64,000 bases of DNA from Photobacterium atrarenae (GTDB lineage: Bacteria > Pseudomonadota > Gammaproteobacteria > Enterobacterales > Vibrionaceae): assembly GCF_024380015.1 (NCBI RefSeq), contig NZ_CP101508.1, positions 868,001 through 932,000 on the forward strand. Direction: 5' to 3'. The notes beneath the pieces are model-generated. The model was not told where the DNA came from and did not search any database. It saw only the letters and a program-made list of their open reading frames with translations. Shown here piece after piece: positions 1 to 64,000 of this stretch. The number at the start of each line of letters is the position of its first letter. Position 1 is the first letter of the stretch. The position numbers were made by a program, and so were the translations under genes.

Positions 1-422
<422 letters not shown>

Positions 423-450
423 TTGACGACGCGACAGCAGCGAGAAATAG

Positions 451-484
451 ACGGGTTAGCTTTCGGGCTGGCCCGTTTTTATTT
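451..484 (+). terminator. Rho-independent terminator after adk
   Basis: An inverted repeat, acgggttagc against gctggcccgt around a small loop, is followed by a T-rich run (gttttta). It lies about 30 bases after the adk stop. The remaining 200 bases up to hemH hold no gene that I can support; they presumably carry the hemH promoter. Confidence 0.8.
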
Positions 485-686
485 TATGGGCCTGAAAATG
501 TATTTTTCAGTGATCTGATAGGGATTTAGACGGGTATAAGATGCATGTTTTCATAAAGCTGATAGAGTTGTTACCCATCTGATGCAGTCGCGCATCGACA
601 TCATCAGCTGGGTATGACAGGTCTGCTTTGAGCCCGGGCCGGTATCGACTGGCTTGAGGTGAGATTTCAATATCGCGAAGGAAAGT

Positions 687-1673
687 ATGAGCAATAATAA
701 CAACGCATCCGGAAACGCATTTGGTGTTTTGCTGGTGAATCTGGGCACACCGGATGAAGCTTCCCCGGCCGCCGTGAAGCGATTTTTATCTGAGTTTTTG
801 CACGACCCGCGGGTGGTCGATATGAGCCGTTGGTTGTGGTGTCCGATCCTCCATGGCGCCATCCTGCCGATCCGCTCGCCGAAAGTGGCTAAGCTCTATC
901 AGTCGGTATGGATGGAAGAAGGCTCGCCGCTGCTGGTCTATTCCCGTCGCCAGCAACAGCAACTGGCAGCGTTGCTGGATGTGCCGGTTGAGCTGGGGAT
1001 GACCTATGGCAATCCGAGTATTCGCTCGGGGCTGGATCGTTTAAAGCAACAAGGGTGCAAGAAAGTCTTGGTGTTGCCGCTGTACCCGCAATACTCACGG
1101 ACGACGACCGCGGCGGTATTTGACAAAGTGGCGAAAGTGCTCAAGTCACAACCGGAGATTCCGGAGCTGCGCTTTGTCAATCAGTACTATGATCACCCGG
1201 CCTATATCAGCGCCCTGGCGGCGTCTGTAACCGATTACTGGCAGGTTCACGGCCAACCGGATTACCTGCTGTGCTCGTATCACGGGATCCCGAAACGTTA
1301 TGCGGATCTGGGTGATCCGTATCCGGAACATTGCCATGGTACCACAGCACTGCTGGCGGAAAAGCTGGCGATGCCGCGTGAGCAGATGAGCATGAGTTAT
1401 CAGTCGATTTTCGGTCGTGAGGAGTGGCTCAAACCCTACACAGAACAGACGATTGCAGACTTGGCCAAAAAAGGGGTGAAACGGCTTGATGTGATGTGTC
1501 CGGCTTTCTCGGTGGATTGCCTGGAAACCCTGGAGGAGATCGCCGAGCAGTGTCGGGAGACTTTCCTCGAAGCCGGGGGCGAGTCGTTCCATCTGATCCC
1601 ATGCCTCAATGATAACCCTGCCCATATTGAGTTGATGGCTGCGTTGGTCCGACAGCATAGCCAGGGGTGGTAG
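687..1673 (+). CDS. hemH: Ferrochelatase
   Basis: Last step of haem synthesis: insertion of Fe2+ into protoporphyrin IX, at the cytoplasmic face of the inner membrane. 328 residues against about 320 in E. coli. The N-terminal signature [14 protein letters not shown] is present, as is the catalytic-histidine motif SYHGIPKRY (His near residue 199) and the second active-site segment [15 protein letters not shown] carrying the conserved acidic residues. The ATG is preceded by a purine-rich GGAAAG. The adk-hemH-gsk order matches enterobacteria. It has its own downstream terminator, so it is probably monocistronic. Confidence 0.97.
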
Positions 1674-1712
1674 CCGGCCGGCTTCTGGCGGCTGAGTGTG
1701 CGAAAAGGTGTC

Positions 1713-1745
1713 AAAGCTCTCAATATCCATGAGAGCTTTTTCTTT
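1713..1745 (+). terminator. Rho-independent terminator after hemH
   Basis: Nine-base perfect stem (aaagctctc with gagagcttt) with a nine-base loop, followed by tttttctttt. It lies about 40 bases after the hemH stop. Confidence 0.88.
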
Positions 1746-1803
1746 TCTGATCTATATTCTGTGATAGAATTCGCACAATTTTTTCAACTGACAGCTCACA
1801 GAC

Positions 1804-3108
1804 ATGAAATTTCCAGGCCAACGTAAATCCAAGCACTATTTTCCCGTCCATGCGCGTGATCCGCTTCTGAGTCAAGCCAAGCACGAAAAGCGTTTGACGC
1901 GTACCCATGTGGTCGGCATTGATCAGACGCTGGTGGATATTGAAGCCTGTGTTGATGATAAGTTCCTGGAACGTTATGAGCTGAGTAAAGGCCATTCCCT
2001 GGTGATCTCCGATGAAAAAGCGGAAGCTTTGTATCAGGAGCTGAAAGATCAGGAGCTGATCAGCCATGAGTTTGCTGGCGGTACCATTGGCAATACCCTG
2101 CACAACTACTCGGTCCTGGCAGATGACAAGTCTGTTTTGTTGGGGGTGATGAGCAAGGATATTGAAATTGGCAGCTACGCCTATCGCTACCTGTGCAATA
2201 CCTCCAGCCGGATGGACATGAACCACCTGCAGCCGGTGACCGGGCCGATTGGTCGCTGTTTTGCCCTGATCACCGCCGATGGCGAGCGAACTTTTGCCAT
2301 CAATGAAGGCCGGATGAACCAGTTGAGCCCGGAGAGTATCCCGGAGTCTGTGTTCGAGCGGGCCTCTGCACTGGTGTTAACCGCCTACCTGGTGCGCTGT
2401 AAAGAAGGCGATCCGATGCCGGAAGCGACTATGCGAGCGATTGAGTACGCTAAAAAGTACGATGTGCCGGTTGTGCTGACCCTGGGCACCAAGTTTGTGA
2501 TTGAAGACGATCCACAGTGGTGGCGCGATTTTCTCAATGAGCATGTCACCGTGGTGGCGATGAATGAGGATGAAGCGGAAGCACTGACCGGCGAGAGCGA
2601 TCCGCTGATGGCTTCCGAGAAAACCCTGGACTGGGTTGACTTGGTCCTGTGTACTGCAGGTCCGATTGGTTTGTATACAGCCGGTTACACGGAGGAGTCG
2701 GCTAAGCGCGAAACCAGCCTGCCACTGCTGCCGGGAGAGATCCCAGAGTTTAACCGTTATGAGTTCAGTCGCCCGATGCTCAAAGCGCAATGTGAAGCGC
2801 CGATGAAGGTCTTCTCTCATATCGCCCCGTACATGGGCGGTCCAGAGCGGATTAAAAACACCAATGGGGCCGGGGATGGAGCGCTGTCTGCGCTGCTGCA
2901 TGATATGGCGGCGAACCGCTACCATAAAGAGAATGTGCCAAAATCAAGCAAGCACAAACACAACTTCCTGACCTATTCTTCATTTTCGCAGGTCTGCCTG
3001 TATTCAAACCGCGTGAGCTATGAAGTGCTGGCACAGCATTCGCCGCGACTGTCGCGTGGTCTGCCGGAACGCGAAGACAGCCTGGAAGAGGCATACTGGG
3101 AGCGTTGA
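1804..3108 (+). CDS. gsk: Inosine/guanosine kinase
   Basis: PfkB-family purine salvage kinase that phosphorylates guanosine and inosine to GMP and IMP. 434 residues, the usual length for proteobacterial Gsk. The N-terminal region contains FAGGTIGNTLHNYS, matching the substrate-binding lobe of ribokinase-like enzymes. The C-terminal PfkB signature is clear in KNTNGAGDGALSALLHD, with the catalytic Asp in the GAGD motif. The ATG is 60 bases downstream of the hemH terminator. The gene ends just before a strong terminator, immediately followed by a group II intron. Gene and reading frame are intact: the intron does not interrupt it. Confidence 0.96.
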   Translation: MKFPGQRKSKHYFPVHARDPLLSQAKHEKRLTRTHVVGIDQTLVDIEACVDDKFLERYELSKGHSLVISDEKAEALYQELKDQELISHEFAGGTIGNTLHNYSVLADDKSVLLGVMSKDIEIGSYAYRYLCNTSSRMDMNHLQPVTGPIGRCFALITADGERTFAINEGRMNQLSPESIPESVFERASALVLTAYLVRCKEGDPMPEATMRAIEYAKKYDVPVVLTLGTKFVIEDDPQWWRDFLNEHVTVVAMNEDEAEALTGESDPLMASEKTLDWVDLVLCTAGPIGLYTAGYTEESAKRETSLPLLPGEIPEFNRYEFSRPMLKAQCEAPMKVFSHIAPYMGGPERIKNTNGAGDGALSALLHDMAANRYHKENVPKSSKHKHNFLTYSSFSQVCLYSNRVSYEVLAQHSPRLSRGLPEREDSLEEAYWER

Positions 3109-3131
3109 TCTGAATCGGATGTCATTGTGAA

Positions 3132-3164
3132 CGGGGCCAATCATCGATTGGCCCCGTTGTTATT
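3132..3164 (+). terminator. Terminator of gsk, target site of the intron
   Basis: A ten-base perfect stem, cggggccaat with attggccccg, is followed by ttgttatt. The intron starts directly after this short T-rich tract. If the intron is removed, the tract continues as tgtgttt, so the original U-run would have been longer. Insertion behind a terminator hairpin is the known target preference of class C group II introns. Confidence 0.85.
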
Positions 3165-3704
3165 GTGCGCCGAGCATGGCGTTGTTCTAGGAGGTGAAAG
3201 TCCTCTACGGGCTCAGTCGAGCGAGAACCGTTAGCCTATGCAAGGGTGCCCACCGTGAGGTGGGATCTGAAGGAAGCAAACGGCAAAACTTGGGTGTGAC
3301 GAACAGAAACCTGATAGTAGGCCAGTACAACTTGGGTAACCTAGCAATATATAGAACAGCCCAATGCCTCGACGGGAAGTGTGTACGGGTAAATCAGGCA
3401 CAGCCAAGGGAAAGAACAACGTCTTACCTCGGGAGATCTTACGACCTGTCTCGGATGAGACTAATACAACAGTGATGTTGTGTGACGGGTAATAAGAAGT
3501 CAGCAGAAGGCATAGTACCTTGGGGAAGTACAACCCAAGGGAAGGCCGGAACTGAATATATCAAGAAGCAGTCACTAGACACTCAATCATGTGGGGTCAT
3601 AGCAAGATGAACAACATCTCTACGTACTACTGGGCAACACCGCAAGTGACGCTCATGGCCACGAAGAATGACAAGCATGATCGGCGTAGACAGGAGGACG
3701 AGTC

Positions 3705-5018
3705 TTGGTGACCTCAACTCAGTTGATGGAGCGGATCTGCTCCTCAACAAATCTGAACCAAGCCCTGAGAAGAGTGAAGAAGAACAAGGGATGTGCTGGG
3801 GTTGATAAACTCGACATAACAGCGACTATCTCGATGCTTCGGCAGTCTTCTAATGGGCAAGCGCTCCGCCAGAGCCTTCTGGACGGGAGCTACCAACCGC
3901 AACCCGTTCTGGGTGTAGAAATTCCCAAACCCAGCGGGGGAGTGAGGCAGCTAGGTATCCCAACTGTACTTGATAGGGTAGTCCAACAGGCCATTACCTC
4001 AGTACTGACAGATATCTACGAACCTCAGTTCTCAAGCAACAGTTATGGGTTCAGGCCTAACCGCAGTGCCCACCATGCATTGGTGGCAGCAAGCCACTAC
4101 ATCAGGGAGGGGCGGGGTTATGTAGTCGACATAGACCTGGCGAAATACTTCGATACTGTGAACCACGATAAACTGATGCACAGGCTATCGGAGGACATCA
4201 CAGATAAACGGGTCCTGAAGCTGGTCAGGTCATACCTACAGGCAGGCATAATGCGAAACGGGTTAGTTGAGCAGAGGCAACGAGGGACGCCACAGGGTGG
4301 ACCATTATCTCCGCTGCTATCAAATATCGTATTAGATGAGTTGGATAAAGAGCTTGAGCGAAGAGGGCATAAGTTCTGCCGATATGCAGACGACTGCCAA
4401 ATCTACGTGCACAGTAAGGAAGCCGCCAATCGAGTAAAAGCCTCAATCACGGAGTTCTTGGAGCAGAAACTGAAACTCAGGGTTAACCGTGAGAAAAGTG
4501 CGGCAACGAGAGTGACAGAGCGGACTTACCTAGGCCATCGCTTTCACCGAGATGGAAGCATCTATATCTCGAAGACAGCACAAACTCAGATGAAGAAGCG
4601 AGTGCGTCAAATAACGAAGCGGAATCGAGGGCGAGAGTTGAAGACAGTCCTAGTCGAACTCACTCAATACCTAAGAGGTTGGCAACACTATTTCAAGCTT
4701 GCCATACGGAAAAGCGCGATGCAGCGCTTGGATGAATGGATAAGGCGGCGCTTACGGTGCTATCGCCTCAAGCAGCGCAAGCGCAGATACAGCATAGCGA
4801 CATGGTTACGCCAAGAGGGTGTAAGCGAACGCAATGCGTGGAAGCTGGCGATGTCAGATAAAGGGTGGTGGCACTTGGCTTTATCGCCCCAGCTCAATCA
4901 GGCCATGCCAATGAAATGGTTCAAGGAGATGGGTCTGTACTCGTTGCGAGATGGGTACGAGTCACTGAAAATATATTCGGAACCGCCGTATGCGACCCAC
5001 GCTTGTACGGTGGTGTGA
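3705..5018 (+). CDS. ltrA: Group II intron reverse transcriptase/maturase, class C type
   Basis: Multifunctional protein encoded inside the intron; it splices the RNA and reverse-transcribes it into the target. 437 residues. The RT region contains the palm motifs VVDIDLAKYFDTVNH, RGTPQGGPLSPLLSNI and the catalytic FCRYADDC (YADD near residues 227-230). The GIIM/domain X region follows (LRGWQHYFK, LRCYRLKQRKRR). No HNH endonuclease domain follows, which is characteristic of class C. A strong AGGAGG at 3692-3697 precedes a TTG (3705) and an in-frame GTG (3708); either may be the start. The last dozen codons run through domain V of the ribozyme. The symbol is the generic family name only. Confidence 0.93.
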   Translation: MVTSTQLMERICSSTNLNQALRRVKKNKGCAGVDKLDITATISMLRQSSNGQALRQSLLDGSYQPQPVLGVEIPKPSGGVRQLGIPTVLDRVVQQAITSVLTDIYEPQFSSNSYGFRPNRSAHHALVAASHYIREGRGYVVDIDLAKYFDTVNHDKLMHRLSEDITDKRVLKLVRSYLQAGIMRNGLVEQRQRGTPQGGPLSPLLSNIVLDELDKELERRGHKFCRYADDCQIYVHSKEAANRVKASITEFLEQKLKLRVNREKSAATRVTERTYLGHRFHRDGSIYISKTAQTQMKKRVRQITKRNRGRELKTVLVELTQYLRGWQHYFKLAIRKSAMQRLDEWIRRRLRCYRLKQRKRRYSIATWLRQEGVSERNAWKLAMSDKGWWHLALSPQLNQAMPMKWFKEMGLYSLRDGYESLKIYSEPPYATHACTVV

Positions 5019-5053
5019 GAGGACGGAGGCCGTGAGGCCTCCTCCTACTCGAT
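4982..5053 (+). ncRNA. Group II intron domains V and VI
   Basis: Domain V: accgccgta (4982-4990) pairs with tacggtggt (5006-5014). An inner GCG/CGC stem closes a small loop, and a short unpaired stretch sits on the 3' side. Domain VI: ggaggcc (5025-5031) and ggcctcc (5036-5042) around a GTGA loop. The A at 5047 is a plausible branch point, six bases before the 3' splice site at 5053. The reverse-transcriptase stop codon (5016-5018) falls directly after the domain V stem. This supports a complete, potentially splicing-competent element. Confidence 0.75.
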
Positions 5054-5135
5054 TGTGTTTACAAAATTATATTCGCTGATAGTACGTCTTACTTCTATGC
5101 TTTATTGGCATGCATAAGACAAAAAGGAGAGAGAA

Positions 5136-5675
5136 ATGAAGAAGAATGCAGTGGTGCTGGCGCTCTTTTCTGTTCTGTCGGCTCCGGCCGTCATGGCGAA
5201 TTATGTTGATCTGTCGAAAGGGACGCAGGAATTTGGCTTGCAGGGGAGTTTAGATCTCGACTACGTTGATGACTACCTGTTCCTGCTCAATACCTCTTAC
5301 GGCTACTTCATTCGGGATGACTGGGAAATTGGTGGCGTGCTGGATCTCAATATGAGCGACAGCACGCAAGAGTTCCAGATTGGTTTTTTCACCGAGTACA
5401 ACTTTACCAATACCAGTAACTGGGTGCCTTACTTGGGGACCGCATTTCAGGTTGCCAACCTGAGCGGGAGTGACGGCGATTTTGATTTCGACTTTGAAGA
5501 TGCGACGGCGCTGAACGTCAAGTTCTCTGGTGGGGTGAAATACTTCATCAATACCAATGTGGCGATTAGTGCTGAAGTGAACTACAACATTGCCACGGAT
5601 GATATCAATGTTACTAAAGATGGGGTCGAAGATAGCTTTACCCGGTTTGTGTTTGGTACTCGGTTCTACTTTTAA
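5136..5675 (+). CDS. Small outer-membrane beta-barrel protein, function unknown
   Basis: 179 residues with a clear Sec signal peptide (MKKNAVVLALFSVLSAPAVMA, cleavage after AMA). The mature part alternates polar and aromatic residues in strand-like segments (YLFLLNTSYGYFI, WEIGGVLDLNM, FQIGFFTEYNF, VKFSGGVKYFI). It ends in GTRFYF, the C-terminal aromatic signature recognised by the BAM complex. This suggests an eight-stranded barrel of the OmpW/OmpA-barrel type. An AGGAG lies six bases before the ATG. The gene is the first downstream of the intron and shares a bidirectional terminator with asnB. No ligand or function can be stated. Confidence 0.8.
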   Translation: MKKNAVVLALFSVLSAPAVMANYVDLSKGTQEFGLQGSLDLDYVDDYLFLLNTSYGYFIRDDWEIGGVLDLNMSDSTQEFQIGFFTEYNFTNTSNWVPYLGTAFQVANLSGSDGDFDFDFEDATALNVKFSGGVKYFINTNVAISAEVNYNIATDDINVTKDGVEDSFTRFVFGTRFYF

Positions 5676-5693
5676 TGCTTGCAATACCTTTTA

Positions 5694-5724
5694 TAAAAAA
5701 ACCGCCAAATGGCGGTTTTTTTTA
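5694..5724. terminator. Bidirectional terminator between the barrel gene and asnB
   Basis: Stem aaaaaccgcca/tggcggttttt with a two-base loop. There is a T-run on the plus strand and, through the leading A-run, one on the minus strand too. It serves the two convergent genes. Confidence 0.88.
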
Positions 5725-5749
5725 TGGATATCTGAACGCTTTAGAGCAA

Positions 5750-7426
5750 TTAGGCTTGCTTCTCGTAAGCTTCGTTGTGGACGGCTGCCACAGCACGGCC
5801 TGAAGGATCGGCACTGTTCTTGAAGCTTTCATCCCACTCAATTGCTTTGGCGCTGGAGCAGGCAATTGATGGACCGCCCGGGACACACTTGGCCGCATCT
5901 TCCAGCGGGAATAGCTCTTCGAAAATCTCACGGTACATGTAGCCTTCCTTGGTGGTTGGCGTGTTGTACGGGAAGCGGAACTTCGCGGTTTCCAGCTGCT
6001 GCTCGGTGACTTTTGCCTCTGCCACTTCTTTGAGTGAATCAATCCAGCTATAGCCGACACCATCCGAGAACTGCTCTTTCTGGCGCCAGGCAACTGATTC
6101 CGGCAGGTAATGGCCGAAGCACTCACGGATGACATGTTTTTCCATCTTGCCGTTGCCGCACATCTTGTCCTGCGGGTTAATTTGCATGGCAACTTCCAGA
6201 AACTCTTTGTCCAGGAATGGAACACGCGCTTCAATTCCCCAGGCGGCCATGGACTTGTTGGCACGGGCACAGTCGAACATGTTCAGTGCCAGTAGCTTAC
6301 GGACGGTCTCTTCATGGAACTCTTTGGCGTTTGGCGCTTTGTGGAAGTACAGGTAACCGCCGAAGACTTCATCAGCCCCTTCACCGGAGAGCACCATTTT
6401 GATCCCCATGGCGCGGATCTTACGTGACATCAGGTACATTGGCGTGGATGCTCGAATGGTGGTCACGTCATAGGTTTCGATGTGGTAAATCACATCACGA
6501 ATGGCATCCAAGCCTTCCTGCACGGTATAGGTCAGTTCGTGGTGGACAGTGCCGATATGATCGGCAACTTCCTTGGCCGCTTTCAGATCCGGCGCACCTT
6601 CCAGGCCAATGGCAAAGGAGTGCAGGGTTGGCCACCAGGCTTCTGATTGCTCGTCATCTTCAATCCGGCGGGCGGCAAACTTCTTGGTGATCGCTGAAAT
6701 CACGGAAGAGTCCAGGCCACCTGACAGCAGCACGCCATACGGGACATCGGTCATCAACTGGCGTTTGACCGCACTCTCCAGCGCATCGGCCAGGGCAACT
6801 TTATCCGTGTTGGCTTCGGCCACGCTGTCATAGTTCATCCAGTCACGTTTGTAGTAGCGGACCGGCTCACCGTTCTTGCTCCACAGGAAATGACCCGGAG
6901 GGAATTCGCTGATGGTTTTACACACAGGGACCAGGGATTTCATTTCTGAGGCCACATAGTAGTTTCCATGCTCGTCATAGCCGTGGTAGAGCGGGATAAT
7001 CCCGATATGGTCGCGGCCGATCAGATACGCATCTTCCTGCTCATCATACAGAATGAAGCCAAAAATGCCGTTGAGGTAGTCCAGCAGCTCCGGGCCTTTT
7101 TCTTTATACAGGGCTAGGATAATTTCACAGTCGGATTCAGTCTGGAATGGGTAGTCAGGGGCGAATTCGGCCTGTAATTCTTTGTGGTTGTAGATCTCGC
7201 CGTTCACGGCCAGGGCTTGTGTTCGATCCGCGTTGTACAGCGGCTGTTCGCCGCTGTTGAGGTCGACAATTGCCAGGCGCTCATGCACCAGGATGGCTTT
7301 GTCTGATGAGTAGATCCCGGACCAGTCCGGACCGCGATGGCGCATTTTCTTGGACATCTCCAACGCGGTTTCGCGCAATGCCGCCGCATCACTTTTTATA
7401 TCTAGGATACCGAATACTGAACACAT
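5750..7426 (-). CDS. asnB: Asparagine synthase, glutamine-hydrolysing
   Basis: Makes asparagine from aspartate, ATP and glutamine. 558 residues, close to E. coli AsnB (554). The start MCSVFGI puts the nucleophilic Cys directly after the initiator Met, as required for the class II glutamine amidotransferase domain (residues 1-210, with RHRGPDWSG and VNGEIYNH). The synthetase domain has the PP-loop SGGLDSSVISAI and the downstream segment SGEGADEVFGGY. It is convergent with the upstream barrel gene. The 260 bases before it carry a promoter region and the terminator of the next gene. Its position between gsk and the antiporter departs from the enterobacterial order. Confidence 0.96.
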   Translation of the reverse strand: MCSVFGILDIKSDAAALRETALEMSKKMRHRGPDWSGIYSSDKAILVHERLAIVDLNSGEQPLYNADRTQALAVNGEIYNHKELQAEFAPDYPFQTESDCEIILALYKEKGPELLDYLNGIFGFILYDEQEDAYLIGRDHIGIIPLYHGYDEHGNYYVASEMKSLVPVCKTISEFPPGHFLWSKNGEPVRYYKRDWMNYDSVAEANTDKVALADALESAVKRQLMTDVPYGVLLSGGLDSSVISAITKKFAARRIEDDEQSEAWWPTLHSFAIGLEGAPDLKAAKEVADHIGTVHHELTYTVQEGLDAIRDVIYHIETYDVTTIRASTPMYLMSRKIRAMGIKMVLSGEGADEVFGGYLYFHKAPNAKEFHEETVRKLLALNMFDCARANKSMAAWGIEARVPFLDKEFLEVAMQINPQDKMCGNGKMEKHVIRECFGHYLPESVAWRQKEQFSDGVGYSWIDSLKEVAEAKVTEQQLETAKFRFPYNTPTTKEGYMYREIFEELFPLEDAAKCVPGGPSIACSSAKAIEWDESFKNSADPSGRAVAAVHNEAYEKQA

Positions 7427-7640
7427 ACTTCTGACTCCGACTTAACTTGCTATCCGTAATTTTTCAGGGGCACTTTGAGCGTGTTGTGCGTTCCCTGTTG
7501 CTGATTGTTAAAATTGCGTATTCGGTAATGAATTGCAACCATAAATCCATATTCAATGAAACAAAAGCCTTGCTGGTGAATAAAATTCGGAAAAAATGAG
7601 CTTAACTGAATTAATTCTATATTTGGGGTGATTTTTGCTC

Positions 7641-7671
7641 AAAAAAACGAACGGCAGCCGAAGCTGCCGTT
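7641..7671 (-). terminator. Terminator of the CPA2 antiporter gene
   Basis: Stem acggcagc/gctgccgt with a CGAA loop. Read on the minus strand the hairpin is followed by a run of seven T. It lies 19 bases after the stop of the antiporter gene. Confidence 0.88.
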
Positions 7672-7689
7672 TCAGTCAAGGCGGCGGGA

Positions 7690-9285
7690 TTATCCCTTCG
7701 CTAACGGGCTGATCTGTGGAGATAAGTGCTCGCAGACGTGGCGGGCAAAGCCGCTACCGGCTTCATTGTAGATATTGAACGCGGCATCGACCCCCAGCTC
7801 ATGAAGAATGTCTTCATCATCACTGTATTTGGCAATGGCGGCAATTTTCCCCTGGTAGTTCCGCTCGCGGATCTGCTCTAATGCAAACGTATTGGCCTGG
7901 CTGTGCGGCATTGCGAGCAGGATCAGCTCGGTGCTGTGCTTTGAAATCACCCGAGCCCAGAAGTCGGGGTCCGTGGCATCGCCGTGGATCACATGGCGGC
8001 CGGCTTCCTGATGCTGCTTGGCGGAATCTTCCCGGGTTTCAATCCCCACCACCTGATCACCGAAACGGTTCACCAGTTCATCATAGGCGCCGGTGCCGAT
8101 CCGCCCCATTCCCAGGATCATGATTTTCTTATCGCCCAGATCGATCAGGCGATCGCTCGGGTTGAGTTTCTCCGGTTCAAACTCCTTCAGCCATTTGGAG
8201 GCATCTTTATACAGGCGATGGCCGGCACTGTTCAGCGGCGCGGAAATCAGGAAAGAGATCGAAACGGCAATGGCAATTGCGACCAGGAAGCTGCCCGGTA
8301 ACAGCCCCAGATTATAGGCCAACCCGCCGACAATCAGGCCGAACTCACTGTAGTTAAACAGGGTCAGGGTGCCCAGCATTGAGGTGCGCACCCGGAACCG
8401 GAACAAATTAAACACGCCGTAATAGAGGATCCCTTTCAGCGGCAGCAGCAGCAGTAGCAGCAGGGCCATCAGAAACCCGTCCAGGGTCGGCTCCTCTGAC
8501 AGGCCGATGTTGAGGAAAAAGCAGACCAGCAGCAGCTCTTTGAGGTTGAACAGGGATTTAGACATCTCGGATGCTTTCGGGTGCGCAGCCAGCATCATCC
8601 CCATGATGAGCGCGCCGAGGTCGGCCTTCATCCCGACCGCTTCAAATAGCCCGGCACCGGCAACCAGGGCCAGGAAGATGCCGTAGAGCACCAGCATTTC
8701 ACCGTGACCCGCCCGGTCAAGGATCTTAAACAGGGAAGGGCGCAGCAGCGGTAGGGCAAACAGCGCCAGGGCGGTGATCTCGGGAATTTTGCCAGTCGAG
8801 ACCGTCAGGAAGATCACAGCGAAGATATCCTGCATTACCAGAATACCGATGGCCAGGGTACCGTAGGTGGCGTTGAGCTCCCCTTTTTCCTGCAGTGCCT
8901 TGATTGCAAAGACGGTACTGGAGAAGGAGAGCGCAAAGGCCAATAGCGCCAACTGCGTCAGATCCAGCTCGCTGAGCATCCCCAGGCCCAGCTGTTTCAG
9001 CGCCAGTAAGGCCAGGGTGAACAGCCCGGTGGTCAGCAGGTTATGCAGGGTGGCGCCGCCCCAGATTTCTTTTGCCAGCAGGGTTTTGATGTCGAGTTTC
9101 AGGCCAATCGAGAACAGCAGGAGTGTGACCCCCAGATCGGCCAGGGTCGAGAGTACTTCAGTCGATTGGTAGCCCGTAGAGTTCAGGGCGAAACCGGCGA
9201 CCAGAAATCCCACCAGTGGCGGGAGCTTGCATCTGAGCGCGAGGTAGCCGGCCAGAAAAGCGGCAATGATGTAAATGAGTTCCAT
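7690..9285 (-). CDS. CPA2-family monovalent cation:proton antiporter with RCK domain (YbaL/KefB-like)
   Basis: Integral inner-membrane antiporter exchanging K+ or Na+ for H+. 531 residues. Residues 1 to about 375 form a Na_H_Exchanger domain with some twelve hydrophobic segments, including LALRCKLPPLVGFLVAG and LGALIMGMMLAAHP. A cytoplasmic RCK/TrkA-N domain follows. It carries the Rossmann motif MILGMGRIGTGAYDEL and IHGDATDPDFW, which bind NAD(H) or another nucleotide in related channels. There is no TrkA-C domain beyond it. Position after gsk matches E. coli ybaL, which argues for orthology with YbaL rather than KefB or KefC. The transported ion cannot be told from sequence. Confidence 0.88.
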   Translation of the reverse strand: MELIYIIAAFLAGYLALRCKLPPLVGFLVAGFALNSTGYQSTEVLSTLADLGVTLLLFSIGLKLDIKTLLAKEIWGGATLHNLLTTGLFTLALLALKQLGLGMLSELDLTQLALLAFALSFSSTVFAIKALQEKGELNATYGTLAIGILVMQDIFAVIFLTVSTGKIPEITALALFALPLLRPSLFKILDRAGHGEMLVLYGIFLALVAGAGLFEAVGMKADLGALIMGMMLAAHPKASEMSKSLFNLKELLLVCFFLNIGLSEEPTLDGFLMALLLLLLLPLKGILYYGVFNLFRFRVRTSMLGTLTLFNYSEFGLIVGGLAYNLGLLPGSFLVAIAIAVSISFLISAPLNSAGHRLYKDASKWLKEFEPEKLNPSDRLIDLGDKKIMILGMGRIGTGAYDELVNRFGDQVVGIETREDSAKQHQEAGRHVIHGDATDPDFWARVISKHSTELILLAMPHSQANTFALEQIRERNYQGKIAAIAKYSDDEDILHELGVDAAFNIYNEAGSGFARHVCEHLSPQISPLAKG

Positions 9286-9389
9286 AGAGAGACTGATGTT
9301 CCTAAATTACTGTTATAACAAAACCAATCACGTTCAGCGCTGCCGTGATGGCGGTATGCGATATTATTTTTGCGGCGCAATATAGCATA

Positions 9390-9421
9390 AGGGGCATGTG
9401 CCTGTCCGGAACATGCCCCCG
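9390..9421. terminator. Hairpin downstream of nagC, possible terminator
   Basis: The inverted repeat ggggcatgt/acatgcccc encloses an eleven-base loop. Only a short T stretch follows on the minus strand, so termination efficiency is doubtful. It lies about 70 bases after the nagC stop. Confidence 0.45.
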
Positions 9422-9488
9422 TTAAATTGTTACGATTTAATTGCTGGTGGGATGGGGAGTTGCCTGGTTATCGCCGGTCAGGATGACA

Positions 9489-10706
9489 TCAGTCTTCCAG
9501 CAGGCGTTGCAGTAATACCCCGTTCAGCATCGCACGCTTGATCATCGAAAAAGCACCGATCGTTGGCTGATGATAGAGTTCAGAGGCGACAATCGGCAGA
9601 TCTTTATGGAAGGTGGACAGTGACTGGGTTTCGATACAACGGCGGATTGCCGGGAAGACAATCTCCTTGGCGCCTGTGATCTGACCGGCGACTACAATCT
9701 TTTGCGGGTTGAACAAATTAATCGTCATCGCCAGGGCTTTCCCGAGGTGATTACCGACTTTGATCAGGGCTTGGCTTGCCAGCTCATCCCCTTTGTTGGC
9801 CGCCTCGCAGATGGCCGGCATGGTGACTTCTTCCAGCGTCTGTAAGCTGCTCGGGTAGCCTTGATCGAGCCGGCTCTGGACTTGCTGAATGATGGCCGGA
9901 TCGGAAGCGACGGTCTCCAGGCAGCCGAAGTTGCCGCACTGGCATTTATCCCCGAGGGGATCAATTTGGATGTGGCCGATTTCGCCGACGTTGCGGTTAT
10001 GGCCGAGGAAGACCTGACCATTGACGATGATCCCTGAACCGGTGCCGTGGTGGACGCTGACCAGAATGGAATCGCTGCAGTCCTGGCTGGCCCCAAAATA
10101 GTGTTCCGCAAGCGCCAGGCCGCGGATATCGTTGCCGACAAAACAGGATACGCCGAACGTGTCGCGGATCAATGTACCCAGCGGGAAAGGCTGGCTGATC
10201 TCGATATGCGGCATGTATTCAACGACACCATTTTCCGGATCAATCAGGCCCGGCAGGGTGATCCCAAATGCAACCAGCTCACGCATGACGCCCTGATTGT
10301 CCGCGATAAACTGGCGGATGTGACCAATCAGGCCGTCGGTGAGTGCCTGCTGGTCGGTGTAAACGAACGGATGGGCAGCGCTGGCCACATGCTTGCCGCT
10401 GAGATCAAAAATGGTGAGCTCAATATAGTCACGACCCAGACGGATCGCGATGGCGTGGAACGGGGTCGATTCGGTGGTCAGGGAAATAGCCCGGCGACCA
10501 CCGGTGGAAGCTTGCTGCGCGACCTCTTTGATCAGGCCGCGCTCTAACAACTGGCGGGTAATTTTTGTCACACTCGCAGGCGCAAGCTGACTGACGTCAG
10601 CGACCTGAATTCGAGAAATAGGGCCTTGCAAGTCAATGAGTCTGTAAACTGCTGCACTATTGAGCTGTTTAACCAGATCAACATTACCAATTTGTCCGCC
10701 TGTCAT
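9489..10706 (-). CDS. nagC: N-acetylglucosamine repressor, ROK family
   Basis: DNA-binding repressor of amino-sugar genes, released by N-acetylglucosamine-6-phosphate. 405 residues, as in E. coli. An N-terminal winged helix (about residues 12-75: AAVYRLIDLQGPISRIQVADVS) is followed by the ROK sugar-kinase-like fold. The ROK zinc site shows as GHIQIDP followed by KCQCGNFGCLE. It is the third gene of nagBAC, four bases after nagA, so it is under its own control through the operators upstream of nagB. Confidence 0.96.
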   Translation of the reverse strand: MTGGQIGNVDLVKQLNSAAVYRLIDLQGPISRIQVADVSQLAPASVTKITRQLLERGLIKEVAQQASTGGRRAISLTTESTPFHAIAIRLGRDYIELTIFDLSGKHVASAAHPFVYTDQQALTDGLIGHIRQFIADNQGVMRELVAFGITLPGLIDPENGVVEYMPHIEISQPFPLGTLIRDTFGVSCFVGNDIRGLALAEHYFGASQDCSDSILVSVHHGTGSGIIVNGQVFLGHNRNVGEIGHIQIDPLGDKCQCGNFGCLETVASDPAIIQQVQSRLDQGYPSSLQTLEEVTMPAICEAANKGDELASQALIKVGNHLGKALAMTINLFNPQKIVVAGQITGAKEIVFPAIRRCIETQSLSTFHKDLPIVASELYHQPTIGAFSMIKRAMLNGVLLQRLLED

Positions 10707-10709
10707 AGT

Positions 10710-11846
10710 TTAGTTCTGCTCGTAATTGCCGTTAACAACCGTCGCCTGAACGTGGAAATCGCGATCAAAAACAGCCAGGTTAGCCACCATGCCTTTTTTG
10801 ATAGCCCCCAGTGTCTTGTCCACGCCGATCGCGCGGGCAGGATACAGAGTAGCCATGCGTACTGCCTCGTCCAGGGCGATTCCTGCATGCTCAACACTGT
10901 TTTGAACCGCTTCAATCATGGTCAGTGCTGAGCCGCCAAGCGTGCCGTTTTCATCGACGCACTTGCCACCCCGGTAATATACTTTCTTACCGACAAAAAT
11001 AAAGTGATCAATGTCTGCTCCTGCAGGCGCAGTTGCATCGGTAACCAGAACCAGCTTATCGCCTTTCAGGCGATGGGCGATTCGAATGTTGGCATAGTCG
11101 ACATGGAAACCATCGGCGATGACGCCGGTATAGACTTCCGGGGTATCGTAAATGGCGCCGACCATTCCTGGTTCACGACCGGCAATCGGGCTCATGGCAT
11201 TGAACAGATGGGTGGCAAAGGTGATCCCGGACTCAAACCCTTGGCGGGCCTCAACATAGGTGGCATTGGTATGTCCGGCGGAAACGATAATCCCGGCATC
11301 GGCCAACTGGCGGATGTGACTGTGATCGTTGCGCTCCGGTGCCAGGGTGACTTTGGTGATAATGTCGGCGTTATCGCACAGGGTACGGATCATCGCATCA
11401 TCTGAGCGGCGAATATGCTCGACACTGTGGATGCCTTTTTTCATCACGTTCAGGTAAGGCCCTTCCAGGTGCAGGCCGAGCGAGTGATTCTGGTACTGGC
11501 TGTGATAGTCGCGTGCGGCTTTGATCGCGGCTTTCATATCTTCATCAGAAGAGGTGATCAGCGTCGGCAGAAAGCTGGTGCAGCCGGATTTCAGGTTAGC
11601 GCGGTGCATGGTGTGGATGGTGTCGGCGTTGATCTCGTCATTGAGCATGACACCGCCACAACCATTGAGTTGTAGATCAATAAAGCCAGGGGTGAGGTTG
11701 GCACCAGCCAGATCATAAACCTCAATGCCTTCAGGCAGTTCAGTTTCTGGGCAAACAGCATGAATGTTCACGCCGTCAATGATAACGGCGTGGTGATTCA
11801 GCACATCGCTCCCGGTAAAAATACGACAGTTGGTCAGCGCGTACAT
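10710..11846 (-). CDS. nagA: N-acetylglucosamine-6-phosphate deacetylase
   Basis: Removes acetate from GlcNAc-6-phosphate to give glucosamine-6-phosphate, the substrate of NagB. 378 residues from the ATG at 11846 ([12 protein letters not shown], matching the family N-terminus); a TTG six bases upstream is less likely, and an AAGGA precedes the ATG. Amidohydrolase motifs: [13 protein letters not shown], the Glu of [17 protein letters not shown] and the Asp of VTDATAPAG. The metal ligands are in place. It lies ten bases downstream of nagB in the same operon. Confidence 0.96.
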
Positions 11847-11856
11847 GAACAATTCC

Positions 11857-12657
11857 TTACAGGTGTTTGATATTGTCAGCTTCCAGTTCCTGGAAGTACT
11901 TCACAGTTTTTACTTTCAACTCCTGAGTGGATGGTTCATCGCAAACAATCAGGGACTTCGGATGCAGTTGCAGGGCGGAAACCGTCCACAGATGGTTGAC
12001 CGATCCTTCAACCGCTGCTTCAAGTGCCTGGGCTTTGGCATGACCGGTCACCAGGATCATGATCTCTTTGGCATCGAGCAGGGTACCAACGCCTATGGTC
12101 AGGGCATATTTCGGAACCTGGTTGATGTTGCCTTCAAAGAAGCGGGAATTGGCAATCCTCGTGTCTTCCGTCAGAGTTTTGATCCGGGTCCGGGAAGAAA
12201 GTGAAGAGGCCGGTTCGTTAAAGGCGATATGCCCGTCGTTGCCGACGCCGCCCATGAAGAGGTGGATCTGACCGTAGGACTTAATTTTCGCTTCGTAACG
12301 CTGACATTCAGCTTCGTGATCTGCGGTGTTTCCGTTCAGCAGGTTGATGTTTTCTTCTTGAATATCAATATGGTTAAAGAAGTTGTTAAACATGAAGCTC
12401 CGGTAAGATTCCGGGTGGTCTGCCGGAATACCGATGTATTCATCCATGTTGAAGGTCACCACATGCTTGAAACTTACTTCTCCAGCTTTATAAAGCTCAA
12501 TCAAGCGTTTATATGTTGCTAACGGAGTCCCGCCCGTTGGCAGGCCCAGCACAAATGGGCGTTCAGCTGTAGGTCGAAATTTATTAATACGATCAGCGAT
12601 ATAGCGTGCTGACCACAGTCCAACTTCTTTCGCATCTTGCAGTGGGATTAGTCTCAC
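11857..12657 (-). CDS. nagB: Glucosamine-6-phosphate deaminase
   Basis: Converts glucosamine-6-phosphate to fructose-6-phosphate and ammonia, feeding amino sugars into glycolysis. 266 residues, the same as E. coli NagB. Conserved parts: [10 protein letters not shown] (phosphate loop), FNMDEYIGI with the catalytic Asp, and [14 protein letters not shown] with the catalytic His. First gene of nagBAC, divergent from nagE. Induction is expected through NagC release and CRP-cAMP, since candidate sites for both lie in the 250-base gap upstream. Confidence 0.97.
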
Positions 12658-12710
12658 GGTGACACCTCATTCCAGTAGAAAACACAATAAAATCGTAGCG
12701 GATTCATCCT

Positions 12711-12731
12711 TTGTTTTGAATGATAAAATAA
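12711..12731. promoter_or_regulatory. Candidate NagC operator, nagB side
   Basis: TTGTTTT, seven bases, AAAATAA: an imperfect inverted repeat of the A/T-rich kind bound by NagC. Its centre is 54 bases before the nagB start. It pairs with a second site about 94 bases away, near nine helical turns. Inferred from position and symmetry. Confidence 0.55.
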
Positions 12732-12776
12732 GTTTTATGATCGGGCTAGCAAAATCGCTCAGCTATAGCCTGAGCT

Positions 12777-12792
12777 GGTGATAATGATCACA
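12777..12792. promoter_or_regulatory. Candidate CRP-cAMP site between nagB and nagE
   Basis: GGTGA-TAATGA-TCACA matches the TGTGA-N6-TCACA consensus at nine of ten positions. It lies between the two NagC-like operators, as in the enterobacterial nag region. Confidence 0.65.
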
Positions 12793-12802
12793 ATTGTTGA
12801 GG

Positions 12803-12826
12803 TTTTAATTTGCGGGTCAAAATTAA
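12803..12826. promoter_or_regulatory. Candidate NagC operator, nagE side
   Basis: TTTTAATTT, then gcgggtc, then AAAATTAA: an inverted repeat with a G/C centre like known NagC sites. It lies about 85 bases before the nagE start and is roughly 94 bases centre to centre from the nagB-side site, a spacing suited to looping. Confidence 0.6.
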
Positions 12827-12909
12827 TCTCTTACACTGCTGATAACTTAATCGGATAGCTAAAATAAGTTATCCCTACGACATCTGAGAAAACCACAGGG
12901 GGAATCAAG

Positions 12910-14406
12910 GTGAATATTCTTGGATATTTTCAAAAAGTCGGTAAGGCGTTGATGGTGCCAGTCGCCACATTGCCTGCCGCAGCAATACTGATGGGGGTTG
13001 GCTACTGGATTGACCCAACAGGCTGGGGGGCTAACAGTGCCGTGGCGGCCTTTATGATCCAAGCGGGTGCGGCCATTATCGACAATATGTCGGTCCTGTT
13101 CGCGGTCGGTGTTGCCTACGGGATGTCGAAAGACAAAGATGGTGCGGCGGCATTGTCCGGCTTTGTTGGCTTCCTGGTGGTGACCACCCTGCTGGCACCG
13201 GGTACAGTTGCACAGATTCAGGGACTTGAACTGAGCGAAGTTCCGGCGGCCTTTGGCAAGATTAAGAACCAGTTTGTCGGTATTCTGGTCGGTATTGTGG
13301 CAGCAGAAATCTATAACCGTTATTCCCATGTTGAGCTGCATAAAGCCCTGGCCTTCTTTTCCGGTAAGCGCCTGGTCCCGATTCTGATGTCTGTAGCCGG
13401 TATTTTCATGGCGTTTGTGCTGATGTTCATCTGGCCGACGGTGTACGGTGGATTGGTTTCCTTCGGTGAAGCGATTCAGGGACTGGGCGAAGCAGGTGCC
13501 GGGGTTTATGCCTTCTTCAACCGTTTGCTGATCCCTGTGGGTCTGCACCATGCGCTGAACTCTGTGTTCTGGTTTGATGTTGCCGGGATTAATGATATTC
13601 CTAACTTCCTCGGTGGCGCGAAATCATTGGCTGAGGGGACTGCCGTTCCTGGTGTGACCGGGATGTATCAGGCTGGTTTCTTCCCGATTATGATGTTCGG
13701 TCTGCCGGGGGCGGCGCTGGCGATGTACCATACAGCTAAAGCCAAGAATAAAGAGAAAGTTGCATCTATTATGATTGCCGCTGGTTTCGCCTCTTTCTTC
13801 ACGGGTGTCACTGAGCCGCTGGAATTTGCCTTTATGTTCCTGGCGCCGGCACTGTATGTGCTGCACGCGCTGCTGGCAGGCCTGTCGGTTTACATTGCCG
13901 CTTCAATGCAGTGGATTGCTGGCTTTGGTTTCTCGGCTGGTTTTGTCGACCTGTTCCTGTCGACGCGTAACCCGCTGGCGGTGAACTGGTACATGCTGAT
14001 TGTCCAGGGGCTGGTGTTCTTCGCACTGTACTATGTCATCTTCCGTACGGTGATTGTGAAGTTCAACCTGAAAACGCCGGGCCGTGAAGATGATGATGAG
14101 GGCACTGAAGACAGTGCAGCGACAGGCTCACAAGAAACCGGTGAACTGGCCAAGCAATACCTGAAAGCGTTGGGCGGCCACGGCAACCTGGAAAACATTG
14201 ATGCCTGTATTACGCGTCTGCGTTTGACACTGAAAGACAGCAGCCTGGCTGATGAGAAAACCCTGAAAGCGCTGGGCGCGATGGGGGTTGTGAAGCTGGG
14301 AACCAACAACCTGCAGGTGATTCTGGGTCCACTGGCGGAGATTGTTGCCGGGGAGATGAAGAAAATTCCGGCTTCAGAAGATCTTTCTTCGGTGAAACTG
14401 CCTTAA
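12910..14406 (+). CDS. nagE: N-acetylglucosamine PTS permease, EIICB
   Basis: Membrane transporter that imports GlcNAc and phosphorylates it to GlcNAc-6-phosphate. 498 residues. The EIIC domain (1 to about 375) starts NILGYFQKVGKALMVPVATLPAAAILMG and includes the sugar-site segments LIPVGLHHALNSVFWFD and FTGVTEPLEFAFMF. The EIIB domain follows, with the phosphorylated Cys in NIDACITRLRL (about residue 433). It ends after EIIB: the EIIA domain fused to E. coli NagE (648 residues) is absent, so phosphate must come from a separate EIIA such as Crr. The start is GTG, with GGGGGA upstream. Divergent from nagBAC. Confidence 0.95.
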   Translation: MNILGYFQKVGKALMVPVATLPAAAILMGVGYWIDPTGWGANSAVAAFMIQAGAAIIDNMSVLFAVGVAYGMSKDKDGAAALSGFVGFLVVTTLLAPGTVAQIQGLELSEVPAAFGKIKNQFVGILVGIVAAEIYNRYSHVELHKALAFFSGKRLVPILMSVAGIFMAFVLMFIWPTVYGGLVSFGEAIQGLGEAGAGVYAFFNRLLIPVGLHHALNSVFWFDVAGINDIPNFLGGAKSLAEGTAVPGVTGMYQAGFFPIMMFGLPGAALAMYHTAKAKNKEKVASIMIAAGFASFFTGVTEPLEFAFMFLAPALYVLHALLAGLSVYIAASMQWIAGFGFSAGFVDLFLSTRNPLAVNWYMLIVQGLVFFALYYVIFRTVIVKFNLKTPGREDDDEGTEDSAATGSQETGELAKQYLKALGGHGNLENIDACITRLRLTLKDSSLADEKTLKALGAMGVVKLGTNNLQVILGPLAEIVAGEMKKIPASEDLSSVKLP

Positions 14407-14459
14407 GCGTCTGCTTCCCTGACTATAATCGACAGGATTTACTGGCGATATCTTTCAAG

Positions 14460-14487
14460 AAACCCTGCTTCGGCGGGGTTTTTTTAT
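14460..14487 (+). terminator. Terminator after nagE
   Basis: Stem aaaccctgc/gcggggttt with a TTCG tetraloop and a run of T. It lies about 55 bases after the nagE stop. Confidence 0.88.
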
Positions 14488-14584
14488 CCATATCGACAAA
14501 CAATGCATACTATTTGTTGAGTCGTGACCCATATTTATGGATCATAGAGAATCCCAAATCCTGTAAGCACACGAGGTGTCTTTG

Positions 14585-16249
14585 ATGAGTGAGTCTGAAG
14601 CTCGTCCAACTAACTTTATCCGCCAGATCATCGATGCGGATCTAGCCAGTGGCAAACATACAAGCGTTCATACCCGATTCCCGCCGGAGCCGAATGGCTA
14701 CCTGCATATCGGTCATGCAAAATCCATCTGCTTGAACTTCGGCATAGCTCAGGACTATCAGGGCCAGTGTAATCTTCGTTTTGATGATACCAACCCTGAG
14801 AAAGAAGACATCGAATACGTTGAGTCGATTAAAAACGATGTGAACTGGCTGGGCTTTGAGTGGGACGGTGAGATCTGTTACTCATCAAACTACTTCGACC
14901 AGCTGTACGGGTTTGCAATTGAATTGATTCAAAAAGGCTTAGCCTATGTTGATGAGTTAAGCCCTGAACAGATCCGCGAGTTCCGTGGTACCTTGACTGA
15001 GCCGGGTAAGCCAAGCCCTTACCGCGATCGCCCGGTCGAAGAAAGCCTGGCGCTGTTCGAGTCGATGAAAAGTGGCGAAGTGGAAGAAGGAAAGATGTGC
15101 CTGCGCGCCAAGATCGATATGGCGTCACCGTTTATGGTGATGCGTGATCCGGTGCTGTACCGCGTGCGCTTCGCAACTCACCATCAGACTGGCGACAAGT
15201 GGTGCATCTACCCGATGTACGATTTCACCCACTGTATTTCGGATGCGCTTGAAGGGATCACTCACTCGATCTGTACCCTGGAGTTTATGGACAACCGCCG
15301 TCTGTATGACTGGGTCCTGGATAACATCACCATCGATGCTCGCCCGCACCAGTATGAGTTCAGCCGTCTGAACCTGGAATACACCGTGATGTCGAAGCGT
15401 AAGCTGAACCAGCTAGTGACTGAAAATCTGGTTTCTGGCTGGGATGACCCACGGATGCCAACGATTTCGGGCCTGCGTCGTCGTGGCTTCACGCCGGCTT
15501 CGATCCGCGAGTTCTGTAAGCGAATTGGGGTGACCAAGCAGGATAACACCATCGAGATGAGCTCGTTGGAGTCCTGTATTCGTGACGACCTGAACGAAAA
15601 CGCCCCGCGTGCGATGGCGGTGCTGGATCCAATCAAAGTAGTGATTGAAAACTTTGACGGTGAGCCTGAGCTGCTGGAGGTGGCCAATCACCCGAACAAG
15701 CCGGAGATGGGCAGCCGTCAGGTGCCGTTTAGCCGCGAAGTGTACATTGAGCGCGAAGACTTCCGCGAGGAAGCGAACAAGAAGTACAAGCGTCTGGTAC
15801 TGGGCAAGGAAGTGCGTTTGCGCGGTGCCTATGTGATTAAAGCTGAGCGCATCGACAAAGATGAAGACGGCAACATCACCACGATTTACTGCACTTACGA
15901 TCAAGATACCCTGGGGAAAAACCCGGCGGACGGCCGTAAGGTGAAAGGGGTGATCCACTGGGTTTCTGCTGCAGCTGCACTGCCGGCAGAGTTCCGCCTC
16001 TACGATCGTCTGTTCACGGTACCGAATCCGGGCGCAGCGGATGACTTCGTTGCGGTGATCAATCCGGAATCACTGCAAGTGAAACACGGTTTTGTTGAGC
16101 CGTCGTTGGCGAAAGCGGAAGCTGAGAAAGCGTTCCAATTTGAGCGGACGGGTTACTTCTGTGCCGACAGCAAAGACTCAAACTCAGAGAACCTGGTGTT
16201 TAACCGCACGGTCGGCCTGCGCGATACCTGGGCCAAGATCGGCGACTAG
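14585..16249 (+). CDS. glnS: Glutaminyl-tRNA synthetase
   Basis: Class I aminoacyl-tRNA synthetase that charges tRNA-Gln. From the ATG at 14585 it has 554 residues, exactly the E. coli length, and begins [18 protein letters not shown] lies eight bases upstream, so the in-frame GTG at 14576 is unlikely. The catalytic domain has the HIGH motif in [15 protein letters not shown] and the KMSKS equivalent [11 protein letters not shown]. The C-terminal half is the beta-barrel anticodon-binding domain. The nagE-glnS-fur-fldA order is shared with E. coli. Confidence 0.97.
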
Positions 16250-16265
16250 GCTTGATTGAGAATAT

Positions 16266-16294
16266 AAAAAACCAGCCAAATGGCTGGTTTTTTT
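16266..16294. terminator. Bidirectional terminator between glnS and fur
   Basis: Stem accagcca/tggctggt, flanked by an A-run on the left and a T-run on the right, so it can end both convergent transcripts. Confidence 0.88.
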
Positions 16295-16333
16295 ATGTCT
16301 TGTGCGCTCAGGTAAGCACAAGAGGGCAGGAAG

Positions 16334-16780
16334 TTATTTGCGGTCGTGCAGCTCGGGGTGCTTGCTGCAATCGCCTTCCATGCAGTGGCCGTACAGGTAC
16401 AGGCTGTGGTTGGTCAGCTTGACATTAAAGCTGGCTGCAATATCTTTTTGCCGCTCTTCAATGAGATCATCTGAAAACTCAATTACTTTGCCGCAGTCCA
16501 GGCAGACCAGGTGATCGTGGTGGTGTTGCGTTGCGAGTTCAAAAACAGATTTACCACCCTCGAAATGATGACGGGTCACAATGCCGGCATCATCAAACTG
16601 GTTCAGAACACGGTAAACGGTTGCCAGGCCAATCTCTTCACCGATATCGATCAGCTTTTTGTATAAGTCTTCGGCACTAATGTGCTGGCATTCCGGGCTC
16701 TGCAAGACTTCCAGAATTTTAAGACGCGGTAGCGTGACTTTTAAGCCTGCTTGCTTAAGTGCAGTATTGTTATCTGACAT
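16334..16780 (-). CDS. fur: Ferric uptake regulator
   Basis: Fe2+-dependent dimeric repressor of iron acquisition. 148 residues, as in other Vibrionaceae. The winged-helix domain (1-80) contains KVTLPRLKILEVLQ and GLATVYRVLNQFDDAGIV. The dimer/metal domain contains the HHHDHLVCLDCGKVIEF segment, with the His cluster and the structural-zinc CxxC. The second cysteine region is reduced to CMEGDCSKH. Divergent from a DUF4442 gene across a 197-base gap. Autoregulation is likely; candidate feo operators occur elsewhere in the window. Confidence 0.97.
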   Translation of the reverse strand: MSDNNTALKQAGLKVTLPRLKILEVLQSPECQHISAEDLYKKLIDIGEEIGLATVYRVLNQFDDAGIVTRHHFEGGKSVFELATQHHHDHLVCLDCGKVIEFSDDLIEERQKDIAASFNVKLTNHSLYLYGHCMEGDCSKHPELHDRK

Positions 16781-16827
16781 TCGAGTTTCCTATTGGCTAG
16801 CCGCAGCAAAAAACGGTGCGGTAGTCG

Positions 16828-16849
16828 TTCTCATTTATATTCATTATAA
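16828..16849. promoter_or_regulatory. Weak Fur-box-like A/T sequence upstream of fur
   Basis: TTCTCATTTATATTCATTAT resembles an array of NATWAT hexamers read from either strand but matches the 19-base consensus poorly. It lies about 55 bases before the fur start. It is reported only because fur is commonly autoregulated. Confidence 0.25.
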
Positions 16850-16977
16850 GTGACCCTTAGGCAACAATAAACCTTAAAAAATACGGGGTCTGCATATCTG
16901 AGAAGTTTTCCTTGGTTGCAAGGATGTTAAAAGTATGTATATTGTTCTCATCGTACCAGTTGGCACAGGAGAACTCC

Positions 16978-17484
16978 GTGAATGCGCTTTTCTACCACCC
17001 CAAGCTTGTAAAGTTCGCCCTGAATTTATGGCCACCCTTTTGGGGGGCCGGGATCAAAATTGTTCAGATTTCCGACGATTACCGCCGTGTGACGGTTCGG
17101 CTGAAACTGCGCTGGTGGAATAAGAATGCCAACCGGACCCAATATGGCGGTAGTATTTTTTCCCTGACCGATCCGATTTATGCCTTGATGCTGATGGGTA
17201 TTTTGGGCAGGGAGTATTATGTCTGGGACAAGCAGGCGGAAATTAATTTTATCAAGCCCGGTAATACGGATTTGACGGCAGAGTTTGTGATCTCAGATGA
17301 GCGGGTCCAGGAAATTCGTCAGGCTACCCAATATGGGGAGAAGTACTTCCCTGAATTTGTGGTGAATGTGAATGATGCGCGGGGGGAAATGGTCTCACAG
17401 ATTCGACGTGTGCTCTATATCCGAAAAAAGCCGCAATACCGGGAAGCACCCGTTGAGCCGTCCACTTGTTCACAAGAAGTTTGA
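16978..17484 (+). CDS. DUF4442 (hot-dog thioesterase-like) protein
   Basis: 168 residues from the GTG at 16978, which has AGGAGA five bases upstream; a longer frame opens at 16912 but lacks a binding site. The sequence looks like the DUF4442 family: FALNLWPPFWGAGIKI, VRLKLRWWNKNANRTQYGGSIFSLTDPIYALMLM split around the conserved N-x-N-x-T-x-GG-S-x-F segment, and a late FVVNVND strand. Related hot-dog folds hydrolyse acyl-CoA or acyl-ACP thioesters, so that is the likely chemistry, but no substrate can be named. Divergent from fur, convergent with fldA. Confidence 0.75.
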   Translation: MNALFYHPKLVKFALNLWPPFWGAGIKIVQISDDYRRVTVRLKLRWWNKNANRTQYGGSIFSLTDPIYALMLMGILGREYYVWDKQAEINFIKPGNTDLTAEFVISDERVQEIRQATQYGEKYFPEFVVNVNDARGEMVSQIRRVLYIRKKPQYREAPVEPSTCSQEV

Positions 17485-17517
17485 CCAGGCCACTTGAACG
17501 GGGCAGTTTTCTGAAAA

Positions 17518-17547
17518 GAAAAAACGCGCCGTTTTGGCGCGTTTTTT
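17518..17547. terminator. Bidirectional terminator between the DUF4442 gene and fldA
   Basis: Perfect ten-base stem aaaacgcgcc/ggcgcgtttt with a five-base loop and T-runs in both directions. Confidence 0.88.
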
Positions 17548-17570
17548 GAAATGTTGGTCGCAGGGGTGTG

Positions 17571-18098
17571 TTAGTCAGCCAGCTCGGCCAGGCACATTTC
17601 TTCGTAGACTTGGTTAACCCATTTTTCAACGCGCTCATCGGTCAGCTCAGGCTGGCGATCTTCATCGATACACAGGCCAACAAAGTGGTTGTCATCGACC
17701 AGGGCTTTGGATGCTTCGAACTCAAAACCTTCCGTTGGGAAATGGCCGACAATCGTGCCGCCTTTCGCTTCCACGATATCGCGAACGGTACCCATGGCGT
17801 CGCAGAAATACTCGGCGTAGTCTTCCTGATCGCCACAGCCAAAAATCGCAACCAGCTTGGTCGAGAAGTCAATCTGCTCTAGTTCAGGGAAGAAATCATC
17901 CCAGTCACACTGCGCTTCGCCGTAGTACCACGTTGGGATACCCAGCAGGAGCAGGTCAAAATTGTCGATATCTTCTTTGCTGCTCTTAGCGATATCTTTC
18001 ACGTCAACCAGTTTTTTACCTAGTTGTTTCTGGATCATTTTCGCGACGGCTTCAGTGTTACCTGTGTCGCTACCAAAGAAGAGTCCTACACTCGCCAT
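17571..18098 (-). CDS. fldA: Flavodoxin I, long-chain
   Basis: Small FMN protein that passes low-potential electrons to radical-SAM and reductive enzymes. 175 residues. The FMN phosphate loop is FFGSDTGNTEAVA near the N-terminus. Aromatic FMN-stacking residues lie in GIPTWYYGEAQCDW and in FGCGDQEDYAEYF, and the inserted long-chain loop follows. It sits behind fur as in enterobacteria, although the LexA-type ybfE gene found there is not seen. The gap to the next gene upstream is 243 bases without a supportable gene. Confidence 0.96.
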   Translation of the reverse strand: MASVGLFFGSDTGNTEAVAKMIQKQLGKKLVDVKDIAKSSKEDIDNFDLLLLGIPTWYYGEAQCDWDDFFPELEQIDFSTKLVAIFGCGDQEDYAEYFCDAMGTVRDIVEAKGGTIVGHFPTEGFEFEASKALVDDNHFVGLCIDEDRQPELTDERVEKWVNQVYEEMCLAELAD

Positions 18099-18341
18099 AG
18101 TAGAGATTACCCGTAAATTAATGGTTGGCCGCTATTGTGGTAATAACGGCATACTTAAATCGACCCAGGGATACCCCTGATGGCAACGACAGCACGTCTG
18201 TTCAGCGGCGGGGACAATTCCTGCCTGGCGTATGTCATTACCCGTTGTGTTCATGATTCAACGTTTCCGGATATTGCAAAGTGTCGCCTGTGTGGTTGGC
18301 CAGAAGCACTCTGCAAATAAATCAGATACGGAAACGGAATA

Positions 18342-18563
18342 TCAGCCGATACCTGCCCCTTCCCAGCTCAGTTGGATCAGCCCTTTGGCGACAAAGCCGG
18401 CACAACCCAGACAAAGCACCACCCAGACAATCTTCCGCCCGAACGGTGGGACATTCCCTTGCTTTAGCACATCTTTAATCGCCATACCGATAAAGAAAAA
18501 AATGGCAGCAAATAGCAAATCCAGACCAATGGATTCCAGCAAATCCATATGCTCGTATAACAT
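18342..18563 (-). CDS. DUF2788 small membrane protein
   Basis: 73 residues with two hydrophobic segments: LLESIGLDLLFAAIFFFIGMAI and IVWVVLCLGCAGFVAKGLI, separated by a short basic loop (KDVLKQGNVPPFGRK). This is the arrangement of the DUF2788 family seen in gammaproteobacteria next to fldA/ybfF. AAGGAG lies just before the ATG. Function unknown; inner-membrane location is inferred from hydropathy. An overlapping plus-strand frame at 18232-18636 is a shadow. Confidence 0.75.
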   Translation of the reverse strand: MLYEHMDLLESIGLDLLFAAIFFFIGMAIKDVLKQGNVPPFGRKIVWVVLCLGCAGFVAKGLIQLSWEGAGIG

Positions 18564-18640
18564 TCATGTCTCCTTACTGCAGACGCCAAAGCCAGGTCAG
18601 GCGCGCACTATACCACAGACAATGGGTTGCTGTTAACGGT

Positions 18641-19405
18641 CTAATCGGCTTGTAAAAAGTTCAAAATGACGCGGCTCACAATGTCTGGTTTTTCAGCATG
18701 TAACCAGTGGCCAGTATTGGCGACCATGTGCGCTTTTGCACTTGGAAACTGCCGAGCAATCGCTGCGCGATGCTCGGTTTGAATATATTCGGAGTTCTGG
18801 CCTTTGATGAACAGGGTTTTGCCGGAAAACGGCGGGACATCGTGCCAGCCCATAATGGTGCCATAGTTAGCAATCAGGCCGTCGACATTAAAACGCCAGC
18901 CATAACCGGTGTCTGTTTTGGCAAAGGATTTGAGCAGGAACTGACGGACACCCGGCTCCTGGACGTGGCGGGCGAGGTAGTGCTCGGCCTCGCTACGGCT
19001 GCTGACGGTATGTTTCGCGACTTCCTGCAATCCGGCAAAGACATTCTCATGACGGTGGACCTGGTAGTGGACGGGCGCCATATCGAGCACGATTAGATGA
19101 TTGAGGCGGGGAGCCGCCAGCTCGGTCAGGGCCATCGCAACTTTGCCGCCCATCGAGTGGCCGATCAGCGAGAAGCGCTCGATGTCGCACTGGTCGATGA
19201 CTTCCAGCACATCGGCGGCCATATCCTGATAGGTAAACGTATCGGAGTGGGGGGAACGACCATGATTACGAAGATCGACGCTGATCACTTTATATTGATT
19301 TTTCAATGATCTGGCGAGAAGCCCTAAGTTATCGGCACTGCCGAACAGCCCGTGGATCAAAATGATCGTTTCACCTTGCCCGTCGGTTTGGTAATGAAGA
19401 TTCAC
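18641..19405 (-). CDS. ybfF: Alpha/beta-hydrolase esterase, YbfF family
   Basis: Serine esterase active on acyl esters in related species. 254 residues from the GTG at 19405, the same length as E. coli YbfF; the frame extends upstream to an ATG at 19459, but family N-termini favour the GTG. Motifs: oxyanion segment IHGLFGSADNLG, nucleophile elbow IGHSMGGKVAMAL, and the catalytic His in NTGHWLHAEKP. The acidic member is probably the Asp in the strand before FIKGQNSEY. Divergent from seqA. Confidence 0.9.
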   Translation of the reverse strand: MNLHYQTDGQGETIILIHGLFGSADNLGLLARSLKNQYKVISVDLRNHGRSPHSDTFTYQDMAADVLEVIDQCDIERFSLIGHSMGGKVAMALTELAAPRLNHLIVLDMAPVHYQVHRHENVFAGLQEVAKHTVSSRSEAEHYLARHVQEPGVRQFLLKSFAKTDTGYGWRFNVDGLIANYGTIMGWHDVPPFSGKTLFIKGQNSEYIQTEHRAAIARQFPSAKAHMVANTGHWLHAEKPDIVSRVILNFLQAD

Positions 19406-19495
19406 TGACGATTTTCTCTTGTTGATAACGCTTTGCCGTAGAGTATAACCGCGTATCACGTTATAATCTCTCGGTGATTTTTAAACGGAACGATA

Positions 19496-20053
19496 ATGAA
19501 CACTACGATGAAGAGTATTGAGGTAGACGAAGAGCTATATCGTTATATCGCCAGCCAAACCCAGCATATCGGTGAAAGCGCATCCGATATTTTGCGCCGG
19601 CTGCTGATGGTGCCTGGTCAGGACGGTGTCGCCCAGCCAGAGGTGGTGATGCCGGTTCGTCCGAAAGGCATTGTGGTCAGTAAAGATGCGGGGAACGTGT
19701 CGACTTCGGATCGGGTGAAAGAAATGCGATCTGTGCTGATCTCTGATGAATTTGCCGCTCAGGAAAAAGCGATTGGCCGCTTCATGATGATTCTGTCCTC
19801 GCTTTATCGTATCGATCCAAAAGGTTTTGCCGAAGCGGCTGCGATTAAAGGCCGCACCCGGGTTTACTTTGCGGAAAGTAAAGAGACGCTGCTTGCAAGT
19901 GGTAAAACGACCAAGCCGAAAGCGATCCCGGAGACGCCATTCTGGGTCATTACGAATACCAATACTGATCGCAAACGCCAGATGGTCGAGCAGCTGATGA
20001 ACAAAATGCATTTTGGCGCCGAGATCATCGACAAAGTTTGCGGTGAAATTTAA
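19496..20053 (+). CDS. seqA: Negative modulator of replication initiation
   Basis: Binds hemimethylated GATC pairs, sequesters oriC and organises new DNA. 185 residues. The N-terminal multimerisation domain is [16 protein letters not shown] followed by [12 protein letters not shown]. The C-terminal DNA-binding domain contains [18 protein letters not shown]. Two in-frame ATGs exist: 19496 has GGAA in range, while 19508 matches the family start but lacks a binding site; the first is kept. pgm follows after 35 bases, as in E. coli. Confidence 0.95.
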
Positions 20054-20088
20054 CGGGCGTAAGCCTCTTTACTTACAAGGATAAGTTC

Positions 20089-21735
20089 ATGGCGATCCAT
20101 CCTCGAGCCGGTCAGCGCGCCCGGCAAGAAGATATGCATAACATTCCGGCGTTAGTGGCGAACTATTTTCAGATTGCACCGCAGGCTGACAACCTGCAGC
20201 AACGCGTGGCGTTCGGTACTTCCGGCCACCGCGGCAGCGCGGATAAGGGGACCTTTAACCAGCATCACATCTGGGCGATTGCCCAGGCGGTGGCAGAAGT
20301 GCGTGCTGCCAATGGCGTCACCGGTCCGCTGTTTCTTGGTAAAGATACCCATGCGCTGTCTGAGCCTGCGTTTGCGTCAACGCTCGAAGTGCTGGTGGCC
20401 AACGGGGTTCAGGTGGTGATTCAGGAAGGGCGTGGTTATACGCCGACACCGGGCATTTCTCATGCCATTTTGTGCCATAACCTGGCCAACGATGCCAAAG
20501 CTGACGGCATTGTGATCACCCCATCCCACAATCCACCGCAAGACGGCGGGATTAAATATAACCCGGTTCATGGCGGTCCGGCTGAGGGGGCGCTAACCAC
20601 AGCGATCGAGTCTCGTGCTAATGAAATTATTGCTGCGGGCATGGTGGCTGTGAAGCGTATCTCGATCGAACAGGCGCTGGCAAGCGATCTGGTTGAGGTG
20701 CGCGATCTGGTGGCGCCTTACGTGGACGATCTGGTTAATGTCATCGATATGGCTGCGATTCAGAAAGCCAACCTCAAGATCGGTGTCGATCCGCTCGGTG
20801 GCTCCGGCATTGAATACTGGCGTCAGATTGCCAGCCAATACGGCCTGGATCTGACCCTGGTGGACGAATCGATTGATCCGTCTTTCCGCTTTATGTCGCT
20901 CGATAAAGATGGCGTGGTTCGAATGGACTGCTCGTCACCGTATGCGATGGCGGGATTGCTGGCGCACAAAGATAGCTACGATCTGGCGTTTGGCAATGAT
21001 CCGGATTACGACCGCCATGGGATCGTCACCCCGGCCGGGCTGATGAACCCGAACCATTTCCTGGCGGTGTGCATTGATTACCTCTATCGTCACCGTCCGG
21101 ATTGGTCGGCAGACGTTGCGGTCGGCAAAACGCTGGTCTCCAGTGCTTTGATTGATCGGGTGGTTGCGGATCTCGGCCGTGAGCTGTGTGAAGTGCCAGT
21201 CGGCTTTAAGTGGTTTGTTGACGGACTTTACAGCGGTAAGCTGGGCTTCGGTGGTGAAGAAAGTGCTGGGGCATCCTTCCTGCGCATGGATGGCACCCCT
21301 TGGTCAACCGATAAAGACGGTATTTTGCTGTGCCTGTTGGCTGCGGAAATTACCGCAGTGACCGGTAAAAATCCGCAGCAATACTACGAAGCGCTGGCTG
21401 CCAAGCATGGCGCATCAGAGTACAACCGCCTGCAAGCTGTTGCTAATGGTGAGCAAAAAGCCGTGCTGAGCAAGCTGTCTCCGGAGATGGTGGCTACTGA
21501 GACCCTGGCCGGTGATGCGATTACTGCGCGTCTGACCCATGCGCCGGGCAATGGCGCCGCAATTGGTGGTTTGAAAGTAACCACTGAAAATGGCTGGTTT
21601 GCTGCCCGTCCGTCCGGCACGGAAGATATTTACAAGATCTACTGTGAAAGCTTCCGGGGCAAGGCGCATCTGGCGCTGATCGAGCAAGAAGCCCAGGAGA
21701 TTGTCAGCAAGGTGTTTGCCGACGCCGGCCTGTAA
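20089..21735 (+). CDS. pgm: Phosphoglucomutase, alpha-D-glucose
   Basis: Interconverts glucose-1-phosphate and glucose-6-phosphate. 548 residues, close to the E. coli enzyme. The phosphoserine loop is [13 protein letters not shown]. The metal-binding loop is [11 protein letters not shown], the sugar-specificity loop [11 protein letters not shown], and the phosphate-binding C-terminal loop [13 protein letters not shown]. Probably cotranscribed with seqA, with no terminator between them, and ended by a strong hairpin. Confidence 0.96.
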
Positions 21736-21758
21736 GCCTGTCTTAGGCAAGTCATTTG

Positions 21759-21790
21759 AAAAACGCCCGGTCGGCTGACCGGGCGTTTTT
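21759..21790. terminator. Bidirectional terminator between pgm and the DUF1853 gene
   Basis: Fourteen-base stem aaaaacgcccggtc/gaccgggcgttttt with a GGCT loop. The flanking A- and T-runs let it work both ways. Confidence 0.9.
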
Positions 21791-21814
21791 GTATCAGTCG
21801 AGGAATGAATCAAC

Positions 21815-22636
21815 TTATTGTGTGTTCTCAAGGCTTTCGAAGCCGTCCCGGTGGGGCCAGTCCTCGGGCATCACGAACCAGACCTGATTATCCGGTGCAA
21901 TCGCCTGCGTTGGGGCGGTCACGGTATCCACATCGAGCAGGGTTTCCAGTTCGCAATAGCTCGGCGGGTTGATCCACTGTGTCTTGCGGATGGGTTTGAG
22001 CGTCAACTGCGCGGCTTGAGCCGGGTAGCACCAGTTGCCGGTCAGGGCCTGCGGGTTAACCGCCAGTGAAGAGCCGGTTGTGTCTTGCTGGTGGGGGTAA
22101 AACAGGCGGCCCTGCATCAGTAGGCGCTTGATGTTTGGCATACCATACTGCGGTGCGACTTGCTCGATAAATGCCGGGTGATGGCTCAGCTGGAGCTGGT
22201 GCTCGAGCATCCGAGTGGTTTTTTTATCCAGGTTATCCTTGGCGTTCGGGCCCGGCCATTGTTGCTGGAATGCCAGGTAGAACTTGATGGCGACCTCCCA
22301 GTGCTCCAGGTGTCCGGTTTGGGTGTTTTCGACCAGAAAGTCGATCGCCCCCAGGGTCTGCTTTTGCCAGGTCAGCTGAACTTCTTCAGCCAGGAGCCGG
22401 TAATGGGGATGGGCCTCAATAAGCTGCTGCCAGAGCCACTGATAGTAAAAACCGAGCCGCTGGTTGCCTTGGTAGGGGGCGAGATCGCGGGGAAGTACCG
22501 CATGCTGGCGGAATTTGGTCAGCCATTGTTCATCTATCGCATAGGGTGTACAGATCAGTGACGGGCAATGTAGCAGGGCCTGCATATCATGCAGGGCTTG
22601 TTGCTGATCTGTTGCATTATTGTAATTTGTCTGCAT
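21815..22636 (-). CDS. DUF1853 family protein
   Basis: 273 residues with no membrane segment or signal. The conserved family core is visible: LGFYYQWLWQQLI, then YRLLAEEVQL, TLGAIDFLVEN and HWEVAIKFYLAF. The D-(x)n-E-x-K spacing in GAIDFLVEN...WEVAIKFYL resembles PD-(D/E)XK nuclease-like folds. That resemblance is my inference and not an established function. The C-terminus is more variable. Convergent with pgm. Function unknown. Confidence 0.75.
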   Translation of the reverse strand: MQTNYNNATDQQQALHDMQALLHCPSLICTPYAIDEQWLTKFRQHAVLPRDLAPYQGNQRLGFYYQWLWQQLIEAHPHYRLLAEEVQLTWQKQTLGAIDFLVENTQTGHLEHWEVAIKFYLAFQQQWPGPNAKDNLDKKTTRMLEHQLQLSHHPAFIEQVAPQYGMPNIKRLLMQGRLFYPHQQDTTGSSLAVNPQALTGNWCYPAQAAQLTLKPIRKTQWINPPSYCELETLLDVDTVTAPTQAIAPDNQVWFVMPEDWPHRDGFESLENTQ

Positions 22637-22754
22637 ATCGAAACTTTAAGTTACCTTTTGGCGACTATTTTGGCGAAATTACTGGTTTGAATGACTAGTA
22701 TCGGAGCGGCTTTTGGATTAACTTTATAACAGGTTAGACCAGTTAGGAGGCTCT

Positions 22755-22961
22755 ATGTACCAGCCCTATTCTCTGCTTCGTATTTTGTTGCGCCGGGTCG
22801 GTGTGGTCCTGATCGGAATGCTGGCATTGCCATTGATGCTACTGTTGCCCAAACCGAAACGCGCCGCATTTTATAGTCTCATGCACCGCTTCTGGACCAA
22901 AACCAGTACCAAGCCGGTTTGGCTGAAGGAGTCGGAGCATGGTGCGCAGCAGCTGTATTGA
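22755..22961 (+). CDS. ybfA: DUF2517 small protein, YbfA-like
   Basis: 68 residues. A basic start (RILLRR) and one hydrophobic stretch (VGVVLIGMLALPLMLLL) are followed by KRAAFYSLMHRFWTKTSTKPVW, closely resembling E. coli YbfA in pattern and length. TTAGGAGG lies seven bases before the ATG. Probably a one-span inner-membrane protein. Function unknown; the name rests on remembered similarity. Confidence 0.7.
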   Translation: MYQPYSLLRILLRRVGVVLIGMLALPLMLLLPKPKRAAFYSLMHRFWTKTSTKPVWLKESEHGAQQLY

Positions 22962-23097
22962 TCACTGTAACATAAACCCCGGCTATCGGCTGAGGGTTGG
23001 CAAGTGGATCCGTCGCAAAGGTCATTCGAAACAGATGAAAGCTGCTCCTTCCCAGAAGATGCGATAAACTATTCGGGACACAAGAGAGGGAGCACGA

Positions 23098-23853
23098 ATG
23101 AATCATCTAAAACTAGAAGCTGTGCTGAACGAGCTGCTCAGCCCACACCTGATCAAGGACTATTGTCCAAACGGATTACAGGTGGAAGGGAAATCCGAAG
23201 TGAAGAAAGTGATCACTGGGGTCACCGCCAGCCAGGCTTTGATTGACCGCGCGATTGAAGCGCAGACTGATGCGATTTTGGTTCATCATGGTTATTTCTG
23301 GAAAGGTGAGCCGTCTGAAATTCGTGGCATGAAATTTCGTCGGATCAAAGCGCTGATCGAGCATGGGATCAACCTGTACGCCTATCATCTGCCGTTGGAT
23401 GTCCATCCGCAACTGGGTAATAACGCCAAGTTAGCTGAGTTGCTTGAGATTGAGGTTTTGGGTGGACTGGAAGCCGGGAACCCGCAATCGGTCTCCGTCT
23501 ATGGTCAGTTTGAACAGTCGCTCACGGGCGAAGAACTGGCTTCGCGGTTGGCGATTGCGCTGCATCGTGAACCGTTGCATATTCCGGGAGGGCCGACTGA
23601 AATCAAAACTGTTGGTTGGTGTACCGGTGGTGGCCAGGATTTCATTGAGCTGGCGGCACAACAAGGACTAGATGCATTTATCTCCGGGGAAATCTCCGAA
23701 CGAACGGTGCACTCAGCACGCGAGCTGGGGATCCACTATTATAGTGCCGGCCATCATGCAACTGAACGCTATGGCGTGAAAGCACTGGGCGAGTGGCTGG
23801 TGCAGGAGTACGATCTTGAGGTCAGCTTTATTGATATCGATAACCCGGTTTAA
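23098..23853 (+). CDS. ybgI: Nif3-like dinuclear metal-centre hexameric protein
   Basis: 251 residues, close to E. coli YbgI (247), which forms a toroidal hexamer with a two-metal site and is linked genetically to GTP cyclohydrolase-type or DNA-repair roles. Metal ligands are seen as the paired His of ILVHHGYFWKGEP, the Asp/His of LPLDVHPQLGNNA, and the late His/Glu in SAGHHATERYGVKAL. The true biochemical role is unsettled in the literature. It is convergent with gltA and separated from it by a bidirectional terminator. Confidence 0.9.
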   Translation: MNHLKLEAVLNELLSPHLIKDYCPNGLQVEGKSEVKKVITGVTASQALIDRAIEAQTDAILVHHGYFWKGEPSEIRGMKFRRIKALIEHGINLYAYHLPLDVHPQLGNNAKLAELLEIEVLGGLEAGNPQSVSVYGQFEQSLTGEELASRLAIALHREPLHIPGGPTEIKTVGWCTGGGQDFIELAAQQGLDAFISGEISERTVHSARELGIHYYSAGHHATERYGVKALGEWLVQEYDLEVSFIDIDNPV

Positions 23854-23918
23854 TTCCGGCTGGGTGAGGTTGTTGGCGATGGCCTGAAACAAACTGATCC
23901 CATATTATTGGCAATAAA

Positions 23919-23954
23919 GAAAAAAGGTTGAGCGCCAGGCTCAACCTTTTTCAT
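23919..23954. terminator. Bidirectional terminator between ybgI and gltA
   Basis: Stem aaaggttgagc/gctcaaccttt with a short GCCAG-type loop. A-run on the left, T-run on the right. Confidence 0.88.
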
Positions 23955-23973
23955 TTAAGCTGTGTCTTCGGAC

Positions 23974-25263
23974 TTATTCGCGTTCGTGGATCGGTTGAAA
24001 TTCACGCTGCTCATAGCCGGTGTACAGCTGGCGAGGACGACCGATTCGGTTACCCGGATCGTTGTGCATTTCGTTCCAGTGGGCAATCCAGCCGATGGTC
24101 CGCGACATCGCAAAGATCACGGTGAACATAGAAACCGGGATCCCGATCGCTTTCAGGATGATGCCTGAGTAGAAGTCGACGTTCGGGTAGAGCTTCTTAT
24201 CAATGAAATATTCATCCGACAGGGCAATACGCTCAAGCTCCATCGCCACATCAAGCAGTGGATCATCAATTTTCAGCTCCTCCAGCACTTCGTGGCAAGC
24301 TTCACGCATGACTGTTGCACGTGGATCGTAGTTCTTGTAAACCCGGTGACCGAAGCCCATCAGACGGAATGGATCATCTTTGTCTTTGGCACGCTCAATA
24401 TACTCTGGAATATTGTCAACGCTGCCAATCTCTTCCAGCATCTTCAGACACGCTTCGTTGGCGCCGCCGTGTGCCGGACCCCACAGTGAGGCAATCCCGG
24501 CTGCAATACATGCAAATGGGTTGGCACCGGAAGAGCCCGCCAGACGAACGGTAGACGTCGACGCGTTTTGCTCGTGGTCGGCATGCAGGGTGAAGATTTT
24601 GTCCATCGCGCGGGCGACGACAGGGCTGACTTCATATTCTTCACAAGGCGTTGCGAACATCATATGCAGGAAGTTTTCAGCATAGTCCAGGTCGTTACGC
24701 GGGAAAATAAAAGGTTGGCCAATGGAATATTTGTAACACATCGCAGCCAGGGTCGGCATTTTCGACAGCAGGCGGAACGCCGTGATTTCACGGTGCGTGT
24801 CATTGTTAATATCCAGTGAGTCATGGTAGAAAGCTGCCAGGGCACCGACCACACCACACATCACCGCCATTGGGTGTGCATCGCGGCGGAAACCGTGGAA
24901 GAAGCTGGCAATCTGCTCATGAACCATGGTGTGTCGCGTCACGGTCGTGCGGAAAGTTTCGTATTGCGCACGGGTTGGGACTTCACCATAAAGCAGGATA
25001 TAACATACTTCCAGGTAATCAGCGTTATTGGCTAGCTGGTCAATTGGGTAACCGCGGTGAAGCAGGATCCCTTTATCGCCATCAATGTAGGTAATTTGAG
25101 ATTCACATGATGCTGTGGCCAGAAAGCCAGGGTCAAATGTGAAGTAGCCGCTCGCGCCAAGCTTGCGGACATCAATCACGTCTGGCCCTTGTGTGCCCCC
25201 GAGAATCGGCAGTTCGACTGGTGCATTCCCTTCAATGTGAAGAGTCGCTTTCTTGTCTGCCAT
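23974..25263 (-). CDS. gltA: Citrate synthase, type II
   Basis: Condenses acetyl-CoA and oxaloacetate, the entry step of the TCA cycle. 429 residues, the allosteric NADH-sensitive hexameric type of Gram-negative bacteria. The N-terminal extension includes [19 protein letters not shown]. The catalytic His lies in [15 protein letters not shown] and the catalytic Asp in [11 protein letters not shown]. Divergent from sdhCDAB across a long regulatory gap, as in E. coli. Confidence 0.97.
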
Positions 25264-25674
25264 AACAATCTCCTTTGCTTTTTATAATCCTGATCCAGAT
25301 TCGGATGTGCAGTTGTTGTACCGGGGGATCCTGCATTTGTCAATTTTTGTACTGCTTTGTGTGCGCTTGTTAATAACTTTTGGTAAAAAAGTGCAAATTC
25401 CCGAAACCGTGTTAGAGGTCATGTAACCGGGTTTGTAATTGCTTGTTACGAGGCGTATACTCGCCGCAGGTCTCTGGTTCTGCAGCCGCCAGATACAAGT
25501 GCTTAAGTACTCAACAATATTAGTCACTTAGGTTGAAATATGTTTTGGGGTCCCTACATAAACATATTTGCAACCAAAGGTTACGAAAATGTTGCGCTCA
25601 TTTGTCCTGGCCCAAGCGGATCGGAGAGTTTAATAAAAATAAGATGCTTCAATGGAGCTGAGTGGGCAAATACC
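25264..25674. promoter_or_regulatory. gltA-sdhC divergent control region
   Basis: 411 bases with no supportable gene. The left half is A/T-rich around 25370-25400 (gttaataacttttggtaaaaaag), a plausible place for ArcA-type direct repeats and the promoters of both units. An open frame runs through the right half into sdhC, but its first 45 codons look unlike any SdhC N-terminus. It is read here as untranslated leader, a position often targeted by small RNAs for sdh. No site was identified with confidence. Confidence 0.45.
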
Positions 25675-26055
25675 GTGAAAGTAAATAAGCCAAGACCTGT
25701 TAACCTCGACCTACAGACGATTCGCTTTCCTCTGACGGCGATTGCGTCCATCCTGCACCGGGTCTCCGGTGTCATCACATTTGTTGCTGTTGCCATTCTT
25801 CTATGGCTTTTAAGCCTTTCCCTGTCTTCCCCAGAAGGTTTCGCCAGTGCTGCCAATATTGTTGACAGTTTCTTTGTGAAATTTGTGCTGTGGGGGATCC
25901 TGACGGCGTTGTTCTACCACATTGTGTTAGGTGTGCGTCACTTGATGATGGACATGGGATATTTTGAAGAAATGGATACCGGGATTGCAAGCGCCAAAAT
26001 TAGCTTCGCAATTGTCGCGGTACTGGCTGTCTTTGCAGGAGGCCTGGTATGGTAA
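25675..26055 (+). CDS. sdhC: Succinate dehydrogenase cytochrome b556 subunit
   Basis: Membrane anchor of complex II that binds haem b and ubiquinone. 126 residues from the GTG at 25675 ([14 protein letters not shown]), matching family N-termini; the frame is open further upstream without homology. The quinone/haem motif is [13 protein letters not shown] (His-Arg-x-Ser), and the axial haem His lies in [14 protein letters not shown]. Three transmembrane helices. It overlaps sdhD by seven bases. The ribosome-binding site is weak. Confidence 0.93.
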
Positions 26056-26396
26056 ACAATGTGTCAACGGTTGGTCGTAATGGTGTACACGACTTTATTC
26101 TGATCCGCGCAACTGCGATCATCCTTACCCTTTACACCCTCTATATGGTCGGATTTTTCGCCTTCGGGCCTGATCTGAGCTACGAAACCTGGACTGCGTT
26201 TTTCGGCAAGCTGAGCACCAAAGTGTTCACCATGCTGGCGCTGTTCTCGATTATGATCCATGCCTGGATCGGCTTATGGCAAGTCCTGACCGACTACATT
26301 AAACCTGCCGCGCTTCGTGCAGGACTCCAATTTGGTGTGGTTGCCATTCTCCTCGTCTACCTGTTTTCTGGCTTCTTTATTGTGTGGGGTGTGTAA
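26049..26396 (+). CDS. sdhD: Succinate dehydrogenase membrane anchor subunit
   Basis: Second membrane anchor of complex II; with SdhC it forms the haem and quinone pocket. 115 residues, three helices. Conserved text: [15 protein letters not shown], and the haem-proximal His in [17 protein letters not shown]. It starts inside the end of sdhC, and its TAA directly abuts the sdhA start, so the three genes are translationally coupled. Confidence 0.95.
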
Positions 26397-28163
26397 GTGA
26401 GCATTGCAGTTCGTGAATTTGATGCTGTCGTAATCGGTGCTGGTGGTGCAGGGATGCGCGCCGCGCTACAGATTTCAGAACAAGGGCTGAAATGTGCCTT
26501 GTTGTCTAAAGTTTTTCCAACCCGCTCGCACACGGTTTCGGCGCAGGGCGGGATCACTGTTGCCCTGGGGAACTCACACCCGGATAACTGGCAGTGGCAT
26601 ATGTACGATACCGTCAAAGGCTCTGATTACATCGGTGATCAGAATGCGATTGAATACATGTGTAAAAATGGCCCGAAATCCGTGATTGAGCTGGAAAAAA
26701 TGGGTCTGCCTTTCTCTCGTTTTGATAACGGCAGCATTTACCAGCGCCCATTCGGTGGTCAGTCAAAAGAATTTGGCGGCGAGCAGGCTGCGCGGACGGC
26801 GGCGGCCGCCGACCGGACCGGCCATGCACTGCTCCACACGCTGTATCAGCAAAATATCAAGCACAAAACCACGATTTTCTCTGAGTGGTATGCGTTGGAT
26901 CTGGTGAAAAACCAAGATGGCGCTATCTTGGGCTGCACGGCCCTATGCATGGAAACCGGTGAGATTTGTTACTTCAAGTCCAAGGCGACGATCCTGGCCA
27001 CCGGTGGTGCAGGCCGTATTTACCAGTCGACAACGAATGCTCACATTAACACCGGTGACGGTGTTGGTATGGCACTGCGTGCCGGGGTTCCGATGCAGGA
27101 CATGGAAATGTGGCAGTTCCACCCGACCGGGATTGCCGGTGCCGGGGTTCTGGTGACCGAAGGTTGTCGTGGTGAAGGTGGCTATCTGCTGAACAAAGAC
27201 GGCGAGCGCTTTATGGAGCGTTATGCGCCGAATGCCAAAGACTTGGCTGGCCGCGATGTCGTCGCTCGCTCGATGATGGTTGAAATTCGCGAAGGCCGTG
27301 GCTGCGATGGCCCTTGGGGTCCACACATCAAACTGAAGATGGATCACCTGGGTAAAGATGTTCTGGAATCGCGCCTGCCGGGGATCTGTGAGCTGTCTCG
27401 TACCTTCGCCCACGTTGATCCTGTGAAAGAGCCGATTCCGGTGATCCCAACCTGTCACTACATGATGGGTGGTGTCCCGACCCAGGTTTCGGGCCAGGCG
27501 ATCAAGCAAAATGCTGCCGGTGACGACGTTGAAGTACAGGGCCTGTTTGCCTGTGGTGAGATTGCTTCGGTTTCTGTCCACGGCGCTAACCGCCTGGGTG
27601 GTAACTCCCTGCTTGACCTGGTGGTCTTCGGTCGTGCAACCGGTCTGCACCTGGGTGAAACCCTGGCAGCCCAAGCTGAAGCGCGCCCTGCAACTGACTC
27701 TGACATTGAAGCTTCTTTGGCGCGTGTCAACCGCTGGAACAGTACCCAGAAAGGTGAAGATCCGGTCCAAATCCGTAAGGATCTGCAATCTTGCATGCAA
27801 AACAACTTCTCGGTATTCCGTGAAGGTGAAGCGATGGCGACTGGTCTGGAAGAGCTGAAAGTGATCCGTGAGCGCCTGAAAGATGCTCGTCTGGACGACA
27901 CGTCAACAGAATTCAACACCCAGCGCATTGAATGCCTGGAGTTGGAGAACCTGATGGAAACGGCATTTGCGACGGCTGTAGCGGCGAACTACCGTACTGA
28001 GAGCCGTGGCGCCCATGCCCGTTATGACTTCCCTGATCGTGACGATGCAAACTGGTTGTGTCACTCCATTTACAACCCTGAGACAGAGCAAATGTCGAAG
28101 CGTGATGTAAACATGACACCGGTTCATCGTGAGGCATTTCCGCCGAAAGCGCGTACTTACTAA
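26397..28163 (+). CDS. sdhA: Succinate dehydrogenase flavoprotein subunit
   Basis: Catalytic subunit oxidising succinate to fumarate, on the cytoplasmic side of the inner membrane. 588 residues, as in E. coli. The FAD-binding fold is [16 protein letters not shown]. The His carrying covalent FAD is at residue 45 in [10 protein letters not shown]. Substrate-binding residues lie in [15 protein letters not shown] and the catalytic Arg region in [17 protein letters not shown]. The start is GTG directly after the sdhD stop. Confidence 0.97.
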
Positions 28164-28177
28164 GGGAGGTAAACATT

Positions 28178-28891
28178 ATGAAACTGAATTTCTCAATTTA
28201 CCGCTACAACCCTGATGTTGATAACGCGCCGCACATGAAAGGGTACACCCTGGATGTGCCGGACGGCTCCGACATGATGGTGCTGGATGCGCTGATCCTG
28301 CTCAAAGAGCAGGATCCGACCCTGTCTTTCCGTCGTTCGTGCCGTGAAGGAGTCTGTGGCTCAGACGGCATTAACATGAACGGCAAGAATGGCCTGGCTT
28401 GTATCACGCCGCTGTCGGCGTTGACGGGCGAGAAAACGATTGTGATCCGTCCGTTGCCGGGTCTGCCGGTGATCCGCGACTTGATCATCGATATGGAGCA
28501 GTTCTACACCAACTATGCCAAAGTGAAGCCGTTCCTGATTGATGATGATGCGTTGCCGCCGGCACGCGAGCATCTGCAGTCACCGGAAGAGCGCGCGCAC
28601 TTGGATGGTCTGTACGAATGTATTATGTGTGCTTGCTGTTCGACATCATGCCCGTCATTCTGGTGGAACCCGGATAAATTTATCGGTCCGGCCGGCCTGC
28701 TGGCGGCTTACCGTTGGCTCATCGATAGCCGTGATACAGCCACTGATGAACGCTTGTCTGATCTTGACGATGCATTTAGCGTTTTTCGTTGCCATGGCAT
28801 CATGAACTGTGTAAATGTTTGTCCGAAGGGATTAAATCCAACCAAGGCGATTGGTCACATTAAGTCAATGTTGCTGAAACGCGCGGTATAA
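28178..28891 (+). CDS. sdhB: Succinate dehydrogenase iron-sulphur subunit
   Basis: Carries electrons from FAD to the quinone through three clusters. 237 residues. The 2Fe-2S ligands are in CREGVCGSDG and in GLACITPL. The 4Fe-4S motif is CIMCACCSTSCPSFWW and the 3Fe-4S region is CHGIMNCVNVCPKGLNP. GGGAGG precedes the ATG. It is followed by a hairpin and then sucA. Confidence 0.97.
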   Translation: MKLNFSIYRYNPDVDNAPHMKGYTLDVPDGSDMMVLDALILLKEQDPTLSFRRSCREGVCGSDGINMNGKNGLACITPLSALTGEKTIVIRPLPGLPVIRDLIIDMEQFYTNYAKVKPFLIDDDALPPAREHLQSPEERAHLDGLYECIMCACCSTSCPSFWWNPDKFIGPAGLLAAYRWLIDSRDTATDERLSDLDDAFSVFRCHGIMNCVNVCPKGLNPTKAIGHIKSMLLKRAV

Positions 28892-28909
28892 AAATCGAAT
28901 TATCGATAT

Positions 28910-28946
28910 GCTGGCTTTCTGACTCGCTATCTGAAGCCAGCTTTTA
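28910..28946 (+). terminator. Hairpin between sdhB and sucA, possible partial terminator
   Basis: gctggctt/aagccagc around a 16-base loop, followed by only four T. The large loop and short T-run suggest attenuation or an RNA-processing site and not full termination, so sdh and suc may be partly cotranscribed. Confidence 0.4.
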
Positions 28947-29001
28947 AGCCCGGCCTAGAGACCGGAGCAAAATGGCGATAACTAGTGGTTAAGGGAAAAC
29001 A

Positions 29002-31812
29002 ATGCAGAACGGCGTTATGAAGGCTTGGCTTGAGTCTTCACACCTGGCTGGCGCCAATGCAACTTATGTAGAAGACCTCTACGAGTTGTATCTTAGCGAC
29101 CCAGAATTAGTTGACGAAGAGTGGCGACACGTCTTCGGAGAGCTGCCTGTGGTGAATGAGATTGCTGTTGAACAGCCTCACTCCCGCGTTCGTGACTACT
29201 TCCGGCGTTTAGCAAAAGAAACAACCCATCTAAGTGCTACCGTCAGCGATCCAGACGTTGATGCCAAACAGGTTAAGGTATTGCAGTTAATCAACGCATA
29301 CCGTTTCCGTGGACATCAGCACGCAAACTTAGACCCGTTAGGCTTATGGCAGCAAGATCGAGTGCCTGATCTCGACCCGGCTTTTCATAACCTGACCCCA
29401 GAAGATTTCAACGAAACATTTAATGTTGGTTCTTTTGCCGTTGGCAAAGACAGCATGAAGCTTGCTGAAATCTTTGATGCACTGAAGAAAACCTACTGTG
29501 GTTCGATTGGTGCGGAATACATGCACATCACCAATACAGAAGAAAAACGCTGGATTCAGCAGCGACTGGAATCTGTGGTTGGCCAGGGTGCATTCACCGA
29601 CGAAGAAAAACTCACTTTCCTGGACGAGCTTACTGCAGCAGAAGGCCTGGAACGCTATCTGGGCGCGAAGTTCCCGGGTGCCAAGCGTTTCTCGCTCGAG
29701 GGCGGCGATGCGATGATCCCGATGGTGAAAGAGCTTATCCGCTACGCCGGGACCAATGGTGCCCGCGAAGTTGTGATTGGCATGGCCCACCGCGGCCGTT
29801 TGAACATGCTGGTCAACGTGCTGGGTAAGAAGCCGCAGGATCTGTTTGACGAATTTGCCGGTAAACATGATGAAACCTGGGGCACCGGTGATGTGAAATA
29901 TCACCAGGGGTTCTCGGCAGACTTTGCCACTCCGGGCGGCGACGTGCATTTAGCATTGGCATTTAACCCGTCTCACCTGGAAATTGTAAACCCTGTTGTG
30001 GTTGGCTCGGTACGTGCCCGTCAGGATCGTTTAGGCGATAAAGACGGCTCGCAGGTCCTGCCGATCACGGTTCACGGTGACTCGGCAATCGCCGGCCAGG
30101 GGGTTGTTGCTGAAACATTCAACATGTCCCAGTCACGGGGTTACCGTGTCGGCGGTACGATCCGCATCGTGGTCAATAACCAGATTGGTTTTACCACGTC
30201 TAACCCAAATGATACCCGCTCTACGCAATATTGTACCGATATTGCCAAGATGGTTCAGGCGCCGATTTTCCACGTTAACGCTGATGATCCGGAAGCTGTG
30301 GCATTTGTCACCCGTATTGCTCTGGATTTCCGTAACACCTTTAAGCGTGATGTGGTGATTGATCTAGTGTGTTACCGCCGCCATGGTCACAACGAAGCGG
30401 ATGAGCCGAATGCGACTCAGCCGCTGATGTACCAGAAGATCAAAAAACACCCAACACCACGCAAGATTTATGCTGATACCCTGACGGATAAAGGCACAAT
30501 TGAGCTCGAAACCGCTACGTCGCTGATCAACGAATACCGTGATGCGCTGGACCGTGGTGAGTGTGTGGTGAAAGAATGGCGTCCGATGAAGCTGCACTCT
30601 GTCGACTGGGCACCGTATCTGGGCCATGACTGGACTGCTGAGTGGCCGAATACGCTCACGGCTGAGCGGCTCAATGATCTGGCTCACCGCATTTGCCAGT
30701 TCCCGGACAGCCACAAGCTGCAAAGCCGCGTCCAGAAGCTCTACCATGACCGCACTCTGATGGCTGACGGCGAGAAACCGGTCGACTGGGGGATGGCGGA
30801 AACGCTGGCTTATGCCACTTTGGTTGATGAAGGCCACCGTATCCGGATCACCGGTCAGGATTCCGGCCGTGGGACTTTCTTCCACCGCCATGCCGTACTG
30901 CACAACCAAAGCGATGCCAGTACCTACATTCCGCTGGCCAATATTCATGACAAACAAGGCCCGTTCCAGGTCTTCGACTCCGTGCTGTCTGAAGAGGCCG
31001 TCCTGGCATTTGAATATGGCTATGCCACGGCAGAGCCGGGCGGTCTGACCGTCTGGGAAGCTCAGTTTGGTGATTTTGCCAACGGTGCTCAGGTCGTGAT
31101 TGACCAGTTCATCAGCTCGGGTGAGCAGAAGTGGGGCCGGATGTGTGGTTTGACCATGTTGTTGCCGCACGGCTACGAAGGGCAGGGGCCTGAGCACTCC
31201 TCCGCACGTCTGGAGCGATACCTACAGCTGTGTGCTGAGCAGAATATGCAGGTCATTATCCCATCCACGCCAGCTCAGGTGTATCACATGTTGCGCCGCC
31301 AGGTGCTGCGCCCGATGCGTCGTCCGCTGATTGTGATGTCACCGAAGTCCCTGCTGCGCCACCCGCTGTGTACTTCGTCGATGGACGAGCTGGCAAGCGG
31401 TACGTTCCAGCCGGCTATCGGGGAGATTGATACGCTTGATCCGAAGCAGGTTAAGCGTGTCGTTCTGTGCTCCGGCAAGGTGTACTTCGACCTACTGGAG
31501 CAGCGTCGCAAGAATGAACAGACCGATGTGGCGATTGTGCGGATTGAGCAGCTCTACCCATTCCCGAAAGAGGATGTCCAGGCAGCACTAGCTGATTATC
31601 AGCATGTCACAGACTTTGTCTGGTGTCAGGAAGAGCCGCAAAACCAGGGGGCTTGGTACTCCAGCCAGCACAACTTCCGTGCAGCGCTGCCACAAGGCGC
31701 AAACCTGAAATATGCAGGCCGTGCGGCATCAGCATCGCCGGCAGTGGGCTACATGTCGGTTCACCTGAAACAACAGAAAGCGTTGGTTGAAGACGCGTTG
31801 ACAATAGATTAA
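29002..31812 (+). CDS. sucA: 2-oxoglutarate dehydrogenase E1 component
   Basis: Thiamine-diphosphate enzyme that decarboxylates 2-oxoglutarate and loads succinyl onto the lipoyl group of SucB. 936 residues (E. coli 933). The N-terminal segment LYELYLSDPELVDEEW binds the E2 core. The thiamine motif lies within the middle domain (from GMAHRGRLNMLVNVLGK to CYRRHGHNEADEP), and the pyrimidine-domain part is QDSGRGTFFHRHAVLH. It begins the sucABCD block 110 bases after sdhB. Confidence 0.97.
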   Translation: MQNGVMKAWLESSHLAGANATYVEDLYELYLSDPELVDEEWRHVFGELPVVNEIAVEQPHSRVRDYFRRLAKETTHLSATVSDPDVDAKQVKVLQLINAYRFRGHQHANLDPLGLWQQDRVPDLDPAFHNLTPEDFNETFNVGSFAVGKDSMKLAEIFDALKKTYCGSIGAEYMHITNTEEKRWIQQRLESVVGQGAFTDEEKLTFLDELTAAEGLERYLGAKFPGAKRFSLEGGDAMIPMVKELIRYAGTNGAREVVIGMAHRGRLNMLVNVLGKKPQDLFDEFAGKHDETWGTGDVKYHQGFSADFATPGGDVHLALAFNPSHLEIVNPVVVGSVRARQDRLGDKDGSQVLPITVHGDSAIAGQGVVAETFNMSQSRGYRVGGTIRIVVNNQIGFTTSNPNDTRSTQYCTDIAKMVQAPIFHVNADDPEAVAFVTRIALDFRNTFKRDVVIDLVCYRRHGHNEADEPNATQPLMYQKIKKHPTPRKIYADTLTDKGTIELETATSLINEYRDALDRGECVVKEWRPMKLHSVDWAPYLGHDWTAEWPNTLTAERLNDLAHRICQFPDSHKLQSRVQKLYHDRTLMADGEKPVDWGMAETLAYATLVDEGHRIRITGQDSGRGTFFHRHAVLHNQSDASTYIPLANIHDKQGPFQVFDSVLSEEAVLAFEYGYATAEPGGLTVWEAQFGDFANGAQVVIDQFISSGEQKWGRMCGLTMLLPHGYEGQGPEHSSARLERYLQLCAEQNMQVIIPSTPAQVYHMLRRQVLRPMRRPLIVMSPKSLLRHPLCTSSMDELASGTFQPAIGEIDTLDPKQVKRVVLCSGKVYFDLLEQRRKNEQTDVAIVRIEQLYPFPKEDVQAALADYQHVTDFVWCQEEPQNQGAWYSSQHNFRAALPQGANLKYAGRAASASPAVGYMSVHLKQQKALVEDALTID

Positions 31813-31842
31813 TAGAACTGGAACAAAAAGGACAAAGCGGAT

Positions 31843-33060
31843 ATGACAATCGAAATTCTGGTTCCCGATTTACCTGAATCCGTTGCTGATGCAACAGTTG
31901 CTACTTGGCACAAACAGCCGGGTGATGCCGTTACTCGTGATGAAGTTCTGGTTGATATCGAAACTGATAAAGTTGTGCTGGAAGTGCCGGCACCCGAAGA
32001 TGGCGTTCTGGAAGCGATTCTGGAAGAAGAAGGGACCACGGTCCTGACCAAGCAGCTGATCGGTAAGATTAAAGCCGGCGCTGTTGCGGGCGAGCCAACC
32101 AAAGATGTCCCGGCTTCTGCCGAAGCATCGCCGAACAAGCGCAGTACTGCGGCCCTGAGCGAAGAAACCAGCGAGGCCCTGAGCCCGGCGGTTCGTCGTT
32201 TGCTGGCTGAGCACGACATTAATCCGGCTGACGTCAAAGGTACCGGTGTTGGCGGCCGTATTACCCGTGAAGACGTGGAAGCGTTCGTCAAAGAAGGTAA
32301 GAAAGCGGCCCCAGCTGCGGCCCCGGCCGTTGAAGCGAAAGTTGAAGCGCCGCTGGCCCACCGTAGTGAGAAGCGTGTTCCGATGACGCGTCTGCGTAAG
32401 CGTGTCGCTGAGCGTCTGCTGGAAGCGAAAAACAGCACTGCGATGCTGACCACGTTCAACGAAGTCAACATGAAGCCAATCATGAGCCTGCGTAAGCAGT
32501 ACAAAGACATTTTCGAAGAGCGTCACGGCATCCGCCTGGGCTTCATGTCTTTCTACGTCAAGGCTGTGGTTGAAGCGCTGAAACGTTACCCGGAAGTGAA
32601 CGCCTCGATTGACGGTGATGACATCGTGTACCACAACTACTTCGATGTCAGCATTGCTGTGTCGACGCCACGTGGTCTGGTTACCCCGGTTCTGCGTGAC
32701 TGTGACAAGCTGAGCCTGGCTGAAATCGAGAAAGGGATCCGTGAGCTGGCGATTAAAGGCCGTGATGGTAAGCTGACGGTTGACGAGCTGACTGGCGGTA
32801 ACTTCACCATTACCAATGGTGGTGTATTCGGCTCGCTGATGTCGACACCAATCATCAACCCGCCACAAGCGGCAATTCTGGGCATGCACAAGATCCAGGA
32901 CCGTCCGATGGCGGTTGACGGCAAGGTTGAAGTGCTGCCAATGATGTACCTGGCACTGTCTTACGACCACCGTCTGATTGACGGCAAAGAGTCGGTCGGT
33001 TACCTGGTGACCATCAAAGAGCTTCTTGAAGACCCAACACGTCTGCTACTGGACGTTTAA
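31843..33060 (+). CDS. sucB: 2-oxoglutarate dehydrogenase E2, dihydrolipoyl succinyltransferase
   Basis: Core of the 2-oxoglutarate dehydrogenase complex; transfers succinyl to CoA. 405 residues, the same as E. coli. One lipoyl domain, with the lipoylated Lys in ETDKVVLEV (about residue 43). An Ala/Pro-rich linker and a peripheral-subunit-binding domain follow ([14 protein letters not shown] to [12 protein letters not shown]). The catalytic domain has the active His in [11 protein letters not shown]. The lpd (E3) gene is not in the window, as usual. Confidence 0.97.
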
Positions 33061-33071
33061 TACCTGCGCCG

Positions 33072-33102
33072 GGCCGGGGCGGCTCAACCCCCGGCCTGTT
33101 TC
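33072..33102 (+). terminator. GC-rich hairpin between sucB and sucC
   Basis: ggccgggg/ccccggcc with a nine-base loop and a modest TGTTT after it. It lies inside an operon that continues into sucCD, so it may set the ratio of upstream to downstream message and need not end transcription. Confidence 0.45.
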
Positions 33103-33194
33103 CTGGCATCAGGTATGATTGACGAAGAAATACCCAAGAGTATTTCACATGGAAATAACAAGTCCCAAAGGGATATGAAAACGGATAGAACATC

Positions 33195-34361
33195 ATGAAT
33201 CTGCACGAATATCAGGCAAAACAGCTATTTGCTGAATATGGTCTGCCAGTTCCAGAAGGTTATGCTTGCGATACGCCGCAAGAAGCGGCGGAAGCAGCCG
33301 GTAAAATCGGCGGCGATAAGTGGGTTGTCAAATGTCAGGTTCACGCCGGTGGCCGTGGTAAAGCGGGTGGTGTAGAGCTGCACGACACTAAAGATGGCAT
33401 TAAAGAATTCGCCCAGAAGTGGCTGGGTAAGAATCTGGTGACTTACCAGACAGACGCCAACGGTCAGCCGGTCACGAAAATCCTGGTTGAAGAAGCGTCA
33501 AACATTGCCAACGAACTGTACCTGGGTGCCGTGGTTGACCGTGGCAGCCGCCGCATTGTTTTCATGGCATCAACTGAAGGTGGCGTGGAAATTGAAAAAG
33601 TTGCGGAAGAAACCCCTGAGCTGATCCACAAAGCGGCGATTGATCCGCTGGTTGGCCCACAGGCTTATCAGGGCCGTGAGCTGGCGTTCAAGCTGGGCCT
33701 GAAAGGCGATCAAATCAAGCAATTTACCAAGATCTTCATGGGCCTGGGCCAGATGTTTGCCGATTACGATCTGGCGCTGCTGGAAATCAACCCGCTGGTG
33801 ATCACCGGTGATGATAAGCTGCTGTGCCTGGACGGTAAGATTAACATCGACTCCAATGCCATGTACCGTCAGCCGAAACTGCGTGAAATGCACGATCCGT
33901 CACAGGAAGACGAGCGTGAAGCACATGCGGCGAAGTGGGAACTGAACTACGTTGCGCTGGACGGCAACATTGGTTGCATGGTCAACGGTGCGGGCCTGGC
34001 AATGGGTACCATGGACATCGTCAACCTGCACGGCGGCAAGCCGGCGAACTTCCTGGATGTGGGTGGCGGCGCGACCAAAGAGCGTGTCACTGAAGCGTTC
34101 AAGATCATTCTGTCTGACAGCAATGTCAAAGCGGTCCTGGTCAACATCTTTGGTGGTATTGTCCGTTGTGATCTGATTGCCGAAGGTATTATCGGTGCTG
34201 TCGAGGAAGTCGGCGTTGAAGTACCGGTTGTGGTACGCCTGGAAGGGAACAATGCTGACCTTGGCGCACAAACCCTGGCTAAGAGTGGCCTGAACATCAT
34301 TGCTGCGACATCCCTAACTGAAGCAGCGGAAAAAGTAGTTGCTGCAGCGGAGGGTAAATAA
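33195..34361 (+). CDS. sucC: Succinyl-CoA synthetase beta subunit
   Basis: With SucD converts succinyl-CoA to succinate with formation of ATP or GTP. 388 residues, as in E. coli. The ATP-grasp domain (1-238) begins [20 protein letters not shown] and has the nucleotide-binding stretch [17 protein letters not shown]. The C-terminal CoA-ligase domain carries the phosphate-site loop [14 protein letters not shown]. The stop overlaps the sucD start by one base. Confidence 0.97.
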
Positions 34362-35233
34362 TGTCCATCCTAATTAACAAAGATACCAAAGTCATTTGTC
34401 AGGGCTTCACTGGCGGTCAAGGCACTTTCCACTCCGAACAGGCGATTGCGTACGGTACGCAGATGGTCGGCGGTGTCTCTCCGGGTAAAGGCGGGACGAC
34501 GCACCTGGATCTGCCGGTGTTCAATACAGTTCGTGAAGCGGTTGAAGCAACAGGCGCGACGGCATCAGTGATCTACGTTCCGGCACCGTTCTGTAAAGAC
34601 GCAATCCTGGAAGCGATCGATGCCGGTATTAAGCTGATCGTGACCATCACTGAAGGGATCCCTACGCTGGATATGCTGGATGTGAAAGTACGTCTGGACG
34701 AAGCTGGCGTTCGCATGATCGGTCCAAACTGCCCGGGTGTGATTACGCCGGACGAGTGTAAGATCGGTATCATGCCAGGTCACATTCACAAAGCCGGTAA
34801 AGTGGGCATCGTGTCGCGCTCCGGTACCCTGACGTACGAAGCCGTGAAGCAAACCACAGACGAAGGCTTCGGCCAGTCAACTTGTGTGGGCATCGGTGGT
34901 GACCCTATTCCGGGTTCAAACTTCATCGATATTCTGGCGCTGTTCGAGAAGGATCCGGCGACGGAAGCGATTGTGATGATCGGTGAAATCGGCGGCACAG
35001 CGGAAGAAGAAGCCGCGGCATACATCAAAGAGCATGTCAGCAAGCCGGTTGTTTCTTACATCGCGGGTGTGACCGCGCCTCCGGGCAAGCGTATGGGCCA
35101 CGCGGGCGCCATCATCTCTGGCGGTAAAGGCACTGCGGACGACAAGTTCCAGGCGCTGGAAGCGGCGGGTGTGAAAACGGTGAAGAGCCTGGCTGACATC
35201 GGCAAGGCACTGCGCGAAGTCACTGGCTGGTAA
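34361..35233 (+). CDS. sucD: Succinyl-CoA synthetase alpha subunit
   Basis: Carries the phosphohistidine intermediate and binds CoA. 290 residues (E. coli 289). The CoA-binding Rossmann part is [19 protein letters not shown]. The active His is in [17 protein letters not shown], near residue 247. It starts within the sucC stop (TAATG), so the two subunits are translationally coupled. A strong terminator ends the block. Confidence 0.97.
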
Positions 35234-35258
35234 TTGCGTCAGCCACTGACTGTGTCAC

Positions 35259-35298
35259 AAAAAACCGCTGTCTGGTTAATCAGATAGCGGTTTTTTTA
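35259..35298. terminator. Bidirectional terminator between sucD and atoA
   Basis: Thirteen-base stem aaaccgctgtctg/cagatagcggttt (one G-T pair) with a six-base loop. T-run on the plus strand and A-run on the left, so it also serves the converging atoDA transcript. Confidence 0.9.
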
Positions 35299-35336
35299 TG
35301 TCATATTCATGCCGGCCTGCTGACGAGCGAGTGGTA

Positions 35337-36008
35337 TTAGATAACCATAGATTTGAGGGTTGGGCTGATGGTGAACGGCGCCTCAGTTGCGGTCTCGATA
35401 TCGGCAACCGTATAAGCAGGCGAGATTTCGGTCAGCACGAGTCCCTCTGGCTCGACGACAAACACCCCCATTTCGGTGATGATCTGATTCACCTGGCCGG
35501 CTGCCGTGAGTGGCAAGCTGCAGTGGGGAAGGATTTTGGGTTTGCCTTTCACGGTATGCTCCATCGCCACAATCACCTTTTTTGCGCCAACCACTAAATC
35601 CATGGCACCGCCCATGCCCGGTACCATCTTGCCGGGGATGATCCAGTTGGCTAAATTTCCCTGCGCATCGACCTGAAGCGCACCCAAAACGGTCACATCA
35701 ACATGTCCGCCGCGAATGATGGCAAAAGAGTCTGCACTGTTGAAATAACTGGCACCGGGAATGGCTGTAATGGGCTGTCCGCCGGCATTGACCAGATCCG
35801 GGTCATGCTGATGTTCGTCTGCCAGGGCCTGGATCCCCAGTAGACCGTTTTCGGATTGGAACAGCACCTCAATATCAGTGTCGATTTCATTGGCAACCAA
35901 AGACGGCAGACCAATGCCGAGGTTGACGATATCTCCATCCCGAAGCTCCCGGGCAACCCGGCGGGCGATAGTTTGGCGAACTTGCTGTTTATCGGTGTTG
36001 TCTGACAT
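35337..36008 (-). CDS. atoA: Acetoacetate/short-chain acyl CoA-transferase, beta subunit
   Basis: With the alpha subunit moves CoA between acetyl-CoA or succinyl-CoA and acetoacetate or short fatty acids. 223 residues from the ATG at 36008, which has AGGAG upstream; the frame reads further upstream into the alpha gene. The catalytic Glu is in FQSENGLLG (about residue 53), and the family segment GIGLPSLVANEI is present. It begins four bases after the alpha-subunit stop. The exact donor and acceptor pair is not readable; the neighbouring transporter supports acetoacetate or butyrate. Confidence 0.92.
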   Translation of the reverse strand: MSDNTDKQQVRQTIARRVARELRDGDIVNLGIGLPSLVANEIDTDIEVLFQSENGLLGIQALADEHQHDPDLVNAGGQPITAIPGASYFNSADSFAIIRGGHVDVTVLGALQVDAQGNLANWIIPGKMVPGMGGAMDLVVGAKKVIVAMEHTVKGKPKILPHCSLPLTAAGQVNQIITEMGVFVVEPEGLVLTEISPAYTVADIETATEAPFTISPTLKSMVI

Positions 36009-36012
36009 GGCT

Positions 36013-36666
36013 TCAGTTCTCCTGATGATAAATATGATCGACAAACAAGCCGGGGGTATGGATGCTTTCCGCTGTGATTGCACCGGCCTCAACCAATTCG
36101 TGGGCTTCGACAATGACCGTTTCCGCGGCCATCGCCATCAGCGGGTTGAAGTTTTGCGTGGTCCGGTGATAAAAGGTGTTGCCTTTGTGATCGACGACAG
36201 AGCCGCGGATCAGCGCCAGATCAGCCCGCAGCGGCTTTTCCAGGAGAAATGTCCCGCCGTCGACCTCGATCACCGGTTTACCTTCGGCAATGACGGTGCC
36301 AAGACCCGTCGGGGTCAGTACACCGCCCAGTCCGGCACCGGCGGCCCGGATCCGCTCGGCCAGGGTGCCCTGGGGGATCAGTTCAACCTCAAGTTCTTCA
36401 GCCACCATTTGCCGCCCGGTTTCCGGATTGGTACCAATATGGGATGCCAGCAAACGGCGGACGCGTCCCGCGGTAATGAGTCGCCCGGCGCCGGAGGTTG
36501 GGGTACCTGTATCTGTGGTGATTAAGGTCAGATTACTCACCTGACTGTCGAGCAAAATGTCGATCAGTTGTTCAGGAGCGCCGTTGGCCATGAACCCACC
36601 GATCATGACGGTCATGCCGTCACGGAGCAGCGTTTGGATTTCGCTCGAGTGAATCTCTTTCTGCAT
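36013..36666 (-). CDS. atoD: Acetoacetate/short-chain acyl CoA-transferase, alpha subunit
   Basis: 217 residues from the ATG at 36666 with GAGG upstream. The open frame continues for 61 more codons that do not resemble the family. The CoA-transferase family I alpha signature is DGMTVMIGGFMANGAPEQLID, seen here in two overlapping parts, with GAGLGGVLTPTGLGT and the late segment RADLALIRGSVVDHKGN. The gap of about 200 bases to the LysR gene may hold a separate promoter. Confidence 0.92.
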   Translation of the reverse strand: MQKEIHSSEIQTLLRDGMTVMIGGFMANGAPEQLIDILLDSQVSNLTLITTDTGTPTSGAGRLITAGRVRRLLASHIGTNPETGRQMVAEELEVELIPQGTLAERIRAAGAGLGGVLTPTGLGTVIAEGKPVIEVDGGTFLLEKPLRADLALIRGSVVDHKGNTFYHRTTQNFNPLMAMAAETVIVEAHELVEAGAITAESIHTPGLFVDHIYHQEN

Positions 36667-36873
36667 TGCTATTGCCTCAAACTGTTCGCAGACACCACAC
36701 GCTTGCGTGAATGTGCCTTGCTGGGAAACTGGTTGTGGTTCATTTGAGTGTATGAGCGCAGGGACGGAGAGTGTTAGCCCTATTGCGACAAAGCCAATTT
36801 GCGAATATGCAAGCTGCCGAACAGTAGGCGAGCAATGCCGACGAAACACAGGACAGGCTTCGCCGGGTTCGGG

Positions 36874-37767
36874 CTAGCGCTGGGCGCGCTCAAGCAGAAA
36901 CGCTTTAAACTTACTGGCCGCGGCGGAAGCGCGCTGGGGCGGGTAATAATACAGGCTGAGGCTCCAGGTACTGGTCCCGTAGTTACGAAATAAGGGCACA
37001 AGGCGATCGTTTCGGATGTCATCCTCTACCACAAATGCGGGCAAATAGCCGATCCCTGCACCATTTCTGATCCCCTGAAGCAGCAAGTCGCTGTCGTTGA
37101 CTTCCAGAGTTTTCGGGATTTTGATCATTTGGGTTTCCGGGCCGCAGGTAAAAATCCAGTCGTTGCTGCCGGTCAGTGTTGAGGCGAACAGGCAGCGGTG
37201 GTGACTTAATGCTTCCGGTGACTGCGGCGCGCCAAATTGTGCCAGATAGGCGGGTGAGGCGACGGGGACAAAGGGGCATTGCATGATTTCTCGTCGAACC
37301 AGGTGGAGGTTTTCTTCCCGGTAGCCTTGATAGGTGGCATTGGCACTGATCATCAAATCCGCCTCTCCTGCATGATCCAAAGCCCAGGGGGTGATATTTA
37401 AAGAGAAGGTGACATGCGGTTGCTGTATCAGGTAATCGCTGATGTCTCTCATCAGGTGGTGGTTGGCATAGACGGGCGTGCAGGCAATATTAATCTGCCC
37501 TTTGTCATGCGCCTGATAGTCAAGGAGCGACTGCTGGATTTGGTTGGCGCTATCGACGAGCGGCGCAAACTCATCAAACAGTTTTTGCCCGGCAGGGGTT
37601 GGTGTCAGCAGCTTGTTGGTCCGCCTCAGCAACGGCATGCCAAATTGCGACTCCAGGCTTTGCAGCCAGCGGCTTCCGGCAGAAACCGAAATATCGAATT
37701 TACGTGAGGCGGCCGAGATTGAACCGCAGCGGATGACGTTGACGAAAAAAGCCATTTTGTCGAGCAT
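36874..37767 (-). CDS. LysR-family transcriptional regulator of the ato locus
   Basis: 297 residues. An N-terminal winged helix-turn-helix (about 1-60) shows GSISAASRKFDISVSAGSRWLQSLE. It is followed by the effector-binding domain with INIACTPVYANHHLM and the DLMISANATYQGYREEN segment. It lies between atoE and atoD, all on one strand, so it most likely controls the short-chain fatty acid genes. E. coli uses the AtoSC two-component pair for this, so the control differs here. The effector is unknown. Confidence 0.88.
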   Translation of the reverse strand: MLDKMAFFVNVIRCGSISAASRKFDISVSAGSRWLQSLESQFGMPLLRRTNKLLTPTPAGQKLFDEFAPLVDSANQIQQSLLDYQAHDKGQINIACTPVYANHHLMRDISDYLIQQPHVTFSLNITPWALDHAGEADLMISANATYQGYREENLHLVRREIMQCPFVPVASPAYLAQFGAPQSPEALSHHRCLFASTLTGSNDWIFTCGPETQMIKIPKTLEVNDSDLLLQGIRNGAGIGYLPAFVVEDDIRNDRLVPLFRNYGTSTWSLSLYYYPPQRASAAASKFKAFLLERAQR

Positions 37768-37907
37768 GTGATCCCTTTTGCTTGATTGCGTTCCTTCATT
37801 GCATTCGGTTACCAGGTATTATGCGGCGAACTCATGATGCCGGAAAAGCCTGCGACCTGCGTGTCTAAACTCTATCCGGACAGGTTTGCACGGATAGCGC
37901 CAATGTA

Positions 37908-37931
37908 ACTGATATTTTAAATGATATCAGT
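37908..37931. promoter_or_regulatory. Inverted repeat between LysR gene and atoE, candidate operator
   Basis: ACTGATAT, eight A/T-rich bases, ATATCAGT: a perfect eight-base inverted repeat about 140 bases upstream of the LysR start. Arms and spacing suit a LysR-type dimer site. A second repeat, ctatccg/cggatag at 37872-37897, lies beside it. Function is inferred only. The rest of the 296-base gap shows no gene. Confidence 0.4.
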
Positions 37932-38063
37932 GATGTAAGATCAGATATGTCGGGCTGGGGACGTTTGCATGAATAGGCGGGATAGCTGCCGGTAGATATG
38001 ATTAGATGAGCGGGATGAGCCATGCTGTCTACCCGGCGTAACATCAGGCAGACAGCTGGGGGG

Positions 38064-39446
38064 TTACAGCAAGACTAATCCTACGCCGATGATCAGGCCG
38101 GAAGCTAGCAGGGCAATCAGGCAAAAGCCCATAATGTCTTTAGCATTCAGGCCGGCAATACTCAATGCTGGTAAGGCCCAGAACGGCTGAATCATATTGG
38201 TCCAGGCATCGCCCCAGGCGATGGCCATGGCCGTTTTTGCCGCAGGGACGCCCAGCGCCTCACCGGCCGGCATCATGATTGGTGCCTGGACGGCCCATTG
38301 TCCTCCCCCGGAAGGGACAAAGAAATTTACGATGCCGGCACTCAGGAAGGTGAACAACGGGAAACTGTCCGGGGTGGAAATACTGACGAACCAGTCCGAC
38401 ACAGCCCCGGCCAGCGAGATCCCTTCCGGCCCTTTGGCAACCATCATTCCCATGATCCCGGCGTAAAACGGAAATTGCAGCAAGATCCCGGCGGTGTTTT
38501 GGGTGCCTTCCGCTACAGCCTTGATTAAACGTTTCGGCGAGTCGTGGAGCAAAATGGCGGTAAACAGGAAGATGAAGTTGACGATATTCAGGTTCAGGGC
38601 AAACCCGTGCTCGGCAAAGTAGCTGATAATGTAGCTAAAACCGAGCAGGGCAAGCAGCCGGTTCACCCATGGATTGTGCTCCAGCTTCTCGGCCGGTGTC
38701 AGTGCTCGCGACGGCTGTGACGGAGATGGCTCTTGTAAGAGCGCCGGGTCGATGGTGACCACCTCGCTGGCACTGCTCGGATGCATGGCCTTGTTGAGCA
38801 GCGGGATCACCAAGAGCATGACTGCCAGGATGAGGAGGTTGCCAGTGGAAAAGAGTGTGTCGCTGGTGGAAATGGCCTGCGTGACCGCGCCGGCGGTGAC
38901 AACTTCTAGGTTGCTGCCGCTGGCCAGGGCCAACGGAATTGAACCTGATAGACCGGCATGCCAGAACAGGAAACCGGTATAGGCCGATGCGATCAGTAAG
39001 CGATAGTCAACCCCTTTGACTTTGGCAGCAAGCTCTCGGGCAAAAATGGCCCCGACCACCAGGCCAAAGCCCCAGTTAATCCAGCAGGCGAGGGCGCTCA
39101 CTACAGTAACAATCAAGATGGCATGGCCCGGCGTTTTTGCTGTCATTGCCAGATATGCCAGGCCGCGTTTAAAGACGGGGGCGGATGCCATCGCATGACC
39201 GGTCACAACAACCATCGCCATCTGCATGCCGAATTTGAGCAGGTTCCAGAATCCGCCGGCGAAGGCATCGACCATCTGTACCGGACTTTGCTGGGTTACC
39301 GGCATGGCGATCAGAAAGACGACGAAAGTCAGGATCGCCGCAAATAAGAAGGGATCGGGCAAGTAACGCTGTACCAGGGTTGTGCAAAGGGACGAAAAGC
39401 GTTGCAACAGCGTTGGCTGTTGATAGCCAACAGTTTCAGTTGTCAT
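38064..39446 (-). CDS. atoE: Short-chain fatty acid transporter
   Basis: Inner-membrane carrier of the AtoE family (butyrate, acetoacetate). 460 residues (E. coli 440), with about eleven hydrophobic segments. Family text: VQRYLPDPFLFAAILT near the N-terminus, FWNLLKFGMQMAMVVVTGHA, CWINWGFGLVVGA, and FVPSGGGQWAVQAPIM. First gene of the locus on the minus strand. A hairpin without a T-run (gctgtct/agacagc, 38022-38055) follows its stop. Confidence 0.93.
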   Translation of the reverse strand: MTTETVGYQQPTLLQRFSSLCTTLVQRYLPDPFLFAAILTFVVFLIAMPVTQQSPVQMVDAFAGGFWNLLKFGMQMAMVVVTGHAMASAPVFKRGLAYLAMTAKTPGHAILIVTVVSALACWINWGFGLVVGAIFARELAAKVKGVDYRLLIASAYTGFLFWHAGLSGSIPLALASGSNLEVVTAGAVTQAISTSDTLFSTGNLLILAVMLLVIPLLNKAMHPSSASEVVTIDPALLQEPSPSQPSRALTPAEKLEHNPWVNRLLALLGFSYIISYFAEHGFALNLNIVNFIFLFTAILLHDSPKRLIKAVAEGTQNTAGILLQFPFYAGIMGMMVAKGPEGISLAGAVSDWFVSISTPDSFPLFTFLSAGIVNFFVPSGGGQWAVQAPIMMPAGEALGVPAAKTAMAIAWGDAWTNMIQPFWALPALSIAGLNAKDIMGFCLIALLASGLIIGVGLVLL

Positions 39447-39624
39447 GGTTGACTCCTTTCCATGGATGCTTCAGACCAAGTGGGTGTGTCATAATGGTTA
39501 TCAAATCGTTCTAATGTTGTAACGGTGAAATTCAAGACGATTATCCGCCACAATGAAACTGGTATTAACGGGAATATGCTTTGCAAATATTCAAGGGTAT
39601 ATGGGGCGGAGACGGAGAAGGGCG

Positions 39625-39930
39625 ATGAAGCGAATCGCTGTGGTCATCTGGTGTTGTTTGACGGTTGCGGGCAGTCTGATGGCCAAAGAGGATAAAACCG
39701 GCTACCAGGATTGTATTCTGACGCACGTGGCTGGGGTGGAAGACAGCCTGGCGGCCAATTTAATGACCTATGCCTGCCATCGTCTCTATATCGATAACTT
39801 TATGTTGTCCGAGCAGGATGAAGGGTACTTTCGGTGTTTGCTGAACTATTTACCGGATGCCAAGCAACAGGAAGCCACCTTATTGGTGCGGCAAACCTGC
39901 AACCAGAAGCATCGGAGCCTGTTTCGTTAA
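39625..39930 (+). CDS. Small secreted four-cysteine protein (VF_A0006-like)
   Basis: 101 residues from the ATG at 39625, with GGAGAAGGG just upstream; the frame opens at 39553 but that start gives no signal. Signal peptide MKRIAVVIWCCLTVAGSLMA, then a mature part of about 81 residues with four Cys: DCIL, ACHRL, FRCLL and TCNQKH. The spacing suggests two disulphides. It resembles the Vibrionaceae family annotated as VF_A0006 four-cysteine proteins; this is from memory. Function unknown; periplasmic location inferred. It is convergent with znuB. Confidence 0.65.
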   Translation: MKRIAVVIWCCLTVAGSLMAKEDKTGYQDCILTHVAGVEDSLAANLMTYACHRLYIDNFMLSEQDEGYFRCLLNYLPDAKQQEATLLVRQTCNQKHRSLFR

Positions 39931-39972
39931 TGCAGGAGAGCGCCAGCTGACAGCAGCTGGCGCGGCGGGGTA

Positions 39973-40755
39973 TTATTCGGTGCGTTTGAACTGGCAGAGG
40001 ATGAACATGGCGGCCGCGGCAACCACAACCGACGGGCCGGCCGGGGTGTCATATTGCCAGGACATCATCAGGCCCAGCAGGACGGCAATCGCACCAATTA
40101 CCGAAGCCAGTACGGCCATGCTCTCGGGGCTATGGGCAAAGCGCCGTGCTGTCGCAGCCGGGATCAGCAGGAGTGAGGTGATGATCAGGGCGCCGACAAA
40201 TTTCATCGCCACTGCAATGACCAGCCCGACCATCAGCATCAGCACCAGGCGCATCAAATCGACATTGACGCCTTCAACCTGGGCCAGCTCCTCGTTGATG
40301 GTCATCGACAGCATCGGCCGCCACAGGGTGAACAACAGGGCAAAAACCACCAATCCGCCACCGTAAATCCAGAATAGATCCTGAGTGGTGACGGCCAGCA
40401 AATCTCCGAACAGGTAGGCCATCAGGTCAATCCGGACATGATCCAGGAAGCTGATGGCGACCAGGCCGAGCGACAGAGCACTGTGGGCCAGAATCCCGAG
40501 CAGGGTATCGGTGGCGACATATTTTTGTTTTTGCAGACTGACGAGGATCACCGCCAGCGCAAGACAGCAGATCACCAGGGCCAGGTTAAGGTTGATATTG
40601 AACAAAAAACCCAGTGCAACCCCCAGTAGTGAGGCATGGGACAGGGTGTCACCGAAATAGGCCATCTTGCGCCAGACGACAAAAGAGCCCAGTGGCCCGG
40701 CCAGGGCGGCAATACCGATACCCGCAAGCAGGGCCGGCAGAATCAATTCAAGCAT
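39973..40755 (-). CDS. znuB: Zinc ABC transporter permease
   Basis: Membrane subunit of the ZnuABC high-affinity Zn2+ importer. 260 residues, the same as E. coli, with about eight hydrophobic helices. Family landmarks: [28 protein letters not shown] near the N-terminus and [21 protein letters not shown]. It follows znuC by nine bases on the minus strand and is therefore under the same Zur site. Confidence 0.95.
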
Positions 40756-40764
40756 GTGTTTTTC

Positions 40765-41523
40765 TTATGCCTCGTGGTGGTGCTGACATGGGCCTACCGG
40801 GCTGCCGGCAAGATCATGCTCATGATTGTGGTGGTGGTGGTAGAGGGCCAGTTGTTCGCTTTGCTGGGTGCCGAATAAAGCCACATAAGACGGGTGGCTG
40901 GTGATCGTCTCCGGTGCGCCGGAGCAGCAGACATGATGGTGCAGGCAGATCACGTGGTCCGTTTTCGCCATCACCAGGTGCAAGTCGTGCGATACCATCA
41001 GGATGGCACAGTTGAGTTTATCGCGCAGAGATTGGATCAGGCTGTAGAGCTCTAACTGGCCGTTGACATCCACCCCCTGGACCGGCTCATCCAGCACTAG
41101 TAAATCCGGGTGTTGCAGTAAGGCGCGGGCCAAGAGGACTCGCTGGGCTTCCCCGCCGGAGAGGGCGTGCATATCGCTGTGATACAAGTGCAGGCCACCG
41201 ACCATGGTGAGTGCTTCCTGGATCTCATTGGGTTTATAGCGGCCGGCCAGACGCATGAAACGGTCAACGGTTAGTGGTAATGAAGCATTGAGCTGGAGCT
41301 TTTGCGGCACATAACCGATCCGCAGTCCCTTTGCCCGGATCACCTGGCCGCTGCTCGGTTTGCGCAGCCCGGTGATCACTTTGACCAGGGTCGACTTACC
41401 GGCACCGTTGGGACCTATCAGGGTCGTGATCTGACCGCGGTCCAGCTTGAAAGAAACTTGATCGAGTACGTGCCGCTCCGCAAAGGTCACGGTAACCGTC
41501 TGTAATTCAACTAAGGTTGTCAT
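40765..41523 (-). CDS. znuC: Zinc ABC transporter ATP-binding protein
   Basis: Energises ZnuB. 252 residues from the ATG at 41523. The open frame runs upstream to 41706 through the Zur site and is not coding there. Walker [13 protein letters not shown] signature LSGGEAQRV, Walker B LLVLDEP, and the switch His in MVSHDLHLV. The C-terminal tail is unusually rich in histidine ([11 protein letters not shown] and CQHHHEA), likely to bind zinc. No clear ribosome-binding site precedes the ATG. Confidence 0.95.
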
Positions 41524-41551
41524 AAAAAGTGCGTCAGGGAATTGCCAAAAC

Positions 41552-41574
41552 GAGATGTTATAATATAACATCTT
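41552..41574. promoter_or_regulatory. Zur box between znuCB and znuA
   Basis: A perfect inverted repeat, AGATGTTATA on each side of a central A-T position (41553-41573). It matches the gammaproteobacterial Zur operator GAAATGTTATANTATAACATTTC almost throughout. It lies in the 91-base gap between the two divergent starts and can repress both transcripts when zinc is plentiful. Confidence 0.9.
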
Positions 41575-41614
41575 TAGTCTGAACTTGTAATCAATAATAG
41601 CTTTGGAAAATATT

Positions 41615-42508
41615 ATGCGCCGTTTTTTTGCTTGTTGCAGCTTTCTTGTGTTGCTCTTTTCGCCGTCTCTTCTGGCGAAAGAGCTCAAAGTGGTCACTAC
41701 CGTCAAGCCGCTGGGGCTGATCGTGCAGGCATTGACCGATGGTGCGGCGCATAATGATATTTTGCTGCCGCCGGGGACATCGCCACATGATTATGCGCTG
41801 CGCCCGTCTGATATGAAAAAGCTCAATGATGCCGATCTGGTGATCTGGGTGGGCCCGGAACTGGAAACATTCCTGGTCAAAGTTTTGGCGGAAAAGGAAA
41901 ATAGTCTAATGCTGACGGCTCAAAAAACGATTGAGCTGCGCCATTATGCGCATGAAGGTGAAGTGAGTCACGGTGATCATACGCATAGCCACGACGGTGT
42001 TGATCCGCATTTGTGGCTAGGGCCAACCCAGGCAATTCAGGCAGCAAACGTCATTTCTGAGCAGCTTATCAACATCGACCCATTGAATAAAAAGGTCTAT
42101 GAAGATAACCTTTCGCAGTTCGTCGCCGAGGTGGAGCAAACCATTGAGGCGCTGGCCCAGCAACTCAAGCCGTTGGCTGATCGTGGCTACTATGTGTTTC
42201 ACGATGCCTATGGCTATTTTGAGCAGACATTTGCACTGAACAAGCTGGGGCATTTCACCGTGAATCCTGATCGCCGTCCGGGCGCCAAAACCCTGGTGTC
42301 TATTCGTCGTGCGCTCAAAGCGGAAGCGGCGGTCTGTGTGTTCAGCGAACCGCAATTCTCGCCAGCAGTGGTGAAAAGTGTGGTCAGGGGCACCAAGGTT
42401 AATATCAGCACCCTGGATCCGATGGCAACGGAGATTGCCGAAGGTAAACAGGGATATGTCCAGTTCTTAGCGGGATTAGGGCAGAGTTTTACCAATTGTC
42501 TTAAATAA
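41615..42508 (+). CDS. znuA: Periplasmic zinc-binding protein
   Basis: Captures Zn2+ in the periplasm for ZnuBC. 297 residues from the ATG at 41615 (a TTG twelve bases earlier is in frame but less likely). Signal peptide [21 protein letters not shown]. Metal ligands: His in [15 protein letters not shown], His in DPHLWLGP, and His in [12 protein letters not shown]. The charged flexible loop is short ([16 protein letters not shown]). mepM follows after two bases. Confidence 0.95.
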
Positions 42509-42510
42509 TA

Positions 42511-43911
42511 ATGAAAATACTCAGGGCGACAGCCTTCACGATAAAAAAGTTACCTCGCCAGCACCGGATTGCGCTTTTTTCGACCTCTGCCATTGTGGTG
42601 GCACTGACCGTTTGGCAACCAACTTCGCCGTTGAAGCCGACGGCAACCGGGCAGCGAACATCGGTTGAGATTCCGCTGGGGGCGCTGGATGTTTTGTCCA
42701 AGCAGCGCCACCAGGAAACATCGGTCACCCTGGATGAACCAGAGCCGCTGATTGAGGAGAACAGTGAGCCGCTTGGTGCTGTGCTGGATCCGACGGATCC
42801 GGAGTTTTTGGCGCCAAAAGATGAGCTAGAGCAGCAACTGGCACAAGTGACGGATGTTGCCCACCAACATAAGGTGGAACCGGGGGAAACGCTGGGCGCA
42901 GTGTTTTCTCAATACGGCCTGCCGTTGGCGGATATGTACCGCTTGATTGAGGTGAATCGTTCGATTCAGAACCTCCGTGTCGGCCAGCAGCTAGAATGGT
43001 CGGTTGATGATGAAGGCCGGGTCAAAGAATTCAGCATCAGGCGCAGCGCCAAAATCATCGATACCTTCACCCTGACGGCCAAGGGTTATCAATTTAAGCA
43101 ACTCGAAGAGAGTGGTGAGCTTAAGCCGGTGGTTCTTACCGGGCGTATTTCCGGCAGCTTTTATCAGTCGGCCCGTGCCGCAGGGCTGACCCCCAACCAA
43201 ATCCAAACGCTGGTTCAGGCCCTGCAGTGGCGGTTTGATTTTGGCCGGGAGGCTCGAAAAGGTGATCGCTTTGCGGTGACGGTCGAGCGGGAATTTATTG
43301 ATGGTAAAGCCGTGACGCGCGGGGACGTGAAGGCGCTTTATTATATCAGTGGCCGCCGGGAAGTATTTATCATGCGCCATGAGGATGGCAATTTTTATGA
43401 TCAGGAAGGGCGGAGCCTGAACCGGGCGCTGCGTCGTTATCCGCTGGCAAAGCGCTATCGCATCAGCTCCTCTTTTAATCCGCAGCGTAAACACCCGATC
43501 ACCAAACGAATTTCACCGCATAACGGGACTGATTTTGCCACCCCGATCGGGACGCCAGTCCTGGCAGCGGGTGATGGCGTGGTGGTCAAGGCCCGCAGGC
43601 ACCGACTGGCCGGTAATTATGTGGTGATTAAGCATGGCCGCGAATACATGACCCGGTACCTTCATTTGCACCGGTTGTTAGTGAAGGTCGGCGATAAGGT
43701 GACCATGGGCCAGCGGATTGCGCTGAGTGGCAATACCGGCCGCTCAACCGGCCCGCATTTACACTATGAGCTGATTAAAAATAACCGGGCGGTGAATGCG
43801 ATGAAAGTGCCTTTGCCTCAGGCGGCGCCGGTTCCTTCAGCAGCCCGCAGTCGATTCGTCCAGAATGCAAATGGCGAACGACAGAAACTTCTGGCAGTGA
43901 TGCCGGGTTGA
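42511..43911 (+). CDS. mepM: Murein DD-endopeptidase, M23 family, MepM-like
   Basis: Cuts peptide cross-links in peptidoglycan to allow wall growth. 466 residues (E. coli MepM about 440). One N-terminal membrane segment (IALFSTSAIVVALTVW). A LysM/OapA-like region around residues 120-165 contains HKVEPGETLGAVFSQYG. The C-terminal M23 domain has zinc ligands in HNGTDFATPIG and in GPHLHYEL, plus HLHR. It starts two bases after the znuA stop, so it probably reads from the Zur-controlled promoter. A terminator follows. Confidence 0.93.
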   Translation: MKILRATAFTIKKLPRQHRIALFSTSAIVVALTVWQPTSPLKPTATGQRTSVEIPLGALDVLSKQRHQETSVTLDEPEPLIEENSEPLGAVLDPTDPEFLAPKDELEQQLAQVTDVAHQHKVEPGETLGAVFSQYGLPLADMYRLIEVNRSIQNLRVGQQLEWSVDDEGRVKEFSIRRSAKIIDTFTLTAKGYQFKQLEESGELKPVVLTGRISGSFYQSARAAGLTPNQIQTLVQALQWRFDFGREARKGDRFAVTVEREFIDGKAVTRGDVKALYYISGRREVFIMRHEDGNFYDQEGRSLNRALRRYPLAKRYRISSSFNPQRKHPITKRISPHNGTDFATPIGTPVLAAGDGVVVKARRHRLAGNYVVIKHGREYMTRYLHLHRLLVKVGDKVTMGQRIALSGNTGRSTGPHLHYELIKNNRAVNAMKVPLPQAAPVPSAARSRFVQNANGERQKLLAVMPG

Positions 43912-43914
43912 TGA

Positions 43915-43942
43915 TAAAGCGCACAAGAGTGCGCTTTTTTTA
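43915..43942 (+). terminator. Terminator after znuA-mepM
   Basis: Stem aaagcgcac/gtgcgcttt with an AAGA loop and a T-run, beginning a few bases after the mepM stop. Confidence 0.88.
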
Positions 43943-44046
43943 TGCCTTACCACTCAATTTATAAAACCCTGTTAACAAAATTGTGCAGCTGTCCTGCATA
44001 ATGGCCGGATGATATTCACGCGTTGGCGTATATACATTTTCTTCGC

Positions 44047-47000
44047 ATGGTAAACATCCTGGCTGTTTTGTGGCTCCTGTTGTCCGTGCTGTGGCAGAGT
44101 AGTGTTGCCCTGGCTGAAACGAACACGGAGCATGTTTTTTATCCGCTGCCTTATCAGGAAAGCGGCAGCTTTGTGACGCCGGTGAAAATGTTCAATAACC
44201 CGGCTGGTGGCGTGTGGATCCTGGATGCGCGCGGCGAGCTGCTGTTCTATGACGGCCGGAAGCTGAATCATGCCACAGATACCACCGGCCAGCCGATCGC
44301 CGGGGTGCAGGATGCCGTGATGATCGCACAGACACTGTGGCTGGTGAAAGACGGGGCCGGGTATGCTTATTCACCAGCAACGCTGAAATTGCGCCACTTG
44401 CCGCTGACTCAGACTAATCTGTTGTTTGTCGAGAGCCAGGATCAGACAGCCTGGTTTGCGGACGCCGAAGGCTTGTATGCGTTTCGTCACCCGGGGACGC
44501 AGCCAGCATTTTATCCGTTTCCGAAAATTGGCACGATCACCGGACTCTACGGGACGGCGAAGTCACTGTTCATTGCCGGCGAGAAAGGGGCCTATGAGTT
44601 CACGGAACGTCAGTTTTCAGACACCCTGTTATATCCGGAGCAGAGGGTTACTGCGGTATTTCTCGATAGTCAGCAGCAGCTTTGGTTTGGTACCCAGCGG
44701 GGCTTGTATCAATCGCGCAGCAGCAATGCTGAGCAGTCCCGGCAACAGATCAGGCTGGATCGCCAGCCCATCTCTGCGATCAGCGAGACCCGTGCAGGGC
44801 TGTGGGTTGGGACGCTGGACGGCCTTCGATTATTGAATCTACAGGGGCGCGAACTCAATCATTTCAGAGCCCTGAGCCGGGATTTGATGTCACTCCATGG
44901 CAATCATATTACGGCGTTGCTGGCTAGCAGCCACAATGGTCTGTGGGTAGGAACGAACCAGGGACTTAACTTTTCATCGTCGAAGGCCGAAGTGTTCAAG
45001 ATAAGACCATACGGCGTCGGACCGCATGCTCTTCCCGCCAGTCAAATCAATGATATGGTGGAGCTGGCAGATGGCACGATCTGGCTCGCCAGCGATAACG
45101 GATTGATCGTGCTCAATGAGCGGTTGGAGGAGAGACGTCATTTACCTCAGCTCGGCGCGATCCAACATATGGCGTACCGGGACGGGACCATGTGGCTGGC
45201 CGCCGGGAGCGAGTTACTGGCGTACTCCGTCGCTACGCATACCTGGTCATCCATGCCTTTGCCGTCAAATGTGCAGCCAGGCGGGATCACCAATTTGATG
45301 GTGGATCATTTTAACTCGGTGTGGATTGGAAAACAGTCGCATTTGTACCGCTACTGGACGGACACCGGAGAAGTCAATGCATTTGGTAACCACTGGATTC
45401 AAGCTCCCTACGGCAGTGAGCTGATTACCACCCTGTTTGAAGATCAGCACAAGCAAGTGTGGGTCGGGACAGATTATGCGCTCTATCAGTTTGATGCTGG
45501 TCGATTACAAGTGGTGGCGCAGACCAAGGCCCAAGGCGGGGTGATTGAACTGTTTGAAGATAAGCTGGCCCGGCTCTGGGTGCTCAATAACCAGAGCTTG
45601 CAATATGTAAAAAGTCGCCAGCCGTTCTCCCTGCAAGCGGCTCAGTTCAATGGCCAGCATGCTCGCCTGTATTGTATGACGGGGGGAACAGGCGGCAATT
45701 GGATTGTATCGAGTCAGGGGATCATCTCAGTTGCTTATACCGGGGCGCTGTTGCAGCACCTGACACCGCCGGTTGGCCTGAACAGCACTGAATTTTATAT
45801 TCCGACCTGCCAGCGATTGCGCTCGGGTGCTTTGCTGATCGGGGGACGAAACGGGCTCATGAAGGTTGAGCCGGGCAAATTGCTCGACGCAGGCCGAAAG
45901 CTCATCTCGGTCATCATGAGTGAGGTTTATATTGATCATCAGCTCGTTCGGCTGGGCGGAGCGGTGGAGCCGGCACTGGAGATACCCAAGGGGGCTTCTT
46001 TGAGTATTCAGGTCGGGGTTTTGCCGTTCTCTGGTATGCGCCAGCTGCAATATCGCCTGCTGGGAAACGAGGCAAGTGCCTGGCAGGCGTTTCACGAGCC
46101 GATGCTTCATTTTGAGAACATGGCGGTGGGGCATTACCAGCTCCAGATCCGTCTGGCCGGCACGGGGGCATCCACGGCTGTCATGGCGCAAATGCCAATT
46201 CAAGTGCGCCCGCCCTGGTATATCTCGCCGCTCATGGCTTCCCTGGGGGTTGGAGGGGCATTATTGCTGATCCTGGGTTTGACTCTCTGGCGAGTGTGGG
46301 TCAAACAACAGGAGCAACTGGCTGTGCAGCAAGCGGTGTTTCGAAATACCGCCAAGAATGCACTGGAGAAAAAGCACTTATATGCCAGCAACCTGCATTT
46401 AAAGCAGGTGCTGCAGATGCGCCGGAATTTCATGGCTCAGTTGCACCAGGAATTGACTACACCACTCACGCTGATTTTGGATAATATGTCGCAACTACAG
46501 GCTAGCCAATCGCCGGAAGGCGTGCAATCGCTGAAAGTGGCGACACAGCGGGTAGAACATTCGATGCATTTGATCGAGGAATTGCTCAAACATGATAGTA
46601 AGGTTCTGGTGGCGCCAGAGCGCGCTTGCGTTCAGTTAGTTGCACCAGTCGTCAAAGCATGCTGTATGAGCTGGCAAGGTGAAGCCGAACGCAAGGAAAT
46701 CGTGTTGTCGCTGGAAGATGAGGCCTGGGGAGCCAGTGTCAAGGTCGCGCCGTATCACCTTGATATCATGTTGGGGAACTTACTCTCCAACGCACTCAAA
46801 TACACCCCGCGACAGGGCACGGTCAGTGTGGTCGTTAAAACTCGGGGACAGCATCTGCTCCTGTCGGTGAGCGACACCGGGAGCGGGATGTCGAAAACAC
46901 TCAAAGAGCAAGTCTTCGACAGCGAGCGCCAAGTCACGGGCTCGGGCCATCAGACTACAGCGGAGGATGACGCCGGCTTTGGGCTAGGGCTCTGTACGGT

Positions 47001-47562
47001 GAAGCAGCTGGCGGAATCCTATGGCGGAGAAGTATCCGTGGTGAGCTATGAAGGGGTCGGCAGCGAATTTATGTTCAGTCTGCCGCTCTATCGTCAGACG
47101 TCGGATAGCCAGGATCCGGATCGCCAGGAGATGCGACCCGCGCAGACAGCTTTCCCGATGGCAGGGGTGAAGGAAAGTGCCCTTCAGATCTTAATTGTGT
47201 CATCAGAGCCTGAGATTGTTGCCTGTTTAACAGCGTTGTTGGAGGCTTATCATTGCCTGGTGGCCCATGATGGTTATGAAGCGCTGATTCTGGCGAAGGA
47301 CCACCATCCTCAACTGGTGATTTGCGATCAGGATCTGCCAGGATTATACGGCAGCGTTGTCTGGCATCGATTGTCACAGGAAATACCTGAGCTTGACTCT
47401 CAGTTTATGTTGCTGGTGGATCGGGCTGAACTGTCGTCATATGAGTATTTAACCCATCAACGTCCAGCGAATTCCCGTTATTGTGAAGTGGAAAAGCCCT
47501 TGGATCCCGTCGCGATTCTGCGAAAGGTTGAGCAATTACTGCCCTCTGAACTGCTTTATTAA
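44047..47562 (+). CDS. Two-component-propeller hybrid sensor with degenerate H-box and receiver
   Basis: 1171 residues from the ATG at 44047 (a TTG at 44023 adds eight residues and a positive charge; either may be used). Signal peptide to about 23; periplasmic beta-propeller of regulator-propeller repeats to about 630 (LWFGTQRGLYQS, LWVGTNQGLNFS, VWVGTDYALYQF); a Y_Y_Y-type domain; a membrane helix near 729-750; HisKA near 785-850. The H-box reads FMAQLHQELTTPLT, with Gln801 where the phospho-His belongs and His800 one place early. The ATPase domain looks intact (Asn915, DTGSGM, GFGLGLCTV). The terminal receiver has Asp1094 and Lys1150, but Ser1052-Ser1053 replace the acidic pair. No AraC-type output domain. 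The ligand is unknown. Confidence 0.85.
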   Translation: MVNILAVLWLLLSVLWQSSVALAETNTEHVFYPLPYQESGSFVTPVKMFNNPAGGVWILDARGELLFYDGRKLNHATDTTGQPIAGVQDAVMIAQTLWLVKDGAGYAYSPATLKLRHLPLTQTNLLFVESQDQTAWFADAEGLYAFRHPGTQPAFYPFPKIGTITGLYGTAKSLFIAGEKGAYEFTERQFSDTLLYPEQRVTAVFLDSQQQLWFGTQRGLYQSRSSNAEQSRQQIRLDRQPISAISETRAGLWVGTLDGLRLLNLQGRELNHFRALSRDLMSLHGNHITALLASSHNGLWVGTNQGLNFSSSKAEVFKIRPYGVGPHALPASQINDMVELADGTIWLASDNGLIVLNERLEERRHLPQLGAIQHMAYRDGTMWLAAGSELLAYSVATHTWSSMPLPSNVQPGGITNLMVDHFNSVWIGKQSHLYRYWTDTGEVNAFGNHWIQAPYGSELITTLFEDQHKQVWVGTDYALYQFDAGRLQVVAQTKAQGGVIELFEDKLARLWVLNNQSLQYVKSRQPFSLQAAQFNGQHARLYCMTGGTGGNWIVSSQGIISVAYTGALLQHLTPPVGLNSTEFYIPTCQRLRSGALLIGGRNGLMKVEPGKLLDAGRKLISVIMSEVYIDHQLVRLGGAVEPALEIPKGASLSIQVGVLPFSGMRQLQYRLLGNEASAWQAFHEPMLHFENMAVGHYQLQIRLAGTGASTAVMAQMPIQVRPPWYISPLMASLGVGGALLLILGLTLWRVWVKQQEQLAVQQAVFRNTAKNALEKKHLYASNLHLKQVLQMRRNFMAQLHQELTTPLTLILDNMSQLQASQSPEGVQSLKVATQRVEHSMHLIEELLKHDSKVLVAPERACVQLVAPVVKACCMSWQGEAERKEIVLSLEDEAWGASVKVAPYHLDIMLGNLLSNALKYTPRQGTVSVVVKTRGQHLLLSVSDTGSGMSKTLKEQVFDSERQVTGSGHQTTAEDDAGFGLGLCTVKQLAESYGGEVSVVSYEGVGSEFMFSLPLYRQTSDSQDPDRQEMRPAQTAFPMAGVKESALQILIVSSEPEIVACLTALLEAYHCLVAHDGYEALILAKDHHPQLVICDQDLPGLYGSVVWHRLSQEIPELDSQFMLLVDRAELSSYEYLTHQRPANSRYCEVEKPLDPVAILRKVEQLLPSELLY

Positions 47563-47706
47563 CAACGCGCGACCTTTGCGGTCGTCAGTTCATTTTCTTC
47601 TTTATGATTCCTCCCGATGCGTGACGTGCCTGCTTGATCGCGGGCTAGCTTGGTTTGTCTAATGGCCTATAAAAAAAGTGGTTATCGAGGGTGCCTTGAT
47701 GATTTC

Positions 47707-47720
47707 TTGACATAAAACAA
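47707..47720. promoter_or_regulatory. Candidate FNR site upstream of feoA
   Basis: TTGAC-ATAA-AACAA matches TTGAT-N4-ATCAA at eight of ten positions. It lies about 80 bases before feoA. Anaerobic activation of feo by FNR is known in E. coli; here it is inferred from the site alone. Upstream, at 47566-47595, gcgacc/ggtcgt could be a weak terminator for the sensor gene. Confidence 0.45.
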
Positions 47721-47759
47721 AGCTCAAAGTGTTTCAGGCTGTAAAATCGCAACCAGTAA

Positions 47760-47774
47760 TGAAAACAATTATCA
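47760..47774. promoter_or_regulatory. Candidate Fur box upstream of feoA
   Basis: TGAAAACAATTATCA matches the 7-1-7 Fur motif TGATAAT-N-ATTATCA at twelve of fourteen positions, with a perfect right half. It lies 19-33 bases before the feoA start and is well placed to block the promoter or initiation. Confidence 0.65.
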
Positions 47775-47792
47775 ATAAGGTGTGGCGTAAAG

Positions 47793-48023
47793 ATGAAACT
47801 GTCAGAGTTGTCATGCGGGACAAGCGGAAAAGTGACGGGCATGTCTGCCTTACCGGCGGCAACCCGAAAGAAATTGATGGTGATGGGGATGCTGCCGGAG
47901 ACGCCGGTGACAGTGGTACGTTTAGCGCCGTTGGGCGATCCACTTCAGGTTAGGGTGCGCGGGGTGGATATGGCCTTGCGTAAGCAGGTCGCCGCAGCGA
48001 TTGAAGTGGAGGTACAGTCATGA
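47793..48023 (+). CDS. feoA: Ferrous iron transport protein A
   Basis: Small SH3-like cytoplasmic partner of the FeoB iron channel. 76 residues. Family features: MKLSELSCGTSGKVTGM, the LMVMGMLPETPVTVVRLAPLGDP stretch seen in two parts, and VRVRGVDMALRKQVA. It overlaps feoB by four bases (ATGA). AAGG lies about ten bases before the ATG. Confidence 0.95.
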   Translation: MKLSELSCGTSGKVTGMSALPAATRKKLMVMGMLPETPVTVVRLAPLGDPLQVRVRGVDMALRKQVAAAIEVEVQS

Positions 48024-50296
48024 CTTACCACATCTTGACGGTGGGGAATCCCAATAGCGGCAAAACCACGTTATTTAATGGCCTGACCGGCGCGAAACAG
48101 CAAGTCGGCAACTGGGCCGGCGTGACGGTCGAGAAAAAAAACGGCACTTATACGTATGAGGATCAGCATTATACGCTGACTGATATGCCGGGAATTTATA
48201 ACCTCGATAGCGGGAATGATGCCAACAGCCCGGACGAAGTGATTGCGTGTCAGGCGCTGATGCAGCTCCCGGCCGATTTGATTCTCAATGTTGTGGATGC
48301 CACTTGCCTGGAACGCAGCCTTTATGCCACCTTGCAATTGCGAGAACTCGGTCGGCCGATGGTGGTGGTGCTGAACAAAATGGATGCGCTGGCACGCCAA
48401 CGTCAGTGTCTTGATCTGAAAGTGCTGGAAAAGGCACTGGGCTGCCCGGTGCTTGCCATTTCGGCCAATAACCAGGCACAGGTGAAATCCCTGAAAGCCG
48501 AGCTGCATCAGCAGCTTACACAAGGTCTTTCACTACAAGCCCTGACCTTGCACTATGGCGATGCGATGGAGCAGGCGGTGGGTCAGCTCACGCCGCTGTT
48601 CACTGAAGGGGTTGTCAATACCCGTGCGCAGGCCATTCGCCTGCTTGAGCAGGACGTTTTAGTGCTCAACAGTTTGCCATCGAGCGTTCGGGAGCAGGCC
48701 TGCAATGTTCGTCATTCGCTGCTGGCGGATATGGATATTGATGTCCAGATGGCGGATGTCCGATATAGCTTTTTACATCAGTTGTGTCAGCGCGTGCGTC
48801 GTCAGGAAGGCAAGATCAGTCGCCATTTAAGTGATCGGATTGATCAGGTTTTACTGCATCGCGCATTCGGGTTGCCGTTCTTTTTCATCGTGATGTACCT
48901 GATGTTCATGTTCTCGATTAATATCGGCAGCGCCTTTATTGATTTCTTTGATATCAGCGTCGGGGCGTTACTGGTCGATGGCGGCCATTACCTGCTGGAC
49001 GGACACCTGCCGGTCTGGCTGGTCACGATTATAGCTGACGGCATTGGTGGCGGGATCCAGACGGTTGCGACTTTTATTCCGGTGATTGCCTGCTTGTACC
49101 TGTTTATGGCGCTGCTGGAAAGCTCCGGTTACATGGCGCGGGCGGCGTTTGTGCTGGATAAGGTCATGCAGCAGGTGGGTCTGCCGGGCAAGGCATTTGT
49201 GCCTTTGGTGCTTGGCTTCGGTTGTAATGTGCCGGCGATCATGGCAACCCGGACCTTAGAGCAAGAGCGCGAGCGTAAACTGGCTGCGGCGATGACCCCC
49301 TTTATGTCCTGCGGTGCTCGCCTGCCGGTTTATGCCTTGTTTGCAGCCGCCTTCTTCCCGGAAAACGGCCAGAATGTGGTGTTTGGCCTGTACCTGCTGG
49401 GAATTGCGGCGGCTGTCCTGACCGGTTTGCTGTTGCGCTATACGTTGTATCCGGGCACCAGTAGCAGTTTCATTATGGAAATGCCGGACTACGAATTACC
49501 GACATTGCGAAATGTCGGGATCAAAACCTGGCAAAAGCTCAAGCGTTTTGTGCTGGGGGCGGGGAAAACCATCGTTGTGGTTGTTGCTTGTCTGAGTTTC
49601 TTTAACTCGCTCGGCGTGGATGGCACGTTCGGTAACGAGGATAGCGAAAACTCCGTATTGTCACGGGCGGCCCAGGTGGTGACCCCGGTGTTGGCACCGA
49701 TCGGAATTCAGGAAGACAACTGGCCGGCGACCGTCGGGATCATCACGGGTATTTTTGCCAAAGAAGCCGTCGTGGGTACTCTGAACAGCCTGTACGCGCC
49801 TTCCGCCGCGGAAGATGAGGCTGAATACGATTTGTTGGGCAGCTTGCAAGAAGCGGTGGCTTCTATTCCGGCAAACCTGGCCGATCTCAGCTACAGCGAC
49901 CCACTGGGGATTGAAGTGGGTGAGCTGACGGATCTGGATGTGGTTGCAGAGGCGCAGGAAGTCGATGCATCGGTGTTTGGTAACATCCAGGCACAATTTG
50001 TTAGTGGCTCTGCGGCCATGGCCTACCTGGTCTTCATTCTGCTTTACACGCCCTGTGTGGCCGCAATGGGGGCTTACGTGCGAGAGTTTGGTCAGAAGTT
50101 CTCGATCTTGATTGCCAGCTGGACCATGCTGTTGGCTTATACCTGTGCAACGCTCCTGTACCAGGTCGCCCACTTTACGGCGCATCCGGTGAGTAGTTTG
50201 CTGTGGATCGGCTTGTTTGCCGCAATCAATGCCGGGTTAGCCATTGCCTTTAAGCTTCAGGGACGGAAACAGCCACGGGAGATTGCCGTCGTATGA
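48020..50296 (+). CDS. feoB: Ferrous iron transporter B
   Basis: Inner-membrane Fe2+ transporter with an N-terminal G-protein domain. 758 residues. Nucleotide motifs: G1 VGNPNSGKTTLFNGL, G3 in the LTDMPGIYNL segment, and G4 VVLNKMDAL. A helical domain follows, then two Gate repeats with the conserved cysteines GFGCNVPAIMATRTLE and the second segment KEAVVGTLNSLYA. Eight or so membrane helices. It overlaps feoA and feoC by four bases each, so the three are translationally coupled. Confidence 0.97.
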   Translation: MTYHILTVGNPNSGKTTLFNGLTGAKQQVGNWAGVTVEKKNGTYTYEDQHYTLTDMPGIYNLDSGNDANSPDEVIACQALMQLPADLILNVVDATCLERSLYATLQLRELGRPMVVVLNKMDALARQRQCLDLKVLEKALGCPVLAISANNQAQVKSLKAELHQQLTQGLSLQALTLHYGDAMEQAVGQLTPLFTEGVVNTRAQAIRLLEQDVLVLNSLPSSVREQACNVRHSLLADMDIDVQMADVRYSFLHQLCQRVRRQEGKISRHLSDRIDQVLLHRAFGLPFFFIVMYLMFMFSINIGSAFIDFFDISVGALLVDGGHYLLDGHLPVWLVTIIADGIGGGIQTVATFIPVIACLYLFMALLESSGYMARAAFVLDKVMQQVGLPGKAFVPLVLGFGCNVPAIMATRTLEQERERKLAAAMTPFMSCGARLPVYALFAAAFFPENGQNVVFGLYLLGIAAAVLTGLLLRYTLYPGTSSSFIMEMPDYELPTLRNVGIKTWQKLKRFVLGAGKTIVVVVACLSFFNSLGVDGTFGNEDSENSVLSRAAQVVTPVLAPIGIQEDNWPATVGIITGIFAKEAVVGTLNSLYAPSAAEDEAEYDLLGSLQEAVASIPANLADLSYSDPLGIEVGELTDLDVVAEAQEVDASVFGNIQAQFVSGSAAMAYLVFILLYTPCVAAMGAYVREFGQKFSILIASWTMLLAYTCATLLYQVAHFTAHPVSSLLWIGLFAAINAGLAIAFKLQGRKQPREIAVV

Positions 50297-50535
50297 TTTT
50301 GCAACAGTTTAGGCAATACCTTGAAGCCCGTGGAAAAACGAGCCGGGCAGCGCTGGCGCAGCACTTCGGGATCAGTGAAGATGGCGTCGATGCGATGCTA
50401 GAGATCTGGGTGCAAAAAGGAAAACTCAGTAAGGAGCTGGCCGGCTGTGACGGTCAGCCCTGTTGCCGGGAAGCTTCTGAGGTCTGGTATCGCTGGTTGT
50501 CGCCCCACGAGCTGGCAATCACTGTGGTTCACTAG
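50293..50535 (+). CDS. feoC: Ferrous iron transport protein C
   Basis: 80 residues. A small winged-helix protein; in Klebsiella it protects FeoB and binds an Fe-S cluster. ILQQFRQYLEARGKTSRAALAQHFG and the helix ISEDGVDAMLEIWVQKGKL form the wing-helix. The cysteine loop is short: AGCDGQPCCREA with three Cys close together. The spacing differs from the four-Cys enterobacterial form, so cluster binding is uncertain. Last gene of feoABC. Confidence 0.88.
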   Translation: MILQQFRQYLEARGKTSRAALAQHFGISEDGVDAMLEIWVQKGKLSKELAGCDGQPCCREASEVWYRWLSPHELAITVVH

Positions 50536-50564
50536 CCGTCAGTGATGGCCTCTCAGATCCAGTG

Positions 50565-50601
50565 CAACAAGCAGCCAGCTCAGGCTGCTTGTTGTGTTTT
50601 A
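50565..50601 (+). terminator. Terminator after feoABC
   Basis: Twelve-base perfect stem caacaagcagcc/ggctgcttgttg with an AGCTCA loop, followed by TGTTTT. It can also act toward the converging HIT gene. Confidence 0.85.
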
Positions 50602-50618
50602 AACAACGTGGAATGTAA

Positions 50619-51053
50619 TCAGACGGTAGGGGAAAACCCGGGAATATGGCTTAGCTCGTCACGCAGCTCTTCGGCCAGCGCTGCCTGAACGTCCTCACTG
50701 CGTTGGGTACCATCGGTGTTACCCCAAACCGGGCCGGGCCAGGCGACATCGTGCTCAAACCGGGCGATGTGGTGTACATGAAGTTGGGGCACCAGGTTCC
50801 CCAGTGCGCCGACGTTTATCTTATCAGCCTGATAATCGTGTTCTAATAGGGCGGCGACTGCGCTGGATTCACGCATCAACTGGATTTGATCGGCTTCGGA
50901 TAGGTGGTGAATCTCCTTCAGCGCTTCACGGCGCGGGACTAGGATTAGCCAGGGCCCCAGGGCTTCTTTTGACAGTAACACCTGGCACAGCGGCAGATTA
51001 CCCAACAGGGTGGTGTCTGCGGCCAGTCTCGGATGAAGTGCAAACTGCATCAT
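50619..51053 (-). CDS. HIT-domain nucleotide hydrolase/transferase
   Basis: 144 residues from the ATG at 51053 (AAGGA upstream; a second ATG follows at once). A GTG start at 51083 is possible. The HIT motif H-x-H-x-H-x-x is present as LHVHHIARFEHD, here HVHH, and the N-terminal part LCQVLLSKEALGPWLILVPRRE fits HIT proteins. The C-terminal tail WPGPVWG is a subfamily trait. Such proteins hydrolyse adenylylated or dinucleoside polyphosphates. Substrate unknown. Convergent with feoC. Confidence 0.85.
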   Translation of the reverse strand: MMQFALHPRLAADTTLLGNLPLCQVLLSKEALGPWLILVPRREALKEIHHLSEADQIQLMRESSAVAALLEHDYQADKINVGALGNLVPQLHVHHIARFEHDVAWPGPVWGNTDGTQRSEDVQAALAEELRDELSHIPGFSPTV

Positions 51054-51236
51054 CTTATTCCTTAATTGTATTGTGTTGCTCACATGCTGACACTTTGCTC
51101 ATCGTGATCAGCAGGGGCTGCGTTATGCTGTGACACGACTATAGGGGAAACTGTTCGAACAAGCCAGAAAGACGCCAGATGCATCGTTCAGGTTTCTGAA
51201 ATATCTGTAAATACAGTGTTGTGAGCGGGGGAAGAG

Positions 51237-51842
51237 ATGACAGCTGAATATCAGGAAGTGCTGGACTTTTGGTTTGGTGAGCTGGATGAAGAAGTCACGG
51301 TGAACAATCAGAATTCACTCTGGTTTCAGGGCGGAGAAGAAACCGATCGCCTGATTTCGGAGAAGTTTCAACCGTTAGTGAGCCAGGCTGGCCTGGGTCA
51401 GCTCAGCCACTGGGCCGCAGAGCCGAGAGGTGCACTGGCATTGATCATTCTGCTCGATCAATTTACGCGCAATATCTACCGCGGCCTGAGCGCGGCATTT
51501 CGTTATGATTCGCTGGCCCTGGCCATTTGCAAACGGGGGTTGGCCAATAATCAGGATGAAGATCTACGACCGATTGAGCGGGTGTTTTTCTACTTGCCTC
51601 TGGAACATTCAGAAGCGGTTGAAGATCAGGAAGAAGCGGTCTTCCGTTTTGATCGCCTGCGCCAGTCGGTCTCTCCTGCGCATGCCGTGATCTTTGATGG
51701 TTTTTATCAATATGCCGTCAGTCATCATGAGATTGTGAAGCGCTTTGGTCGGTTTCCCCATCGCAACGCGGTCCACGGCCGTTTATCGACCCAGGATGAA
51801 CTGGAGTGGCTGCAAAAAAGTGGCCAGCGTTTCGGGCAATAG
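51237..51842 (+). CDS. DUF924 family protein
   Basis: 201 residues. The DUF924 pattern is plain: VLDFWFGELDEE, LWFQGGEETDRLI, a helical part with ALIILLDQFTRNIYRG and FFYLPLEHSEAVEDQE, and FGRFPHRNAVHGR near the C-terminus. The family is all-helical and TPR-like. Function unknown. It starts after a GGGGGAAGAG and stands alone between the HIT and diguanylate cyclase genes. Confidence 0.88.
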   Translation: MTAEYQEVLDFWFGELDEEVTVNNQNSLWFQGGEETDRLISEKFQPLVSQAGLGQLSHWAAEPRGALALIILLDQFTRNIYRGLSAAFRYDSLALAICKRGLANNQDEDLRPIERVFFYLPLEHSEAVEDQEEAVFRFDRLRQSVSPAHAVIFDGFYQYAVSHHEIVKRFGRFPHRNAVHGRLSTQDELEWLQKSGQRFGQ

Positions 51843-51917
51843 TTGGGGGGCTGGGCCGCAACGGCGATAGTGTGTAGCCATCGCCCGCGGCTAGCCCTGT
51901 GAAACAGGGCGAGTATT

Positions 51918-51959
51918 TGAAGAAGTTGGGCTGAAGAAGCAGGACTGAAGAAGCAAGGT
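51918..51959. repeat. Three tandem 14-base repeats
   Basis: Three consecutive units beginning TGAAGAAG (TGAAGAAGTTGGGC, TGAAGAAGCAGGAC, TGAAGAAGCAAGGT) run up to the stop of the diguanylate cyclase gene. A small hairpin (gccctg/cagggc, 51894-51910) lies beside them. Possible slipped-strand expansion or a protein-binding array; no function known. Confidence 0.7.
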
Positions 51960-52978
51960 CAGTTCAGAGGCAGAACCCGGTTTCTGCCCAGTTGTTTGGC
52001 TTTATTCAGGAAGCTATCGGCTCGCTCGACCACCGCCAGGTAGGGCTCGTTCGCAGCCCGGGTTGCCAGGCCGAATGAAGCCGTCACCGATTTGATCCGC
52101 TGGTTGGTTTTCTTGTCCAGCACGGAAATGATCTCAATCATCCTGCGCAAGGTCTCTGCTAGCTGGCGTCCCTCGTCATGGTCAGCATTCGGGTAGATTA
52201 TCGCAAATTCTTCACCGCCGAAGCGGTAGCACTGGGCGTGCCCTTCACAGCGCTCCCGGAGGCGGTGGGCAACCAACTTCAGTACCTGATCACCCAGCAA
52301 GTGGCCGTAGGCGTCATTGAAATCTTTGAACTTATCAATATCGAGCAGGATCAGGCTGTATTGCTGTTTGGCCTGGGTGTAGCTCAACAGATCGCGCTCG
52401 AAAGCACGGCGGTTAAACAGCCCGGTCAGCGCATCTTCATTGGCTTCTTTCTGACTTTTGGCCAGGGCTTGGCGCAGGGTTGAGATTTCTTCCTGGGCCT
52501 GGTTGAGTTGGCCCTGAAACGAGCCGGTAGAGGCCTGGATCTGGCGTGACTCTTCCAGCAGGTTGCGCACCAGTTTCATCGTATCTTCCAGAGACAAGCC
52601 GTCTTGCTCGGCGCGCTCGAGCTGATTGAAGGTGTTATCCAACACGCCCTGAAACGATTCTGTGGCCGAGAAGGTATCTGACATGGTATGAGACAGCTCC
52701 TGCATCATCGCCGCCAGGCTTTGCTTCAGTTGCACCATATCCCGATCGGTTTTACTGGCCAAATGCTCCTGGTACAGGCTGTCGCACAGGCTCGGCGGAC
52801 AGTGGCCGAAGGCCTCAATCCCTAAATCAAGGGCCAGGTTAAGCTGGGGGTGCTGCTGTGTAGTATAGGTATACCACAGGGCGTAGTTGGTTGGGGTTGT
52901 CGGGACTTTGTGTTTGATCATCAGTGGAACAGTTTTTTTTAAGATTTCCGTTGATTCCACAAAGCTGTCTTTGCTCAT
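51959..52978 (-). CDS. Diguanylate cyclase, GGDEF domain
   Basis: Makes cyclic di-GMP. 339 residues from the ATG at 52978 (MSKDSFVEST); an upstream extension to 53143 is not convincing. The N-terminal 170 residues are soluble and helical, with coiled-coil-like stretches (LNQAQEEISTLRQALAKSQKE), and carry no recognised sensor domain. The GGDEF domain (about 180-335) includes DALTGLFNRRAFERDL and the active RFGGEEFAI (about 254-258). The RxxD inhibitory site normally five residues before it is absent. Stand-alone gene. Confidence 0.92.
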   Translation of the reverse strand: MSKDSFVESTEILKKTVPLMIKHKVPTTPTNYALWYTYTTQQHPQLNLALDLGIEAFGHCPPSLCDSLYQEHLASKTDRDMVQLKQSLAAMMQELSHTMSDTFSATESFQGVLDNTFNQLERAEQDGLSLEDTMKLVRNLLEESRQIQASTGSFQGQLNQAQEEISTLRQALAKSQKEANEDALTGLFNRRAFERDLLSYTQAKQQYSLILLDIDKFKDFNDAYGHLLGDQVLKLVAHRLRERCEGHAQCYRFGGEEFAIIYPNADHDEGRQLAETLRRMIEIISVLDKKTNQRIKSVTASFGLATRAANEPYLAVVERADSFLNKAKQLGRNRVLPLN

Positions 52979-53182
52979 ACCTTGAATTCCGTTTGTCGCA
53001 ATGCGTCGGCTTATGAAGACGATCAGCCGGGTGCCTTCTGGCTGCTGACCGTACACATGATGATCAGAAATCGGACTGGACCTGATCATCAATGAAATAG
53101 ACATCGGCAGGTGCGCTGAGCGCTGGGGCGGTCGGATGTGCACTTGCTGGAATATTTGTTGCTATCATTTTGATAAGGATAT

Positions 53183-53215
53183 AAAAAAGCCTTCTAAGGA
53201 TACCTTAGAAGGCTT
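53183..53215 (-). terminator. Terminator of argS
   Basis: Thirteen-base perfect stem aagccttctaagg/ccttagaaggctt with a three-base loop. Read on the minus strand it is followed by a run of T. It lies about 50 bases after the argS stop. Confidence 0.9.
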
Positions 53216-53262
53216 CGAATGATTAGAAAAAATTATGACTTTCTTGAACGAACGTAGCAGAT

Positions 53263-54993
53263 TTACATGCGCTCGAGGGTTTCGATCCCCAGCAGGTCCA
53301 GACCTTGCTTGATGGTATTGGCTGTTAGCATCGCCAGCTTCAGGCGGCTTTGCTTCACGGTTTCTTCGGCATTGAGGATTGGGCATGCCTCGTAGAAGCT
53401 GGAGAACAGGCCAGCCAGCTCAAACAGGTAAGCACACATCACATGTGGGTGGCCTTCGCGGGCGACGGTTTGCACCGCTTCTTCGAATTGCAGCAGCTTC
53501 GACAGCAGCGTCTGCTCTTTCTCTTCGTTGATTGCAATCGGGTGGGTCAGATCTGCCAGCGCGATATCGGCACGCTTGAAGATGGATGCTACACGGGTGT
53601 AGGCATACTGCATGTACGGTGCCGTGTTGCCTTCAAAGGCCAGCATGTTGTCCCAGTCGAAAATGTAGTCTGTGGTACGGTGCTTCGACAGATCGGAATA
53701 TTTCACCGCGGCCATTGCGACGGTTTGCGCGATCTTGGCTTTCTCGTCGGCATCCAGATCCGGGTTTTTCTCTTCGATTAGCTTGGTGGCGCGCTCTTGG
53801 GCTTCGTCCAGCAGATCGGCCAGACGAACGGTGCCGCCGGCACGGGTTTTGAACGGACGGCCATCTTTGCCCAGCATCATCCCGAATGCGTGGTGTTCCA
53901 GGCTCACGTTTTCCGGCACGTAGCCAGCTTTGCGGACAATCGTCCAGGCTTGCATCAGGTGTTGGTGCTGGCGTGAGTCAATGAAGTACAGGACACGGTC
54001 CGCACCCAGTTGCTCGTAGCGGTATTTGGCACAGGCAATGTCGGTGGTGGTGTACAGGAAGCCGCCGTCACGCTTTTGGATGATCACACCCATCGGCTCG
54101 CCGTCTTTGTTCTTGTACTCGTCCAGGAAGACGACCTGTGCGCCGTCATCTTCAACCGCCAGGCCTTTGTCTTTCAGATCCGCAACGATCCCCGGCAGCA
54201 TGTCGTTGTACATCGACTCACCCATCACGTCATCACGGGTCAGGGAGACGTTCAGGCGGTCGTAGTTACGCTGGTTCTGGATCATGGTGATATCGACCAG
54301 CTTTTTCCACATGTCAGCGCAGTAGGCGTCACCGCTCTGTAGTTTCACCACGTAGTTCCGCGCACGTTCTGCAAACTCGGGATCTTCATCGTACAGTTTC
54401 TTTGAGTCACGGTAGAAGGCTTCCAGATCGGCCAGCTCCATGGAGATTTCGCCGGACTCGGCCTGCACACGCTCGAGGTTGGCAATCAGCATCCCGAACT
54501 GGGTCCCCCAGTCACCGATGTGGTTGGCGCGGATCACCTTGTGGCCCAGGTGCTCCAGGGTACGCACCACAGCATCCCCGATAATGGTGGAGCGCAGGTG
54601 GCCGACGTGCATTTCTTTGGCGACGTTTGGCGCGGAGTAGTCAACGACAATGGTTTTTTGCGCTTCTTTGGCTACACCCAGGCGCTCATCGACGAGGGCT
54701 TTTTCACCCTGCTCGGCCAGCCAGGCTTTGCTGAGGAAAATATTGATGAAACCCGGACCGGCGATTTCGACTTTGTCGGCAATGCCGTCCAGATCCAGCA
54801 CATCGATCACTTTCTGTGCGAACTCGCGTGGGTTGGTGCCAAGTTTCTTGGCCACACCCATCACCCCGTTGGCCTGGTAATCCCCAAACTGGGCTTTGGC
54901 TGACTGACGAACGGCGGCCGGACTACCAGCAGGTGCACCGGCGGCTTCGAGTGCCTGAGAAACTTTATCGTTGATGAGAGCTTGAATGTTCAC
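53263..54993 (-). CDS. argS: Arginyl-tRNA synthetase
   Basis: Class I synthetase charging tRNA-Arg. 576 residues (E. coli 577). The N-terminal Arg-specific domain begins [19 protein letters not shown]. The HIGH motif is [12 protein letters not shown], preceded by [14 protein letters not shown]. The KMSKS position is replaced, as in many ArgRS, by the [15 protein letters not shown] stretch. The C-terminal anticodon domain ends LGIETLERM. Divergent from yecM, which is also its neighbour in enterobacteria. Confidence 0.97.
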
Positions 54994-55014
54994 ACGCCTA
55001 TCCTTTAAATCATT

Positions 55015-55431
55015 GAGTACGCTAATGGTACGGGCTTATTAGCGAGGCAAAAACGTGACGGTATCCAATAGGGACTGCAGGCAAAAAAACCGTCAAAAAT
55101 AGTCACGCAAGCTCGCGAGATGCCGGAAGGCAATTAGCGTACTGGCTGGAGTCACGTGAGTATTGTTGACGGGATAGCCCTCCGGAAGCAGAGGTAGTCT
55201 CTTGAATACGTCAGTTGCAATGCCTTAATAATACCCACAAACTTAGCCCTTTTGGCAACCCGAAAAAGGCATTGGTAGCGATTTTTTTTTCGTTTCGGGG
55301 ACGCTGGAAAAATTATGCGCAAATCTAGCCGCGACAAGGCCTGTCGTCATCTTGGTTTAGGTTTCTAACCCCGGAAAATTGTGGATAATTATGCGTTTGT
55401 TATCTGATGCTGTCATTACTGGAGAAAAATC
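55015..55431. other. argS-yecM intergenic region, no gene seen
   Basis: About 417 bases between the divergent starts. It must hold both promoters. It contains an A-run (55083-55089) and a nine-base T-run (about 55282-55290) preceded by the weak repeat ccctttt/aaaaagg. Nothing in it resembles a tRNA, a known small RNA or a coding frame with a good start. Confidence 0.4.
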
Positions 55432-56022
55432 ATGCAGAAGTTACGCGAGGCTGGTCTTCACCCTGAGCAAATGCTGGCCCAGTTGCCCGCCTTTGTGGCC
55501 CGCATTGAAGCGTTGGCCCGGGAGATGGATCTGTCTCTGACGGCCTATCAGGCCGACCATCTTGCGCTGCGGGTTAATGACCGGGAGATAGCTGAGGCAC
55601 TACACCAGGCCTGGCTGGCCTACGGTGAGGAATGGTCCAGGACGATGATCAATGGCCGCCCGATCGTGGTGATTGGGTTTGATCAGCCCCTCCAGGTCGG
55701 CCCGTGGCAGATTGAAGCGCTGGAGCTGCCGTATCCGGGCGAGAAGCAATATCCGCAACAGGGATGGGAGCATATTGAATTTGTGATCCCGTCTGAGGCC
55801 GGTACCACGGATGCACTGAAGGCGGCGCTGGATGAGACTTTCCCGACATTGCCGTGGGATGAACTGGCAGCGAAAGGGATCAAGGTGAAAGCCAGCTCGC
55901 CGGCGGGCGAGCATGAGCGGCTGCCAAACCCGACGTATGCGTTCAAAAAAGAAGGCGTGTGCATCAAGCTCCACCCATGCTCGCTCAAAGCGGTGATTGA
56001 GAGTGAGGCGGGCGACTCGTAA
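55432..56022 (+). CDS. yecM: VOC-fold protein, YecM family
   Basis: 196 residues (E. coli YecM 188). The family signature TMINGRPIVVIGF, then WQIEALELPYPGEKQYPQQGWEH in two parts, and SSPAGEHERLPNPT closely follow YecM. The fold is that of vicinal-oxygen-chelate enzymes, with candidate metal ligands in ADHLALRV, GWEHIEFV and the C-terminal KLHPCS. Activity unknown. GGAGA lies before the ATG. Confidence 0.9.
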   Translation: MQKLREAGLHPEQMLAQLPAFVARIEALAREMDLSLTAYQADHLALRVNDREIAEALHQAWLAYGEEWSRTMINGRPIVVIGFDQPLQVGPWQIEALELPYPGEKQYPQQGWEHIEFVIPSEAGTTDALKAALDETFPTLPWDELAAKGIKVKASSPAGEHERLPNPTYAFKKEGVCIKLHPCSLKAVIESEAGDS

Positions 56023-56096
56023 CCGGAGGTTGATTCAGGCCAGGCCGGCGCTGTGTTTGATGCGGCGGCCTGGTTTGAGTTTTTGTGGGGAGTGGA

Positions 56097-56930
56097 TTAC
56101 AGGATCACGGTGCGGTTGCCGTGCACAAAGACTTTATCATCAAGCACCAGGCCCAGTGCTTTACTCAGCACGGATTTTTCCACATCCCGACCGGAGCGGG
56201 CCATATCTTCGGCACTGAAGTTGTGATCGACCGGGATCACGTTTTGGGTGATGATCGGCCCTTCGTCGAGATCGTTGGTGACAAAGTGGGCGGTGGCTCC
56301 GATGATTTTCACCCCGCGTTCAAAGGCCTGTTGATACGGCTTGGCACCGATAAAGGCCGGTAAGAAGCTATGATGGATGTTGATGATCTTATTCGGGAAG
56401 CTGGCGACAAAATTCGACGTCAGGATCCGCATGTATTTTGCCAGCACCACGTAATCGGGCTGGTATTGCTGCACCGCCGCCAAGAGTTTTTCTTCATGTT
56501 CTTCCCGGGACAGCCCTTGGTGGCAGACATGGTGGAACGGGATATCAAATTTTTCTACCAGCGGTGCCAGGGTGTCGTAGTTGCCGACCACGGCAGCGAT
56601 CTCGACATCCAGTGAGCCGTCAAAGGCTTTGACCAGAATATCCCCCAGACAGTGGGCTTCCTTGGTGACCATGATGACAATTTTTTTGCGTGCCGAGCTG
56701 ACCAGGCGACGGTGGCTGCCCGTTGGCAGGGCGCGATCGAGATCGAACAGGAAGGTTTCGTCATTGAAGATCCCCTCCAGTTCGGTACGCATGAAGAACT
56801 GGCGATTGGAGTGATCGACGAACTCGTTGTTGTGAATAATATTAAGCTGATGCTTGTAGCAAATGTTGGTGATTTTTGAGATCAGGCCCATCGCATCAGG
56901 ACAATCCGTCAGCAGTGTTTTCTTTTCCAT
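56097..56930 (-). CDS. purU: Formyltetrahydrofolate deformylase
   Basis: Hydrolyses 10-formyl-THF to formate and THF, balancing one-carbon pools and giving formate to PurT. 277 residues (E. coli 280). An N-terminal ACT domain (1-80, LLTDCPDAMGLISKITNICYKH) is a site for glycine/methionine control in E. coli. The formyltransferase-like domain has NIHHSFLPAFIGAKPYQQAF and the catalytic Asp in VTNDLDEGPII. No purine-regulator box was recognised upstream. Confidence 0.96.
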   Translation of the reverse strand: MEKKTLLTDCPDAMGLISKITNICYKHQLNIIHNNEFVDHSNRQFFMRTELEGIFNDETFLFDLDRALPTGSHRRLVSSARKKIVIMVTKEAHCLGDILVKAFDGSLDVEIAAVVGNYDTLAPLVEKFDIPFHHVCHQGLSREEHEEKLLAAVQQYQPDYVVLAKYMRILTSNFVASFPNKIINIHHSFLPAFIGAKPYQQAFERGVKIIGATAHFVTNDLDEGPIITQNVIPVDHNFSAEDMARSGRDVEKSVLSKALGLVLDDKVFVHGNRTVIL

Positions 56931-57130
56931 GGTCTTCCTTGAGCTAAAATGTAGAACGAGATCAATTGGCCTTTCGGTGTGCGATCAGCATGAACAGCTG
57001 GCACATTGAACGGTTACTTGTCGATTGATTATCACTGATATTTACCTTGGATTGTTTTTGGGGTCAAAAGATAAATGTTGAGCAAAGGGATTTGAATCGC
57101 TGTCGTCTGTCTGATTTGCGAGGATGAGCT

Positions 57131-57631
57131 ATGTCTGTTCAACGAAAATGTTCCCTGAAATGTCTGTGTTTTCTGAGTCTGATGGTGCTGGCCGTAACGG
57201 CCGTAGCGGAGGAAGGCAAAGATAAAAGCCTGTATGACCGGCTGGGTGGCTTGGCTGCCATTGCCGTGGTGGTCGATGACTTTATTGATGTTCTGGTGGT
57301 GGATGAGACCCTCAACGCCAATCCGGCAGTCGATGCGGCCCGTAAAGTCGTGCCGGCGCCGTATCTGAAATATCATGTCACCGCGATGGTTTGCCAGGCC
57401 ACGGACGGCCCGTGTACCTATACCGGCCGCACGATGGAAAAGGCCCATCACCATCTCAATATTACCCTCGAAGAGTGGCAGCGGATGGTTCAGTTGCTGC
57501 GGGGGACCTTGAACAAGTTTGAAGTACCGGCGGCCGAGCAGGAAGCGCTGCTGGAAATTGTCTATTCGACCAAAGCGGATATCGTGCAGTCAGGCAATGG
57601 AGAGCAGTCGGGCAGCGCAGCGGCTGAATGA
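57131..57631 (+). CDS. Group 1 truncated haemoglobin with signal peptide
   Basis: 166 residues. An N-terminal signal MSVQRKCSLKCLCFLSLMVL ending TAVA, cleavage before EEGKDK, predicts export. The globin part begins KSLYDRLGGLAAIAVVVDDFID, whose two halves match helices A-B. The haem-proximal His is in MEKAHHHLNIT (His106 the likely ligand), and the middle has CQATDGPCTYTGR with two Cys. The B10 position is Ile where many group 1 forms have Tyr, so the distal pocket is apolar. A short Gly/Ser tail follows. Role unknown: NO or O2 chemistry in the periplasm is possible. No haem gene is adjacent. Confidence 0.82.
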   Translation: MSVQRKCSLKCLCFLSLMVLAVTAVAEEGKDKSLYDRLGGLAAIAVVVDDFIDVLVVDETLNANPAVDAARKVVPAPYLKYHVTAMVCQATDGPCTYTGRTMEKAHHHLNITLEEWQRMVQLLRGTLNKFEVPAAEQEALLEIVYSTKADIVQSGNGEQSGSAAAE

Positions 57632-57738
57632 TCCCGCCGGGAATTTAATGATGGTCGCCTGAGGGGAAAGTTGGCATAATGGGCGGTTCGATGACTGTAT
57701 AAATAACCAATAGTCTCATAGCCCAGATTCTAATTGAT

Positions 57739-59697
57739 ATGATTGCCAAGTTTTTTGCCGACGGCGGCGCTTTGGATAAAGCGATTCCGGGTTTCCAAGC
57801 GCGCCAGCCTCAAATCGAGATGGCTGAAGCCGTGGCGGATGCCATCGAAACACAAGCCCAGCTGGTGGTTGAAGCCGGAACCGGGACCGGTAAGACGTTC
57901 GCGTATCTGGTCCCGGCCCTGGTCAGCGGTAAGAAAACGATCATCTCAACAGGATCGAAAAACCTCCAGGAACAGTTGTTTCACCGTGACTTACCTCTGA
58001 TGGCCGGTGCGCTGGGCTTTACCGGTCGGGTTGCGTTGCTTAAAGGGCGGGCCAACTATTTGTGCCTGGATCGGCTCAGCCGACAAATCACTGAAAGTCA
58101 TGGCACCCATGTCGATCCGACGCTACTGACGCAACTAGTAAAAGTGCGGACCTGGTCCTCAGCGACCCATACTGGGGATTTGGGCGAGTGCGATACGGTG
58201 GCAGAAGACAGTCCGGTGCTGCCGATGATCACCTCGACCAACGACAACTGCCTGGGGCGGGAATGCCCATCCTACGATGAGTGTTTTGTGGTCAAGGCCC
58301 GGCGCCGGGCAATGGAAGCCGATGTCGTGGTGGTCAATCATCACCTGTTTCTGGCTGACTTGGCGATTAAGGAGAGTGGCTTTGGCGAGCTGATCCCCGA
58401 AGCGGAAGTGTTCATTTTTGATGAAGCCCACCAGATCCCGGATATTGCCAGCCAGTACTTCGGCCAGAGCCTGACCAGCCGTCAGCTGCAGGAGCTGGCC
58501 AAGGATGTCGAGATTGGCTATCGAACTGAAGCCAAAGATATGCGCCAGCTGCAAAAAACCGCCGATCGCTTGTCGCAAGCTGCCTCGGAGATGCGACTGG
58601 TGCTGGGCGAGCCCGGCTTTCGCGGGAACTGGCGTGAAGCTGCCACCAGTCCGGCGATCCAGCGCGAGCTGACCCGGCTCAATGATGCACTGGATCTGAC
58701 CCATGAAGTGCTGAAACTGGCCCTGGGGCGCAGCCAGCTGCTGGATGCGGCGTTCGAGCGCGCCACCTTACTCAAGGCCAAGCTGGCCCGTCTGAGTGAC
58801 ACCACGATCACCGGTTACTCCTACTGGTATGAATGCACTCCGCGCCACTTCAGCCTCAATATCACCCCATTATCTGTTGCCGAGAAGTTTCACGAACAGA
58901 TTGAACTGCACCCCGGTGCCTGGATTTTCACCTCGGCAACCCTGGCGGTGGATGATGATTTTAGCCATTTCAGCCACCGCCTGGGCCTGACGCCCAAACG
59001 CCAGTTTGCTCTGGAAAGTCCGTTCGACTATACCCGGCAGGCGCTGTTATGCGTGCCGCGGTTTTTACCCGAGCCCAACAGTTTCGGGATTGCCGATCGC
59101 TTAGTCGCCATGCTGGCACCGGTGATCGAAAACAACCAGGGCCGGTGCTTCTTCCTCTGCACCTCGCACCAGATGGTGCGGGAGCTGGCGGAAGGATTTC
59201 GCACGGCGCTCGATTTACCGGTACTGGTACAGGGGGAAACCACCAAGTCGAAGCTGCTGGCCGAGTACCTTGAGCTGGGGAATGCGCTGCTCATTGCCAC
59301 CGGGGCTTTTTGGGAAGGGGTGGATGTTAGAGGCCAGGCCCTGAGCTGTGTTATTATCGATAAATTGCCTTTTACGGCGCCGGACGACCCGTTACTCAAA
59401 GCGCGGATTGAAGATTGTCGCCTGCGCGGCGGTGATCCGTTTGCGCAGGTTCAGGTTCCCGATGCTGTGATCACCCTGAAACAGGGGGTAGGGCGTCTGA
59501 TCCGCGATCAGCAGGACAAAGGCGTGCTGGTGATTTGCGATAACCGTTTAGTGACGCGCCCTTACGGCGCGGTCTTTTTAAGAAGTCTACCACCGATCCC
59601 GAGAACCCGGGATGTTGCGGGGGTTGGACAGTTTTTGTCTGTGGTGAATGGCCATGAGCAGGCCGTTCACTGTGATGACCAGCATTCAGAGGCTTGA
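57739..59697 (+). CDS. yoaA: ATP-dependent DNA helicase, DinG/XPD family
   Basis: Fe-S superfamily 2 helicase involved in replication repair; E. coli YoaA works with the HolC clamp-loader subunit. 652 residues (E. coli 636). Walker A EAGTGTGKTFAYL (about residues 45-57), and DEAH box FDEAHQIPD. The four cluster cysteines lie in NYLCLDRL, GDLGECDTV and NDNCLGRECPSYDEC. Helicase motif VI is GVGRLIRDQQDKG. tsaB starts immediately after the stop, so the two are cotranscribed. Confidence 0.95.
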   Translation: MIAKFFADGGALDKAIPGFQARQPQIEMAEAVADAIETQAQLVVEAGTGTGKTFAYLVPALVSGKKTIISTGSKNLQEQLFHRDLPLMAGALGFTGRVALLKGRANYLCLDRLSRQITESHGTHVDPTLLTQLVKVRTWSSATHTGDLGECDTVAEDSPVLPMITSTNDNCLGRECPSYDECFVVKARRRAMEADVVVVNHHLFLADLAIKESGFGELIPEAEVFIFDEAHQIPDIASQYFGQSLTSRQLQELAKDVEIGYRTEAKDMRQLQKTADRLSQAASEMRLVLGEPGFRGNWREAATSPAIQRELTRLNDALDLTHEVLKLALGRSQLLDAAFERATLLKAKLARLSDTTITGYSYWYECTPRHFSLNITPLSVAEKFHEQIELHPGAWIFTSATLAVDDDFSHFSHRLGLTPKRQFALESPFDYTRQALLCVPRFLPEPNSFGIADRLVAMLAPVIENNQGRCFFLCTSHQMVRELAEGFRTALDLPVLVQGETTKSKLLAEYLELGNALLIATGAFWEGVDVRGQALSCVIIDKLPFTAPDDPLLKARIEDCRLRGGDPFAQVQVPDAVITLKQGVGRLIRDQQDKGVLVICDNRLVTRPYGAVFLRSLPPIPRTRDVAGVGQFLSVVNGHEQAVHCDDQHSEA

Positions 59698-60399
59698 ATG
59701 AGCACCAAAATCCTTGCAGTCGATACTGCAACTGAAAATTGTTCCGTTGCCTTAATGGTAGGTAACGCCGTTATTTCACGCTGTGAGTATGCCCCGCGTG
59801 AGCACACCACCAAAATTCTGCCGATGGTCGATGCCGTATTGGCCGAAGGGGGCGTCAAACTGAACCAGCTCGACGCGCTGGCGTTTGGCCGTGGGCCGGG
59901 CAGCTTTACCGGGGTCCGGATTGGGATTGGCATTGCGCAGGGGCTGGCTTTTGGCGCCGACTTACCGATGCTGGGGATCTCAACCCTGGCTGCGATGGCG
60001 CAGGGAACGTATCGTATCCACCAATCTGAGCAGGTGCTGGCTGCGATCGATGCCCGGATGGGCGAGGTTTACTGGGGCCAGTACCAACGTCATGCTGATG
60101 GCGACTGGCAGGTGCTGGGCCGTGAGCGGGTGATCCAGCCGGCCAGTCTGAGCGAGCAACTGACTGAGACCCAGGGTCTTTGGCTGACCGCTGGGACCGG
60201 GTGGGAAGCGTACGTGGAGCAACTGGCGGCACTGCCGTTGGAACGACAATCCGGCGAGGTGTTGTACCCGGATGCACAGGATATGGTCCATCTGGCACCA
60301 TTTGCCCTGGCCCGCGGTGAAGCTGTAGCTGCCGAGCATGCCAGCCCGGTCTACCTGCGCGATACGGTGACCTGGAAGAAACTGCCGGGCCGAGAATAA
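59698..60399 (+). CDS. tsaB: tRNA threonylcarbamoyladenosine synthesis protein TsaB
   Basis: Partner of TsaD, TsaE and TsaC in making t6A on ANN-decoding tRNAs; an essential inactive relative of TsaD. 233 residues (E. coli 231). ASKHA fold: [15 protein letters not shown], the [22 protein letters not shown] stretch seen in two parts, and [10 protein letters not shown]. No TsaD metal site, as expected. It abuts yoaA without a gap. Confidence 0.95.
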
Positions 60400-60521
60400 G
60401 GCCCCGACTCGCCGGGCGAGGCGTTACCGGCAAAATGTGACGTGGCAGTTGCACAATGCGCTGCCACGGCGCACAATCATCATCAAGGATTGAATTTTTG
60501 TTTTCCTGACAGGGACAGCTT

Positions 60522-60809
60522 ATGGTGTCTATTCAGCGTTTACCGACCGCCATTCCGGCAACAAAAAAACCGGTCAACCAACCGGAGCGCACCGCTGCCG
60601 CCGTGCAACCGGCTGAGCCGACTGTGGTGGCCAAGGCGGTTGCGAAAACGGTCGCCGATCCCGCCCTGTTGCAGCAAGCCCACGCCAATATTCAATATGA
60701 TCAACCGGAAGGTAAACACCGCGAGGCACTTGACTCTTATCTGGGCGTGATGCACCAGAGCCGCAGAGACGCACTGTCCGATTTGGTTGGCGTAGACGTG
60801 TACGTCTGA
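60522..60809 (+). CDS. Small conserved protein between tsaB and the hydrolase, function unknown
   Basis: 95 residues with AGGGA upstream of the ATG. The first 55 residues are Ala/Val/Pro/Lys-rich and low complexity (TAAAVQPAEPTVVAKAVAK). The last 40 are well formed and look conserved: ANIQYDQPEGKHREALDSYL and RRDALSDLVGVDVYV. No membrane segment or signal. It occupies the place where enterobacteria carry slp/yeaY but is unrelated to it. I do not recognise a family. Confidence 0.65.
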   Translation: MVSIQRLPTAIPATKKPVNQPERTAAAVQPAEPTVVAKAVAKTVADPALLQQAHANIQYDQPEGKHREALDSYLGVMHQSRRDALSDLVGVDVYV

Positions 60810-60950
60810 AGACGGTTGACCGACCTGGCTGAATCATAAGCAATTATCCACGCACTTTACCCCATAAATTACGAATTATTGGGCCATATCCTTGCTGATG
60901 TGGTAGTCTTCGCGTCAGTCACACCGCATTCTGAGTAATTTCCAACACAC

Positions 60951-61856
60951 ATGTTTGAGACCAACTTCCAGCTGGCTGAGCTTTCGCTGGCGGGGCTGAG
61001 TTCATTTGCTCACTCCGGCGACGTGGTGCATCCGGCGTCCCCGGTCGTGTTGCCCGATGATGGCCGGCCTTTGCTGCTGTTCCTACATGGCTGGCAGGAT
61101 AACGCGGCCAGTTTTGATGCGCTGTTTCCTCAACTATCGCCGGCCTGCCACTGGATTGCGGTTGATTGGCCGGGCCACGGTTGGTCACCGTCCCGCAGTG
61201 CGGATAATTACTATCACTTCTTTGACTATCTCGATGATCTCAACCAGCTGCTGGCGCTATTGCCGGAACGTAACACCGTTCTGGTGGGCCATTCTCTGGG
61301 CGCGCTGGTCAGTGGCTGCTATGCGGCTGCGTATCCGGAGCGGGTGACCGGGCTGGTCTTGATTGAAGGCTTGGCCCCCTTGTCTGAAGCGCCGGATCAG
61401 GCCGTTGAGCGCCTGCGCCAGGGGCTGAAAGGGCGCGAGCGTTACCGGGAGTTTGCCCAGCGTTTTGCCGAGCGGCGGATGGGATCGTTTGAAGAGGCGC
61501 TGGCATTGCGCTGCGCCGTCAATCAGCTGACCTCCTCCCAGCTGACGCCGCTGGTTACGCGTGCTATCTGCCAGGATGAGCACGGCTGGTACTGGCGTCA
61601 TGATAACCGCCTTCGTTGTGACTCCCTCTACCGGATGAGTGAAGCGCACGCCAAAACCCTGATGCAGGCAGTGCCATGCCCGGTTTTATCGATTATCGGC
61701 TCAAGCGGTTTTACTCGTCTCAAGCAACCCGAAGGCGGGTTTGACTGGCTGCGGCAGGCCGAGCAGGTTGAAGTGGCCGGTGGCCACCATTGTCATCTCG
61801 AAAGTCCGCAAGCGGTCTGTGATCAAATCATAAAGTTTCTATCCCAGTTCAAATAA
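60951..61856 (+). CDS. Alpha/beta hydrolase
   Basis: 301 residues. Oxyanion segment LLLFLHGWQDNAASFD, a Trp/Pro-rich WIAVDWPGHGWS, nucleophile elbow VLVGHSLGALVSG, and the catalytic His in VAGGHHCHLESPQ. A helical cap spans about 130-215. It resembles serine hydrolases such as MenH/BioH-type esterases; the substrate cannot be told. It lies just before fadD on the same strand, which suggests but does not show a lipid substrate. The ribosome-binding site is weak. Confidence 0.85.
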   Translation: MFETNFQLAELSLAGLSSFAHSGDVVHPASPVVLPDDGRPLLLFLHGWQDNAASFDALFPQLSPACHWIAVDWPGHGWSPSRSADNYYHFFDYLDDLNQLLALLPERNTVLVGHSLGALVSGCYAAAYPERVTGLVLIEGLAPLSEAPDQAVERLRQGLKGRERYREFAQRFAERRMGSFEEALALRCAVNQLTSSQLTPLVTRAICQDEHGWYWRHDNRLRCDSLYRMSEAHAKTLMQAVPCPVLSIIGSSGFTRLKQPEGGFDWLRQAEQVEVAGGHHCHLESPQAVCDQIIKFLSQFK

Positions 61857-61871
61857 CTGGTCTAATCAGTT
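61855..61871. promoter_or_regulatory. Candidate FadR operator upstream of fadD
   Basis: AACTGGTCTAATCAGTT matches the palindrome AACTGGTC-N-GACCAGTT at 14 of 16 defined positions. It overlaps the stop codon of the hydrolase gene and lies about 110 bases before fadD. FadR repression of fadD relieved by long-chain acyl-CoA is established in related bacteria. Confidence 0.7.
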
Positions 61872-61978
61872 GTTACTTGTTTGTTAATTGTGCTGTAATG
61901 GTTCGGTAAACAGTTGTTTAAATTATTCCATGCAGCAATAGCTGGCGTTCGCGCCCCGTCATAAAAGGAGAGTGCAAA

Positions 61979-63664
61979 GTGGATAAGGTTTGGCTTAACC
62001 GCTATCCGGAAGATGTACCGGCAGAAATCAACCCGGACTGCTATCCGTCCCTGGTTGAAATGTTTGAGCAGTCTGTACAGAAATACGCGGATCAGACGGC
62101 ATTCATTAATATGGGTCAGGTGATGACCTTCCGTAAACTGGAAGAGCGAAGCCGCGCTTTTGCGGCCTATCTGCAAAATGAGTTGAAATTGCGGAAAGGG
62201 GACCGGGTCGCGGTCATGATGCCAAACCTGCTGCAATACCCGATTGCCTTATTCGGGATCCTCCGTGCTGGCTGTGTGGTGGTGAACGTCAATCCGCTGT
62301 ATACACCACGAGAGCTGGAGCACCAGCTCAACGACTCCGGCGCCAAAGCAATTGTGATCGTCTCCAACTTTGCCCATACCCTGGAAGCGGTGGTGAAGAA
62401 CACCGGCGTTGAACATGTGGTGCTGACCAGCCTGGGCGACTTGCTGTCACGCCCGAAAGGGACTCTGGTCAACTTCGTGGTCAAATACATTAAGAAGATG
62501 GTGCCGAAGTATCATTTGCCACACGCTACCTCCATGCGAATGGCGCTGCGCAAAGGCCGCCGGATGCAGTATGTGAAGCCGTTCATGTCCGGCGAAGATA
62601 CTGCCTTTTTGCAATATACCGGCGGTACAACCGGGGTGGCCAAAGGGGCGGTCCTGACGCACCGTAACATGCTGGCCAATGTCATGCAGGCCAAAGGGGC
62701 TTACGGGCCGGTGCTGACCGAAGGCCGCGAGCTGATTGTCACTGCGCTGCCGCTGTATCACGTGTTTGCCCTGACGGTGAACTGCCTGCTGTTTATTGAA
62801 ATGGGCGGCCGTAACCTGCTGATCACCAACCCGCGTGATATTCCGACCTTCGTCAAGGAGCTGCAACGCTATCCGTTTACAGCGATCACCGGTGTCAACA
62901 CCTTGTTTAACGCGCTGGTGAACAATGAAGATTTCCATGAGCTGGACTTCAGCAACCTGCGTCTGTCGGTTGGTGGCGGGATGGCCGTACAACGCGCTGT
63001 GGCGGAGAAGTGGAAGCAGATCACCGGAAATTATCTGCTTGAAGGGTATGGCCTGACCGAGTGTTCACCGCTGGTGGCGGCGTACCCTTACGATCTGGTG
63101 GACTATAATGGCTCAATAGGTCTGCCGGTACCGTCAACGGAAGTGCGCATCGTCGATGAAGAAGGGCAGGTGTTGGCCAATGATCAGGTCGGTGAACTGC
63201 AAGTCCGTGGTCCGCAGGTGATGCAGGGCTACTGGCAGCGTCCGGAAGCAAGCAAAGACGTGTTGACCGATGACGGCTGGCTTTCGACCGGTGATATCGT
63301 TAAGTTTGATGATGAAGGCTTTCTGCATATCGTTGATCGTAAGAAAGATATGATTCTGGTTTCAGGCTTTAACGTTTATCCGAACGAAATTGAAGACGTG
63401 GTCGCGCTGAACAGCAAAGTGCTGGAAGTTGCCGCCATCGGACAGCCAAACGATGTGTCTGGCGAAGTGGTGAAAGTCTGTGTGGTGAAGCGCGATCCGA
63501 GCCTGACCCGCGATGAGCTGCTGATGCACTGTCGGGAACACCTGACCGGTTATAAAGTGCCGAAAGTGGTTGAATTCCGCGATGAACTGCCAAAGACCAA
63601 TGTGGGTAAAATCTTGCGTCGTGCGCTGCGGGAAGATGCAGAGAAGCAGGTGCAGGAAGCATAA
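61979..63664 (+). CDS. fadD: Long-chain fatty acid-CoA ligase
   Basis: Activates imported fatty acids with ATP and CoA for beta-oxidation; peripheral inner-membrane. 561 residues, the same as E. coli. Starts at a GTG ([17 protein letters not shown]) with AAGGAG eight bases upstream. The AMP-binding P-loop is [18 protein letters not shown], the linker region [22 protein letters not shown] in two parts, and the catalytic Lys lies in [10 protein letters not shown]. Likely controlled by FadR through the site just upstream. Confidence 0.97.
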
Positions 63665-63699
63665 GTGTCGATTTCAGGGTACAATGACTAAGCTGTTGA

Positions 63700-63728
63700 G
63701 TGCCGGCATGATGCCGGCACTTTCTTTT
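63700..63728 (+). terminator. Terminator between fadD and rnd
   Basis: gtgccggcat/atgccggcac hairpin followed by TTTCTTTT. It ends about 24 bases before the rnd start, so rnd either has its own promoter further upstream or depends on read-through. Confidence 0.75.
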
Positions 63729-63751
63729 GGTTCGCAACGTAAAGGTTTGCT

Positions 63752-64000
63752 GTGAATTTTGAAATTGTAAATACAACAGAGCGGTTGCAGGCAGTGTGTG
63801 AGCAGGCCCGTAACCAGTCTGCTGTGATGCTTGATACCGAGTTTGTCCGCACTCGTACCCTTTACCCGAAACTGGGGCTGATCCAGCTGTATGACGGTCA
63901 CTGCCTGGCGCTGATCGATCCGTTGGTGATTGAGGATTTATCGGCGTTGTGGGCACTGCTGCGGGATCCGGCGGTGATCAAAGTCCTGCATGCCTGTGGC
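63752..64000 (+). CDS. rnd: Ribonuclease D, N-terminal part (3' end outside window)
   Basis: 3'-to-5' exoribonuclease of the DEDD family acting in tRNA and stable-RNA maturation. 83 codons are visible, from a GTG with AAAGG upstream. The first exonuclease motif is MLDTEFVRTRTLYP (Asp and Glu of DEDD), followed by LGLIQLYDGHCLALIDPL. The window ends in the second motif region (VLHACG). The fadD-rnd order is the same as in E. coli. Confidence 0.95.
   Translation, partial: MNFEIVNTTERLQAVCEQARNQSAVMLDTEFVRTRTLYPKLGLIQLYDGHCLALIDPLVIEDLSALWALLRDPAVIKVLHACG

Follow-up and report, generated by a model that had tools for sequence, protein, structure and literature searches.

The locus described here raises the question of how a membrane sensor laid out as a hybrid histidine kinase can signal, or whether it signals at all, when the histidine that should accept the phosphate is replaced by glutamine. 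The gene lies in a stretch of 64,000 nucleotides of Photobacterium atrarenae (contig NZ_CP101508.1), called the window throughout, and its features are collected in Table 1. The frame opens with ATG and holds no internal stop; the list of open reading frames puts the start of the same frame at an upstream TTG (44023). Codons 799–806 (TTG CAC CAG GAA TTG ACT ACA CCA) read LHQELTTP, and Gln801 aligns with the acceptor histidine in the LSHELRTPL motif of relatives. Among the 36 HisKA matches in this genome, the acceptor histidine is present in all of the other 35 (33 by pattern, 2 by eye). The initial annotation had described Gln801 preceded by His800 from unambiguous codons, intact ATPase boxes, a receiver with its Asp and Lys and with Ser-Ser at the acid pair, and an open frame of 1171 codons, and each of these observations was upheld by the codons, the alignment and the residues present: Asn915 (N-box), Asp943 (G1) and GFGLGL (G2) in the ATP site, and Ser1052-Ser1053, Asp1094 and Lys1150 in the receiver. 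That annotation did not mention Asp1125, which occupies the Thr/Ser switch position of the receiver, nor the C-terminal AraC domain and the adjoining tfoR of relatives, which are both absent here, nor the probable orthology with tfoS.

Table 1. Features of the locus in window coordinates (position 1 is the first nucleotide of the window).
Feature	Position	Strand	Remarks
Gene of this study, very probably orthologous to tfoS	44047..47562	+	1171 codons; propeller sensor, membrane helix, HisKA, HATPase, receiver; AraC domain absent
Predicted periplasmic propeller sensor, residues 27-725	44125..46221	+	
HisKA-like region, residues 791-847	46417..46587	+	
His800, -1 relative to the acceptor column	46444..46446	+	codon CAC
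Gln801, acceptor column	46447..46449	+	codon CAG
HATPase_c, residues 904-1015	46756..47091	+	N, G1 and G2 motifs intact
Receiver-like domain, residues 1047-1171	47185..47559	+	Ser1052-Ser1053, Asp1094, Asp1125, Lys1150
Upstream markers	39973..43911	znuB, znuC (-); znuA, mepM-like gene (+)	names assigned from sequence and locus
Gap to feoA, 230 bp	47563..47792	.	no AraC remnant, no tfoR
feoA	47793-48023	+	downstream locus marker
feoB	48020-50296	+	downstream locus marker
feoC	50293-50535	+	downstream locus marker

The domain assignments rest on Pfam, which found Reg_prop repeats and HATPase_c (77.2 bits), whilst Response_reg (residues 1048-1115, 27.1 bits) and HisKA (18.7 bits) fell below their cut-offs of 30.2 and 26.9, respectively, and no HTH match was returned for the protein. 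The low HisKA score is not peculiar to this protein, since some His-bearing relatives also score ∼18 bits. All NCBIfam matches of the protein were under their cut-offs, and a Reg_prop search of its own genome (0/1) is uninformative, having missed the window gene itself. An AlphaFold2 model (25-row alignment, mean pLDDT 76.2, pTM 0.55) shows a propeller, long helices, and HATPase and receiver folds; the DHp helices are of low confidence, and the model was therefore left aside for side-chain geometry. The nearest solved folds are those of HTCS sensors, BT4663 being the best, with ShkA and DivL among the matches for the core. Elsewhere in the window, two Rfam models of group II introns match at 3249-3547 (+), RF02001 with 125.8 bits and RF01998 with 68.8 bits.

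The surroundings of the gene are shared widely. At the 19 named loci, feoA comes next in 18 (it was not found in Vibrio sp. S9_S30), znuA precedes in 18 (V. hibernica being a partial contig) and the mepM-like gene is present in 14, and the same znu, gene, feo arrangement occurs at the genome loci among those listed. V. cholerae tfoS is reported as VC2080 (PMC12282291), feoA as VC2078 (PMC5816637), and TfoR as flanked by VC2078 and VC2080 (PMC8545128). The corresponding gap of relatives holds a conserved opposite-strand element with a terminator-like hairpin at its end, which Rfam identifies as the sRNA tfoR (RF02100, 79.9 bits), and the propeller profile finds the homologous propeller sensor expected of a tfoS orthologue. 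Given the znu, gene, feoABC order and the tfoR beside it in relatives, the window gene is very probably the tfoS orthologue. The tfoR element is convergent with the tfoS orthologue, on the opposite strand, at L022:10210-10317, L023:6573-6680, L026:7677-7784 and in the gaps of other relatives.

A search with the window protein gave 491 matches at E ≤ 1e-3, of which 120 were listed. The full protein occurs in 18 of the 52 genus genomes (E ≤ 1e-30) and, at E ≤ 1e-100, in 18 of the 329 family genomes, namely 17 of the genus and G086. A propeller-only profile matched 242 of the 329 Vibrionaceae genomes (E ≤ 1e-15), a count in which weak matches are included without individual inspection. Sensor, HisKA, HATPase, receiver and AraC lie in one chain, by sequence, in 12 of the 18 gene-bearing Photobacterium genomes, and two Vibrio sp. 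members have no HisKA or HATPase match. One Photobacterium orthologue (L038, in G018) carries the AraC domain after the membrane part and has no kinase match, as in Vibrio.

What the window protein has lost at its end is the AraC domain, which Pfam finds in 15 of the 18 gene-bearing genomes of the genus and which is absent from the window, TY1-4 and P. sanctipauli, and also from P0002, P0003 and P. chitinilyticum (whose named locus is not among the 52 genomes). The tree places three separate losses, in the Gln branch, in P. chitinilyticum and in P. sanctipauli; the rows nearest to the latter two (P0006 and P0010, respectively) keep the domain. The last ∼95 bp of the gap, on the feoA side, are conserved with the gaps of relatives. 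As a remnant of the HTH in the gap, the best tblastn candidate had an E value of 0.48 and was located elsewhere in the window, and as a displaced TfoS-type HTH gene, the best candidate in the genome reached 50.4 bits, whereas P. obscurum gives 264.2 and G011 gives 154.2; both were rejected.

The window holds no tfoR by Rfam or by R1, a model built from 11 gap elements, and neither RF02100 nor R1 has a match anywhere in the window genome. Matches of R1 on its 11 source elements are by construction, and RF02100 served as the independent check. RF02100 exceeded its cut-off in seven of the 52 genomes, always at the locus and always together with the gene and an AraC domain, and G018 (59.5 of 70) supplied an eighth strong tfoR. 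Strong tfoR is present in 8/18 gene-bearing vs 0/34 gene-less genomes (p 6e-5, with relatedness left uncorrected). Weak R1 matches were seen in the gene-less genomes G025 (35.5 bits) and G009, G024, G028 and G046 (17–21 bits), and RF02100 gave 22.7 bits in G002. The loss of tfoR is not unique to AraC-less forms, as 6 of 15 AraC-bearing genomes also lack it at the locus; among the seven AraC-bearing genomes without a strong tfoR, G045, G033 and G027 have only 15–16.5 bits there, G005, G011 and G013 show, among the matches listed, none at the locus and none elsewhere that exceeds the cut-off, and G023 has a weak locus match (R1, 30.1 bits; RF02100, 26.7 bits). Strong tfoR occurs in 0/4 AraC-less (window, G044, G035 and P. 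chitinilyticum) vs 8/15 AraC-bearing genomes (Fisher p 0.10), which is only suggestive of a tie between the two losses. Because tfoR begins ∼40–300 bp past the stop codon in Photobacterium relatives, a single deletion could have taken both.

Such an ancestral deletion is the starting point of the main rival explanation, in which a protein left without a job is slowly decaying, its acceptor and core drifting. It draws on the absence of the AraC domain and tfoR, and on a sensor-region tree (27 rows, P0012 being too short to include) in which the Gln branch, joined to its sister group at 100/98, stands on a long stem (0.71). It also draws on rates, as the window gene evolves faster than four neighbouring genes, which are tighter (dN/dS 0.058–0.117) than its own overall ratio of 0.148 against TY1-4. 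That same ratio, however, speaks against decay, as do its parts (sensor 0.141, HisKA 0.075, HATPase 0.158 and receiver 0.135, all < 0.16); a 21-codon linker gives 0.55, and one linker is saturated. Several control pairs were near dS saturation, and their ratios were left unused. The frame is, moreover, open, full-length and of the same end in all four members of the branch, and the ATP motifs are intact. The open frame noted initially is thus also a selected one.

Among hand-chosen pairs, 11 of the 12 taken from outside the branch show stronger conservation in the kinase core than in the propeller (odds ratio 1.68–3.28), the exception being P. lipolyticum with P. sagamiensis (0.84), whereas within the branch none of five does (0.57–0.84; the pairs overlap, and one of the five is significant alone). 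The branch core has lost its extra constraint whilst purifying selection persists, the constraint having shifted from core to sensor. The drop in all five pairs favours the relic, and it counts against the reading that we prefer, that of a relay-dead pseudokinase, since partial decay would give the same result. Taken together, we regard a decaying relic as a possible but less than probable account of this gene.

A second alternative is that His800 has taken over as acceptor in a protein that remains a kinase. The family alignment has 28 rows, V. cholerae TfoS having been left out, and 24 rows with a kinase module, of which 15 carry His at the acceptor, four Gln (the window, TY1-4, MCCC 1A19761 and metagenome P0002), three Ser (P. 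alginatilyticum, P. proteolyticum and P. sp. OFAV2-7) and two Asn (P. sp. N510-Z and P. aquae). In the sensor tree, Gln has one origin (100/100), Ser one and Asn two, making four losses of the acceptor histidine by parsimony; the well-supported branches alone require the His label to change three times or more, some long branches being unsure. LHQEL, and with it His800, is found in all four branch members (window, P0002, P0003 and TY1-4, which is L021/P0004), and this, together with the intact ATP motifs, is what can be said for His800. Position -1 is, however, variable across the family (Ser, Tyr, Phe or His) and is Tyr in the sister group of the Gln branch. Both Tyr to His (TAC to CAC) and His to Gln (CAC/CAT to CAG) are single-base steps, so the apparent movement of a histidine by one place needs just two ordinary substitutions; the shift proposed initially is not supported, given this variability and the change of the acceptor in relatives to Ser once and Asn twice. 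Adjacent residues of a helix lie ∼100 degrees apart, and His800 would thus sit on the wrong helix face and be poorly placed as a substitute. The receiver that would take its phosphate has no metal pocket. Phosphorylation through His800 is, on this evidence, very unlikely.

In the second DHp helix, His841 (46567-46569) is nearly invariant in kinase-bearing relatives, with Tyr in P. sp. N510-Z; as a possible other acceptor it counts against the pseudokinase reading.

Degeneration of the receiver is neither peculiar to this protein nor tied to the change of the histidine. The first metal-binding acid is missing in all 21 receiver-bearing rows, whether or not the acceptor histidine is there, so that degeneration of the receiver is wider than loss of the histidine. 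In those rows, and depending on the alignment, Glu occupies the second position in 5, 18 retain the phospho-Asp and 18 the Lys, and 4 have Thr or Ser as the switch residue. The receiver has been lost and the histidine and ATP motifs retained in P. lipolyticum (L027), P. sagamiensis (P0009) and P. sanctipauli (L028). The N-box Asn, G1 Asp and G2 motif are kept in all 24 kinase-bearing rows.

Orthologues with SHELRTP were expected at the outset to indicate a sequencing error or strain-specific decay, and SHELRTP does occur in other lineages, but the presence of LHQEL in two further proteins and in TY1-4, where the silent codon positions differ (TTA CAT CAG GAG), refutes an error and makes assembly artefact or single-strain decay negligible in likelihood, as a change shared by three further sequences of the branch is old and branch-specific.

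With Gln at the acceptor and a receiver without a metal pocket, the standard His-to-Asp relay is unavailable, and there is very probably no phosphotransfer via position 801. The reading that we consider the more probable is that the window protein is a relay-dead pseudokinase derived from TfoS which, if it works, signals by protein contact; whether that contact-based signalling is useful rather than a relic is a matter on which we are evenly divided. This reading builds on what is established at the level of sequence: orthology of the locus, altered residues, an AraC domain and a tfoR that are gone, and purifying selection that continues. Of the non-canonical or signalling-only sensor proposed in the initial annotation, the lack of a canonical acceptor stands and the signalling-only role is plausible. 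Within the genus, the protein is still laid out as a hybrid two-component system in one chain, in the order propeller, membrane helix, HisKA, HATPase, receiver, AraC. In the window branch, the sensor may still bind its ligand, which could be a chitin oligosaccharide, and the ATP site may still bind nucleotide; the signal would then pass by a change of shape to another membrane protein, for which ChiS is the leading candidate. A ChiS candidate is present in the window genome (1128 aa; HAMP, HisKA, HATPase and receiver), adjoining an SBP and oligopeptide-type ABC operon and resembling VC0622 and VC0620-0616; it was found in nine of nine genomes tested, the TY1-4 copy being 91% identical. The window genome also encodes two TfoX_N proteins. 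In V. cholerae, a ChiS-TfoS interaction is reported to support tfoR activation (PMC11856585).

The relatives with Ser or Asn at the acceptor (G001, G032, G042 and G049) keep both the AraC domain and tfoR, and a His-less protein can therefore coexist with the circuit. It is conceivable, though we hold it only tentatively and think it rather unlikely as a whole, that Photobacterium preserves stages on the way from a hybrid histidine kinase to the membrane transcription factor TfoS, with parallel acceptor losses under an intact AraC/tfoR circuit, and that in the window branch the sensor went on to become an accessory subunit, blind to DNA and dead as a relay, which might, for instance, modulate ChiS through direct, ATP-dependent contact. 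The matter bears on how TfoS couples chitin to DNA uptake in Vibrio. The Photobacterium orthologues suggest that the part of TfoS between the membrane and the DNA-binding end derives from a histidine kinase and receiver, and that the acceptor histidine was lost repeatedly whilst the motifs of the ATP site were retained; the claim that arises is that the signal is carried by nucleotide binding or a change of shape and not by phosphotransfer. The window branch is a naturally occurring example in which the sensor lacks both a DNA-binding domain and tfoR. That Photobacterium TfoS orthologues retain a hybrid-kinase module missing from Vibrio TfoS is possibly new, as the records listed from the literature searched, mostly open-access, describe no Photobacterium TfoS with a kinase module.

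Several known systems resemble the window protein in part. Like TfoS of Vibrio (VC2080, VP0854), the chitin-sensing transmembrane regulator that activates tfoR, described as a membrane protein with an HTCS-like periplasmic sensor and adjoining feoA (PMC12282291, PMC7564644, PMC11856585), it has such a sensor at the same locus. V. cholerae TfoS is, however, described as lacking two-component signature domains (PMC7564644), and Vibrio TfoS has a DNA-binding end, whereas the window protein retains kinase and receiver and has neither that end nor tfoR; with both the AraC domain and tfoR absent, it does not have the make-up of a working tfoR activator. ChiS of Vibrio is likewise a hybrid kinase in the membrane; it serves the chitin response, has a DNA-binding domain of its own (PMC8092284) and acts with TfoS (PMC11856585), but its sensor and DNA-binding domain are different and it is a separate gene, of which the window genome has the candidate described above. 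Bacteroides hybrid two-component systems, or HTCS (BT4663, BT4236), share the sensor fold and, with the AraC-bearing relatives, the whole domain order. The window protein has four of their five domains, lacking AraC, has no receiver pocket, and lies between zinc and iron uptake genes rather than in a polysaccharide locus. A Gln acceptor is already known in an HTCS, BT4236 (PMC11253607), and a survey proposes that hybrid transmembrane regulators may derive from two-component systems (PMC10269533). Histidine pseudokinases are also already known, namely DivL of Caulobacter, reported to have neither kinase nor phosphatase activity and to act by binding, and a ChrS variant (PMC4211667, PMC9491836). 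Compared with a canonical histidine kinase, the window protein has the N, G1 and G2 motifs and Gln801 in place of the acceptor histidine; it shares with DivL and the ChrS variant a replaced acceptor and a retained kinase fold, the make-up of a DivL-like pseudo-histidine kinase, but differs from DivL in that the acceptor there is Tyr and the sensor and partners are others.
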